The notes under the pieces: model-generated
The model's database searches: none
What the model was told of the DNA's origin: nothing
What the model saw: only the letters and a program-made list of their open reading frames with translations
DNA from: Powellomyces hirtus
Lineage: Eukaryota; Chytridiomycota; Chytridiomycetes; Spizellomycetales; Powellomycetaceae
DNA length: 64,000 nucleotides
NCBI GenBank assembly: GCA_025526995.1
Contig: JAHLKG010000017.1
Span: forward strand, 1-64,000
Reading direction: 5' to 3'
Translations under genes and position numbers: made by a program
Shown here: in pieces, positions 1 through 64,000 of the stretch
Layout of the letters: every line of letters begins with the position of its first letter
Position numbering within the stretch: the stretch's first letter is position 1

Positions 1-1866
1 AGTAGTGATGGAGATGCGCTTGTTGTTGGGCGGGAGGCCGAGATAGCCGACCGGATAGCAGATGATAAACCACTTTGCGATATAAACAATTCGAATAGCT
101 AAATCGAATCTTGGGAGTCCTGCAAATTATTCAAAAATGTTTCGTGATGTTGGAGTGTCCAGGCATTTCGCCATCCCAATTTAAGCATCTCAAAATGTTG
201 CTTGGATGTATCTGAACAACGAGTCACTTTGCAGCTTTGAGACATGACAGAAATTTCTCTCTGAGAAGAGAGCAACCAATTGCTGGAAGAATACTGAACA
301 CATATCGTCAGACGCCTCCATCGGTTCGGGCCTCGGGCCTACCATGGATTGGATTTAGTACGTTTGTCGCCGCTTTCTGACTGTGCGTGGGCACCATCTT
401 GGTTGCATCTCTGGGTGCAGTTCGCTTCCCTGACACGTTACAGACGCAGCGTCGCATTTACCCCAGCGGAGAACAAACCCTGGTGAGTTTAGAACTGTCT
501 TCTTCCTGTCGATTGGTCAGACATTGACGGACTTTTTCGACTTCGCGTTTTTCGACGCTTTACTTGAGCATGAGCAACGTCCCTTTGTGCGCTCCCTCCA
601 CAGACACGTCACAAAGTCAGCGTCGCATTGCCCTATCGTGGAACAGACCCTGTCCTTCTCTCGTCGATTGGTCCGGTATTACTATCTAGTGTTCTTCACA
701 CGGTGGCTTAGTCACGCGTTCCTACGAGATCCTAAATCAAAGTTAAGGTTGTGAGACTCAAAATTCCAGTAGGAATAGGTACGAAGACCCTTTGTAACGA
801 ATGATCTTCACGATTGGGTAGCGGTCTCTTACTTTCCGTACGCTTCTTTGTTTCCCTGTCGCTTGTACAAGGCGATAAGCACTATAGGAAATGGCATGAA
901 AACATCCCTGGATCCCCGGCTTCTGCAGCCCCTGCTACTACAGTATCTCCATAATTGACCACCCGCATCCCATCGGAATCCACGCATCCTGAACTGTGGT
1001 TTCTCAGTCAGCACCAAAACTTACATGGGAATGCGTTCATCGATAACTGCTGCTCTCCAACTTTGTGATGAGCAATCATCCGTTATTTCTGGATTGACTA
1101 CAATATGATAGACAAAGGTAAGCATACCCTTCTTGATTCGGATATAACGGATGCCTTAACCGGTCCACCAGCATATCCATCCCCGGATGCCGCCAGCAAG
1201 TCCTCAGAAAGGCTGAGGGACCAAGCGTAAGCTGGCTTCGTGCCGTTCTAGACCTACATAGCTGTGGGTAGCCGAGACAGGTGCCGCTGGATCAGGCCGA
1301 GCTTAATACGCATGCCTGCAGTGGTGGTCTGCAGGCTTGCGAACACCCCGCCAACATCCGTGACTGACCAAAACCATGGGATACTGGGATATTAATTTCC
1401 TTAAAATTTGAGGCTACCATACTGTTCGTATGTGATACCCCAAACCTGAGGTCTGGGCTTATTGCCGTCCGCCAAATAATTTCCTGATTCCATGCGATGC
1501 TGGGAATAGTGTTGAACAAATGTGAGCTTTAAATTGGGTCAGGTCCCACGCAGATTCCGCTAAATGTCCGAACTGTGGGAGCGAAGCGTCGTCAAACACA
1601 GGATGCGTCTCAATTACCTACATTGTCTTACCCTTCGTAACATTCTGGAGACATTGCGCACAATCTTAGCGTTCACGTTGTCCGATAGAATCTCCTTTGA
1701 CGGCCATTGGTATGCGATTCACATACATAAACTCGCTTGGGGAAAGCTGAGAAATAGGGCAGGCAACGTCAAAATAGAATGTGGCAGAGAAATGGTAACA
1801 CATATTGTTTATTCTATGGGCGATGTTATGAAGCATTTAATTAACGCTCATTTCTGAATAATGATA
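1..1866. other. intergenic region with no recognised gene
   Basis: Short open frames on both strands have no family resemblance and no convincing splice-linked neighbours. The only structure I see is an imperfect direct repeat (about 423-515 and 590-680), listed separately. Confidence 0.5.
423..680. repeat. imperfect direct repeat, two copies about 165 bp apart
   Basis: Copy A (about 423-515) and copy B (about 590-680) share the order: CGCT-CCCT start, CAGCGTCGCATT core, GGA-ACA-ACCCTG block, then CGATTGGTC near the end. Several short indels separate them, so this is an old duplication. No open frame spans both copies. Confidence 0.5.
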
Positions 1867-2272
1867 TCATGCTGAGCTCCACTCCTTGTCTGGATGTGCC
1901 ACCAAAGCGTTGCTGATGTTAGGCCACCAGCTGCGACAATACTGCGTGTACCACGCAATGGATTTCCTGAGACCATCCTCAAAAGCCACCTTAGGCGCCC
2001 ATCCGAGAGCCTCCAGCTTCCTACCGTCAATGGCATAACCCGTGTCGTTGAAGGGACGGTCCTCAACATATTCGATGAGCTCGCTCTCGCGAGCTGCAAG
2101 GCCCATTTGCTTTATTAACAGCTTGGTAAGGTTCAAGTTCGAGATTTCGAACGAGGTTCCGATGTTGTAGGTCTCGCCAGTGTCCCCCTTGTGGAGAATC
2201 ACTTCAATGGCGTCGGCAACGTCAATGCCGTAGATGAATCGAGGGGTATTACTTCCATCTCCGTAGATCAAA
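1867..2272 (-). pseudogene. dTDP-glucose 4,6-dehydratase (RmlB/RHM-type) C-terminal fragment
   Basis: This open segment encodes about 135 residues matching the C-terminal part of NAD-dependent dTDP-glucose 4,6-dehydratases (short-chain dehydrogenase superfamily). Visible landmarks are IYGDGSNTPRFIYGIDVADA, then ETYNIGT, then DRPFNDTGYAID and the late LGWAPKV...GL segment. The family is usually about 330-350 residues, so the Rossmann NAD-binding half and the catalytic Tyr-x3-Lys are missing. The segment has no ATG of its own. It opens just after a good 3' splice site (TTTTGTTCCAG), yet no exon with the N-terminal half is visible in the next 350 bp upstream. I therefore read it as a 5'-truncated gene. 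A distant first exon, or an assembly problem, is the alternative. Confidence 0.7.
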
Positions 2273-2624
2273 CTGGAACAAAAAGGCACATGAGCTTCTG
2301 AGCTAAAACTTAATGCGACCTCGGTCAGCTTGGAAGCAGTGCGATATGATTACATCCCACATACCGGGTAGTATAGTAACAATCTACTCAAGATAAGAGT
2401 CTACGCAGTTGACAGTTAGCTGTTAGCGAAGCAACAATAGACATGGGGTTGATCGTATGTTCTATTGTGACTCCAGCACCAAAAACTCGGTCATGTATAA
2501 TAGTAAATAGAAGTGTTGAACACCCTTCCGCGTGGCGCAGAGTTTATGAACAAATGGGAGTGTCGACAACAAAATAACGTCTCGATAAAGCTAAATTCGG
2601 AGTCCCTAAGCCTTCCGGGTGGGA
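2273..2624. other. gap between dehydratase remnant and DUF5672 gene
   Basis: No coding exon with dehydratase similarity was found here, although a splice-donor-like GTATGT sits near 2365 on the minus strand. It may be residual intron and decayed upstream sequence of the truncated gene. Confidence 0.4.
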
Positions 2625-3479
2625 TCAATATAGCGTACCCTCTCCTGCAAGCGTAATTTCCGGGCACCACCTGATGATTTCAGGCATCCGGGCCGCATTC
2701 CACCGTTTCGCTTGGTGGTAGCCCATAGGTTGGTCGGCCCAGATCGTTTCGACAGAGAAGAGTCTGGCCTCTTCTGTGGTTGGGAGCGGGGGCGCTGGCG
2801 GATCCGTGAGTTTGGGGATGGCTTTTGCAAACCACTGGTCCTCAAACAGGCGGGTGTCGGACCACTTGAAAGTGGAGATGGCGCGCAGCATTGTCGGGAT
2901 GTGCCGTAACGAGAGTCCACCATTGTAGCCGGTTCCGAACTTTGGGTCAATGGGGGCGCCGACGAACGCGTATTGCAGAAAGTTCTCGGGCCGGAGCATA
3001 GACGCCCCGCAGAGGATGCTGTCAGCCTGAAACAGCAGGGCGTGCGTCGCAGGGAGAAGAGTCGTCCAAATCCACGTCGATGTCAAAAACTGGGACACGG
3101 CGTCGTGTGACGTGAGGGCGGTGCCTTCTGGCAAAAGGTGCAAGATTATGGAACCGCGAGCCACGTGTGCCGAGATGGCAGAAGACGAGTTCAACAGAGG
3201 GGCGTTTTCGAGGCTGTGGAATACGTGGATTGGCCAGGTAGGGCCGAGATATCCGGCAAAGTACAAAAGCACGGGTATCATATTGCTCAGAGGCCGCGCT
3301 TCTACAAATACACCAACCGTTTCAGACAGCAGCTTGTTTCTAGAGCCTGCGTTCCGGAGAGAGGGTTGTCCAGTGAACGACAACGCGGTGGTCAGGGACA
3401 TCACATAGACAAGTCCCAGGGAAACCAGCATAAGGAGAAGGGTCAACAGCGCATTTCGGAGGTTTCTCGATTGAAACAT
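2625..3479 (-). CDS. DUF5672 family protein, putative Golgi glycosyltransferase (copy 1)
   Basis: Single-exon frame of 284 codons. I start at ATG 3479, giving a short basic N-terminus followed by a signal anchor (residues about 9-33, LLTLLLMLVSLGLVYVMSL), as in type II Golgi membrane proteins. The body carries the DUF5672 pattern: VFVEARPL near 52, YFAGYLGPTWPIHVFHS near 73, LLFQADSILC near 148 (probable DxD-like acidic site), FVGAPIDP, YNGGLSLR, EDQWF, FSVETIW and GYHQ-KRW. DUF5672 is a fungal/algal/plant family thought to have a GT-A-like fold; the sugar transferred is not known. A close paralogue lies at 8212-9330 on the same strand. The two share block order and the WCPEI.LA ending, so they are probably an ancient tandem pair now separated by the TPR-protein gene. 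Confidence 0.8.
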   Translation of the reverse strand: MFQSRNLRNALLTLLLMLVSLGLVYVMSLTTALSFTGQPSLRNAGSRNKLLSETVGVFVEARPLSNMIPVLLYFAGYLGPTWPIHVFHSLENAPLLNSSSAISAHVARGSIILHLLPEGTALTSHDAVSQFLTSTWIWTTLLPATHALLFQADSILCGASMLRPENFLQYAFVGAPIDPKFGTGYNGGLSLRHIPTMLRAISTFKWSDTRLFEDQWFAKAIPKLTDPPAPPLPTTEEARLFSVETIWADQPMGYHQAKRWNAARMPEIIRWCPEITLAGEGTLY

Positions 3480-3948
3480 TTTCAATTCCTCAAAGTTGTT
3501 GTTATGTCGTTAGTAGTGTTTGAAGTTATCTTTGTTGCTGTTGTCTTCGTTGAACGCTGTTGTTTGGTCAGCTACGTGCCAAAGCAGACGCGCAGCAGCT
3601 GACTAAGCGCGGAATGTGCGCGTTCTTACTTTGCCCTGACAGCTTGCACGTTCGACCAGGTTAGATTAGCTTATACACCTATCTTCTGCGATATGGCTGT
3701 CGGTATCACATCACGCCATAGCAATAAACCTCACTCAATGTTGCCGGCGGGTCTTCTGTTCCAACACCATGCGCTGTATACACTTTATATTATTAATCGT
3801 TTACAATCTCATACTATTGGGTAAAGCTTTGCAGTATGTACCAGTTTTCCTTGTATTTCATTACGAGCCAATCGTTACTTTTGGAGCGCTGGTAAGATAT
3901 TAGTTTATCTGTCGAAGTTCTTCGAGTGCCGCCATTTGTCGTTCTAGT
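3480..3948. other. intergenic, nothing recognised
   Basis: This lies between the start of the DUF5672 gene and the end of the upstream TPR-protein gene, both on the minus strand. It should hold the promoter of the former and the 3' end of the latter. No motif stands out. Confidence 0.4.
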
Positions 3949-6900
3949 CTAGCACGCAACTGAACACGCGAATATAGAGTTCATTTGATAAGGAAAACAA
4001 ATGGTTGCGCAATCCATCGAATTGCACTGTATCAAAAAACCAACCTTCATCGGGGTCGGATTCGCAGCCGCCGTATCGCGAACACTCTTGCCAAACGGCA
4101 CTCCTGCGTGCTTGACAATGCCTCTCCGTCTTAGCTCTGACAAATCGCCGCGTCCTCCTCGTAATTCCCTCGGATCGCGTTTCGGTGTGAGATGGCCGCC
4201 AGCCTCCGCCGTAGTTCCCTGAATGCGAGCCAGGAGGGAGGTTTTGGACAATCGTCTCCGCTCATCGCCTTCGGTGCTCGGTTCCGCCGGGGGTTGGTAC
4301 TTGTGGTCGGTGGCGGGCGGTGGTAGTCTGCCTAGTGGAGAACTCGGCGGGGCATTGATGGTCTGAGGCGTCGATGGTCCAAGTTCCGGCAGCGTGGGAG
4401 CGGCAAAGCTCTTTTTGCTTGCGGGTGGGGCTGACGGCGTGACCAACAGCAATGATGCCGAAAGTGCGGCTGCACCAGCCGCACTTGATGGTGAGGTATC
4501 TTGGGTCAATAGTATGCGACCGAGCTGCGACAGTGGGGTCTTCACAGGAGTTGATAGCGGGGGATCTGAATGACGAGATGGTCAATGGCATTGTCGATGA
4601 AACAACAGGAAGATGAACAGCAACTGATTACTTTCGAGCTCACTTGATCGCAACGCTTCCAGCATGCGTAAGTGCCTTTGAGCGCGGGCACTGGAGAACG
4701 GGGTTGAAGGCGCACTTCCTGCAGCCGGTGTTGCGAACTTGACGGTCTCGGAGCCTTGATCTGCGCGGTTCTCCTCTTTGAATAATACTTTACCATCCTC
4801 GAAACCCACCTCCTGAGTTTCCGACACGACATCGATATTTTTTCGGGGAGTCCCAGGTGAGTCACGATCGTGATCAAATGTGGAATCCGGTGAGCGACTG
4901 CTCATTCTGGACGCTTGGAGCATCTGTGCAGGCGAAGAGGACAGGATCGTCGGGCTCTCAAGGCCCTTCTCAACACTGCGCACTGTCTTCAACGCGACGT
5001 CAATCTCCGCCTGGGTCACTTCAGGTATTCTGCAAGGGGAGGTTAGCAAAATGTGCCGTCATGCACGGAATAATGTACTTCCTTACGTTTCTGGCGATTT
5101 CAATGGAGATGGGGTCAATTCGTTCGTGCGATCGCTCGTTTCCGCATTTTCATTCCACCTCTGCCACACTTCAAGGTAGTGACGTGCTTCCACACAACGG
5201 TCACTTTGACGCTTGGCAAGATCAGCGTATACAAGGCCCAATCGACCGTACAGATTGCGTTGTTGCTTGCTATCTTGGGAAATGACAAGGGACCTTTTCC
5301 GATAAACGCCCCTAATTTCACTGATAGCCAAGGAAAACTCGTCGTCATCGAGTGTCCGCTCATTTCGACATTGCAGTCCTTTCTATAGACAGCGTCAGTG
5401 TATTAACATGGTTGAGATTCCAATATTTCCACACCTTTCCATAAGAAGCTTTAGCAGTGCCCCAAAACCGTTCTTGTGCCAATGATGGAACCCAGGTCCC
5501 AACTATGGACAAAAATAGGGCATCCCTTGCATTCGCCTTCTTTGTGGCTGTACACCACCACGTTTGTTGGATGAGAAGCGACAAGACAAAAGATTCCATG
5601 TCTGCCACGGTCAACGTGGGTCGAGGTTTATCCAGACCCTTTCTAAACGAGCGTAACTGCCCAGTCATTCGTCAGTTCCCTTCGTTACATTCGATCCGTG
5701 AAGAATACAGGTTTACGCGTCTCATCATACCTGTCGAGACTCTGGCATTTCAGGGAAGATCTCACGTAATAAAATCCGTAATTGTTCAGTCGCACAATAG
5801 GAAACCGCTGAATTGAGGAATAGGCCCAGATTCCACGAGTTGGAGCTAAAAAACTCCTGATCGATGAGGAACAGACGATCGTTTTCCATCCACTTCAAGG
5901 CGGACTTCAAATCGTTGGGCAGATCAAGTCCCGCAAAGTCTGATATTCTGATAATGGGCAATTCCGAGATCGTTGACTGATGAGCAAAGGTCGCACGCTC
6001 ATAGGGAACCTGGAGCGTGCTTGCATCTGAAGCTGTAAACAGCCACCGAGAATCAAAGCAGTTTAAGAGTCCTATAATGCTATGCGAAGCTGTCACAAGT
6101 CGTCGTATGGCCTCCTGGTGTAGTCTGGCGTCCTCATGTGCATATCTGTCTGTTCGCGGCTGGCGTGAGCGTGATGTGGAGTGAGAACGTCAGAGCAGCT
6201 ACATACATGAAATGCACATTCGCAGTTCTCCCATGGCAGTTTGTAATATGGAACGAGAATGTTTGACATCGGTCATAACATCCAAATCATCAGAGACGGT
6301 TCGAAAAGCATCCATTGCACGCAACAATCTGGCGGTAGCAGTGTATTCCTATGCGCCATTGCCGGATTAATTGAGCTTCAACGCCAACAAAGTGAAGCCG
6401 GCATACCGATCGCATGGCCGCCCAGAAGGTGTTGCTCGTTTCATCCAACAAGGGCAAGAGCGAGTCCGTTTCGTCAATCAAACATTCAAATAACGAGATT
6501 AGTTGCATTCGTCGTTCTGGCGACTCCGTGTCTCTGTGATCCACAAACGATGAGGCAAATGGAGTAAGCCTCATGCCGAATGCTCCAAACCGCAATACCT
6601 TTCGAAGATCAGGCGTGTTTGCGTAGATGTAAGCCACAGGTTGAGTTCCGCAATATTCATATCACGCTGGGGCCCGTTGCATCCTCGGGTCAAGTCGTCG
6701 AAATGCTCGAGCGCAACATCCAGCCATCCCAGGGAATTCGCCAGCTCCTGACGATGATTGCTGACATAATTCCAAGCACTGCACAACGCTGTGAATAGAG
6801 CGCACATTTTCAATGTCCACTCCCGCTGCTAACCTTTCTACTTCCCCACTATCAAGGATAGCTTTCAACAGCCATATGTGCAGAGTTTCCCGCTGCTTTG

Positions 6901-7883
6901 TTTCATATAAGCCAGCGGTAGCTAGCAGTTCTGGTAACAACAATGTCGGTATCGCGGACTCTGGACCTTTCCATTCGAGGCAGTACATAGCATCAGTATC
7001 AAGAGCAACAGTTTCGGTCGTGGTATTTTCCACATGAACATACAATTCTGTGCCACAAATCGGTAGGTTTCATCCAAAGCCAGCAATGCTTCAGCAGATA
7101 TTTGATGATTCACATCTTGACATCTGTTGAGCGAGCAGCCCGAGTGTCAGCCCATCATGTCAATCGTCTCGTGTGCCCCGAAAGTATCCGCAATCATCAC
7201 CTCTGCAGGATATGCAGCGCTTGCTCGACGCGACGGTGGCACACTATTGAGCTTTCTTCAGCCTCCGCCAGCAGCAACTGGAGCCGAGCTATTTCGAGCC
7301 GGACGGTAGGTGATTTGGGGTGGTACTGAAGCAGCCGTTCATACAAAGGAAGTGCTTGATTGGCTTTCCCCACTTTCACATATGTACTAAGAGCAGGCTA
7401 TTCTCAGTCTCTGGAAGTTAGAGCTGTTACATCATTACAATGATGCTCACCATGCCAGCGCTTCTATCGCCTACAATAATTTGTGCCGTTAAACCCCGGA
7501 GTTAACGCCGTCCCGCCTTCACTACCGAAACCCACCTCAACATCGTTCTCAATCGCGTCGAGATATTTCCGCAGGTATGACTCGGCTCTGTGAGCATCAG
7601 AGTTAGCAAGTCGCTCGCGATCACGCCGCATCAGTACTCACTGCAGGTATGCGCCAACGTTGAAGTATCCTAGCGCAGCCGTACGAAGATGGCCCGTGGC
7701 GTGGGAAGGTGTCTTGGGTGGAGACGCTACATAACTGTCGACATCTGGGGCGGAGCAAAAGTGACGTGCATATGGAGCGCGGGACAGCATTGATTCTCCT
7801 TTGCTTGCTCGCAAGCGGGTATATAGGTCGAGCGTAAGAAAGGAAGGTTTCAAGTCCAGATCACCGTTGGAAAGTACTTGCAT
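3949..7883 (-). CDS. RanBP2/Nup358 N-terminal-like TPR alpha-solenoid protein, 14 exons
   Basis: Predicted 1037-residue protein. Exons (5' to 3'): 7883-7642, 7587-7536, 7470-7451, 7386-7201, 7123-7044, 6966-6834, 6778-6599, 6533-6407, 6348-6207, 6149-5731, 5656-5435, 5382-5087, 5029-4632, 4565-3949. All phases close. The first 170 residues resemble the TPR array at the start of animal RanBP2/Nup358: a VDSYVASPPKTPSHATGH opening comparable with its ERYIASVQGS segment, then three TPR-like helix pairs including NQALPLYERLLQYHP. Further matches in order are SWNLGLF (about 490), QTWW (about 570), LYGRLGLVYADL followed by EARHYLEVWQRW (about 650), and a Ser/Pro-rich tail with several TP/SP sites. 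In animals this domain anchors Nup358 to the cytoplasmic face of the pore. No Ran-binding, zinc-finger or SUMO-ligase part is present. Assignment rests on remembered family similarity; SPO22/ZIP4-type TPR proteins are the main alternative. Exon 6 and exon 7 borders and the exact start (7883 or Met at 7790) are the least certain points. Confidence 0.6.
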
Positions 7884-8211
7884 CCCCGAAAGTCTAACGG
7901 AAGTCGCTCATGAATTGCACAGCCACCGTTGGACGCCGACCTGCCTCACATAACATTTGTACAGCTGCACTGTGAAACGAATAGAGACATTAAATAGTGC
8001 TATTCTATTGACAGGGCCAGAAGGGGCGATAAGATGAAGAGGTACGACAAGAAGGAAAAAGGAAAAGTCTAATTTGTACATATAGTAGTCACCGGCACCG
8101 CGCTTGTAAGATTGAGCAGCGGATGAAGAGCTTCCCAGGAGGTGCAGCGAGAGTGAGTGCGAGAGAAGTAGTGACTGTGGTGTGGTGATGAGCAAAATGT
8201 TGCCTCCGTTT
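7884..8211. other. intergenic, nothing recognised
   Basis: Spacer between two minus-strand genes. It should contain the 5' region of the TPR-protein gene and the 3' end of DUF5672 copy 2. No gene or clear motif is seen. Confidence 0.4.
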
Positions 8212-9330
8212 TCAAAATTTGTTTTTGTTTTTGTTTTCGTTTTCGTCCTTTTCTTTTTCCGTTTTTTCCTCAGGGATTCGGATTTTAGATTTCTTCCCAT
8301 GCGGGGACACCTTTGGTCGGCCCGCTTTCCAGAACACCCCATCATTCTCAGCGAGGACGATTTCGGGGCACCAAGCGAGGATTTCCGGCAATCGGTCCAG
8401 ATTCCATCGTTTTGGTTGATGGTAACCCATAGGGTTCTCTGCCCACATTGTCTCGACGGAAAAGCAGCGGGACTGGTCCCGGGTGGGGAGCGGGGGGGCC
8501 GGCGGGTTGGCTAGTTTTGGAATTTTTGCGGCAAACCACTGATCTTCTGGCTGTCGCTCATTCAGGTCATCGTCCGACCAATCAAATGTCCGAACCGTTC
8601 TCAGCATTGTGGGAATGTGGCGGATGGAAAGCCCGCCGTTACTTCCGATACCAAATTGAGGTGCTATCGGGGCGCCAATGAAAGCATAGTCGAGGAAATG
8701 CTCGGGCCGCAAGGGCGAGGAACTACAGAGGATGCTGTCGGCTTGGAACAGGAGAGCATGGGTCGCGGAAAGCAGAGATAGGGATTCCCATATCCACTCT
8801 GAGGTCAGAAACTCTGATACATCATCGTGGCAATCGAACCTGCTGTCGGGCGGGAGAAGGTGCAAGACGACCTGGCCGCGGGCAACGAGGCCGGCAATCG
8901 GCGAGGAGGTTGCGAGCATGACGGCGTTATCGGGGCTGTGATAGATGTGAATGGGCCACGACGGGCCAAGATAACCCGCAAAGTACGTTATGATTGCTGG
9001 AATGTTGGGCAAAGGGCGAGCTTCAATGAACACGGCAACGGTCTTGGGAGACCCTGCCGGTGGGGTAGATCCTGTTCCGTTTAGATTGACGGTGCTTGTC
9101 GTGGAAGACGTCCACCCTGTGGGGTGGGTCGGACACTGAAATGGCTTCTCTTTATGCACAGAGACCGATCGAAATGTCAGAGATATGAAGAAAGTCAATG
9201 CACTCAGGGCAAGCAGCAGCAAGAGCTTCCGACGCATGCTCCTGTTTCGTGGAGTCGTTATCAGGCGGTACCACAATGGCTTGCGGTGTGAGAGGTCGTG
9301 ATCTTTTGTTGAAATGCCGAGGTACACCAT
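8212..9330 (-). CDS. DUF5672 family protein, putative Golgi glycosyltransferase (copy 2)
   Basis: Single-exon frame of 372 codons from ATG 9330. A second in-frame ATG at 9237 directly precedes the signal anchor (RRKLLLLLALSALTFFISL) and would give the same N-terminal layout as copy 1. Conserved blocks match copy 1 in order: VFIEARPLPN, YFAGYLGPSWPIHIYHS, LLFQADSILC, AFIGAPIAP, SNGGLSIR, PEDQWF, FSVETMW, MGYHQPKRW and AWCPEIVLAE. It differs by a longer linker after the anchor and by a charged C-terminal tail that ends in Lys/Glu/Asn repeats. The tail is written in a TTTTGT/TTTTCG-like simple repeat (about 8212-8270), so it probably arose by repeat expansion past an older stop. Role inferred as glycosylation in the secretory pathway. 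Confidence 0.8.
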   Translation of the reverse strand: MVYLGISTKDHDLSHRKPLWYRLITTPRNRSMRRKLLLLLALSALTFFISLTFRSVSVHKEKPFQCPTHPTGWTSSTTSTVNLNGTGSTPPAGSPKTVAVFIEARPLPNIPAIITYFAGYLGPSWPIHIYHSPDNAVMLATSSPIAGLVARGQVVLHLLPPDSRFDCHDDVSEFLTSEWIWESLSLLSATHALLFQADSILCSSSPLRPEHFLDYAFIGAPIAPQFGIGSNGGLSIRHIPTMLRTVRTFDWSDDDLNERQPEDQWFAAKIPKLANPPAPPLPTRDQSRCFSVETMWAENPMGYHQPKRWNLDRLPEILAWCPEIVLAENDGVFWKAGRPKVSPHGKKSKIRIPEEKTEKEKDENENKNKNKF

Positions 9331-11884
9331 GCTGGGCAAGAGGATAACAGCGTTATAGTTGATCGAGGGATATTATGGCGTGGTGTGCAGGACAGGTGTG
9401 CAGGACAAGTTTGGCTGCTTTCCTCCGTCGATTGGTTGTGGTTGCAGTTGGGGGCAGTTTGGTGAGATAGCGAGAGGAGAACGCTTATGGGAGTTTTGAG
9501 GGAGTCGCAAGACCGCTGCAGCAAGACGAGAACAGACCAAGTGCGTCGCAGAAACGTACCCCGCTTGATAGATATCAATTGCTATTTGCCGTCAAAAGGC
9601 TACGAATGTCCTTCGTTCATTCGAAGTCAGCCCAAGGCCTTAGTAGTACTTCTGCATAACTATGCCAACTTTGAAGCCCAACCAGCGGCCAAATCATCGC
9701 CTACAAGCACGCGAGCGCTTACATACCGCTGTAGATCTAAACTTACGAATGCTAAAACTAAGGTACTGCAAAGTGAATCTCTAGATACTGGACGGTGTCC
9801 ACCAGTCGCTTCCCAGGGAAAGTGGGGAAGAAACAGTCAATTCATCTTGCCGTCCCTCAAATCTGGTACTGCTTTCATCCTTGCGTATTCTATTTAGCGA
9901 TTATACGATTATACTCACACATTGGCCTCTGGAGAGCACAACAGTGTCAACTGCACGGTTTGCTGATGAAAGCGCTGCAAAAGTCTCAGCAGAAGAGCCG
10001 ACCAGGTAACCTCTGTGGCACGCGGCCTTGTGGCTCAACCCTTTTGAGAAGCAGCAACCGTCCCGTTTGGCTCATTGGCGCAGCATCGAAGTTGCGGTCG
10101 GATTTGTGAGAGGTCCAATCAAGAATTGGAAAGAATCATTACATGTCAGTTTAGTGGGACTACGCTGTAATTGACCCGCAAGATTTGACCTCGATTGTAT
10201 GATACTGAACCCTTACAGTCCGGAATGGCATTGCTTCTGCAGCAACAAATTTTGGAACAGCTCGCAATTGGGATGGGAAATAGACCTCCCCTCTCTTCTT
10301 TGGCTTTCCGTGCGACATGTCCGCCCATATCGCCATCGCTGAGATATGCACTAACACAGATGACTGGGAGTCGAGCTGCAATATGAACAGAGTTCGACTG
10401 CTTGCACGTATATGTACCGGTTATATACGAGTCTTCGCATGTTCAATGGCCTGCGATTTCTATACGAGTCTTGACCCAACAGTCAAACATGCCGTTTGTG
10501 GAAATACATCTTCGTACCCTACTCGCATTATCAGACAATGTGGGTTAACACCTAACTTGGCGGTCTACAGCGGACCCGACCCTGTTCCCGCCCAGCCAAT
10601 TCCCGTATCTTTTCCTGTCCTGACCCGGCGGACCAACGTCAGACACATTTCACAAATCTCCACAACTAAGGGCAAAAGCATTGTTTCTACTCTGCACCCT
10701 CTTCGCGGTTCTTCAACTTGTTTTTCTACCTGGAAACCGAATTCGCCGCTCACGGGCGCCGGCATCCGCACTCACCCAAGCTCAAGCGTGCCAACAGTTT
10801 GTTTTGGGACGAGGTTCATCCTTCACCCTTGGATTCTGATGTTCCCAACGCCACCGTCACGCCTGTGGTCGCGACATTGCACGCTGTCAACGTGTACCGT
10901 ACCTGTTTCGCGTGGCGGACATTGTTTCGAACTCGATCGCAAACAGTGGACATCGGGGACCCAAAGTCAGATAAAAGTCATGAAACGTGACCGTGGCACG
11001 TCGTTTCGACCGCCCATGTTTATCGACATCGAAGTAGCGGTATCCGTAACGGCTTTGCGGTATGACGGAGCGCCACCTTCTTCGGTCCACTATACGCGAA
11101 AACTCTGGATTGGTAGAAAGGCACCTTTGTCAACAAAGGCCTCTCTGAGTCATTTCAATCATGCGTCACATACTTCGACGACAGATATCAGGGCGACGGC
11201 CACGTTGGTTGTGCCGACCAAGAGAGCGATCGGGATCCCAGGTTTCTCATATTCGCCATAGGCTGCAGCTTGTTCGATTGGATGGGTACGTCGCACAGGA
11301 CATCCAACTCGATACCGGTACGTCGTATATGTATTTGCCACCGGTTTCATTAAAAACAAAAGAAGCGATCCCATCGCGTACTTTAATATGTTGAGGCTAT
11401 GACATCTCGGCCACCGGTTTTGATGGCCCCTGCATTGCGTAGAATGAGCCCATTGAAGAAGACCGTGCACCGAGGCTGACAATAACGTGTTCCCTGTTAT
11501 GATGTATTGATGATTCAATAGCATCGAGCAATTTTGAGGCAATGGGTTCCCAGAGTTGGCGGGTTCTTGAGTTCGTCTAACCTCTGTTGCTCAGGTGCCT
11601 CCGATGCCCAAGTGTTTGTACTGAGGGAGATTGATCAAGTCCGACAAACTTGCTTCTGTGGTTTGTGAGCGGTAACTCTCGGGTGAAGCCAAGCCGCTTG
11701 CTGGATTTTACCAGCATTGTACGCCCAATATACTCATTGGCGAAGTCATAACCGGAGAAAGTACTAATAGAAGTGCTAAAAAGTAGAATCATACCTAAAT
11801 AGTAGACGCAATTGCCGATGAGCGTATGTGAGAATACACTAAATCCTATCTATGGCCTGTAGGGAAAAGAATGTTAATCTCGTG
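9331..11884. other. 2.5 kb with no confidently recognised gene
   Basis: Long open stretches occur on the plus strand (10317-11261 and overlapping frames), but the best-looking peptide segments sit in different frames. One short segment bounded by good splice signals (11117-11285) is listed separately. The rest looks like intergenic sequence or a decayed gene. Confidence 0.4.
11117..11285 (+). pseudogene. possible orphan exon of an unidentified gene
   Basis: The segment starts after an acceptor (GGATTGGTAG), stays open for 56 codons and ends at a donor (GTACGT). Its peptide looks protein-like, with KGTFVNKGLSESF, then CVTYFDDRYQGDG and FLIFAIGCSLFDWM. A plausible preceding exon ends at a GTATGA donor near 11060, but I could not chain further exons to a start or stop. 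I do not recognise the family. It may be a decayed gene. Confidence 0.22.
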
Positions 11885-13050
11885 CTATCTCCGGCTTATC
11901 GCAGTGAGCGAACGCAGCGGGATGTGGTACTGGCACGAGCTCGCCTGCCGCGTGATAATCTTATCATGCCATTCAGTGTATTGTGCCAGAGCCTTGTCAT
12001 CTGCATCATAGTCAAACAACAGCAGATGAGCAGTGCAGCAAAAAACACATTTGCAGACTCGATCGTGCTGTTCCTACCAATGCCTCGATTGGTCTTGATA
12101 AAGACCACTTCGTACGGATGAAAGCTCATGCCGTAGTATCGGTTCGCATAGTTCAGATCGCCATCCTGGCAGTCTTCAGGGTCCGCCGAGTAAGCGGTCG
12201 TTAGCGAATGCACCTTGTATCCTTGCTGCTCGATCAGTCCTGTGAGTGGAATCTCGCCCGTGAAGATGGCGTCGTGTATCGTTGCCGGGCACTGCAGGGC
12301 TGGCAATGCGGCATCGTAGCCGATAGAGTCCATACCAATAACCATTGTCTGCACATGCGGGGGGGCCCTCTTCTCGGTTTCGCAGTACCATGTCGTGCCT
12401 ACCAGCTTGACCTCATCAGACAGGTGATCGAGAAAGTGATCGGTCCAACATCCACGCCCGTGCGGTGGTAGAAAAGGACCTCGGACGGAGGCGTTGACCA
12501 GGAGGTACCGGGAATAAGTCCGCTTGTATTTCGCGGCCATGTGTTGCACTCCTAGATGAAACGAGCCAAGGTCGTAGCAACTGTTCTCCTTTTCCCACAC
12601 AAATATATTGTCGAGGACAGGTATCTCCAAGCCCTTGGGAGTAGGACTGTTCATGACAAACAAGTAATCGACATTGCTGACCAGGCCGTGTCGCAGGAAA
12701 AATTCCAAGTTATTGGTCTGCGTGGGCCTTTTCTTGGTCGTCTTGTCGTGCGCAAATCCGTAATGTGTGCCCCACCCCTTTCGAATTTTGCCGTCCGTTG
12801 CAGTCATTTTGCCATCATAGTAAACGTAGACGACGAGTGTGGCATTGGAGACGGGTTTGACTGGTGCTTTCCTATGTGCTAGGTTGTGCTGCAGAATGGC
12901 TTGATCTATTGGCGGTCGTCGATGGTTCCCTCCTGGCGTCCGGGCTGTCTCTGCTGGGGCCTTGTTTCTAGCTTGTGAGAAACCGAATACGAGGAGCACC
13001 AGGAACAGGACAAGGAGAAAGACATGCCGCCGTCGTGTAGCAAGCCGCAT
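11885..13050 (-). CDS. putative glycosyltransferase, RgpF-like (rhamnan synthesis type), type II membrane protein
   Basis: Two exons, 13050-12078 and 12000-11885, giving 362 residues. The intron (GTAGGA to GATGCAG) replaces an unlikely hydrophobic read-through with a sensible hydrophilic ending (DDKALAQYTEW...). The protein begins with an Arg-rich stretch and a signal anchor (about residues 8-24). The body has the pattern I associate with an uncharacterised algal/oomycete/chytrid relative of bacterial RgpF: NLEFFLRHG, YLFVMNS, a VWEKENSCYDLGSF block, YLLVNASVRGPFLPP, CWTDHF and KLVGTTWYC, then VFIKTNRGI. Acceptor and donor sugars are unknown. The gene is divergent from the SMPD4-like gene with only 241 bp between start codons, suggesting a shared bidirectional promoter. 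I chose ATG 13050 because the longer frame would run into that spacer and lose the N-terminal anchor position. Confidence 0.7.
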
Positions 13051-13291
13051 GGTGAAGGGCGGTATTGGTATGGTCAACAATGTAGGTAGTAGTAACGAGG
13101 AATGGAGGCAAGCCAGCCCACAAGTGTCAAAAACGTGAAACTGAAAGCGGTCGACTTTTTCCACAGGCAGAAACACCTGCGCGTCGCGGTTCTGATTTTG
13201 GGCTCCTTCTTCACCATCTTCCTTTTTTTCGACATCGACATCTGCCCCATAACGTGAAGCAGAGGAAAGAGAGATATACACAGCATTAGAG
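13051..13291. promoter_or_regulatory. compact bidirectional promoter region
   Basis: This 241-bp spacer separates two divergently oriented start codons (glycosyltransferase on minus, SMPD4-like on plus). Both core promoters and 5' UTRs must fit here. No TATA element is evident. Inferred from gene layout only. Confidence 0.45.
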
Positions 13292-16200
13292 ATGGAAACA
13301 AACCACCCGTTGGCTCGCCTCGTGTCCTCCACAGACCCTCGCTCCTTCTTCGCTGCTATACAAGGCGTGGAGCAATGGCTCGCCGACCAGGGCGACTCGA
13401 CTGTCGCAAAACCACTGCACCGCTATTTGTCCCGCATTGCACTAAAACTATACGGAGGTGCCCACGAACCATGTTACTTACTGCGAAACCTTAGCTCGGA
13501 TGAACAGACGATTCTGCAACGCTTCCTTCGCCCGAGCGAGCACTTCTTCCGTACGCTGCTGAAACTCCACGACCGAACACTCTTGTACGAGATCAAGTTT
13601 GACCAGCTTCCTGCACCAACCCGGAAAGCTATCAACAGCATGGATTGGTCTCAACTTCCTTCCCTATACAACCAACGCCTGGAGCAGGATGACAACCAGC
13701 GCACAATGGGACACATTGTGTCCACCCCGACTAAGCGCGGTCGCCAACCGACAGTGAAGATCATGTTCAGTATGTTTCTATTTTCTATTCATTTGGCAGA
13801 AACTGTCCACGCAAGCTGACAGATGCTCTTGTTGGTCTAGATATGTTTGAATACTACATCTTCTCCTTCGCGTAAGGACTTCCGCGTTCACCGACAGAAC
13901 GCGCTCGCATGCTCACTCACAAGCCTTTGGAACTCATTATCTAGACTATCGGCAATGCAAAAGCTGGTGGCATCATCAGTTTTCAACGCACCAAATAATC
14001 CCGCTGAGCAGTCCCGCCCGGGATTGCTGTCCGCCATTCCGTTTCCAAAAACTGTTGCACCATGGCAAAAGGACCCGAACGCCGCTCCTCCAAAGACGCC
14101 ACTGCATCCCATCTACTTCGAGTTGGTCGCGGCATACATAGAGTTCTTCTTACCTCCCACACCAGCAAAGGACGAGGACGACGAACCTTTGCAGCCTTAC
14201 CCACCACGTGGAACTCCGCTTCGAAACAGGTTTGACGCGCGCGGATTCAGCAGTCCCATGCAACGTCTGCCGACCACACCGGTGCGTCAAGGAATCAACC
14301 GTGCCTTGTACACAGCTGAAAACCTTTGGAAACACGACAGTACGCCGCAGAGGGTTGCTCCAGCGCCACATTCTGGAACTGTTCCTACCCAGGCAACCAC
14401 AGTCAACATATTCACCGTAGAGTACGAAGTTTTCAGACACTTTTATATCTCAACTCGCGTTCTGATCTAATGATTACCTCAACAGTGAAGTAGATGTCAG
14501 TCAGCGACGACTTGCATCGGAGTTTGTGGTAGGCACTTTTGTGGAAATCTGGCTCTGCCAGAACGACGTCGCCGATCTCTCGAGCCCATCCAAGGTTGGA
14601 CAAAGCGTAAGTACCGCCAACATCGGCGAAAAGATTCGCGCAATCTTACCTCATAGTCGTTTCGATTAGAACGTTGGTTACATCAAGCCAACGGAAGCGC
14701 AGATCATGTGCATAGGCTCGCTCGTAACGCAAACGGTAACATCAGATTTTTACGACACATACCGCACCACTGCCGATCGGAATCGGAATTACATGGCATA
14801 CGAAGTGCATTCGGCCCGAGCGTAAGCCGAAATCTATACGCGTTCTTGGTCTAGTCAGGCATCATGATTGACCATCCCTGCCAATCTTGCAGTCGTGCGT
14901 ATCAGATTGTTCGACCGAAATTGTACTGGTTCTTGCGCACGTCTCTTGATCACTGGCCTCGCGATGACAGCATTGCTTCCGTAAGACCTGAAGTACTTTG
15001 GCATGACTATGCCGGATCCGACACTGATGTCTAGGAAGCAGTTGGTAGATCTTTGGCTCAAGTACATCACACCATGGAAACGACAATCACCGACGGCCAA
15101 GTACAATCACAAATGGTGAGTTTCTGTATCCCCTTCTGCGCACTGTCGTTTTACTCACTCATCCTTCTACAGGGTGCCATTTGTACAGGACAATTTTATG
15201 TTCTACACTGTCCTGTTTGCCCAATTCCTGCAACGAGCCAAAATTTTCGACGTCTATGCGTCCGTACGTCCAGTGAGCTCCGTCTCCGGCACCAAAACAT
15301 TCAACAAGGGCTACCTTGCCATCGTCGAACAAGTTTTTAGCGCATTTGAAGACGAGATGCTCATATCCGTCCTCAAAGCTATTGAGACTGCTATGTTCTC
15401 ATTGAATAACAAACACGGTTATCAGGCTAAATTCAATGCGCGCGATCTGGGCAGCATGCTTGACGCCACCGACGCCCATGCGAAGGTTATACAAACCTTG
15501 CTCAACAGCGGGCACGATTCGAGATCGAAGATCACACAGTTGGGTGAGAAACAGGATTTGAAATCTGTTTTCCTGCTGGAACGCCAGCAGCGCGGGTCCA
15601 AGACCACGGCAGAGACAAAGGCAGCGGATGATGTAGGTGTTTTCGCCGCGGATATGGGATACATTTGGCCGCGTTGCTCATCAGTATTTCATGATCTGAA
15701 ACAGGCGCTGGCTTTGATGACCAACATTATTGATGGTAAAGACCGACTGGAGTCATATTTGGAGGGAAGGGCGACCGGTCGCGCACCAAGTTCGCCAACA
15801 ACGCCGAGTCTCGGCCGTGCCAATTCGTTCATGTCCTTGGGCGTCAACGCTGCGTCTTCCAAAGATTCATCCGCACCTGCCCGGGCGGCAACCTCGATCC
15901 GATTCCCGACCTTCCCATCCAGTGACTCCACGGCCGCCAAAGTGTTTGCGTGGCTCCTGCAATGCTGGGTGATCGTTCTGGTCGCTGCCGTCAGCATCTC
16001 GCACAAGCTCGGTATGCGCCTCATCCATTTCCTCACCAAGCAGATGTCGGATGATGGCCCACGGCAAAAGGTAGCGGTCACGTCCGGCAACCACGAAGTC
16101 GTCAGAGCGAACATTCTGAGACTCGAAAAGTGTGTTGATGCCATCACGGATGTGTTGGGCGACAAATTGCGGAAACCCGAGTCGAGAGGCACCAGCGGAC

Positions 16201-16870
16201 GGGGAATGATGTCCCGGACATCTCCCTCCCCGCCATCACGACGCGCCTCGATGGCAACCATATCGGGCGAAGAGGAAGTAGTATTCAAGACGGTAGCACC
16301 GGGCGTGCTTGCACCCGAGGAAAGAGTGCGCAGCGATGGCAGAGTCGTCCTCACCAGTAGGGGCCGCGAACAGCTAAAGAAGGGTCTGCGCATGAGTGGA
16401 AAGGAAAACATCCAGATCATCCCGAGTGAGAGAGCGAGCAATATCGTCATGACGTATGAAAGCAAAACCTTGGTCAAGTTTTGGGCGTGGATTGCTGATC
16501 TGCTGGACGAGCAGGTGCGTATCCCCTTGGTGTTTAGATCCAATTCAGAAAGACTGGCAACTAATCAGTCTGATATCTTAAGTACGCACGTCTTCGCACA
16601 ACTCATCCACAACTTCCCGAAATCCCATCCTTCAAATGGCTGCGGCATTTTGCTGCCTGGAGAAACATCCTCTTCTGGTCCATTGTACTCGTCGTCCTGT
16701 ACTTTGGACTTAAAGTCATCTGGTTCCTAGGCACAGCCATACTACAGGGAGGAGGCGCGCCATCAACACATACCCAGCGCGTGCGCCCCACTAATGCTCA
16801 GCGAGGGTCCAGTGGAACGAAGCGGCTGAGCAAACAACCGAGTGGAATACCAGGCTCGCGCCGAAATTGA
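13292..16870 (+). CDS. SMPD4-like protein (neutral sphingomyelinase 3 family), 9 exons
   Basis: Predicted 1024 residues. Exons: 13292-13769, 13841-13871, 13924-14421, 14486-14606, 14670-14821, 14893-14980, 15039-15115, 15173-16514, 16583-16870. Family landmarks include FFRTLLKLHDR and YEIKFDQLP near 90-115, NMFEYYIFSFA across exons 1-2, HPIYFELVAAYIEFFLPP, RPKLYWFLRTSLDHWP, QLVDLWLKYITPW and FVQDNFMFYTVLFAQF. The C-terminus holds a hydrophobic helix (about 958-978), as in SMPD4, which is tail-anchored in the endoplasmic reticulum/nuclear envelope. A second hydrophobic stretch lies near 738-758. Members are described as neutral sphingomyelinases and, in animals, as nuclear-pore-associated; whether the fungal protein hydrolyses sphingomyelin cannot be read from sequence. 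Exons 7 and 9 use AAG acceptors in this model, so those borders are less certain. Confidence 0.85.
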
Positions 16871-17047
16871 ATTATGGAATTTTGCAGTTTGCGATTTTCT
16901 ATTGCACAAAAACACATCATTCATAGCACAACTCTACCCCGACAAATCGGTTGCCGGGACGAGATAAATATATGTGCACATATCCGTGTCGTTCGCAGTA
17001 AACAACAGGCAGACAAGAATCGTTCAAAATGTCATTTCTCCCGTGTT

Positions 17048-17646
17048 TCATGGCGGTGTTTCGAATATGACTTGGGCGTACGCGTAGTCTCCATCATGCG
17101 ACATGGACACATGAGACGAACAGACGTTTGTCGCTTTGACGATGGCGGGGTCCAGGATCAAGTACGGCTTCCCTGAGGCAGAGCATGATATTACACATAC
17201 ATTTATTTACCTGGGCAGCAAGCATCCGCAAATACGTGGGGAGAAACAACGAATAAACCCACACAAAATCCCACGCAAAAACAACACTCCACAAACGCCC
17301 CAATATCTCTCTGCCCCCTTGACTAACCTTTCGTCTTCACCACCGCCACATCAGGCCACCTCAACGTATACACGGGGTACATTGCCTTGAACGCCGCCTC
17401 CTTCACCGCCCATCGCGCGCCCAAGTATGTGATCAGTCTCCTCTCACCCGCATCCAGCCCCGCAAAACCGCAACTGTGCTTTGGTAGCGGCGTGTTTAGT
17501 GAGAGGGTGGGGAATTCGGAGAGCAGGGCGAGGCGTTCGCAGGTGGAGAGGATGCGGTGCGTGAATTTCGTGGGTGGGTGACGTGTGAGGAGCGCGTGGA
17601 GCCGAGGGAGGTGGATGATGTCGATGCCGAGGCCGAGGATGGGCAT
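17048..17646 (-). CDS. PPT2: 4'-phosphopantetheinyl transferase, AcpS/Ppt2 type
   Basis: Two exons, 17646-17328 and 17172-17048, encode 147 residues, a normal AcpS length. The start at 17646 places the conserved GLGIDIIHLPR at the extreme N-terminus, as usual; an upstream in-frame ATG at 17703 would add an unconserved extension. The central RWAVKEAAFKA carries the family's Lys-Glu Mg/CoA-binding signature, with the Asp of GIDI as the second metal ligand. Exon 2 supplies the expected C-terminal SHVSMSHDGDYAYAQVIF strand. The enzyme moves the phosphopantetheine arm of CoA onto acyl carrier proteins. In fungi the small AcpS-like form serves the mitochondrial carrier protein. No mitochondrial presequence is obvious with this start; the longer start might provide one. 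The gene is divergent from the ROCK-like kinase gene. Confidence 0.88.
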
Positions 17647-18015
17647 GGTGGAGAGATTTTGGGCGATAGTGTGATGGGTATGCAAAATGTAAATTGCATC
17701 CATGAGGTTTTTGGTTCGCCTCTGATGAGTCAGCACCTCAGGTAAGCGACTCCGCGATGGGTCAGCACTGTCAATTTTGCGGGGCTAAACGAAGGGGGCC
17801 TCTGTCCAAAACCAGTTACACACATATCCTCAATCACGGGAAACAAGGGGGGGCAAAGTTCTTCTGAGGGTTTATTCGCTTGATTCAAGAGTGGTCGCAG
17901 GTTCCCAAAGCATATATTCACTGCACTACATTCGACGGACGGGGTTACCACAGGAAAAGGGCGAGGAAGAGAGGATACCAGATTTCTTTCGTTTTTTGAT
18001 TCCCGTGCCCCCGCC
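17647..18015. promoter_or_regulatory. divergent intergenic region between PPT2 and the ROCK-like kinase
   Basis: A 369-bp spacer between opposed start codons must hold the 5' regions of both genes. No specific element was recognised. Confidence 0.4.
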
Positions 18016-21000
18016 ATGGCTACTGGAGCCCTCGCCTCGCAGGTCCGCGGGCGCCTGGAGCAAATATCGAGCATGGCGTCCAGCGACACCATCTCGCCTT
18101 CGTTATCGTTCGAAACGTTACTCGACACCTTCTTGGCGCTGTATACCGACTGCAAGGCGTCGAGTCCGCAGGCGGGGCATATCAATAATTTTATTCAGAA
18201 ATGTACGAAAGGAAAGCGATATGAGAGGGGGAAAGGAGAGGATGTGTGGATGATTGACTTATCTGATTGGTAGATGAGAAGTTGATAACGAAACTTCAGG
18301 GATTGAGGATAAATACGGCCGATTTTGAGATTATGAAGACTTTGGCGACAGGGGCGGTGGGGAAGGTATGAGAACTGCACTCCGAACTACTCTTGCTTGG
18401 TTGACAGAGAGTGGGGTAACTACAACTATGCATAAAATGGAAAGGTCTGCCTCGTCAAACACAAAACAACAAAGAAGCTCTACGCCATGAAGATTCTAAA
18501 AAAGATGGATCTTCTAACTCGTCAAGAAGTATGAGCCAGCAATCCGCAAATGTCCAAACACGTTTTTGCTAAGCAACCCCCGTCTGCTCGTCCCGCAGGC
18601 TGCCTACTTCATGGAAGAACGCGACGCCCTCGTGTATGCCAAAGAATCGTCCTGGATCACCACCCTCTACGCCGCGTTCCAAGACGAAGAAAACTTGTAC
18701 CTCGTACTCGAGTACGCTTCCGGCGGGTCCCTGCGCGCGTTGCTAAACAACCGGGAAGAACCGATGGGAGAGGAGGAGGCGCGGTTTTATGTCGCCCAGA
18801 TACTGTTGGCATTGGATGAGTTGCACAGGCATAACTTTATACATCGGTAAGAGAAGGGGGAGGGGGAGGGCGGGTTGATATGGAGGGGGTTTGATGTTGA
18901 GGGGTTTTGCAAAATTGTAGGGACGTGAAACCTGAGAATTGTCTGATTGATGCGTCGGGATATATCAAGTTGGCGGATTTTGGAAGCTGCATTCGGATGG
19001 GGGATACCAAACTCGTGAGTTCCCGTTTCGCCCTCAGCAATATCCATTTCCTCTACTGTACCCATCCCTCGTGTGCTGTGCTGACCCGGATATGCGACCC
19101 GTTTTTGTAACCAGGTTACATCACACGAGACAGTCGGAACACCAGGTCACAGCTTCTTTGCCAAAACGCGCTGCCCGAAAAAATAACTTACACACATCTC
19201 GCCATCAGACTACATCTCCCCCGAGATCCTGCGCGCACACGAAGGCAATTCGTCCTACGGACGCGAATGCGACTGGTAAGTCACAAAAGTGAGCTCACTT
19301 TCCGTTCGTTCCTCACTGTGACACTCAACTTACCGGCAATAGGTGGTCATTAGGTAGGTAGTTGGTGTGGCAAAAGTCATTCGTAAGGAGGCAACGGGGA
19401 AGAGGAAATGCTGATAATGGGGTTGAAGGGATTATTTTGTACGAGTTGCTGTTTGATGAGGTGCCGTTTTATTCGGAAAGTTTGATGGAAACGTATGGCA
19501 AAATTATGGATCATGAGGTATGCGAATCGAGGACGAATTCGCTGTGACGTTCGATACACATTGACCGATGTTTGTTTTGTCCGCCGTGGCAGAAACACTT
19601 TGAGTTTCCCGAAGACATTCCCGTGTCCAAGGAAGCGCAAGACATCATGCGACGGTAAAACCCCAGACGGAAAAATTTGGCACCATTCCCATCTCTCGTG
19701 GCGTTGAACGAATCCCGTTAGGCTGATTTCCGCATTTTGGCATCTTGCAGGCTGATTTGCAAAAAGGAGGTCCGCCTCGGCCGCGACGGAAGTCAGGATA
19801 TCCAAGACCACGCGTGGTTTCGCGGGTTTGATTGGGATTCCGCGCGAAAAAGTAAATTAACTTTTCCCCTCCATCCACCGCCGCCCACTCCCTCACCTCC
19901 CGTTTCCAACGCTGAACTAACACCTCCCTCGCTTTCTTTTTGCTTTTGTTTTGTGGCGCCTCAGTGAAACCCCCTTTTATCCCCGAGCTCTCGGGCCCAG
20001 ACGACACCCGTTACTTTAATGACGAAGAAGACGAGTCGAAAAAACTACTCAAGAAACCACTCGCCCAAACGCGGGCGTTCACGGGTCAAAACCTCCCCTT
20101 TATTGGTTACACGTACCTCCAAGACGCTGTGCCCGGTTTACAGTGGCGCATTGGCGGGGCCACCGTTGGGGGCAGTGCGGATTGGGGGCTGGGCGGGGGC
20201 ACGAGGGGGGGTGCACGGAGTATGTCTGGTAGTGCGGGGGAGGGAGCGATGGAGAGCATTCGAATCCAGGAACTGATTACGGCACGGCAGACGGCCGAGA
20301 CGGAAGCGAGGCAGGTTGCGGCCCAACTGAACAGCGTTCAATTGCGTTTCACCGAACTGCAGACCTCACTTTCCACGAGCGAAAAAAAACGGTCCCTTCT
20401 CGAATCCACTCTCTCTGACCTCCGCGCGCTCCGCGAATCAGACGCAAAAGAACGCGATGCGCTGAACTCGACACTCGCATCCCTGCGCCGCTCCCTCGAC
20501 GCGGCCGCAAGTGAACAGGCCGAGGTGGAGGACGTGAGGAGCTTGAATGCCCGGTTGGAAAAGGAGGTGGAGGCCGGCAGAGCCCAGGTGAAGGCGGCGA
20601 TCGGGGACTTGAACGCCGCGCGAGAACAGAGTGGGGAGATGGAGAGGGTGAATGCGGCGTTGGAGGCCCAGTTGCGGGGTGTGATGAAACAGGTTGAGAA
20701 AGAAGCGAGTGCAAACACCGCTGCGGCCACAAAACAAGCGGAACTTGCTGCAGCACTCGAAACTGAACGCAGCAGCAAAGCCGAGCTCCAGTTATCGCTC
20801 CTCCAAGCCACACAACACAACTCCCATCTCGCGCTCGAACTCGCCTCCTTACAGGCAAATCTCGATTCCCACGCCAAAGAAGTGTGCGATCTCACCACTG
20901 CCAAATTCGCGTTAGAGAAACACTACAGCGCGGCGCAAATTGAGGTTGAGAAATTGGGGAGGCAGAATGAGGCATTGCAAAGGACACTGGTGGAGGTTAG

Positions 21001-24000
21001 GTCCCGACAGCACCAGGCGGTGAGTGGACAAGAAGAAGAGATGGAGTGTTTAAGAGTGAGAATGGAGGCGGCGACGGATAAGATTGCCGGGTTGGAGACG
21101 GCGCTCGCGAGTGGTGCCATTGAACTCGACGAGACCCGTAAACGAGTACAGACCGAAACTGTCGCCCACGACGCTACAAAGGACAAACTCAAAAACGCCA
21201 CAACCCAACTCAACGACGCGCACCAAACCCTCATGATTGTCCGACAACAACTTCAAATGGAGGTGGACGCTCACCGCGCACACACCACCCGCGCCGCATC
21301 CCAACAGGCGGAAATGGAAACCAAATGCACGCAATTGGAAAGCACCATCACCGACCTCACCACCCAACTCGAGGCACTCAAAACCGATCAAAACCAGAGC
21401 ACCTCCTCCTCAACCACCCTCCCCCGCGCGGCAACCATCAACTACGAAGTTCTCTACTTTGAAGCACAAACCAGTATCGAGGAACTCCACACGCACATCA
21501 CGCTCCTCAAATCCAAACTCTCCGCCTCGCAATCGACACACGCAACGCTCACCGCGACCACCGACACGCTTAAATCACAACTCGTGACCTCCATGCGCGA
21601 AAGCGACGACTTGCGCGTGCGGTACAAGGACATTGCCGTCGATCTCGACGCGCTCAAACAGCAGTTCAGTAGTGAAAAACGCACCACCGCGAATCTCGGG
21701 GTGGAGTTGACAGACGCGAGAATTGCACTCAGGGCCGCCCAGGATACCGCGATGCTGCAGGCAGCTCAGATGGAGGAGTGGAGACTGGCCAACCAGGAGG
21801 CCATGTTGAGAAACGAGGAGTTGGAGGTGCAGTGTACATTGGCGGAAACACAAGCTCGAAACCTCAAGGAGCGAATACATGAGCTCGAACAAACGTGTAC
21901 AGCACTCCACTCGCAAATTGACGGGAGTGAAGACGTGTCCAGTTCGCGACGAGCCGACTCGCTCCTCTCCTCTGACTCCCACCCCCACAACACGAGTCAC
22001 AAATCCGCCAAATCACCCGAAAAGACCTCGTCCTCGGCTTCACCACGCTCCAAGGGCGGGTGGAAACAAATGCTGTTCCGAACCAACAGCCAGCCCTTCA
22101 AGGTCGACACATCATCATTATCGCATGCGAGGGGACCGTCGGGAACACCGGCGTCACCAGCAGACAATCTTAGTTCCAGCCAGGAATTGGGATACATGGA
22201 CTCGACGTCCTCACACTCACAGTTGGAACGACGCCGCAGCACGAAATCGAGCTTTTCCATGAAATCGAGTATGACGAAATCGTCGGACGCTCTCCGAGTC
22301 GATGGTAATTTGACAAACGTCCAGAAAAGAAACACAGCTCTTCGCCCAATCTCACCCTTGTTTCTTTTTTTAATTCCTCTCCAGTCGACGTCCTCAACAT
22401 GCGACAAGGACTCTCCGGGTGGCTCAAAGTTCCCAAGGGTGGGAAAGTGAAGAAAGGGTGGAAGTTGCGGTACGCCGTGGTGCGGGACCTCCGCGTGTAC
22501 ATGTATGATCGGGATAAGGATGTGGGGACTATGGATGGGAATTTGATTGCGGACTTGAGGTGAGTGAAAAAAAAAGAAAGGGAGAATGGGGAAGAGGGAG
22601 TGTGTGTTGATGTTTAATTTGTATGCGTGTGCAGATGCGACATTTTCATCGCCAAAATCGTGGCCCAAAACGAGCTTATCCACGCCAATGGCAAAGACAT
22701 TGATTGTATTTTCAAGATCCAGAGTGCCTCGCTCATCGGGCACAGCCACGACAGCAACAACAATACCAGTCACACCTCTCTCGCATCCGCGAAAGACATT
22801 GGGCAGGACCCGACCCTAGCGCTCCGCCGGATAACCAAACTCTCGGGCGAGATTGCCTTGGAGGAAAAAATGCTGCAGGCTGCGGAAAAGATGTGGATGG
22901 CGAGTAGCGGGGTGCATCGGGCAACGCTAGAGACTCAGATTGGGAGTAGTAAGATGCGGTTGGCCGGGATGAAGAATGAGTTGATTAGGTTGAGGGATGA
23001 GGGAGAGAATGCGGGAGCAAGCAGTGTAAGCGAAATCAATCACTGTCATCACCATAAGCACCACAACACACCAAAGAGGATGTGGGGGTTCAATGTTGCG
23101 TTCACTACTAACGCTGTCCCATTCATGTCTATTCCGCAGGACGCCACGGACACAGCCGACCTCACGGACATTGACTACGAAGAAGTGACGATGCTGCGTC
23201 GCCGACTCGCGGGGCAGCTGATAGAAGAAGAGCGGAAACGCGCCGCAGTGGTGAAAGTGGGCGCGGCGGCCGCGGAAACCACAGGGGCAGGTGCATCGGG
23301 TCCGGTGGGGAGTGCGAGTCCTGCACGCGGCGCGCAGCACGGGCATTCGCTTTCGCATACGGTGGAGAATGAGCTGGTGATTGCGGATAGAGCGATTGAG
23401 AGAATACGAAGTAGGTGTTTTGATGCTTGAAAGGGGCGAGAGTGTGACGACTACCTAACCAACACCTGTGCCTTTTCCCACTCAGCCGATATAGAAAACC
23501 TCAGCTCAGTAAGTTCCCGCCCCCCCCCCCCCACCCTTTCCTCCCACAATTATTGACTCACTCCCCGCTCTCTCATTTACAGAAAGACCCAACGATCCTC
23601 ATCCCCACGATCCGCAAAATCAGGGACACGCTTGAAGGGCACTCGTCGAACGGACACGCGTTTAAGCTGCGGCAGTACTATAAACCGATTGATTGTGCAG
23701 TGTGCCATGAGCCGTTGTGGGGTGGGGCGAATCAAGGGTTGGAGTGTACTGGTAAGTGATCAAAAGGAAAGAGAGAGAGGGAGTGAGAGGGGAAGGAAAT
23801 TGGGATGGGAAGTTGATTTTTTGACTTTTTTTTTGACAACAGTATGCAAGATGATATGTCATAAATCGTGTAAGGGGACGATTGATTTGACGTGTGCCGA
23901 GACGCAGGCGCTGGCAACGGCACAACCACTGGTACGACAAAACAGTGCATTGCACCCCCACATTCTTAATTTTATTCATTTGCTTTTTTTGTTTAGTATT

Positions 24001-24326
24001 TCCTCGCGCAAGACCCGCAAGACCGGCAGCGGTGGCTCAGCGGACTCGACTATTTCCGCAAAGAAGCGCAGCGGGAAATGCACAACCCGAACCCGCGGTC
24101 CCCACATGTTTTGTTTCCGAGCAAGAGTATCACGGCGATTGATAGCGGGTCGCATGGGGGTTTGCCAACAACAACGGGAGGGTCGTTGATGGGGATGCCG
24201 CCCAAATCACCGTTACCGTTCCTTGGCGATAGTGCTGGCGCTCATTCTGGTGCGAGTGCACGCCCGAGTGTGGATCAACGGAGTGTGGGGAGCTCGAGTG
24301 TGGGGTCGTTGACGGGGCGGAGATGA
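18016..24326 (+). CDS. Rho-associated kinase (ROCK)-like AGC protein kinase, 19 exons
   Basis: Predicted 1617 residues. Exons: 18016-18202, 18274-18365, 18445-18528, 18599-18846, 18921-19014, 19115-19145, 19209-19275, 19343-19353, 19429-19517, 19593-19654, 19751-19851, 19965-22304, 22385-22559, 22635-23025, 23140-23410, 23486-23508, 23583-23751, 23843-23931, 23997-24326. Order: helical N-terminal capping region (1-75); kinase (about 80-345) with glycine loop [13 protein letters not shown] lysine, HRDVKPEN, DFG, activation segment TVGTPDYISPE and DWWSLG; AGC tail; long coiled coil (about 450-1015); Ser-rich linker; PH domain beginning LSGWLKVP (about 1140) and interrupted by a C1 finger (about 1447-1497, H-x-C-x2-C...C-x2-C-x4-H-x2-C) before the last PH helix [14 protein letters not shown] domain split by C1 is the ROCK arrangement, rather than the C1-PH-CNH order of MRCK/citron. 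It probably acts downstream of Rho on cortical actomyosin. The intron at 23026-23139 is in frame with no stop and could be retained. The loop lacks the usual Phe (GAFG). Confidence 0.88.
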
Positions 24327-24661
24327 CGAAAATGAAAAATGTGAAATGAGGAGATGGGAGGCGGGGACAAATGTACTTATGGTCACTGATGCATTTTTTT
24401 GTATGGCTGAGGTCGGGAATGATGGAAGTGTGCGGAGTGAGGAACGTCTTGTACATTGGATGTCTAGATTACAATTTTTTTTAGGGTTTGGAGAAGAAGA
24501 ATAGAGGGTGTGGCACATTATGTGTTATTCTTTTTGCCAAGTTGACTGACAAAAAACATGGATGTTATCACAATCCCATACATACGTCAAAGGAAAAGCA
24601 ACGGACCAGCCGTCTTCCTTTTGCTCACTACTCTACCTACGCCATTTCTTTTTCTCTCTCT
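24327..24661. other. convergent intergenic region
   Basis: 3' ends of the ROCK-like gene (+) and the F-box gene (-) face each other here. Nothing else is recognised. Confidence 0.4.
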
Positions 24662-25961
24662 TTATCTACAAACCACATTTCTCCAAAACCTCATTTCCCA
24701 CGCGTTCAACCTCTTACCCGCAATCACGACCCTATCCCTCGTGACAAACGGCAGTTCTCTCATACTATCGTATCCGAGTCGTCCAATATACGGCAGCACC
24801 ACCAAATGCAGTGTCCGCCTCCTATTTGCAGATGTGTGGATGTAGGATGCCGTTGTGGGTGGGGTGGGGTTAGTTGAAAACGGTGATGATGTGGTCGTGG
24901 TGGGGAGGCTGTTGAGGAGACAAGTGGATTTGAGGATTTGCTGAGTGTCGAAATGGGCGCAGTGGGCGCAGGTGTGGAGGATGGAAGTGCCCGTTGGGAT
25001 GGGTGGTAAAGGAAGGTGGCCCGGGGGTGCGAGGGTGGGAGTGGTGGAGATGGAGGAGGGGAGGAGGCCGCTGGAGACTCGGGAAGCGAGGTCGGCGCGG
25101 TAGCAGGGGAGAGAGTCGCGGTGGTCAAAGAAGGAGCTACAATGATGCAACGTATACACAATGAGCAAACAAAATGGAGTGCGCAGGGTCAGGGCGTCCA
25201 AGAACTACTTACATCTCCGTCCTGCCCATGTTGCCCACACCAACCGAAATCCCACCCAAAAACGCATAATCCTCATCAAACGCGCGATGTTCAAAAAACA
25301 CCTGCTCCCCCTTCAGCTTCCCGCCCCCCTTGGCGGGAGGCACACCCTCCCACGTGCCAAACACCAAATGATCAAACATGGTGACTTTGGTCGTGACGGT
25401 AACAGTGCTTTCCATAACTTCATCACACGCTGCGGGGTGGAGGTAATTGGACCAGGCGGCGGGTGCAGAGAGGAGAGTGTGGAATTGGTGACAGGTCCGG
25501 CGGAGGCAGAGGCTGGCGTGGAACCCAGAGCGCATGAAGATGGTGAGGAGGAGTTCGGTGGGGAGAGTTTTGAGGTGGCAGGGTGCGTGGTATGGGTTTG
25601 GGGTGGGTCGAGGCGGAGGTTTTGCACTGCTGGACTTGTGCGGCAAACTTTTTGACCGGGAAAGAGTAGGTTCCGCGGCGGGTGCAACAACTTGACCTCC
25701 ATTCGCATTCGCATTCTTCAGCTCCTGCCACCTGAACTCCTTTCTATACTCTGCCACCGCCTGCAACTCCTTTTCAAAGGTTTTCCTTTCCCGTTCATCT
25801 TGTTCGGCTGCGGCGAGTGCGTCAATGGTGATGTTTGGTTTGGGGCGACGGTTGACGACGCTGCGGGCGCGGGTGGCGACTGTGCGGGCGAGGATGCCGA
25901 TGGGCGACGACGACGCCGGGGAGAAAGAGCGGGTTGGACTATTGTTGGTACTTGATGACAT
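24662..25961 (-). CDS. F-box domain protein, 2 exons
   Basis: Exons 25961-25213 and 25136-24662 give 407 residues. Residues about 130-175 fit an F-box: LKTLPTELLLTIF at the start, CLRRTCHQFHTLL in the middle and a terminal AWSNYL, the segment that would bind Skp1 in an SCF ubiquitin ligase. The N-terminus is Ser/Arg-rich and probably disordered, with a short charged helix (about 50-80). The C-terminal half after the box is not a recognisable leucine-rich or WD repeat region, so the substrate-recognition mode is unknown. The C-terminal exon is rich in Thr/Pro and ends in a basic hydrophobic segment. Target unknown. Confidence 0.65.
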
Positions 25962-27882
25962 TCAGTGGATGTGTGAGATGTGACGAACGCTTTTGGAATG
26001 TGGAGATGGTGAGAGGATCGAAATGAAATATGCTGTTTGTGTGTTGCAATGGCGGGAGCGAATGTAAGGGGATATTGTCTATATGGAATTTCTTTTTCCT
26101 TGGCATTTTTGAGTTAGGCTTGGGTTTCGCGAACAATGTTTTGACCGCTCAACTCCGACTACTATTAATAGAAGCGACGGTCAACGCAACGCCACATTTC
26201 AAAAGACTTGCGCCATGTCATCTTTTGTGTCGCTGACAAACTTTTGATATTTTTGGTACTGGAGTAAATGATAATAATAATGAAGAATGTACTCGACGGT
26301 ACTGCCCCCATCCGAGTTGGACAAGAAAGAAGACCGCGGTGGTCGACGCAGTGGGACTTTGCTTGCTCGGTTATGCACGAGGTGGTCGAACTCGGCGGAG
26401 AATAACTGTAGCGGACTTTTGATGGGCCAGGCGCCTTGCATAGCCACTTGGTGAGCGTTGGCAATCACATGAGAATAAATCGTGGTGTTGGCCGTCGCGT
26501 TGGCCTACCGGAGGCAGCGGATCCGACGGAGGGTGTGGCTTCTTGTATAAGCCTCAGGACCATAGAAAAAAAGGTAACATCGCACACATGCCCGCGGGAT
26601 GCGGCGAATGATATTATACTGCAAAGCCCACCGCCATCTGGTGTGGGCTGTTAGATGGCGGTGCCAGTGGTCCCCTTGCGAGATTTGTGTTTTTTCTGAA
26701 ATTTGCTAGGTAGGCATCTTTTCGGAAAAAAAAGTTGAGCCAGATAACCTCCGTCTCCTGACCGGTGATACCGGTACTGGAGTTTTGGGGGCTGAATTGT
26801 GGGAGCGGATCAAAGTAGCGTTTTTGTTGAGGCGTGCGCCATGCGGCGACCCACAGCTCCTTGATGAGCCCCAAATCCCGTCAGTAAAAAATGCTCGCCG
26901 AACCTGCTTCAGTTATTCTCGCTTACAGGAGGCTATAGCCTAGTTGGCTCTGCCCTCCAACATGTTTTAGAGACATGCAGCGATTCCGTCTTTCAACAGC
27001 ATTCGAACGTGCTTGTCTGATTCAAAAGATACAGACCTTACGTATGTCGGAACCCACTGGCAGGAAACATCACCCTTCGTTCCTTCCAAGCTCAAAAGAT
27101 GTGTATTATTCTGTTCTTCTCGGGACTTTTCTCAAACAACAGCACCCGCCCAATTGATTTGCACATGCCTACATTTGATTTGCACTTGCCCAACTCATGT
27201 CATTCACCTCGCAGCTTTTGTGGACGGTCTTTTCCGAAACATGCAATACCAAGCCGCTGTCCGGTTCGTATCTTCTCAGTACGCAAACCGCAAAGTATAC
27301 AAATTATACTACCGAGGCGACACTAGGGGGAGGAAGTTGACAAAGTAAAGAAGTAGCAGAGAGTGTCGTCACCGCTCCCGATTTCCAAGGGGGGATCACA
27401 TGCGATCGAAACAAGACCGATGGTTAACACCGCAAAACAGCGTCCAACACCAAGCTGATGGGGGCTTCTACCAGATCTCATTGTTTACCCAGTTCCATGA
27501 AGCTCTCGAGTATACAGCAAAGTGGTTTGTTCAAAACTATGATGCAGCCCGGAAATAACCAAACCAACTTCGTACCTTTCATATTTCAATACGGGACATA
27601 TATGGCAAGTGTAGAAGATAAGATTGTGAGATAGGCCGAATCAACTCTCTAGCGAGAGAAGGAACCTTGATGAAATCTTCAATTGACATGTCCACGTATA
27701 CTCAAAGATTCGATGCGTTCTCTAAGGATATAAATTGCCATAATCTAAAAAAGAGTCCTGTAGACTGTATTGACGAACGCAACTTCTACAACCAGCATCC
27801 CTCATGCTACTCATTCTACGCTGTGTTGCACTACAAAAAGAAACAGATCGTATAGTTTAGCTGAGCGCCGTAGACGACACGT
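25962..27882. other. 1.9 kb intergenic region, no gene recognised
   Basis: Only short frames without family similarity or credible splice chains occur. Base composition is more AT-rich than the flanking genes, as expected for non-coding sequence. Confidence 0.45.
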
Positions 27883-29276
27883 TTATGTTTGCAAAGATGT
27901 CACCTCCCCACCTGTTTCATGCGGCATTGCCCAACACTTGTATCCTAGCGTTCTCGCCACGTAACAGAGACCCTCCGTCTCAATCCCATCATACCCCTCC
28001 ATCTGATCCCACTCTGCTCCAATGATATAGTAAGGCGGGAACACGGCGCCTTCGCGGTGAACGTCGGCGCGGACGTACAGCACTGTCCCGCCCACGGAAT
28101 CCAGCGGCACAAACTCGTCGGGGAATCGATCGGCCAGGTTGCCGGTATTGAGAGCGCCGTCGGGGCCGGGAACAAACAGCTCCCCGCGCGCAATGGCTTT
28201 GCGTTCGTCCTCGGTTGGGACCTTGCGTTTGCCTTGCCATGCATTCAGATCATCTAGCGGAAGCAGATGGCGGGGAAGGAAGACAACAGGAAAGTTTAAA
28301 TTATACCGCCCCAAAGCCCATGTGATTGATAATTAGAGGGACTCTTTTGCCGAATCGAGCTCCCCCCCCCCCACGTTTGTACTCACAATCGCCGAGATGA
28401 TTCATCTGGCACAGCGGGACGATGATATCTTTCCCACTGTCGACCATCTTCCCCAGCAGGTCCGGTGGAATTTCCACCATGTCCGAATCGATCCACAGCA
28501 CGGCATCCTCGTCCGTCAGCGCCGATGCCAGGAGATAGTTTCTGATCCGCGCAATCAGGCGTCTGCGTGTCTTCTGATACTTGTCCCAGTGTCGTTCTAT
28601 CCGAATTCACACACATTGAAATGGTTCCATGAGCTTCATATATCGGCTAGCGTGAGGTTGGCTGGGAAATGCACTCTCCGCCCTCCTGGTGCTATGTACG
28701 CAGTCTGTTATGCTCACCTGCACGAGGCGGAGCACCCTCGAATGTGGCCAAGAAGATGGTAACTTTCCGATAAGGCTCCGATGAGAAGGTTTCTCGGGCC
28801 AGATTCTTCATAGCTTCAAACTCGCTCTCATCCGACACGAGGAATGAGAGGGAGATGTGCGTTTTTGGGTACTGAAACTAAAAGGAGAAGACGTGTAGTG
28901 AGGCAGTGCAACTTTGAATGAGAAATCTTTTCTGGCTCCCAACCGATGTGATCATGTTGATGTATCTCGCGAATGAACCGCCGTTGCCCCAGGACGTCTG
29001 ATCTCTCACAATGGTCATGAATGCAATTCTCTTGACGTCCGCAGTCAAATTATCCGATTGTGAGCGACTCAGCATAAACTTTTTCGCCCTCCCCATCGTT
29101 TGTTGAGATTCAATGGGTATCGGGGCATCATCAACCACGGGCACTGCAGCCGTGACTGGCGGTGCGGGAACTGGCCGGCGGTGGTGGTGCGTGAGCATAA
29201 ACAGGGAGATAAAAGCGCCGGCAAGCAGGAACGTGTTTAGGATGCCACGCACACGCGACGCAGTTTGGATTCGCAT
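27883..29276 (-). CDS. Mnn9/Anp1/Van1-family alpha-mannosyltransferase (GT62-like), 4 exons
   Basis: Exons 29276-28944, 28877-28718, 28596-28387, 28253-27883, 357 residues, all phases consistent. The N-terminus has a type II signal anchor (about 11-30, ILNTFLLAGAFISLFML). The luminal domain has the family blocks: RIAFMTIVRDQTS, THISLSFLVSDES, a basic RRRLIARIRNYLLASAL helix, VLWIDSDMVEIPP (the DxD metal/nucleotide-sugar site, here DSD), KDIIVPLCQM, YDLNAW, VPLDSVGGTVLYVRADVHREG and ETEGLCYVARTLGYKCW near the end. In yeast the family builds the alpha-1,6 backbone of outer-chain N-glycans in cis-Golgi M-Pol complexes. That this copy makes the same linkage is inference. An 11-C homopolymer lies in intron 3. 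Confidence 0.88.
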
Positions 29277-29380
29277 TGTTCAGCGGTGGGCTTGCGTTCT
29301 GCTTTTTGGTTTTCACCGTGGAGTTGCGAGAGTCTGCGCAGCAAAAGGCAGGGGATGATATGAGTGTGTGGATCACAGCG

Positions 29381-29407
29381 TTCTTCTTCTCTCTCTCTCT
29401 CTCTCTC
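29381..29407. repeat. CT dinucleotide microsatellite
   Basis: A run of TTC then uninterrupted CT units is visible just upstream of the mannosyltransferase start. Confidence 0.85.
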
Positions 29408-29799
29408 GCTCTATCACCCTGTGTGCTTGGGTCTTGGGCCTGCAACCTATAAGGTCGTTGCACTGTGTACCTACCAGAGTCGTCACGCACACTTGGGTTG
29501 TCCGGTCGTCGCGCGTCAGAAGCATCTATGCCGTGGCGTAGCTGCGCAGCGCGTGTTACGTAATCAACGATCGAGGGACTGCGACACGCGTCCCACCACC
29601 CTGCATTTGAATCAAGAGGGAATCAAAGGCACAGCCACTCACTTTGGTTGACTGAATAAAGGATATGTATGTATGATGGATAAAGGATATGGGATGAAGG
29701 AGAGACTGACACCCTGGCCCCACGTGACTTTCGTTCACGTGAAGAGGCTCACTGGGTGACAGATAGACGGATGGGATGGATGCGCATTAGTGACCGAGT

Positions 29800-30195
29800 T
29801 GATGGATGTCTCCCTTTCCCGTGTGAACTCGTTTCCGTCTGTTCGCTCTTTTCATCCATCCCATATCCATCCATCCCATGCCATCCATCATCCTTAACCT
29901 AGTCTCTTTCGCTCATGCCATCATCCTTTATGCTAGTCTCACTATCCCATCCGCATATCCATGATGATGAGTCAAGTCTATTCAGTCTATAGTCAGTCAG
30001 TTGAGAGAGAATGAAATGAGAGTGACCCTAAGAGTTGATATCTCTCTCTCCCTTTGGCCGTGTGAACTCGTTTCCGTCTCTCCCTATTTCTATCCATCCA
30101 TCCATAATCCATTCCTTATTCTAGGCCATCATCCTTATGCTAGTCTCCACGCGGCCGTGCTGATATCAGTCCATCCTTGTCCTAGTTACTTTCGC
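29800..30195. repeat. diverged direct duplication, two units about 240 bp apart
   Basis: Both units contain GTGTGAACTCGTTTCCGTCT (about 29821 and 30060), then ATCCATCC-rich sequence, then CATCATCCTT(T)ATGCTAGTCTC (about 29920 and 30127). Order and spacing match with indels, so they share an origin. Confidence 0.65.
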
Positions 30196-30982
30196 ATGCA
30201 TGATGAATCTAGACATGATGAATCTAGGCAGATGATGAGAATGGCCATTCTTCTCTCTTCTCTCTTCTCTCGACACGCACGCGCGTTCAACGACTCGGGG
30301 CCCCCCTCTCTCTCCCGTTGCTCTCCTTGTCTCTCTCGCGTCTTTCTATCGCTCGGGGACTCACTCTCTCATAGCCCATGTCTTCATCGTGGGTGGACTC
30401 ACTTGCCCCCTTTCTCTCGTTCGTGTCCCCAAGTGTCACTCCCCATTGGTTCGCTTGTATCACCTCCTTTCTTTCACGCGTCCCCAACTATCGATACACG
30501 CGTTCACGCTTGCTTACCCTCGCCTTCCCCTTCGCCTTCCCCCTCGCCTTCCCCCTTCCCCCCGGGGCCCCGCGTCAGTCAAAATTAAAAAACTATCCCT
30601 TGCAAAAAATTCCTCTTCCATGTTTCTCACCAATAAATCTCCTCAACCAACGACACCCACAACCACAACCACAACCACAACGACTTCGACGATGGATGAT
30701 GATGTGATGATCCCACCACGACTCTCTCGACGCTCATCCTCTCCTCTGCGTCGAGATATCCCCCCTCCTCTCCTCCCTCACCTGGCCAGCGCTCTCCTCC
30801 TCTCAGGGGCTTCTTGCTGCTGCTGCTGCTTCTCCGCTCGGGCCTCATCCATTCCCTCTCAAGCCGCCAACCGTCTGCGCCTGCGCCTGCCCAGTAGGCA
30901 TTTTTGTCCCCACCCCCTCTCAACCGACCATTTGCGTCCCGCCTTCTCATTCGTCCACTCACGGCTCAGCCCTGCCTCGATT

Positions 30983-31001
30983 CCCCCCCCCCCCCCCCCC
31001 C
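30983..31001. repeat. 19-nt poly-C tract
   Basis: An uninterrupted C run in the CT-rich spacer upstream of the zinc-finger gene. Confidence 0.9.
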
Positions 31002-31416
31002 GTCTGCGAGCTCTGTACCTAAATACCCCTCCATCATTCCCTTGCTCTGGATTCACTGCCCCCCGACTCGACGTAACCGCTAGCGCTGGCGCTTGCCTCC
31101 CCCCGTCACTTTACCACCCCGAGTCCACATCCAAAAGTCCCTCTTCTGGTCCAACTTTACTGCTTCTAACAGACCTTTGCTGGCAACCAGACGAAGCCAG
31201 ACAACTTCCTTGGTGCTTTGAGCTAGTGGTCGCTCGGATATCCCATTTTTGCCTTCTTGCCCCCATCCTCATATCCCTATGCACCGCCGCTATCCCCAAC
31301 CCCTCTAAATAATGACCAAGCAGCCTTTCATCTCCACTCTTCCACGACAACCACCACCTCCACCATCGCATCCACCAGCACCCACTACATCACCTGTGAT
31401 TTCTTCTTTTCATTAA

Positions 31417-33505
31417 ATGGCCCATAGCATCCCCCGTATGCCATCATCACCCGCTTCGTCTGCTCACTCTTTGGAGTCGTCACACGAATCAGAGGACCCG
31501 TCGCAGGTCCCACCCCCGCCAGCGTCCGTGGATTCGAGTGGTGCGAGCTCAACAACATCGGCTGGGAAAACGTCCGTCTTTCCGTGCACTGCGCCAGGTA
31601 GGGGCCAAGCGAAAAGCCAAGCAAGATTTGCACGCGATGTCAAACATCATTCTTTTCCGCTGTCGCAGCGTGCATCTGTTTTTGCCAAACCATCTCATCT
31701 CTATCCCCGTTCATCTAGGTTGCCACAAGGTCTTTACCCGCCGCTTCAACCTCCAGTCCCACCAACTCGTCCACTCGGACCGCCGTCCCTTCACCTGCCA
31801 CGAATGCGGCGCCACCTTTCGTCGCAAATTCGATCTCCGACGCCACACCCGCAGTCTCCACGCCGACGGCTCAAAGCCGTTTGTCTGCCACCTGTGTGGG
31901 CTCGGCTTCACCCGCTCGGATACCTTGAGGAGACATCGCGAGTTGGAAGCCATGAGAGGGCGTGAGGCCGAGGCCGAGGCTGAGGCCGAGGCTGATGCGG
32001 ATGCCGTTGCCGCCGGCGTCCCCAGCGCGGCGGAAAACAGTGTCGCTCCTAAGCATCCTCTAAAAAACTCGACCAGCGCCGCGGGCGGCCTGGGCAACAG
32101 CGTGGGCGCGGACGCAGGACCGTCCTCCACGCCCGCAACCGCAACTGCAAGGACGGCTGCATCGTCGTCGCAACAACACCACCACGCCACCGTCGCTTCC
32201 GCTTCGCATCAACAACCACCACCTCATGAACAACAAGCGGCTGCGGCCAACCGACTGTCGCAAATGGACATACGCCAGCAGATACATCCCCAGCCGTTCG
32301 TTCTTGATGCACACCACCACGACAACGTGCTCATCCAGCACCACGGGCAGGACCCTGGCCGGATGATGCAGTATCCGGAGCCACCGCCCCATGCGCAGGC
32401 GCATCCCCAGCGGCACCACCCACGACCCCTCGCACAACTGCAACCGCGGCGGTATTCGCCCTATCCACGCGTACCGTACGCATCTCTGCCCTCGCGATTT
32501 GATGCACGCGACCCGGACGCATCTCTGCCCTCACGCCTCGACCGCTACCAACAACAGCAGCATCAGCAGCCGCAGCAGGAGGCTCTGCATCCGCGGCGGC
32601 AACATGAACCCCCACAGTCAAGAGCAAAGGGCCAGCCGCAGCAACGCGCACTCCCCTCCCATTACCGACACCCGTCTTATCCAGACCCTGACCTCCCTGC
32701 CCACTACAAACCTTCATCCCCGTATCCCGGCGCAAGGGGCCCGGCTTCGTCGTGGGGAGTGTTCTCTGGACCGAGACACGCTCCATCGCACCACCACCAC
32801 ACGGTCACCACTCGCCACAGCTCCTGGGAAGTGCGCAACGAGTCCCCCGCCCTCCCTTCGTTTGACCAACTCGCACACCGTCACCACACCGATCTCTACC
32901 CCATCCACCACCACTGGCAACAACACGACCACCTCCGTTCGCAGCAACAGCAGCACCACCCACAACACCGCTCGCATTCCCTCTCCCCCCTGGCCCACCT
33001 CGCCATGCAGTCGGGCTCCACCCCGTCCCCGATCCTCCCCCCGCCCCAACCCTCATTTCCACAGTCGTCTGCCTCCCCAACCTCCTTTTTCGCGATCCAC
33101 CAAGCTCGCATCACCACCCGCCCCGCGACCAGCTTGAATACTCTCTCACCCGCCGCATCCACTTCTTCGTCTTCCTCTTTTTCTTCTTCTTCTTCACCAC
33201 ACCTCCCGGTTACAAAGTACGACCCTATCCACCTTCCCCCCGTCGTAACAACAACCACCACCTCCGCGTCACCACCACCATCCACACTAGCCCACCCACA
33301 CCACCACGACCCCGCACCACCCTCATCCACCCCACCAGCACTCCCGCCCATAACGGACCTCTTGTCCCAAACATGTGCACCGCCGCCCCCATCGGGAGGG
33401 ACATTCGAGTCGTCGCCACCACCACCACCACCACCGACCACGATCTCGGGCGGGTTGGAGAGGTATCATTTGTCCACCCCGCCTGATGCGGGTAGGAGGG
33501 AGTAG
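31417..33505 (+). CDS. C2H2 zinc-finger protein with His/Gln/Pro-rich tail, 2 exons
   Basis: Exons 31417-31597 and 31719-33505, 655 residues. The intron falls inside the first finger, between CTAPG and CHKVF. Finger 1 (about 56-80) is C-x4-C-x12-H-x3-H. Finger 2 is C-x2-C-x12-H-x4-H with a conserved linker. Finger 3 (FVCHLCGLGFTRSDTLRRH) has the first three ligands but lacks the final His, since REL E follows. This trio resembles DNA-binding fungal C2H2 factors. After an EA-rich stretch written in a GAGGCC-like repeat, about 500 residues are low-complexity His, Gln, Pro and Ser with no domain, probably a disordered activation or phase-separating region. Sequence-specific transcription factor by inference; target unknown. 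Confidence 0.75.
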
Positions 33506-34120
33506 ATTTGGAGTTTGGCGAGAGATGGCGGGCGGGGCTGAAGGTGCCGACGACATCTGCATCATTACCGCCACCCGTCGCCGCGGCGCGTTAAGGAGTG
33601 GTAGAGTGCGCTGACGAGCAGCGTCGAACAAACGCCAGAGCGGCGCAGAGACATACACGAGTGTGGGGTAATTACCTGCCGGGGGGATTGCGACCCACCC
33701 GTCAACATGTGTTTTGCGACTACCTTTTCCACTCCCAACTGATGCGTACCCGGCTCACGCACCCAAAATCCCCAAACGAAAAGGCGCAGACAGTGGAATC
33801 GAAATAGCAGATACGAAAAATACGACGGGGGGCGAAACACGAACGGGGATTCCTCCCGCCCGCTGGCTCTTGAACCCCCACCCGGTTTCCTCCACGCTAC
33901 CCCTCATCGCTCGCCCAAACAACATGCCTAGGTCATGTTATCCGCCTTGCGCGCTGGCGTCCACATTGTCCTGCGTTCGAAAACACGCGCGACGAGGCAA
34001 AGCGGGAAAGCGGGATCTTGGCCACGAGTACTTATAGAATATAGATACAGTAGAGCAAGACATGGATTATGTGTTTTGTTTATTTAGGATTTTTTTTGTT
34101 AGACTATTAGATGGGTTTGG

Positions 34121-34199
34121 GTAGGTAGGTAGGTAGGTAGATAGGTAGGTAGGGAGATTAGAGTTAGAGTTAGAGTTAGAGTTAGAGTTAGAGTTAGAG
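34121..34199. repeat. (GTAG)n followed by (TTAGAG)7 array
   Basis: About 8 tetranucleotide units (34121-34153, one variant) run into seven TTAGAG units (34158-34199). The hexamer is one base different from the TTAGGG telomere repeat common in fungi, but its position between genes argues for a plain microsatellite. Confidence 0.85.
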
Positions 34200-34473
34200 T
34201 ATCTTGTTTTTTTGGCGCCCACACGAATAGACTTGGAGTTAGAGAAGCAAAACGTGAATAGACATGTGTGAGCACCTGTTCTCGGTCTTCTGACTGGCGT
34301 CTGCTTTTTGTTTTTGCTTTGGTTTTGCCACAGGTATGATCTCCCCACTAGTGCGCGCTTTTTGGCACCGTGGGCTTTTTGCACCAACACCGAATTTTCA
34401 TTTCGGGGATTTACAGTGGACTGTACGTGGCGAAGGCGTTGTGTCTCTTGCTTGCATGGTGTTGAACCAGAGG

Positions 34474-34498
34474 AAAAAAAAAAAAAAAAAAAAAAAAA
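34474..34498. repeat. 25-nt poly-A tract
   Basis: An uninterrupted A run about 165 bp upstream of the TRAX start. It could be a poly-dA nucleosome-excluding promoter element or the trace of a retroposed poly-A tail; no target-site duplication was seen. Confidence 0.85.
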
Positions 34499-34662
34499 GA
34501 CGAACGCGGACGCCATATCGATACAGTACGGTACGCTACGTTCCGTGACGCACACGCGTGTCTCACCTCGAGACTCGTGGCTTCCGTCTCACTTCCAAAA
34601 GCCCTGCCCGCATCTCACATCTCATCTACACCACTCCCATACCTCATCTCCGCGGACCCGAT

Positions 34663-36321
34663 ATGAATCCTACCACTGCCGCGACCGACCCGCCCCGCCC
34701 TCCCCCCCTGTCCGGCGGGCGCGATACGACCGGGGATGCGATGTCGATGTCGATGCCCCCCACGTTGAAACGATCCGTGGAGGATGTAGCGGCGAGTAGC
34801 TGTGGAGGTGGGTGGGTGAGAGAACCGCGGATGAAACACACACGACCAACACTCGGAACTTACTGAATGGCGGCTGCATGGAATGTAAAATGTAGCAAGT
34901 GCGAACACGATTGCAAAGAAACCCCGCAATGGCCCCCCCACCAACGTGGCTGGCCTGTTCACGGCGTTGAGCGCGGCGTTGGATGACGTGGTTTGTGTGT
35001 GCGGGGAGAACAAACAAAATAAAAATGGGAGAGAGTTTAGTTTGGAACCCCAGTGGGCGAGTTACTGATTCTTCGTTTTGTCTTTTTGTGGTTTTTGTTT
35101 GGCACCACCAGCATGACCGCCGCGAACGCATTGTGAAAATCTCGCGCGACATCACGATCGAGTCTAAGCGGACCATCTCGCTTCTCCATCGGTACGTACG
35201 GTCATATCCTGTCGTGGGCCGAGCGAAGAGAAAGGACCCGGGGGCTGCAGAACTGACACTCCCACCGGTGGGCATTGTTTTATCTATTTTATTTGTAGAA
35301 TCGCAGGCTCGCAGCAGCACCGCCCCACCCTCCTTGCCCAAGCACACACCCAGCTCAACCACGTCGTGGCGCTGTTTGCCAAAGCCGCCGGCGATTTGAG
35401 CGGGAATGATTTCTACAAGTAACGTCCCACCGTTCCCCCCTACCCCGCTCTCTCTCCACCAACAATCCCAATACTGATGACATACCCGTGTGGTGTTGTC
35501 GTTGTTTTTTTTTTGTCGCTACTGTTTCAAAAGACATTGCAAATCCATCGGCGCGGGCATGGAGGAATTCATTGAAGCCGTTGCTTTCCTCACATACATT
35601 GAACACACCCGCCTCGTCACGCCGCAAGAGGTGCAGGACCTGTTGGTACATCCCACCACCCACCAACCCGTAAGAAAAAGCGCCTCAAAAAAAAACAAAA
35701 AACACACATATTGTACATGCATTACATTCCACCCCCCCTGAGCATATCCATTTTTCGTCGTCTTTCTTCACCCACCTCTAGATTATCCCCGTAACGCCCA
35801 CCCACTACATCCTCGGCATCGCGGACCTCGCGGGCGAAATCATGCGGTACGCCATCAACACCGTGGCGCGCGGAAACACGGAAAACGACACCGAAAACGA
35901 TAATACGACCCCGCACCGCATGTGCGCCTTCCTCCGCGCCCTCGAAGCATCGTTTGTGCAACTCGATTTCGACCCCGCCCGCGGAAAAATGCCGGCGATG
36001 AAGGCGAGTGTGGCGAAAGTGGAGAAGGGTGAGTGAGCCAAACACAAAAACAAAACAAAACAAAACAACAAAAAAAATCGGTTTTTTTTTCGTACACGGA
36101 AAACGTTCACTCATTGCTCGTTGTTGTTGTTGTTGTCGTTCTTTTTCTATTTTCATGTTGTTGGCTTGGCTCGCTTGGCCTGGTCGCTAAAAAAAACAAA
36201 ACAAAACACAGCTTGCTACACACTCAAAGTCCGCGGCGCCGAACTCCCCCCCGCCCATCTCCGCGATCTGCTGCTGCATCAACACGTCCAATCCACCACC
36301 CACGACCACCACGCGGCGTAA
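34663..36321 (+). CDS. TSNAX: translin-associated factor X (TRAX), 7 exons
   Basis: Exons 34663-34807, 34896-34990, 35112-35191, 35299-35418, 35534-35669, 35782-36028, 36212-36321, 310 residues. The helical TRAX fold is marked by HDRRERIVKISRDITIESKR, then KRTISLLHR at the end of exon 3, GAGMEEFIEAVAFLTYIE, VTPTHYILGIADLAGEIMRY (with the acidic residues that form the C3PO nuclease site), and ACYTLKVRGAELPP near the C-terminus. With translin, TRAX forms the C3PO endoribonuclease that removes RNA fragments in silencing and tRNA maturation. Translin itself is not in this window. The N-terminal 55 residues are Pro/Ser-rich and poorly conserved; an in-frame ATG at 34558 is an alternative start. 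The exon 2 donor could be at 34987 or 34990 (one Val difference). The stop is followed within 16 bp by a 19-C tract. Confidence 0.9.
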
Positions 36322-36811
36322 AGAGGTGCATCATGACCCCCCCCCCCCCCCCCCCGGTGCGGAGGGCGCAAGTATACAGCACACAGCGTGAGGTCCGGAT
36401 ATGTAATGTCATGCGTTGGGTCCAGTGTAGTTTAGAGCGGGGTTATGTAGGGGATTGCATTTTTGGAAGTTTTTGGGTCGTGGAAGGGGAGGGAGGGTTA
36501 GTGTGGGATGTTTCGCTCGCCCCGCCCCGCTTGTTTGTCTGATACGATTTGTTTAGGGGGGGGGAAGGGGTGGAGGAAGTAATGATGGAGTAGTGAAGAA
36601 AACATGAATGAAATCTGGTATTGACGCATAACATGATCCCGCAAAGCCCATATAAGCTTCTTTCCGGAGCTTCTGATTTCGCGGGGGCCTGCGAGTTTGT
36701 CTGTTTTCTTTCTTCCGTTCCATCTTTCCATGAATTTAAAGAGAAATCGCGCATTGTATTGTAGCAGGCTAACAAAAACCCCTCCCAACTCAACCTCCCG
36801 GGCAAACACCG
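36322..36811. other. convergent intergenic region with 19-C tract
   Basis: 3' regions of TRAX (+) and WBP11 (-) meet here. A poly-C tract of 19 nt spans 36337-36355. Nothing else is recognised. Confidence 0.5.
36337..36355. repeat. 19-nt poly-C tract
   Basis: An uninterrupted C run just after the TRAX stop, within its probable 3' UTR. Confidence 0.9.
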
Positions 36812-38782
36812 CTACAACAAATCCTTCATCGAATTCATAAATTCATCATACTCATCATTCGCCGATTTCGTGGCCGACGCACCGACGGTTGGTTTCGCCG
36901 CCGCACGAGGAATCGCAGGGGGTGGTTTGGGGAGTGTCTTTTGGTGTTGCAACAGCGGGGTAGTGTACGCGCTCTGTTCATCATCATCCGCATTCTCATT
37001 GTCGTCGTCGCCGTAATCCGGTGCCGCATTCACGACCGGTTTGAGGTGCCCGACGCGGGCAGGTGTGGGTTTCGCAGCCATTCTTGAGGCGTTTTTGGGT
37101 GGGCCCGATGGGTGGTGGTGGTGGGGTTGTTGTTTTTTCCGACGGAGCGCAGCCGGGACAAGTTTGACCGACTCGGCCTGCAGGTCGCGCACGACGGGGG
37201 CAGCGGAAATAACGACGGGAGCGGCGGGTGCGAGCGAAGGAGTCGGCGGTTGGTGTTGTGGGTACTCTGAGGTAGGGTGCGGCATTTGAGGTGAGGGGTA
37301 GTTGTACTGCGGTGGGTGGGAGGGGGGGTAATGGCCCATGTGGGGTGGGGGATGGCCGCCCATGTACATGTGGTGGGGTGGTGGAGGCGGGCGCCAGAAT
37401 GGGGGCGGGGGGCCAGGTGGGAAGGGGCGAGGGTGGTGAGGTCCGGTTCCGCGGTGAGGTGGGGGCCCTGGTGGCGGGCCGGGCGGGAGGCCGTAGGGCA
37501 TGTACGGTGGGCGATAACCTGTGGTGCATGGCAGGCGAGTTAGAAAGGGGGATAGTGGTGGTGTTGTGTGAAAGGAATGCTTACCTGGTGGAGGCATACC
37601 CAGCGGTGGACCCGGCGGGAAAGCCCTGAACGGAGGCGGCCCGCCACCCACTGGGTATTGCGGAGGTCCCATCATCGAGGGGGGTTGGGCTTGCGCTTGA
37701 AGTGGCGGTACGGCCGGAAGAGTCGGATTCGGTGTGGCGCTAGCAGTGCTGTCAGCAGACGGCATGTAATCGGCCTTGTTTCTGATTTCGGGCAACTCGA
37801 GGGTGAGGTAGATTTGGGCTTCCGAGTTGAGCCCGGGGCCCGGTGGGAGCGAGATGTGGGACAGATCGACAAATTGGACCATGGGTTCGGGTTGGGAGGA
37901 GTCGATTGGGTGGGTCTCTGTGGGTTCGTGGTCGTCTGAGATGAGGGTTAGCAATGGATGCCGAATCTCGGTGAGTTTGTAGTTTTGCAGACATACTTCC
38001 GTCCGAGTCAGACTCTGACTCCGAATCGCTATCACTCTCATCGCTGTCATCACTGCTTTCCTCTACGCACCCACCACAAAGCACAACAAGTTAGTTTCTC
38101 CCTCTACACCACACCAGACCCGTCTCCGCAAGTGCTACCAAAAAGTGCCATACCTATCCTCGCAGGTTTCTTGGGTCCATGCGGGTTGAATGTCGGGTGA
38201 TACCATTTCATTTCCACCTCCTCCTTGACTTTGCTCTTTGGTTCGGGGGCGTTGGGGTCCACGGGGCCCAAACCGAGTTCCTTGCGCGACTCATTGATTT
38301 TTTTCAGTTTTTCTTCGGCGCGTTGCTTTTTTTGGCGTTGGACTTGGTCTAACGTTTCTGTAAAAACACAAGTAGAGGACCAGTCAGTGACTTGGATTTC
38401 AGCTCAGCGACGGGGCAAAGAGGATGTGAGCTTTGCAGTACCAAGTTGCTGATAGCTCCGGAGCTCGGCAAATATCTTTTTCGTGTCCCTGTGCGCCGCG
38501 GCGAGCGTCTGCACCTTCTTTTTCTCTTCCTTGTTCTGTGTTGCCGGGACAAGATCGAAATGCCAAAAGTTAACAAACGTGACACAGACACAGTCAGATC
38601 GCAAAAGGTCATTTCACTGACCTTCTTCAATTCTCTCTTCCGTTGAAGTTTCCGATGAGCCTGTGGGAAACCATGTAGTGAGTGAGTAGATAGATGAGGA
38701 TGGACTGGACTTGAAGACAGGTGGGACGTACATCGGCGGGATTTATGGTCCTCCCGGACTTTGTGCCTGACTTTCGGCCCAT
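36812..38782 (-). CDS. WBP11: WBP11-like splicing factor (WW-domain-binding protein 11), 7 exons
   Basis: Exons 38782-38732, 38660-38622, 38535-38442, 38357-38154, 38062-37997, 37935-37585, 37518-36812, 503 residues. The N-terminus is the Wbp11 domain: MGRKSGTKSGRTINPAD, then HRKLQRKRELKK, a basic helix KKIFAELRSYQQL and a coiled segment ETLDQVQRQKKQRAEEKLKK. It is followed by an acidic Ser/Asp cluster (exon 5) and a long Pro/Gly-rich region with many PPGPP and PPPP runs, the ligands of WW domains such as PQBP1. The C-terminus has a short acidic motif (ANDEYDEFMNSMKDLL) typical of the family. It acts in the nucleus during pre-mRNA splicing. The first two exons are only 51 and 39 nt, but their reading phase and family match make them convincing. 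Confidence 0.88.
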
Positions 38783-39984
38783 TTTTGTGGAGAGCTGTGA
38801 CTTTCACTCGGGGTTCCTCTAGTTCGCAGGATGGAGAGAAAAGGGATCCCTGGGACAAAACGGGCAGGTAAAAAGTTCGAATATGACAGGACAGTGTCAA
38901 CTTCGCTTTGGGGGAAACTGCGGAGGTGTGGCTTGGACATCGTTTGGCTCGCGCTCCTTTTTGGCCGAACTGACCGACCTCTTCATTCTGCAAGTGATGT
39001 CTCACATTCCCCAAGGCTTCCACAGCGTTCCTGACAGGAGTGTCGTTTTAGAGCCCACGCTGGGCATGTCTTGGGTTAGGTGAGGGGCAACAAGGACCGC
39101 ATGACGTTCTCATACTGCTATACACAGAGGAGACTTCATGCACGCATAGTCATTGGTTTTGAGATTTGCCCCATGATCAAGCAGATACTAGACCATGCAC
39201 CACTAGAGTTAACATCCGCCCCTCGCTCCACCAGGAGCTCGACAAGACCCATGTTCTCGTCTGACCTGCATGCAGTGCGTAGCCACTCATTATAGCGCGC
39301 CAAGGTCGCTCCAGCCTTGAACATCACTCCGTATCTGGCTAGAGAGATTAACCATTACTGTTTTTCAAAATCTGAGGGGTTGTAAGATTCTATGCCGCAA
39401 ACTCTATATGAAAGATGGGGTGGGGACAATCCTCATTGCCGCTTGAGAAGAAGGTGAGACGGGCGGCCGGCTGATACATGTCAGTCAGAACAAAGACCAC
39501 AGGAGATTTCAGTAAAGCAAAAGTGATTGTCCAAACAGCAGATACAGAGTTCATGATGCCCGACATGCTCTGACAAAGATGAAACTGTGGAGGAATGTTG
39601 TGATCTGCCTGGGTGGCTTGGCGATCATGCGGAGGAGAGTGACGTCCGCTGATGTAGTCAAGCAGCATTACTCGGCAGGCAGTTGTTGTTGTGTTGTTCA
39701 ACGTGAATTTTAAGTAATGTGTGAGATGAAGCAAAGCTGGAGATGCAGATTTGGTTGAGGTGCTACATTCAGTGGACACCCAATGTATTATATTGTAATT
39801 CCCGACATGCAATGTATCTAAGAATGCACGTGGGAGAGTGAATGCTCGCGTAAATGTAAATTTCGTAGACGTGCATCGAGCCACTAATGCGGCCTGTAAG
39901 TGAATCTCACCCCCAAAAACGAAAGGCAAGTTGGGTATTTTCAGTATGTTGTATGTTGTATGTTGCTTTGTTGGTTCCTTGGGT
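38783..39984. other. 1.2 kb intergenic region containing an ankyrin remnant
   Basis: Apart from the ankyrin-like fragment at 39136-39340, no gene is recognised. An open frame at 39390-39929 has no ATG at its start and no known family. Confidence 0.45.
39136..39340 (-). pseudogene. ankyrin-repeat gene fragment
   Basis: About 65 codons contain one and a half ankyrin units: ARYGVMFKAGATL, then NEWLRTACRSDENMGLVELL and VERGADVNSSG. The Leu-Val-Glu-Leu-Leu helix followed by GADVN is the standard repeat core. The frame hits stops on both sides and no flanking repeat exons are visible, so I read it as a relic of a larger ankyrin gene. Confidence 0.55.
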
Positions 39985-40802
39985 TCAGTTGGGTTTACGA
40001 GCGGGATCCCAGTGGTCGACCGATTCCATGATCAATTCCTTCTCGGTCGTCTGCTGCTTCAGCCCAAGGGTCTCGTAGACGCTGCTGAGAAGGAGGGAGA
40101 GAGTTCCAAGAATGTAAATGGTGAAGATTCCGCTGAAGCGCATGATGCAGGTGACGATGGTCTTGGTGAAGCGGGAGAAGGGTTCTGGAGTAATGGCCGC
40201 GCAAATTGTGTCCGTGGGATAGTAGTCCTGTGAATGAAAAACATTAGCGTACACAACTCTGCTAACACATGTGGGGCATATGCACATACCTCTTGACGAG
40301 TGATGAGGAACTTTGTAGCGCCGCTTCGACGGATGCGCTTCAGATGAAAGATGGTAAGCACTCGCGCCTGCTGAGGCTGGAACGTCGGGAAGAAGAGCGG
40401 GTGAAATTGGTAGTCAATGTCCGTCACCACTCGCTGCAGTTCTTCATCGTAGACTGTATTTGAAAAAGAAATGTAGGCAGAACCACAGTATCAGCACAAA
40501 TAGACTACGTCAGGCGAGCAGTTTTCCATCCCTCACTCTCCTCTCCTGATCGCTCGGTACCTCTGTCACGCACTATACTTACACACAGCGTGAACGATAA
40601 GCTTGTTGAACGTTTTCATCTGCTTGCTCCATCCATTGTACATTTTCGAGAACTCTGCCTTTCCCTTAAGCAGCAGGAACGGGTGGGCAAAGACAATGTC
40701 GTCGCTAACATAGTTGTCGATGACATTGTTGACCGCGGTGATGTCGGTGGAGAGGATGGGAATGAGCACTTTGTTGACAATGTCTTGTTTGGGGTTGTCC
40801 AT
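39985..40802 (-). CDS. NTF2-like (SigF-like) domain protein with C-terminal membrane anchor, 3 exons
   Basis: Exons 40802-40583, 40453-40290, 40227-39985, 208 residues. The N-terminal 125 residues look like a SnoaL/NTF2-type cone fold: an opening helix region (KQDIVNKVLIPILS), NVIDNYVSDDIVFAHPFLLL and FSKMYNGWSKQMKTF, then beta strands such as DYQFHPLFFP and ARVLTIFHLKRI. After a short linker a hydrophobic helix (about residues 160-180, IFTIYILGTLSLLLSSVY) suggests membrane anchoring with the domain facing the cytosol. Fungal databases use the label SigF-like NTF2-like for proteins of this build, which I apply from memory. Function unknown; such folds bind small hydrophobic ligands or serve as adaptors. 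It is divergent from POP5 across 248 bp. Confidence 0.65.
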
Positions 40803-41050
40803 TTGGAATGAATTGGATTTCGTTGAGGGTTGTGGGAGTTGAAAGGTTGTCGAAGGTCAAGAAGGATGAAGTGGTAATGGGTGTAAAGAGGGGGGGGGGG
40901 GGGGGGGATTAACGGCAAGATAAAGCGCACGCACGCACAGAATGACCGTCATTGACATGTGGATTGGAATTCCACTTTCTTCCATTTTGGAACACGCGCG
41001 TCTTTCTTTCGTCTGTTTAACGACATGCGACTGGACATTGTCTCGACAAC
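40803..41050. promoter_or_regulatory. bidirectional promoter region with 19-G tract
   Basis: This 248-bp spacer separates the start codons of the NTF2-like gene (-) and POP5 (+). A run of 19 G (40889-40907) lies roughly mid-way. Poly-dG:dC tracts in promoters can affect nucleosomes or form quadruplexes; no such role is shown here. Confidence 0.5.
40889..40907. repeat. 19-nt poly-G tract
   Basis: An uninterrupted G run within the divergent promoter between the NTF2-like gene and POP5. Confidence 0.9.
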
Positions 41051-41585
41051 ATGGTCCGCTTCAAGAACCGCTTTCTCCTCTTCCACATCCACTACGAAAG
41101 TACCGGAAAGCGCGCTCCGCCAATCGACACGACCATTCATGGCGGCCACATTTCATCTGTTCTCAAAGAATCCATCCTGCTCAACTTTGGCGATTTTGGT
41201 GCCGGCATCGCGGCAACATCCACAGGCGTCAAGTACTTTTCTCCTTACACCTCCACAGGGATCATTCGATGTTCCCGCGACCATTACCAGATGGTCTGGG
41301 CCGCTCTCACATTTGTGACAACATTGAGAGGAAGGAACGTTTTGTTTAGGGTCGTGCATGTGGGCGGCACACTCAAGAGTGTACAGCAGGAAACAATGAA
41401 ATTGGACAAGAAGCTATTGAACGAGTTGGAGACGACCGGAGTTATCACAGGTGTGAGATAAGTGGCTTTGGCGGTAGTGGTTTATCTCACTCACACAGAA
41501 TTGAACTTTTTTCTGCCCTTAAGCATCCCAGACGGACCTGCTGCTGGAAAAGGCTCGGAAAGAAATCGAAGCCGTCGATGCCTGA
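41051..41585 (+). CDS. POP5: ribonuclease P/MRP protein subunit POP5, 2 exons
   Basis: Exons 41051-41450 and 41524-41585, 153 residues, the usual POP5 size. The start MVRFKNRFLLFHI is the family signature. It is followed by a mid-domain GDFGAGIAATSTGVKYFSP and the strand TSTGIIRCSRDHYQMVWAAL, then RVVHVGGTLKSVQQ and a C-terminal helix DLLLEKARKEIEAV in exon 2. POP5 is a core protein of nuclear RNase P (tRNA 5' maturation) and RNase MRP (rRNA processing). The intron uses a GTGTGA donor and a CTTAAG acceptor. Confidence 0.92.
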
Positions 41586-42454
41586 GAGAGTCCGTCCGCA
41601 GCCTATATACACTGCCCTCCTGCGGCGCTCGGTGACATGTATACACCTTAGTATAGTTGAGTTTACAGCAACCGATACTGGCGACTTTTTTTTGGAATCA
41701 TAAACATGCGCTGAAGCAAAAACTGGTATCCTTTTACTGTCCAACCGTCAGAGCGAAAGCTGTGCGTGCCCACGACACAGGAACTAGCGCAGGAGACTAT
41801 TGCCTATAACAGAGCTTCAGGACTTCGCTTCGTCAGATCATGCCATTCATTTGTATTGTTATTGGAAGAATCTCCACTTCTCTCGTTTTGTGCCCGGGAG
41901 AAGGAAAACACGATTTCATGTCTCCCTCACCATGTCAAGTTTTGCAATATCATGAAATATCGGGTCCATTCTACACATACAACCTCCACTGAAATTACAG
42001 GAGAGAAGATGCTCTAGTGGACCCATGCAAAACAAGTTCACATTTATCTTCGGCCACTGGAATCATGGTATACGTGCAAGAGAGAATAATGCCACGACCA
42101 CACTGTATGGGCAGGTTTTGGGTTTGCTTTGATTCTTCACGCTAGTTGCGGTATAACCCGGCGAGGACGAAATATGATCCAGCACATGGAGTTCCTCGGC
42201 GGGGTTTTAACGCACAATGGTAAATGTAGTTGAGGTTGGGAATTCGGGCAATTCGACAATCGTCCTCTTTTATACTCTTTAGATTTCAGAGTTTTAAGTG
42301 TCATGGCAACAGTCCAGGTCACGCTATAACGCGTTAGGTAAGCACTACACGTTCAGCTACGACAATCTCTAGCTCGACGGATCACTGGAGGAGAACGCGC
42401 ACCGACTGGCCACGCCCGTACAACTCCGTCTGTGCAAAACGGGTGAAGTGAAGA
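41586..42454. other. intergenic, nothing recognised
   Basis: About 870 bp between POP5 and the two-TM protein gene, both on plus. No gene or RNA element was identified. Confidence 0.45.
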
Positions 42455-43639
42455 ATGGGCCCCACATGGACGAACAAGCTAGTTCAGTATGATCAGCTAC
42501 AGACGAGTCTCCCAGATACCAGGAGTAGGTCGATTTCTGGACTACTCCTGTCAGGTGTTGGCATAACTCTCAGCCTGTTGTACTTCGCGTACACCTTCTC
42601 CGAGGAGTATCAATCCTTTACCTCCACGACTAGTATTAGAGTAATGAACACCAACGAAACGCTACCGCTCACTCTCGAATGCTCTTCTCGCTGTGTACCC
42701 ATCATATCATTCACTCTCGGAGGCGCAGAAATAAAGCCATTCGGGCTGGATTCGACAACAGGCGCTATTAACGCATACGATGGTGCAATCGTTGAGAATG
42801 GAACTGTCCCTGAGAGGTTATCGTCGCTCATAGAACTATACGTATACCCTCCGTCTCTGCACTGTGACGCCTATACCTACACTTCAGGGATCAGCTCCGT
42901 GGCATTTACCGGATGTAACGTCGGTAACGCTAGTTACAGCGTCTCCTCGAACCTGTTCGGCACAGATATACCTGAGGGTGTTCAGTCAATGGCAATACTA
43001 GTAGACAAGAGAGGAGATGAGGTTACATCGACAAAGTACAACTTTACCCTGCTCAACGACGACACGTATCAGTATCCGTTCAGTAAGAAGTACAACCCAT
43101 TCATCAACATCTATGTTCGCAACATGACTTGCTTTGGTCTCAAGGGCAATGTGAATGAGTGTTATCCAAGAGCTGCTTCATATATTGACTTCTACGTCAA
43201 TGGTACTAGGCTGGAGGATGTTGAAGATCCCTTCATCGGAGAAATAGTCACAGGAATGAATGCACAACCGGGCTTCTTCATCAGTGTGGCTCCGGCTGAC
43301 CCCACTTCGACTGCCACTCAGGTTAGATTTCTGAGGTTCTACGACATTTACTCAATTATCGAACGCACGTACCCCACTACGAAGGAGACTCTCGCCAAGG
43401 CATTGGGAGCCACCGGAGGCATGTACGGAATCATACTTCTGTGTATGTCGATACTACAGAAGATCATGAGGATGCTTCTATCAATCAGAGCAGTACGCAA
43501 ACTTTTGCACCTTCCTGTGATCTCAGTCACGCCTGTCGAAGAGAATGGTCCAGGCGATACCAAGACATCGGTAGTTAGGTCGCAGTCTTCTGAGAACATA
43601 ACGAACACGATCAAGCGATCCGCAAGCATAGGAGTCTGA
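42455..43639 (+). CDS. two-TM surface glycoprotein of unknown family
   Basis: Single-exon frame of 394 codons. A short cytosolic N-terminus (1-27) is followed by TM1 (about 28-48, ISGLLLSGVGITLSLLYFAY), an ectodomain of about 270 residues, TM2 (about 325-350, GGMYGIILLCMSILQKIM) and a Ser/Lys-rich cytosolic tail. The ectodomain has at least six N-glycosylation sequons (NET, NGT, NAS, NFT, NMT, NGT) and six Cys that group in pairs (ECSSRC; HC...GC; TC...EC), all consistent with a disulfide-bonded luminal or extracellular fold. Two TM helices around a glycosylated Cys-rich domain recalls P2X, DEG/ENaC or CDC50 layouts. I see none of their signature motifs, so the family stays open. The lack of introns is unusual for this window. 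Confidence 0.6.
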   Translation: MGPTWTNKLVQYDQLQTSLPDTRSRSISGLLLSGVGITLSLLYFAYTFSEEYQSFTSTTSIRVMNTNETLPLTLECSSRCVPIISFTLGGAEIKPFGLDSTTGAINAYDGAIVENGTVPERLSSLIELYVYPPSLHCDAYTYTSGISSVAFTGCNVGNASYSVSSNLFGTDIPEGVQSMAILVDKRGDEVTSTKYNFTLLNDDTYQYPFSKKYNPFINIYVRNMTCFGLKGNVNECYPRAASYIDFYVNGTRLEDVEDPFIGEIVTGMNAQPGFFISVAPADPTSTATQVRFLRFYDIYSIIERTYPTTKETLAKALGATGGMYGIILLCMSILQKIMRMLLSIRAVRKLLHLPVISVTPVEENGPGDTKTSVVRSQSSENITNTIKRSASIGV

Positions 43640-43991
43640 ACAAATCTATATACCCCACGTTTTGAGGCACTGAGAAGCTGCCATTACAGCAGCCTATTGG
43701 ATGGCGTGAGTGAAGCGCGAAGTGTTGGACCCCTAGGTGGACATCAGCGCTGGAGAGTATTGGCACATATTTTGGATGACTCAGAGACCACATCAGTAGT
43801 GAATAAAGCACTTGAAATCAAACAACGTGAATCAAAAAGTAAGCTGACCTTTGACGCTGACAAACTGCTGAACCTCCAAAGTAGATGTTCACAAGCGGAG
43901 TGGGGCTGGCGAGACGTGACGGGACCGGTGGCAGAGATAGAAGCGGCGACAGTTGATATGACATGGCTGTGAAGAAAAGTAAAAAAATTTT
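43640..43991. other. intergenic, holds the tRNA terminator
   Basis: No gene is seen. Read on the minus strand, a run of seven T (43981-43987) begins a few bases after the tRNA 3' end and fits an RNA polymerase III terminator. Confidence 0.5.
43981..43987 (-). terminator. RNA polymerase III T-run terminator
   Basis: Seven consecutive T on the minus strand shortly downstream of the tRNA-Ala 3' end. Confidence 0.7.
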
Positions 43992-44063
43992 GGAGAATGT
44001 GGGCATTGATCCCACTGCCTCCCGCATGCAAAGCGGGCGCTCTACCATTTGAGCTAATTCCCC
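43992..44063 (-). tRNA. tRNA-Ala (anticodon TGC)
   Basis: The 72-nt minus-strand sequence folds fully: a 7-bp acceptor stem (GGGGAAT with ATTCTCC) containing a G3:U70 wobble, the alanine identity element; D stem GCTC/GAGC; anticodon stem CCCGC/GCGGG with loop TTTGCAT; five-base variable loop; T stem GTGGG/CCCAC. The T loop is ATCAATG, with A rather than T at position 54, a minor departure that also weakens the usual B box. There is no intron. A T-run terminator follows. Confidence 0.93.
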
Positions 44064-44517
44064 CGGGCGTTCTGATGGCGGCCCCTAATTACTCATTTTA
44101 TTCGTTTACAAACGGGTACAACCTCATGGGATTCTCTGGTCCTAGTTGTTGTTCTTTGCAACTGCATCCATGCGTAATCTTGCCAACTACATCTCTATTG
44201 ATACTAGTATCTATCTACAAAAAATGGGCGTGGGGTGTGATATGCTTCGCAAAGCAAATCACACTGTGTCAGCTAACTACGATATTTGGGGGAAGAAACT
44301 TCTATCTAAAAAAGAACAAAAATCAAAATGCTATATGGGGGATAAAATGGGACAATGATACGCCGGCCCAAAATCATAAAGCGGATGGGGTAAAGTGGCC
44401 AGAGACGAAATACGCATGTCTGGCCTTGTAGTGTCTAGACCGGAGAGAAGAAAATGACTGAAGCAAGTGTACGAGGACGGCGGGAATATTGCCGAATCGA
44501 AACGAGAGCGGGGGTCA
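44064..44517. other. intergenic, nothing recognised
   Basis: About 450 bp upstream of the tRNA and beyond the 3' end of the giant minus-strand gene. No gene is seen. Confidence 0.45.
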
Positions 44518-47500
44518 TCAAGTCAGGTACGCGGCGACGCCCCACAGCAGTAACGCCGCGGCTGTAAGTGGGGTTCCAACAGCGCGGTGGACGAGATGTA
44601 GCGCGTCGCCGATTTCATTGGAAGTTGCTGCGTCATTTGGCGAAGGTGTGTTTGGGAGATGTTGCATGGATGCACGCGTGCGAAACACGGTGGTAGCGAG
44701 CAGGGCGCCTATGCCAAGTCCAGCTAGAAAAAGTAGCACGTCAGTATCTGATTCGCTTGATGATCTTCCAAAAACGTCATCCCAGTATCACTGAGCACTT
44801 ACCGAGCAAACCAACTCCGACCCAAACAACCGCGAAGGCAGTGGAGGCTCGGCTGCGGACCGAAGTCGCAACTGTGCCAATGACAACAATGATTGTTCCA
44901 AAGCACAAGGCCGCGAATCCAATTCCACTCGCTACATCCCCGACGTCGAGTGCCACGAGGACGGCACCAATGAGTGCGACAAATGCTCCAGGGACGGCGG
45001 GTCGCGTATGAGTACCCTCACCGTGCGGAGTGAGAACCAGCGCTAACAGCGCAAGGATTGCGCCCACCAAAGGGTATAGGATTGCGGCGGAAGGAGCGCA
45101 AGCCAGGGTAGCGATCACAAGTGGCGGGTACCGTGCAAACGCCGCAAAGGCAGCTACCCCAAAGCTTTCGGCGAGAACGACAGTGACAAGCGAGCGACTG
45201 TGAAGGTCGCGGAAAAGCCTGCCTGTAAATGCGTGGTGGACGAGGAATGCTAGCGTGGCGACTGCGATGAAAGCGAAAGCAGCAAAGACGCCTGCCCAAG
45301 TAGGAACGGAGAGTAACGACGACAAAGTTGCGTTTGTTTTACTGGTCGGGGAAGCCTTGCCAATATTAGGGTAGTCATAGAAAGAAGGCGGCATCCGACA
45401 CTGATCCAATCGCTGTAGTCGCTCTACATCTGGGTCCCGCGGAGCTTCTGCACCAGGGCCAACAGATGAAGGAAACGGCGGCGACGCTGTCAAGGTTGGT
45501 ATCGTCGATGTGGCGGGGCCTGCTGTTGGGTTGGTTGTAGGCGTCCCCAAGGTCGCCGAAGGCGGGAATGGAACGATGACTGGTGGTGTGGCACCCGGAG
45601 CAAACGTGCCACCTGGCGTTGTCCCATCAGGATTGGTTCCACCAGGGAGTATTCCGCCTGGCGTTGTCCCATCAGCGTTTGTCCCACCTGGAGTTGTCCC
45701 GCCCGGAGTGGTTCCACCCGGAGTTGTTCCATCCGGAGTTGTGGGAGCTGTTCCGCCTGGAGCTGTTCCGCCTGGAGCTGTTCCGCCTGGAGCTGTTCCG
45801 CCTGGAGCTGTTCCGCCTGGAGCTGTCCCTCCTGGATTTGTTCCATCTGGAGCTGTCCCGCCCGGAGTTGCCCCGCCTGGAGTTCTTCCACCAGAGCCGC
45901 TTCCACCTGAACTGCTTCCACCAGAGCCGCTTCCTGCAGAACCATCTCCGCCCGAGCCCTCTCCCCCACCTTTAGCAGCCTCCCGATCAAACTGCCAGAC
46001 ACCGTCTTTGTCTTGTGTCCAACCTGGTCCATGCAGGATGCGCACTTCCGGTGTGAACCTCAATCCCATATCCGGACCCGTCGCAGCAGCCGCCGCAGTC
46101 GCAGATGCAGGAGCAGTCGCGCCTTTCGAGCCCGGGTATTGTCCGCCCCATACAATCGCACACGCCAGCATCGCCAAGCAGAATCCAAGCGCGGCGGCTG
46201 GGAGCAGGCCAACACCGCCCGGGTGCCCAGTGCCGGAGCGGGGCGTAGGAAGCGCAGCAGTCGAGGTCAAGCTTCGTTTCTGTCTGCGACCGCGGGCGAG
46301 GAGGACAACACACATCAAGCAGGCGATCAGAGCGACCATTGGCGGGATGAGGAACACCCATCGCCAGCGGGTGTAACCGCGAAGGACGAGGGCATAGCCG
46401 ATGATAGGGCCCAAGGCGAGAGCAATGATCACGGCAAAGATGAGTAGCACTGTGAGGAAATCCGAACATGGTGTGTTAGATATAGTGCATCGGCAAATAC
46501 CATCGTCAGAGCTACGCACCATAATTTCGAATGGCATGCCTCAACTTTGTGGTTTCCCGAATCAAGAGGAAGGATAGCGGCACAATTCCACCGCTGGCCT
46601 GAGGCAATTTTGTTAGAATCATGTTGCGTATCCAAAAGCATCCATCAATGTGCTTCAGCAAAAAGAATGTGTGAAAGGACGACTTACCAGTCCCACACAA
46701 GCCTGCAGGGCGATGATAGCGTTCCAGTCCGTGACGCCAGCACACAACGCCGTAAACAGGGTAAAGAACATCACGCAGAAGGTCAAAGGCCACAAAGAGC
46801 CCCAATGCGTACTCCACCATATCCAGAGCGGGGTAGCTCCAATGCTGGTGACCATAAGAGCTGCCATGGGCAACTCAGTGGCATAAGTGCTGACATTGGG
46901 TCCAAAGACAGGTCCACGGGCGATGGCGGGAGCAGCCGCGTGTACAAGGGAGACCAATAAGACAAAGGCGAAAGTTGAGATGACTGCGATGAGGTTGGGT
47001 AGCCAGGTTCTCTCCCATCGAGGGCCATCTACCAGGCCTTGTTCCTCGTCATAAGGACCACCATCAGTGCTTAAGGCCCTATCGACTTCTGGAGACGCTC
47101 GCTGTTGAACATCGCTCTGGACCGGAGACGCATTTTCAATGTCGTAAAGCCCATTGTACACGTATGGCTGGGCCGCAGGTACGCTGGGTTGATGCAGATC
47201 GCGCTGCACCATTGGGTTGACGCTCAAATTATCGTGTTCTTCTGCTGAGGCTTCCTGTTTTCCCCGCATCGAAAAGGACCGTCGTACCGAGCTGAAGGAT
47301 GCCCGTGACTCGGATATGTTGCGCTTTAAGGCATTGAACATGGGAATCTCCACCGAACGCTTCTCACCCAATTCCGGGGTTGACTGCATCACGTCCACCG
47401 CGGACTGGTTCTTTCCAGTGAGGTATCCAGTGAAGGACCGTCTGGGCAAACCAATTTTGGACAAACGATCGAAGCTAACCCGACTTTGCGCTGCTCGGTT

Positions 47501-50500
47501 GACGGTGTCCACCTCGGCGCGCGCCACAATGACTTCGCGCATGTGATCCATCAACGTCTTTGCCTGGGGAAGTTCGGACTGCCGTGACCTGGGCGGCGCG
47601 GTGCCGCTTCGCGAAAGCGACGGTGTGGTAGACGTAGTAGCCCGTGGCACTTTCGCATCGGCCACTATGGGCAAAGTTATAATTGAGTTGGATACGTCAC
47701 TGATTCCACTGTCGATGGCGCTGGCGTTAGCGCTTGACATGGAGTGAAATCTCTTCCGTCGCGGGGGAAGCGCTGCGGTCGATGTCGGGGAGTGAATTGG
47801 AGTTCTTGGGATCACAATATCCAGGTGACGATCCGGAACAGGAGGGATCTGTCGAGGTTGGAAGTAGCCGGCCGTTTCAGCACTTGATTCCCGAGGCTCT
47901 GCAACCGCGTGTTGAGGTCGGAACCCGCCATTTGTGTCCGCGGCACTGGCGTCCTGAGAAACGTTCACACTCCCCCCATCAACAACAGCGATATTCGAGT
48001 CGTCTGAAGAGATTGATGTACGCGCCCCACGGGGAACAAGTGCCGGAAGCGACGTTTCCATCATGCGACGCGTCGGGCGAGCGTCACGTTCATACAATTG
48101 GAATGTGGGCGGGGGAGGGTCCGAAATCGTACGGACCATCGGATGAGGCTTTGCGCCACTAGTCAAGGTCTGTGACCTCATCAGCTTCATAGACGCCAAG
48201 CGCTCAGCAACAGGCTCGAAATCACCATCCGGCGCAGGAAAGGTACGCTCAACAACCGTGCCCTTTGCCTTTTGCATGGACCTTGGCGCTGCGCCTTCTA
48301 CAGACTCGAAGGCTGGTATCTTTCCACGTTGAGACACCTTTCTGCTCGGCCTTTCGCCGCTCTTTCGCGACCGCGAGGGTAACACTGCTGTGGCATCCCT
48401 CTTTGGAAGAGTATCGCGGGACTTGGGATCGCGCACTAAAGTCAATGGTTTCATGGACAATGCTAGTAAAATGACATCCTTCATTAAATGGCCTCCCCGT
48501 TCCTCTGAATCGACTTCCTCGTGAATGATGTCCTCGCATGGGACCATTGCCGGGATGTTGGAAATAGGTTCATCGACATTCCTGGCTACCAGAACTTCGT
48601 TCGCACGCATCGTGATGGGTGACTCCCAAACTATTGGACCCTCTACTTTCTGCTCGGGAGCGTCGGCGATCTCACACCCTGCCAGCGGAATGGATGCAGC
48701 CTCAAACATTGGCGCTTTCGGCTTTTTCTTGGGAGTAACAGCGGTCTCACGCATTGGGTGGGGTGTGGATTTCAAGGATGTAGTTGCTACATGAGTCTCA
48801 ACAAGACTCTCCAGCGGGGCAGGCCAGGGCGTGCTGCTTCCCACATCATCCTCACTGATGTAGGGATGAGCATCCGAGTTGTCGTTGTGTAAATTCCTCT
48901 CCGCAGCAACAGCAGCTCCACTCGCACCATGTATTTTCTCACTGTGCTCGACACTGTCCTCTCCATATGTTGCATCAGAAGACTGCTGAACCTCGGCGCT
49001 TGATACGCTAGAGCCATCTTCAGATGACGAAATCGGTGTTTCAGGTGTCACAACCATGCTTTCTCGTGACTCCAGGTAGTAGGAGTCGATCGCGTCTTCA
49101 AAGTCTCCAACGTCAGGGTTTTGAGAAACTTCCTCCGGCGCAGGTGCCATGGTCTCGGAGGAAATAACAGGTGGGAGGAAGGTGGTGTGTGCAGCAACAT
49201 GTGTGGCATCAACTTTGGACTGGTCATTCGCATTCGTCGCAACTGCGAAACCCTTCTCCAACAGAGGGTACTTCAGGGAAACAGGCAACGGTGCTCTACG
49301 TTCTTCCTCCGGTTCGACAGTGGCAACAATAGCAGCCAGAGAAGCTGGTGCCCTGCTTCCAACCACAATGTCCTCCTGCTGAGAAATTATGCTTGAAGGT
49401 GAGACTGCCTGCGCTCTGGGTCTTTCATCCGAGTTCTGAGCGTGTACAATTGCAGTCTCAACAGTTTGCACTCTGCTCGCCGATACGTCCTCCTCCTGAG
49501 AGATCTTCGGTGAAGGCAATGCCGACTGTGTTCTAGGTACTTCAGTCGCGATGCCCAGGGCGGCAACAGCGGCTGGAGCAACCTGTAACTTGCTTAAAGA
49601 TGCCATATCCTTCTGAAGCATCACATCTGAATGTGGGGGTGACGGTGCTCTGGTTCCTTCCACCAGTTCGGCGGCGGGACCAACAGCACCAGCGACATTA
49701 TCCTCCGGTTGCGCAACTACTTCTGAATGCACATACAACGATGCGCTGGAACCTTCCTCCGATTCGGTGGGGACGACAGCTGCAGGCTGCTCACAGTGAT
49801 GCGGAGGCACCTCTCGAGCGGACGAAGGCTGTCGTGTGGGAACTGCATTTGCTTCAGCGGCGACAGCAACGACAGCAACGGGAAGCGCAGGCAGTGTGGG
49901 GAGTGAGGTCTGGTCCGTTGACGTTTCTGTCTCATCAACTCCTCGCTCTCCCAATTTAACTGGAGCATCGACGCTAGCGTTCCATGAGGAAAGAGCTGGC
50001 GATGATGGGATGCGCAAAGCTTCCGCCGCAAAGACCTTATCTTCACTGGTATCAGAGCCAGCGGTGGATTTCAGCTCGCCAATTCCAACGGAAGCCGGCA
50101 TCGGGAGCGAATGCGTTGATTTCGTTGCTTCATCAATTTCCCGTTCTCTCGTGTCGCTTGCAGCGTCAGCGCTTGGCGAGAGGGACGGGGACGAGTGCAT
50201 ATGCAAAGCTGCCGGTGCGGACATCTTTTCTTCACTGGTACCAAAAACCTCCAATGGTGCGGCAACTATGCTGTCTTTCTCTCCCATCGCGACAACAGGA
50301 ACATCATTGATCAGTCCACGAGGGTTAATCACCTCATCACCTTCGGTCCCGCTGACCAACAATTGCTGGGTAGGAGCAGACGTTGGTGAGAGCGCAGCTC
50401 TTTCACTTTCGGCAACATCGGTCGTTTCAGTACCATCCTCCTTATGTTTGATCTCAGTAACTGGTGATTTGTTGTCGGTGCTAGAGAGAGTCGGGGCCAC

Positions 50501-53500
50501 GACGGCAGCAGCCGCCGCAGCGATGGAGGCAAAGATACTCGACGTGGAAGAGTCGTCCTTCTCTGTCGAACCCGCAACAGAAGTCATCATAGATGGCGCG
50601 GTTTCATGCGATTCCACGACCTCGGCAGTGTGCTGCGAGGAAGACAGAGCCTTGCTTGCCGTTGATGTCGTAGATTCGGCGTCCTGCGCCTGACTCTTCA
50701 ACGCAACAACTGGGAATGGCGTGTTCCACGATGCCTCGCGGATTTGGGATGGCTCCTCAACAGCAAGTCCCAAAACCGGTTTTACAGCGTCTGCATTCGA
50801 TGCCAGACCTCCAGCAACCGGAATCGCAGAAACAGCGCGGGCAAATGGCTGGGACGGCATTTCGTGAGCAATGCTCGGCTGGTCCTGCGTCTCAGCTGCA
50901 GTGAGTGCTCCGAGCACAGCAGCAGCGCCAAGGGCATTTTGCACTGCATCTGAATCCGTGGAATGCGATTTACTCTGCTTGGCTGAGTTCTCAGACACAT
51001 TCTGTGGACCTTCTAGTTTCTGCAGCATAGGTCCGCGGCTCTCCATATGGTCATCACCTGAGGCCGCTCTTTGGGAAAGGTTGACGACAGGTGTGATGGA
51101 TTGAGTCTCATCCACCTTGTTGGCTTTGCTAAGCAATGTCGCTTCCGGCAGTGACTCTGAGAGAACAGGCTCGCTGACCGGCTCCCCATCAAGACCTTCA
51201 TCTGCTTGAGACAGATCCGCCAATGCACCCAAGCTGCGTTGGTGACTCATGGTCGGGGTATTAGCCGAATCGTTGGAATGTACTGACGTGGAAATCTCGC
51301 CATGATTCTCCAAAGACGCCAGAATTGGGAACCTTCCCTTGGGGATGGTAGCGACTTCCGAAGGAATAGACGCAACAGTCGTCTCAATGAGCGGGACAGT
51401 TATCACATCAATGCCAACAGCAGCAGCAATTACACCAAACTCCACCGTTTTCTCTCCAAACACTTGATCAACCATCGCAGGTTTCACAACAGGCATTACC
51501 ATTTTTGGTTTGAAGGACAGCTGGACCGGGTTGGGAATCACTTCCGAGTTCCGCATAGCCTGCGCATACCCATCGAAACTGCTGTTCGCAGTGGCGAGCA
51601 TCCAAGGCGAGATGCGGGCTACATGGACCGGTGTGGGTATCGTTGAGAACCCATCTTGTAGTTCGAATGCGGATCGGGCGACAGAAGGAAGGACGAGTTC
51701 CAGGCTGGAATGACTGCCGACAGTGGCGGGAAGAACTACTCGTGCTGAGACTGGTTTGGCTATGGTGCCCACGACAGCTACCTGCATCAAATTAATATCG
51801 GCTTTCTGCTGGCGAGGTGTGATGATCGGCAACAGATTCGCAACAGGGACCGATTGCGTAATGGCGGGAACGCGTTCCGATGGTTCACGACTGATTTGCA
51901 TCCTCTTGTCCGGTCCAAAGGAAGTGATATCGTGTGCTACTTGTTCCATCTCCACATCCATCACTCGCTCAGCGTATTGCACAGCTGGTAAGATATGGCT
52001 GACGTTCACCTTGGATAAGCCGACTTCCATCACGGTGTCCTTCGGTGCAATGATCGCCATGCTCCTCACAGACCCGCTGAGCTGCGGTAAATGGGAACGT
52101 ACCGTGGCGGGCGCAAACGAGAGACCAGTGCTGGGTTTGTAAACGTCCCGAGATAACTCATCGCTGACGGCGCACTGCCCAACCAAACTCTCGTTTGTCA
52201 CCACTGATGTTCGCTCCTCATATTCCACTGAAAGGGGCACGACTTGTCCATTGATGAAAGGTAGAATGCTCTGCAACTCAAGCTCAGCAGAGTGCAACGC
52301 TGTCATGTCGGGCGCAGATTCAGATTCGCGTACAATCTCTGCTATGCTGTTCTGTGCTGATATCATGGGCAAAATTCGGGCGTCGTGGAGATAGAGGATA
52401 GGTGATAATTTGTCAACGTGATCTCGACCGTGGTGGTTTGCGACATCCAACGCGCGTTCAGTGGTGGTTGCTGAAGGAGTGAAGTGTAGATCGCGATTGA
52501 TGATAGATGTGGCACCGTCTTCAGATTGCGTGGCCCTCATCCAAGATATGCTTGTAGCTTGCAACTCAGGATAACTATCCATCTGAACGCTCCGCGAGGT
52601 CGCGGTTGGAAGGATCGCAGCTGTGTTGATAGGCTTTGCTCCGGTGCCATTGTCTTCTTCACCACTAGTAAGCTCCGACAAAGGAGCAGTACTACTAGAT
52701 TTTGTGAGTGCGTAGGGGAGAATGTTCTTCAATGCCACATCAGAAGTGAGTTGTGCAACCTCAGCTTCCAGCTGGGGAGCAGGGACTGGAACTGCCTTTG
52801 AAACGCCGAAAGTGTACGGCATGTGGACGCTGAGGTGACTTTGCACCGGCGGGATGGGATCAGTGATAGAGATGCTGCGCGGTTTTGCTGAGTTCGTGAC
52901 TTCATCAGACGCTGCGGCAGCATCTTCGTGGCTGAGAGAGTCCGAATTCGGCTCACGCGCAAGGATTGCAGGCGAGACCCTCTGGATATCCCATTCGGCA
53001 GCATGAACGTTGTCTTCAACGATTTTCTCGGAGTCCATTGGAAGTGACAGCGCACGAATCGCGGCTGTCGGTAAGACCTCCGCCACAGTCTGCAAGTCCT
53101 TAGGGCTGAGAACGGCGACGTCCTGCGTCGGCGGCAGGTCAGCGTCTCGAATGCGCGCTTGCGCAACTGGGTGCACCTGAGTAAAAGTGGTAAGAGTGGC
53201 ATGGTCCTGCGGAAACGCTTCGGAAGGCAAAGTATGAGGAACGGTGCGTCCCGAGGCAAGTAGATGAGGCAGGTGGATGCTCAGGCGACCTGGTTGCGGA
53301 GGTGAAACTTGTAGAGACAGCCGTTCCGCGACAGTTTGCATAGAACTCTCGACTCCTTGTGCAATCGGATGCACTTCATTTAGGATGAAGTGGTTGCGGG
53401 TTGGGTCAAACGTCATGCTGACACCAGCGATGTCCATGGGCAATTGCGCGTACGAGGCGGTCGTGGTGGGCAGGACAGGCAATGCCGTCATTGGCAAGAT

Positions 53501-55095
53501 TGGCGAGTCACTGATCACTTCGCGGTTCGCTGGTAAAGAGACAGAACGTCTGGCGCCGTCGACAGTAGGGTGGTGCAGAGCGTTCGGTATTGCAGACTCT
53601 GGAAGGTGAGTGTCTGCCGTGTACATGGGGAGAGCATCCCCATCAACTGCAGTTGCAACCAATTTTGGGTGCACCTCTTCCACCACCTTTTTGTGAGGCA
53701 CTTCAAGCGCCTCAGCGAATTGTTCCAACGTTCCCTCCATGTGAGCCACCACGCCAGGATCAGCGGGCAACACATCCATCACCTTCAATTCCGGATGACT
53801 TTGCTTTCGGTCGACGATGCGTTCTGCTGGCGGAACCAATCCGACCTGATGCGCTACGGTCTCTGGCAGCACCGCCCGAATAAGAACCTCAACCCGGCCG
53901 AGATTCCTATCAATGCGTTCCAGGAAGCCTTCTTCGTCAATGCTTGTGACAGCAAGATGGCCAACCACCTTTGCATCGGGGCTTGGCTCGGCGACTCTCT
54001 TCGCGGACCTCAGCAGCCTTGACAGCATAACGGATGTGTCGTCAATCTGATCGACTGCACTTTTGATGAGATTGGATGCCCGAGAAATCGAGGAGGGTGG
54101 AGAAGGTGGCTTGTGTGCATAAAACTCGAGCGACTCCTGCTTGGTGAGACGAGGCCTTGACTTTGACGCCGATCTCGACGTATCTATACTGGATGGCGTA
54201 GGAGGCAGAGCAGAAGGCCGCGGGGGCAGTGGAGGAGGAACAATGGAGTGAATCCGCGAACCAAGGCCCAACCCAAACAAACCAAAATGATGGCGGTGAG
54301 TGATTTTGTGCATGTTGGCAGGCTCAGACTTGGTGGTGATGACGGTGTCTGTGTCGCTATCCCCATCATTACGGTGTACGCTGTATCCGTATTCCGAGGC
54401 GGCATAAGCATGATGGTTCCAGCGGCCGCTTGCGGAAACGGCGGTCGTTATCTGTGGCCCCGGGGCGGAAGTTCCATTGCCGATCCTCATTTTGCGCTTC
54501 AAGCGGAATGGTTTTGAGATGCTCGCGACGGCGGTGAAGAACGACGGATCTGAATCCGAGTCATTGCCAATTCTCGGGGGTACAACGTTGTCAAAGTACC
54601 CTTGCGATGAGGGTGTCGGAGAAGAAACTCTGACTGGGGACAGAGGCGTGGCCTCCGCATACCTTGAAGGAACAGACACGTTAGCACTCTTCTTTTGAAT
54701 AGCCCAGTCGAAGACGGAAGTCCTTACCAATCTGGCCCTCGAGGGACATCTTTCACGCCCGGGGTAGGGAACGGCATGTCCGCTGACGCCGCCTGCCACC
54801 ATGGTACTGATTCGGGTACGTTCTCCTTCTCCACCTTCAATGGCGTTTCTGGGGTAGCGTCGTGAAACCAAGGCACCGAAATCGTCGACGCATCTGACTC
54901 TAGAGATTCCAATGTGTCGAAACTGTTTCGAGCAAGCGCCACCACGCTGGCGGACTCGCTATCTGAGCTGGGCGGCGTTGAATCTCTTTTCAATGAGTCT
55001 GCAATCCGGGCTTCTGCTTCTTCATCGGCGCTTTCGTCGTCCGACTCGGCGCCCCAGGACGCTGTGAGCCATGATAGCATTCGCGGCCCTGTCAT
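44518..55095 (-). CDS. giant MFS-like membrane protein with about 2670-residue N-terminal extension, 5 exons
   Basis: Exons 55095-54728, 54662-46688, 46598-46520, 46449-44803, 44723-44518, about 3424 residues. Exon 2 alone is 7975 nt. Intron 1 has a perfect branch site (GCTAAC). Residues 1 to about 2675 are Ser/Thr/Pro/Ala-rich and probably disordered and cytosolic, with degenerate internal repeats (see findings). From about 2677 come hydrophobic helices in the order and spacing of a DHA2-type major facilitator N-lobe: VSLVHAAAPAIA, VSTYATELPMAALMV, ALQACVGLASGGIVPLSFLL, ALALGPIIGYALV and RWRWVFLIPP, the last two matching the GPxxGG and WRWxFxxNxP elements. Motif A between TM2 and TM3 (usually GxLaDrxGRrk) is lost (WIWWSTHWGSLWPL). 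A Gly/Pro/Thr loop with PGGTA repeats (about 2965-3100) follows TM7, then five or six more helices. Transport activity is doubtful; a sensor, tether or wall-linked anchor is possible. An alternative start is ATG 55080. Confidence 0.72.
45590..45960. repeat. tandem 15-bp repeats encoding PGGTA/PGGTT/PDGT units
   Basis: Five exact copies of a 15-bp unit (GAGCTGTTCCGCCTG on plus) occupy 45745-45819. Variant units extend on both sides over about 370 bp. They lie inside the giant MFS-like gene and keep its frame, so they encode an uncharged flexible loop. Confidence 0.85.
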
Positions 55096-56252
55096 GAAGT
55101 GGGTGCGCGTGTCGGTGGGAGGTCTCAATACTTTCGGAAGATATCAAGAGAACAGCTTCGTTGATGATCCGGCCGAAAGATGGCTTTGATGCATTTGCAC
55201 TTCCAACCGGGCGCACAAAAAAAAAAGGTTTAGAAGCCAAGAGCCAGGGGGATGTCGCCGTCTGCCCGCCGAGAGAAGATTGTTCTATATACGGACGTCG
55301 CTGTTCCGCCTGCGTCCGTCAGTCTTATGAGAAAAAAAAGGTGCGATAGAGAACGACCCAAAAAAAAGGATTCCGGGAAAACCTGTGGGCAAAAGTGGTA
55401 TATTGCTCTCTTGGCAGTGGCAGATGGTGCATCATCAGCGGCTGAAGCACCGAAAGGTTTGGCTTCTTCTGATTACGGAAGCATGCCATGGTTGGTGTTA
55501 AGCAAAGTCACACAAGCGCTACTAAGCCATCTACTCAGTCTTGATTTGTGACTCATCCCACTTCAGCAATCCCAATTACCATCAGACAATTCAACGTCTG
55601 AATCTGTTTCCAATTTACCCCGCTCCTTGCGACAGCAATCTCTTCTATTTGCATGCTCGCATGAACTTTTTTTTGTGTGCGGTGCGGGACGCAGCTTGTG
55701 CGTAAGGAGTCGATCACTACTAGGTTTTGAGGTAACCATATTAGTAGGTTAGTGCTGTTGTCTGTTGCGTCCGAGTCCACATACTTGATACCGGGTCTTG
55801 TAGCATCGGAGAGTTGGTGAGGGAGTTGTATAGCTCATTGTAGCCTTTCAACCGAGCATTCCGACATTTTGGTGGTAATTCTCTGCTAGGGAGAAGACCA
55901 GGAACGCTGGTCCCAAGCCCCTTCGATTATCGCTTACTCCCTATAATCCTGTTTAAACAAATGCCAAGGAATTGCGCTAGGTCAATCGTTGACACTGCAT
56001 TCGCGTTGTAGTAGTAATCATAATATGTACATGTATTGTTCTTCGAATATGAAATATGTGAAAAAAGCCCCGATAGACTAAGTGTAGTGGCTAGGGATAG
56101 TTATGGATGCCCCCGATCCGTCCACTAGCTACTCCATGGAGCAAGAATGTGATGGACGAGTCTCGCTCGGCCTCCGCTGACTCCCCGTTCCGCTCGCGGA
56201 TCGATGTCGGGAGTGTAATTCTCTACCAGCCGCTCGCCAGAAGTTTTCCTGT
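55096..56252. other. 1.2 kb intergenic region, nothing recognised
   Basis: 5' region of the giant MFS-like gene and 3' flank of the CBM48 gene, both on minus. Several short A-runs, no gene. Confidence 0.45.
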
Positions 56253-56792
56253 TCAGTAAGCGACTCTCGTTCGCTTCCCGTTACACGCGTCGTAAGGTCC
56301 GGTGCCAGTCAGCAATCGTCCGGAACCAAATTCGCTGCCCGCACGTCGTTTTCCGGTCGCCATCGCCATCATCGCGGCACCAGTCTCAGGATCAAATGCC
56401 ATTGTGGCCAAAACATCGAGACCAACCGGCTCGATGACATTGTTGACGAAACCGTTCGAGTCAAAGACTGTCGGGAACGCATAGCTGCATCGCCATTCGC
56501 CGTCCACCACAAACTTGAACTCGTGCCTCACGAGTCGGTCTAGCACAAGAGTGACGCAGAATTCATCTCTGCAGTTGGGATCTCGAGGCATCGTAATGGA
56601 CTGCGCCCAATCATCAAAGGTGCCTGTCAATACAACCTTCGATGCGGCAGAGTGATGCCAGCGGAAAGTGATGCGCTGTAATGTGCTGACACGTCGTGGT
56701 TTTGGGATTGAGATGAATGTCGGTGGATCTCTTCGGCCAGTTGGGCTGACGCCGCTCGGATAGGATGGCGAGTCTGATGTGAAGGGAGGCAT
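56253..56792 (-). CDS. small CBM48 (AMPK-beta glycogen-binding-like) protein
   Basis: Single-exon frame of 179 codons. Residues about 40-125 form an E-set/CBM48 domain as in AMPK beta: FRWHHSAASKVVLTGTFDDW carries the conserved GxFxxW, followed by VTLVLDRLVRHEFKFVVDGEW and a terminal NNVIEPV. These aromatic and lysine positions (W in GTFDDW, K-F-V-V-D-G-x-W) are the ones that contact glucan chains or fold the module in the family. The AMPK beta C-terminal domain that binds alpha and gamma subunits is absent. The protein is therefore a stand-alone module like the fungal Crp1/Mdg1 or plant PTST-type proteins rather than an AMPK subunit. Flanks are Ser/Pro-rich and low in structure. Confidence 0.8.
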   Translation of the reverse strand: MPPFTSDSPSYPSGVSPTGRRDPPTFISIPKPRRVSTLQRITFRWHHSAASKVVLTGTFDDWAQSITMPRDPNCRDEFCVTLVLDRLVRHEFKFVVDGEWRCSYAFPTVFDSNGFVNNVIEPVGLDVLATMAFDPETGAAMMAMATGKRRAGSEFGSGRLLTGTGPYDACNGKRTRVAY

Positions 56793-58504
56793 CGTGTTTG
56801 TAGTTTTTTGTACTTCTTATGCAGCGAAGCAGGAAAACGACCAGGAGAAGGCGGAGGAGGAGCAGGAGAAGGAGGAAGAGGTGAAGAGCCGGAGACTATC
56901 AGTCTGAGATGAAAAGGACTTGGTCGACAAAAAAGCCTCCAAGGGTTGTAGCAAAAGCACTGAGACTGCGGGGTTCAGGGTTCTTGTCACAAAAGACACA
57001 AGCAGAGCCAGGGGTGGATGGCTTTCGTACAGAAGCGTGTGTGCTGTATAGAATTGGCTCAACTCGTCGGAAGGCTGTTGTTCGTCTTGCAGTTTCGCCC
57101 TAGACTGTCTGTGGTACACACGTGGCGCGCGATGCTTTATGCTGTCACAAATGACAATGATTGTTGGATGGCAACTTTGGCCGAACGGCTTTTGATGAGA
57201 AGAGATGCGGGAGGGGGAGAGGCGACGAGTGAGAAAACGTAAAGGAGGAACAACGGAGAGCAGAACAGATGCCTGCTTTGGTTTTGTTCTCCATTAGTTG
57301 GTCGGATGTATTTGGGTGCCAGCGGGCCGCATCGGCTTTAGAAAGAAAAAAGGACAAAGAATGAAGATAGCGTCATTTTGCAATCATTTCCTGTATAACA
57401 ATCTGATTTTTTGGATGAATGGAGTACACTTGCGACGTCACTATTTTTGCCCAATTCGCCATTCTTATCGCTACTACTGTCGTTAACGAAATCCCAGAAG
57501 ACGGTGAAGTCCAACACAGAGGAAAGGTGGGGGAATCCATGCGTTTGTTGGTGCCGTTGGTTTGCGGGATGCGTCCGTCCCATTGGGAAACAAGCGTGGC
57601 GCAGGAAACGAAAGGAAGAACGGAATGAAAAAGCAAGCAATCCAACAAGGGTACTCGCTTCCCGATGTTTGGTTCACGCCGGAGGGGATCTCGTCCGATT
57701 ATTCAGGGGATATTTTGTGGTACCCTGCCGCCCCCGCCCTTTCGTCATTCTAAATTGCACAACACGTGAAACGCACGCGTCTCTCTTGCACGTTCAAATC
57801 ACGCATGTGGATCGCGTCAAAATGTCACCCACGCAGTCGCCATGTTGGCAAAATTCGTCGAGGAAGGAACTTTGAAGGAGTCTCCTGGATGTTGCGGGCA
57901 AGGTTCCGCATGTAGCAGTCAGTACTGTACATGCCATCCCGCTTGGATGGAGGACAGAAAGCCCCCGATCGCTCGGACGTGGCAGGTCTCGTCCCGGCAC
58001 GGGTATACATGAAAACAAAAACAGAAAACGCGGGAAGCCGAAGAGGTATCCGCCGCATAGGTTTCGACGAAATGCACACTGACAAGTACGTCCGTACCAA
58101 AAGCCTCACCCGGCGGTCCCAGAGGAGTTACCTGAGCATTTGAGCAGCTTCAACATCATGTTTCTTGTTTCGGATGGCAATCGGGGCGGTAGAAAAGGTT
58201 CAGATTTCCAAAAGAAATCAAGGATAAATCCATGCCGATGCTTTCTGCTTGCAAGTTGCCGGATGGCTTAGCCAGGCGGCTGTCTGCTTGAGTAAGCATG
58301 CATGGGATGACACACGTGACAACATACTGCGATACCGACCGCCAGTGGGTTCGTGTTGCCGTCCATACTGTCGATCGTGTTCGTACAGTAGATTTTACCC
58401 AGGCAACTACGTCTGCTCAAAACCGGTTGCAATATATAGCATACTCCCCTCCTGTGCTGATGTTATGCCCCAGCGGCCTTGACAACCCTTTCAATCGGCG
58501 GTAA
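56793..58504. other. 1.7 kb intergenic region between divergent genes
   Basis: No gene is recognised on either strand. Small open frames lack family similarity. It must include the promoters of the CBM48 gene (-) and the Rim15-like kinase gene (+). Confidence 0.45.
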
Positions 58505-61500
58505 ATGGAAACTATCGAGAGAGTGAAGTGCGCCAGCACCTCAGATGCAACAAATCTTGCTGATTTCTCTATTCCCGCATCAGAGAACAGCATGTCGACC
58601 CGACCTGGACACTTGATTGAACTGAAGGACAATCATGATCCCGGCAAGCCTAGTCTCACACCACTTAATGTGGTCTTTGCGGATTCGCGAATCAGCGGAA
58701 TTTCATCAGCCTCTGCCCGCGTAGGTGGAGCAGTTGCTCGCCGCTATACATCTACTGCTCAGCTGGGCCAGCGCAGCAGCGACAAGTCAGAACCCAGCAC
58801 ACCGGGCGGGACACCTGGTGGGACCGGTGAGCGAAAGGGATCAGTCGGGAGTCCTGACGCGGAGCTGAGGCATGTCCAGAACGCACCATCAGGCGCAGCC
58901 TCAGATGACAAAACAATTTTGCTGCAGTCCCTGCAAGCTCAGCAGAAACGGTCCTTATCCAACCAGGAAAAATCCGACATTTGGGGTTGGCCCATTCCAG
59001 AAGGCTCCTCACCACGGGCAGAGTACGCCAGATCCAAATGGATCGATGGGGCGCAGGACTTGGAGATCCGAATGAAACCCTCAGTACTCTCGCCGTCGCA
59101 ACCATCAGCTGGATCACCAAACACGTTTGACTACGGATCGTCATCGCCTGGGACACCGCGCACTGGCCACCAATATCGCTCAGGATCCGAAAGCGAAGGA
59201 TCGGCAACTTTGGGAACCGCTGCGCTGAGAGCCATCGCCGCGGCCACCCCGCCAGCGTCTTCATCGGCGCGCTCCAAATCGCCTTCACTATCTCCAAGCA
59301 CGGCGCGTCGACAGAACATGGTTGGTGGATCTACGAGCTCACTTCGTCGAAGCCTATACTCCTTGGGTGGCCTCTCAGATGCATCAGATGGGAACGACTC
59401 AGACGATGGCGTGTCCTCCCGGACATCCCAGCCCGCATCTGAACTCCTGGACGCAGGCACACCGCTCGTGGATCAGAAAATACTTACTGCTCCGACGAAT
59501 GAAGAGCAGATGCCTTCGACGGATCTTGACCTATCTGTTGCTGTCATCAATGACAAGAGCGCAGATTTTGACGTCATGCGGTCCCTGGTGCAAGAAATGG
59601 TCCATGCAAAAGAGAATGCTGACGTTGGGGTCAGAATGATCTTGGCTTCGTGGTACGAGCAGATGAACTCGAGTTACGACACAAACCCGGAGACAGAGGA
59701 TACGCAACAGTCATCAGCCACTGTAATGGAGCAGCAAGAGCGTATGGCACCATCGCAGAGTCCGACAAAACCTGCTAGGCTCAGTGCTTTATGCTATAAG
59801 CGAAGACTCAAGCATTCCAACAGTTGGCCGCCATCAGTGTTGGGTATGTGCACGTGAAAAAACTGCATCTGAAACTGTCTATCACAATAAATCTCATCAA
59901 TGTTTTGATACGCGCAACTCAAAACAGCATCAACCCACGACATGTTTATTGCGCGAATCGAGAGCGCCGCCTACGCGATTCTGGAAACGCCTGTGACTGC
60001 CATGATCCATACCAGCGTTGCCGCCGACATTATGTACGCATTTCAGGAACTTATGGAGACGCAGCGCCGCATGGTTGTTGGGAAGCCGGAAGTCGAAGAT
60101 CTGCTCACAAAGCTACAATACACTTTTTCCCCGGTATCAAGACTGGCCGAGTCATTGGTGAGCAAACCGTCACCTCGCCTTTCTTTGATGCGCATCCACC
60201 ACAATCTTTGGGAGGCCTTTCAGTCATGTGAGGCGCTAACCCCCAGTTTTACATTTCTTCTCAATAGAATCAATACGCTAGAGTCCTGCGCGCCGCATCG
60301 GGATTGGGGTCCGTCGCCGAAACGCCTCCACGAGGACGCCGCGCATTTTCACGCAATGTTTCGGAACTGGCGGCGATGTTACGGAAGGGAACATTGCCCA
60401 CATCGTTCGGTGAGGTGACAGAAAGCCCGAAGGTCACAGAAAAGAAGATACAGCACCCTCTCCCAGTTGAAGACACCATGGCGACAGATTCCTCCCTCTC
60501 TCCACAAAGTGCCGATTCCGATGACACAACTCCGGCCACGAACGACTCACCATCAAGCCCACCACCAGTCCGTGTGGAACATCGCTCGATTGCGCGCGAT
60601 GATTCTGCCACGGCTGGCTCGTCGGATCCTGCGATGGCGTGGCCTGCGACAAAACAGAGAAAGCCTCCCAAGAACGCAGTTGGACCTGCTAAAGACGACG
60701 TCACGTCACAGACGATATCACTGAAAGTGCGCGCTGAGAGCAACCCGGAGATCAGCATGGACTCACCGAATCCGGCAAAACCCGCCAAGAAGGTATGGTT
60801 TCTTGATTCACAAAGCCGGCCGCGTAACCCTCATTCTGAGCATTTTCCTTCTGCTCTCATAGAAACCTGTCATTGCCTTCATAAAGTCAATACGACAGGC
60901 ACTCTCGGGCGGATCGGCATCGGCACCACAGAGTCCTTCAGATCTACAGCGTGATTTCTCTGGGACGCCGCAAACAACCACGACCATGCCCGTCCCGATT
61001 CCAGGGTCAAAGACAGCCAGTTTGGATCATTCCCCACTGTCACCTTTGAGCAAAGGGGGGAGCTTCTTCTCTTCTTCTACAACGGATCTGTTCCGCGCGC
61101 CATCGGGAGAATCATTGAAAGATGGGACGGGTGACAAACCCAGGCGGCCGAGCAAAGCAACGGCGATAGCTAAAGACAAAGAGCGGTCGGCGGCACCGAC
61201 GAGTGCTTCTGTGGGGTCAACGGCTGGAACGCGGACGACGGCGACTGGCATCAAGGACTCGACCCTGTTGTGCCGTATTTGCGAGGAGTACGTGTCTGCT
61301 CGTACGATCGATGAGCATTCCAAAGTTTGCGGAATCCAGCAGGAGTTCCACCTCAAGAGCTGGAATTGTGATATGAGACTCCGTAAACATGTTGCTATCC
61401 TTGAGGCCAGGCGAGAGATGCTCAAAGTCGAGGTTTGTAGCGTCTTCTTCGCACCAGTTTCTGATTGACTCTCATAGGTGAAGCACAGCGAATACTCATT

Positions 61501-64000
61501 GTATTTTTGCATGCAACCCCTCTAGGAATTTGAGGATTGGACAGATTGGCAACGCATAAGAAAAATGTGCGAGGCGATCGAGCAGAAGGCTGTCAAGTAT
61601 GCACTCGCACCGAATGCACCAAAAGATAATTGTTAAAAGATTTTGATTGCTAGAATTGCGAGCCTAACTGAACACGGCGGAAAGAAAGCAGTGGCCAAGC
61701 TCGACCAGTACCTCAACAAATTTAAACGGTATCTTGACGAAGAGTCAAAGTATCCAGCGCAAAAGGATATATTTGTTATTGTGAAAAAGATGGTTGACGT
61801 GGTATGTGCTACCCGAGTTTGCGTCTCTTGCTTCTCAAGTATCTCACATAGCTACGACGGTTTTGCTGTTCGGCGGTTGTGCACTCGTAGACAGAAGAAA
61901 AGGTCGCCGCGCTCAGAACCTGTCTTGATCGACTGCGTGAAGTGGGAGGGACCGTCCCGCCATCGCCGAATCGCCCAAGTCACAACCCCGTCAGCAGCAG
62001 CATCGAGCGTGGGGTATCGCAGACGACATCGGTATCGGACTCAGTGTACTCGCTGGCGCCCCCCGGCAGCGGCGGTGGATCTCGCCGGCCAAGCAAAGCT
62101 CCGCCAAACAATCTACGTCGGTCACGGAGTAGCGATAGCAATATTAGCGGGACGAGTGGGGTATCTGGTACGCAAATGCCTTCTCAGTAACAATCCATTT
62201 TGCGCAAAGTGCTGATATTTCTGGCGGACATTGTTTCCAGGCGAAGCAGAAGGCCGGAATCGTGAACCCAGCGTTGGTGGAGGTGGGAGCCGGTTCATGT
62301 CCATATTCAGCGCACTGATCAAAGGCGGAAAAGACCATCGGCGATCGCCTAGCGGTTCACACATGGTTGGCGATCTCAATGTATGTAACAGTGAGAACAT
62401 ATTGCCAATGCAGCTACAACGACTCTGCAAGTATAACTTACTCTTCTGCATCGTGAAACAATAGGAGCGCAGACACAAAATCCCCTCAATTCGTGACTTT
62501 GAAATCATGAAGCCAATCAGCCGCGGAGCCTTTGGGTTCGTAAACCATCTTTACTTATTCGATGCCTTCTACTTCGCAGACAGCCTAACCAAATGTACTC
62601 AAGGAAGGTGTACCTAGCTCGGAAGCGGACAACGCAAGACCTGTACGCGATCAAAGTGCTCAAAAAGCAAGATATGATTCGCAAGAACATGGTATCCCAT
62701 GTGCTCGCTGAGCGCAAGGTGTTGGCGCTGTCGCGGAATCCTTTTGTCGTCAAGCTTTATTACGCATTTCAGAGCAGGGAGTATCTGTACCTTGTTATGG
62801 AATACCTCATTGGAGGTATGTAGGACATGCCTGTTACCATTTTGTGTGGAAGTACCTCGTGATGATGGGTTTGCTCAGCGCTTCTTTGATATCGCCTCAT
62901 TCTTTGCATGGTCCACTCACAGGCGATCTCAGCTCTTTGCTTGCGGCGTTTGGCACCTTTGAAGAACCGATGGCGAGAATGTACGGCGCTGAAGTGGCTG
63001 TTGCGTTGGATTACCTACATTCCAACGGAATACGGCATCGGTGAGCAACTAGACTGACTAACATGCTTCATATCAGATATGCTGATGCATACGAGTTTGG
63101 CTTTTTCTTCCGATCGCATTCTATGATTGCCGCAACGAAGAGACCTGAAGCCAGACAGTACGTTTATTGCATCCAGCGTAAAATTGATGGATGTGCTGGT
63201 CTAACTTGTATTTGCGGTCATTATTAGATATTCTGATCAACGACAAAGGGCATATCAAGCTGACGGTATGCGTTTGCGAAAGAAGGAATGCTTCATAAAC
63301 CAGTGTCTCACATAGGATCTCCGATCTGGTTATCTGATCGTAGGATTTTGGACTGTCCCGGATCCAAATGGCGGATCAAGAGTTGGGATCTGGAAACCAC
63401 GAGCAGGTAGATCCTTAGTGACAGATCGACAGATCCTGGCTGAGCATTGATTCACACACTTTTCCGATCGCAGCATCTCCGCACGCTCTCACGGCGAAAG
63501 CGAGGCACAATAGCGCGGCGTGACATCGGGGAACTGCCTGAGAACTCCGCAACCGGGTCTACCCAGAGCAACGGTAGTGGGACGGCATCCGGGACGGCAT
63601 CCGGGAGCGGAACAACGGGTGGCGGGGACTCAGCCCGATCTCAATCCACTCGGCGTCGGGGTAGTTCCGTCGGTAATAAACGTCAAACCTCCAACAAACA
63701 GTTGCTGGGCACACCGGATTACCTTGCTCCGGAGCTCCTTCTGGGACTCGGCCATGGACCGGAGGTGGATTGGTGGGCATTGGGGATTTGTATGTATGAG
63801 TGGATTGTAGGATTTCCGCCATTCACGGACGATACGCCAGAAGATATCTTTAGAAACATTCTTGATGGAGGTATGTTACTTGAATATCTCCAAGCCCTAT
63901 AATCCGTTAAATACCCTGACTCACGGCTCCGAAACAGTGATAGAATGGCCAGACGGCGAGATATCATCTGAGGCAGTCGGCCTCATACAACGACTGCTTA
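58505..64000 (+). CDS. Rim15/Greatwall-family AGC protein kinase, 5' 16 exons (runs off window)
   Basis: Exons: 58505-59843, 59928-60157, 60268-60792, 60863-61432, 61526-61596, 61654-61801, 61891-62167, 62241-62380, 62465-62535, 62604-62815, 62923-63040, 63141-63157, 63228-63265, 63344-63406, 63474-63870, 63938 onward; about 1426 residues so far. The N-terminal 690 residues are Ser/Pro-rich with SP/TP sites; no PAS domain is evident. A helical region ([18 protein letters not shown], about 450-525) precedes a short zinc finger [21 protein letters not shown] (about 833-853), both typical of Rim15/Cek1 and plant IRE kinases. The kinase starts near 1110: GRGAFGKV-like loop split over exons 9-10, AIKVLKK, HRDLKPDN, DFGLSR, then an insertion of about 100 residues before GTPDYLAPE and DWWALG. 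That insertion defines the Greatwall class. In yeast Rim15 acts below TORC1/PKA, phosphorylating endosulfines to inhibit PP2A-B55 and drive quiescence. Exon 12 is only 17 nt. Confidence 0.88.

Follow-up and report, generated by a model that had tools for sequence, protein, structure and literature searches.

A giant chytrid gene encodes a 14-helix membrane part, with TM1-7 of MFS origin, behind a 2,671-residue N-terminal tail: a candidate pseudo-transporter

Within the analysed window, a stretch of 64,000 nucleotides of Powellomyces hirtus DNA, one gene on the minus strand was rebuilt between positions 55095 and 44518. It consists of five exons, and its four introns of 65, 89, 70 and 79 nt all have GT-AG borders. 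The coding sequence of 10,275 nt contains a single stop codon at its end. Its conceptual product of 3,424 amino acids is letter for letter the deposited P. hirtus protein DFJ77DRAFT_550316 (P0004). Here, the gene and the protein parts discussed below are listed.

55095-54728, 54662-46688, 46598-46520, 46449-44803 and 44723-44518, minus strand: the five exons of the gene model built from the DNA
53846..55095, minus strand: conserved head at the N-terminus, residues 1-395, encoded by exon 1 (54728-55095) and the first part of exon 2
48431..53845, minus strand: middle part of the tail, about residues 396-2200; Ala/Ser/Val/Pro-rich and fast-evolving, as seen from block identity
47018..48430, minus strand: juxtamembrane tail, residues about 2201-2671; from a four-protein alignment read by eye
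46112..47017, minus strand: helices TM1 to TM7, residues 2672-2920; from the last part of exon 2 through exon 3 into exon 4; Pfam MFS_1
46793..46822, minus strand: residues 2737-2746, the site of motif A between TM2 and TM3, where T, S and L stand in place of Asp, Arg and Lys
45470..46111, minus strand: loop joining TM7 to TM8, rich in Gly/Thr/Pro/Ala; residues 2921-3134, 214 residues in P. hirtus
45609..45892, minus strand: 15-bp repeat array coding for PGGTA-type pentapeptides; Tandem Repeats Finder
44518..45469, minus strand: TM8-TM14 and C-terminus, residues 3135-3424; exons 4 and 5; from hydropathy

The first-pass annotation had proposed a giant protein of about 10.3 kb coding length and had suggested a search for the same fusion in other chytrids. 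The giant protein is borne out by the deposited protein and by six full-length homologues of 2,778-3,064 aa, which show the same architecture and come from three further Powellomycetaceae species. Since giant fungal gene models can be wrong, and since the TPX-accession proteins of another P. hirtus annotation (mentioned in PMC10608142) were missing from both protein searches, an artefact of the gene model or a fusion of two adjacent genes has to be considered. However, exon 2 is a single open exon of 7,975 nt, which holds the tail together with TM1-3 and half of TM4, and codon use is alike across the parts of the gene (r 0.70-0.81 versus the middle). Together with the architecture repeated in the homologues, this makes an artefact or two separate genes very unlikely. 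The large frame is also not a chance one, because it spans 2,767 codons from stop to stop versus 323 for the longest antisense frame inside the gene. At the level of sequence, the 3,424-residue product is encoded by one open gene.

From residue 2,680 on, a Kyte-Doolittle scan (19-residue) displays 14 peaks, seven ahead of the loop and seven past it, which agrees with the 12-14 hydrophobic helices counted before and with the helix number of DHA2-type proteins. The TM1-7 piece scores 56.7 bits (E 2.5e-15) against Pfam MFS_1 with its curated cut-off of 33.4, and thereby falls into the MFS superfamily, as the first reading had expected; the whole 757-aa membrane part reaches 50.9 bits. For TM8-14, no Pfam match above cut-off was obtained, and this part is not recognised as MFS by sequence profiles. 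In the AF2 model it appears MFS-like at a pLDDT of 33-73, with DHA2 rows in the alignment behind the model, while TM1-6 reach 73-96 and TM7 56-75. The DHA2-like helix order therefore holds by sequence for TM1-7, which are clearly of MFS origin and nearest to the DHA2 drug antiporters, whereas TM8-14 agree with the MFS only in their predicted fold. The NCBIfam profile of the DHA2 subfamily, TIGR00711, yielded 25.1 bits and stays far below its cut-off of 230.2. The Sugar_tr profile is likewise below cut-off (18.8 versus 22.3 bits) and the tail lies N-terminally, so that the layout is not of the Snf3/Rgt2 type. Positive charges in the short loops, counted by the positive-inside rule, number six inside and two outside.

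Relatives were searched among proteins sharing 5-residue words, with lengths of 1441-1882 and below 453 residues lying outside the range. Outside the Powellomycetaceae, generic DHA2-type proteins were the closest found within the length ranges searched. Among the smaller proteins of 453-1440 aa, of which the 7,997 candidates sharing most words were scored, none was better than these generic proteins. All 25 weak matches of the membrane profile among these candidates (E 1.9e-4 to 0.87) carry MFS_1, and DHA2 or EmrB/QacA appears in the names of 15 of them. The whole 757-residue membrane part used as a database query gave only three matches (E 0.28-9.6) covering 6-9% of the query, a poor result due to the low-complexity loop inside it. 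A search for a paralogue of the head in the P. hirtus genome yielded a best match of E 0.26.

The residues expected for coupled transport were compared in five of the seven family proteins and in five MFS/DHA2 controls. Arg and Lys of motif A (G-x-L-a-D-r/k-x-G-r/k-r/k), Arg of motif B in TM4 and Asp of TM1 are lost in all five family proteins and kept in all five controls; the motif A Asp is equally lost in all five and kept in four of the controls. This is in line with the earlier observation that the transporter signature between TM2 and TM3 is gone. The first Gly of motif A is missing 5/5, the second one is present in four proteins, and the motif B Arg is replaced differently by genus (Q; A, A, A; E). 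Motifs A and B are retained, as judged by eye, in two MFS paralogues encoded by the P. hirtus genome. The two Gly residues of motif C, two Trp and a Phe before TM6 are kept in all five proteins, and many other membrane residues are conserved. Working MFS pumps with a variant motif A are known (PMC4601019), and the loss of motif A is thus no proof of a loss of transport.

The repeat loop noticed after TM7 was found again, and would face the outside. Its length varies between 169 and 249 residues across the family with conserved flanks, and with a pLDDT mostly below 50 it is mostly without predicted fold. The Thoreauomyces loop contains no PGG and lacks PGGTA-type pentapeptides. At codon level, the repeat shows 243 synonymous and 175 non-synonymous pairwise differences, which is too weak to weigh. 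A GW...G.W stretch of the loop looks like glucan- or choline-binding sequences; no such Pfam family was present among the matches up to E 10 of five loop pieces, and this assignment was dropped. Matches of the loop pieces to SCNM1_acidic (two of five; E 0.0024 and 0.054) and LPD23 (one of five; E 0.048) lie below the cut-offs and were taken as chance.

The tail of 2,671 residues ahead of the TM1 region is mostly without predicted structure, and neither Pfam nor NCBIfam contains a known domain matching it in the exon 2 frame. Its head displays three PW/DW motifs, a basic patch and the proline motif PPPLP[PS]RP. Apart from two predicted helices (315-347 and 366-387) it has mostly no predicted fold, the AF2 model having a mean pLDDT of 43. 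Nevertheless, the head is 53-55% identical to four homologues, which matches the membrane domain (51-55%), so that in the aligned sequences the far tip and the membrane part are equally conserved. The middle of about 1,800 residues in between shows 0-34% identity per 50-residue block. The proteins of G. variabilis differ by 2.0, 2.5 and 7.3% in the head and by 14.1, 12.9 and 37.2% in the middle; for the three closest ones, 2.0-2.5% in the head and 1.9-4.3% in the TM parts stand against 12.9-14.1% in the middle. Tail length ranges from 2,011 to 2,671 residues in five proteins. Close to the membrane, short conserved motifs were recognised by eye in four proteins: SS[DA]DSxxAVVDGG, DSGxSD, HM[RK]xxI[VI][AS]RAE and YDIENASPV.

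Several other features of the tail were set aside. Six further hydropathy peaks in the tail reach 1.37-1.93, the height of the lowest TM peaks (1.38 and 1.60). They fall into stretches that are rich in Ala and Val and poorly conserved, with 0-4% of positions invariant, and were not counted as helices. A Pil1 match in one of five heads (E 0.18) was taken as chance. PPxY occurs in the three Geranomyces proteins examined (P0005, P0006 and P0008), not in P. hirtus or Thoreauomyces, and DSGxxS in one of five proteins only. HLPxA repeats are clear in three Geranomyces proteins, with 10, 12 and 14 copies where about 0.2 are expected, whereas the P. hirtus protein has none and that of Thoreauomyces has 2. 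With a profile built from G. michiganensis, only two weak copies emerge in P. hirtus, and no copy exceeds 3 bits in Thoreauomyces; the repeat is thus not family-wide.

Since signatures of pumping are missing and a long tail carries a strongly conserved tip, the protein resembles a sensor or an anchor more than it does a pump. We propose, with a probability of roughly 0.55, that it is an MFS-derived pseudo-transporter, transceptor- or anchor-like, whose membrane part terminates a very long chain. Here, a 14-helix DHA2-type facilitator would have lost the residues usual for coupled transport and been retained as a membrane module. Its place would be the plasma membrane, or else some other membrane of the secretory route; the tail would lie in the cytosol, and the Gly/Pro/Thr loop would face outwards. 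Binding of a ligand or contact with the wall at the outer side may be relayed to the tail, or the membrane part may merely position it, and the flexible middle would allow the conserved, proline- and Ser/Thr-rich head to reach and recruit cytosolic partners. The first-pass annotation had suggested that a transporter may have been repurposed as a receptor, a tether or a scaffold, which would fit the loss of coupling residues and the conservation of the far tip. Against a pseudo-transporter count the conserved motif C Gly, Trp/Phe and other membrane residues, which a mere anchor would hardly need; a further point against this reading is that searches of the tail (Pfam and NCBIfam; heads of five proteins) gave no known signalling domain.

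These conserved residues, the membrane identity of 51-55% and an AF2 model compatible with a whole MFS fold would also suit an unusual transporter that still works, perhaps as a uniporter, and whose long tail controls how it is sorted, turned over or clustered, all the more as a variant motif A can function. This is possible, though not probable, as the Arg of motif B, the Asp of TM1 and the three motif A residues are missing throughout, with substitutes for the motif B Arg that vary by genus. A structural tether or scaffold, in which the membrane part is an anchor only and the tail, with no sensing role, ties a cytosolic structure to the membrane, would explain the fast-evolving spacer between two conserved ends, the variable tail length and the motifs conserved in a head without fold. 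We consider it unlikely, because 14 conserved helices and a long outer loop with conserved flanks are needless for a simple anchor. PGGx-type pentapeptide motifs occur in elastin and flagelliform silk. One may also imagine a dead antiporter that has become a mechanosensor. In it, the outer loop would form a row of PGGx pentapeptides between the bundle halves, a pull of the wall would shift these halves and alter the state of a cytosolic chain more than 2,000 residues long, and the conserved tip would carry the effectors. This is very improbable, and weakened by the Thoreauomyces loop without PGG.

If the pseudo-transporter reading is right, it would extend the small class of MFS receptors and anchors to early-diverging fungi and to the 14-helix DHA2 branch. 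The family offers a usable comparison, as each genus carries other residues where the coupling residues were lost, with a tail tip that does not change. Which features a transporter fold retains once transport stops can be tested here by comparison and by expression in yeast.

The DHA2 pumps EmrB, EfpA and QacA share the 14 hydrophobic helices, the motif C Gly, Trp and Phe residues named above and N halves that align with the chytrid protein (hhalign probability 98). In contrast to them, the chytrid protein lacks Asp/Arg/Lys of motif A, Arg of motif B and Asp of TM1, and possesses the long tail and the Gly/Pro/Thr loop. Wsc1-type wall sensors have a single helix and a short tail, and no WSC domain was found in the chytrid protein by Pfam; the likeness lies in their outer segment, which has been proposed as a spring. 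SV2A, a synaptic vesicle protein of animals, has an MFS fold, a cytosolic N-terminal part and a large loop that follows TM7, and serves as a receptor; its N-terminal part is much shorter and its loop is a folded pentapeptide beta-helix, whereas the chytrid loop is mostly without predicted fold and its pentapeptides are PGGTA-type. In the Foldseek search SV2A ranks first, level with MHAS2168, a mycobacterial pump (E 1.1e-4 for each); this match of models reflects the generic MFS fold. According to PMC10876965, the yeast glucose receptors Snf3 and Rgt2 are MFS proteins signalling through cytosolic tails of 337 or 213 residues, and as MFS-derived receptors whose long tails bear short conserved boxes they resemble the chytrid protein. 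They have 12 helices and C-terminal tails (PMC10876965), in contrast to the 14 helices and the N-terminal tail found here, which is about eight times as long as the longer of theirs.

For the giant gene, a frame scan revealed a single frame with 2,767 open codons on the minus strand, from 54958 to 46655. The coding sequence starts with the ATG at 55095, is interrupted by four GT-AG introns of 65, 89, 70, and 79 nt and finishes with a TGA at 44518, the sole stop. These 10,275 nt encode 3,424 residues, and a protein search with subsequent comparison revealed equal length and letter-for-letter identity to DFJ77DRAFT_550316 of Powellomyces hirtus, which is deposited as a hypothetical protein. This confirms the first-pass annotation, which had claimed an exon chain open for about 10.3 kb and encoding a single giant protein. 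Here, exon 2 (54662-46688, 7,975 nt) is intron-free and contains nearly the entire tail; it continues into the membrane part as far as residue 2781 and thereby takes in TM1-3 and half of TM4. That the gene is an artefact, or two genes read as one, is highly improbable, since this exon joins tail and first helices without an intron and the identical architecture is present in six homologues. The parts of the gene and further features in the window are:

55095-44518, minus strand: giant gene with head (residues 1-395), middle (~396-2200), juxtamembrane tail (~2201-2671), TM1-7 (2672-2920), loop (2921-3134), and TM8-14 (3135-3424)
54659-54876, minus strand, residues ~74-127: PW/DW motifs PWFHDAT, PWWQAAS, and DWYAEAT, mostly kept in the homologues
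About 45990-46045, minus strand, residues ~2943-2961: conserved 'GW...DG.W.F' stretch of the outer loop
56253-56816, minus strand: frame upstream of the giant gene, possibly coding for an AMPK-type glycogen-binding domain
31400-33505, plus strand: C2H2 zinc-finger frame of 701 codons (Pfam zf-C2H2, E 2.8e-13), inside a strongly GC-skewed region (30001-34000)
34158-34200: 7.2 perfect copies of TTAGAG in tandem, a unit that differs by a single base from the common telomere repeat TTAGGG
8212-9372, minus strand: DUF5672 frame (E 1.2e-26)

A protein search for full-length homologues (candidates of ~1,883-5,992 aa, E 10 or better) yielded seven proteins, the P. hirtus protein and six homologues of 2,778-3,064 aa (E 1.1e-78 to 2.1e-69) from Geranomyces michiganensis (one), G. 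variabilis (four), and Thoreauomyces humboldtii (one). Therefore, the architecture is common to three genera and at least four species. P. hirtus and the two other species looked up belong to the Spizellomycetales, Powellomycetaceae. A profile of the membrane part, searched against candidates of 453-1440 aa, found nothing closer than DHA2-type proteins, most of which are bacterial (best E 1.9e-4). Within the P. hirtus genome, the nearest match to the membrane part is an MFS frame with 22% identity (E 6.2e-5); for the head, no paralogue scored better than E 0.26. As judged from these matches and within the limits of the searches made, the giant family is restricted to the Powellomycetaceae. A Tsukamurella MFS protein of 1,041 residues (P0011) has PF01702 (queuine tRNA-ribosyltransferase) among its precomputed domains and is possibly another MFS fusion. 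A study on sugar porters (PMC10608142) gives P. hirtus proteins under TPX accessions from a different annotation; no such records were among the matches of either protein search.

In the five of seven family proteins compared, the membrane part has lost coupling residues that are kept in at least four of the five controls, which were taken from the 25 listed membrane-profile matches.

Coupling residues in five giant-family proteins and five controls
Position; family; controls
TM1 Asp; L, F, L, L, A; D 5/5
Motif A first Gly; I, A, A, A, M; G 5/5
Motif A Asp; T, G, G, G, T; D 4/5
Motif A Arg; S, A, S, S, P; R 5/5
Motif A Lys; L, L, P, P, L; K 5/5
Motif B Arg; Q, A, A, A, E; R 5/5

Four motif A residues (first Gly, Asp, Arg, and Lys) are thus replaced in all five, in line with the earlier observation that the transporter signature between TM2 and TM3 is gone. 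The third motif C Gly is also absent from all five. Retained in every one are the motif B Gly, two motif C Gly, two Trp, and the Phe before TM6; the second motif A Gly, the motif C Pro, and the Arg between the Trp residues are kept in four. The two nearest MFS paralogues found in the P. hirtus genome both score above the MFS_1 cut-off, and their motifs A (KLADIFGRK, RLGDIYGHR) and B (GRAIAGVG, ARGLQGVG), read by eye, are ordinary.

In 50-residue blocks of an alignment of four of the seven proteins, identity to P. hirtus was 36-70% for residues 1-400, 0-34% for 401-2200, and 26-72% for the membrane blocks without the loop. In alignments of five of the seven proteins, the head reached 53-55% and the membrane part minus the loop 51-55%.

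Differences (%) of three G. variabilis proteins from the fourth, P0008
Region; P0007; P0010; P0006
Head; 2.0; 2.5; 7.3
Middle; 14.1; 12.9; 37.2
Near-membrane tail; 6.0; 6.6; 20.8
TM1-7; 1.9; 4.3; 10.9
Loop; 13.0; 12.6; 23.6
TM8-14; 2.9; 4.0; 8.7

Therefore, the tip of the tail is about as tightly kept as the membrane domain, from which it is separated by some 1,600-2,300 residues of sequence. Alignments read by eye revealed three PW/DW motifs at 23-24-residue spacing in the head, a basic patch (KPFRL, then basic residues), and the proline motifs PPPLP[PS]RP and K[PE]PSPP, as well as SS[DA]DSxxAVVDGG, DSGxSD, HM[RK]xxI[VI][AS]RAE, and YDIENASPV ahead of TM1. AlphaFold predicted the head with a mean pLDDT of 43 and helices at 315-347 and 366-387. 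The exon 2 frame matched no family in Pfam or NCBIfam.

In the middle, HLPxA occurs 10, 12, and 14 times in three Geranomyces proteins vs. ~0.2 in shuffles (maximum 2), twice in Thoreauomyces, and not in P. hirtus. A profile built from the copies in G. michiganensis scored 47.8 and 62.5 bits in two G. variabilis proteins (shuffles at most 8.4); it reached 6.4 bits in P. hirtus vs. up to 7.9 in shuffles, and 6.8 bits in Thoreauomyces vs. up to 3.0 in shuffles. Since the motif is abundant solely in Geranomyces, we treat the middle as a spacer, repeat-expanded in one genus. Where the fast-evolving tail begins, the three Geranomyces proteins examined (P0005, P0006, P0008) carry a PPxY site (PPAYTA), which reads LPMYTA or LPAYT in the other genera.

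The repeat loop described after TM7 was found again: a TM7-TM8 loop of 169-249 residues is present in all seven proteins (two with slightly different borders), with P-G/A-G-x-x pentapeptides in six (13-25 PGG vs. shuffle means of 2.2-4.1). The Thoreauomyces loop has no PGG and a similar Gly/Ala/Pro/Thr composition. Lys/Arg counts of the short loops (six on the presumed inner, two on the outer side) weakly point to a tail inside and a loop outside. The best-predicted spot of the loop is the 'GW...DG.W.F' stretch, modeled as a small hairpin (strands 280-282 and 288-290 of the modeled piece, block pLDDT 67 and 54); it matched no Pfam family above the cut-off.

That the giant protein is an atypical transporter whose tail is regulatory is possible, if doubtful. 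Variants of motif A can be functional (PMC4601019), and therefore the residue losses argue for a loss of coupled transport in the giant family, but do not prove it. A tether of a purely structural kind is unlikely. We favor, with a probability of roughly 0.55, a protein that is no longer a pump and instead positions a long arm in the cytosol and probably also controls it, because the lost coupling residues, the tightly kept, distant tip with no predicted fold, and the outer loop fit this. Among the matches listed for MFS extensions, fusions and transceptors, chytrid MFS proteins, and the Powellomycetaceae genera, with subscription papers and preprints outside, titles and abstract beginnings contained no description of such a protein. 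The nearest working model is the pair of MFS receptors Snf3 and Rgt2, whose tails are 337 and 213 residues long (PMC10876965).
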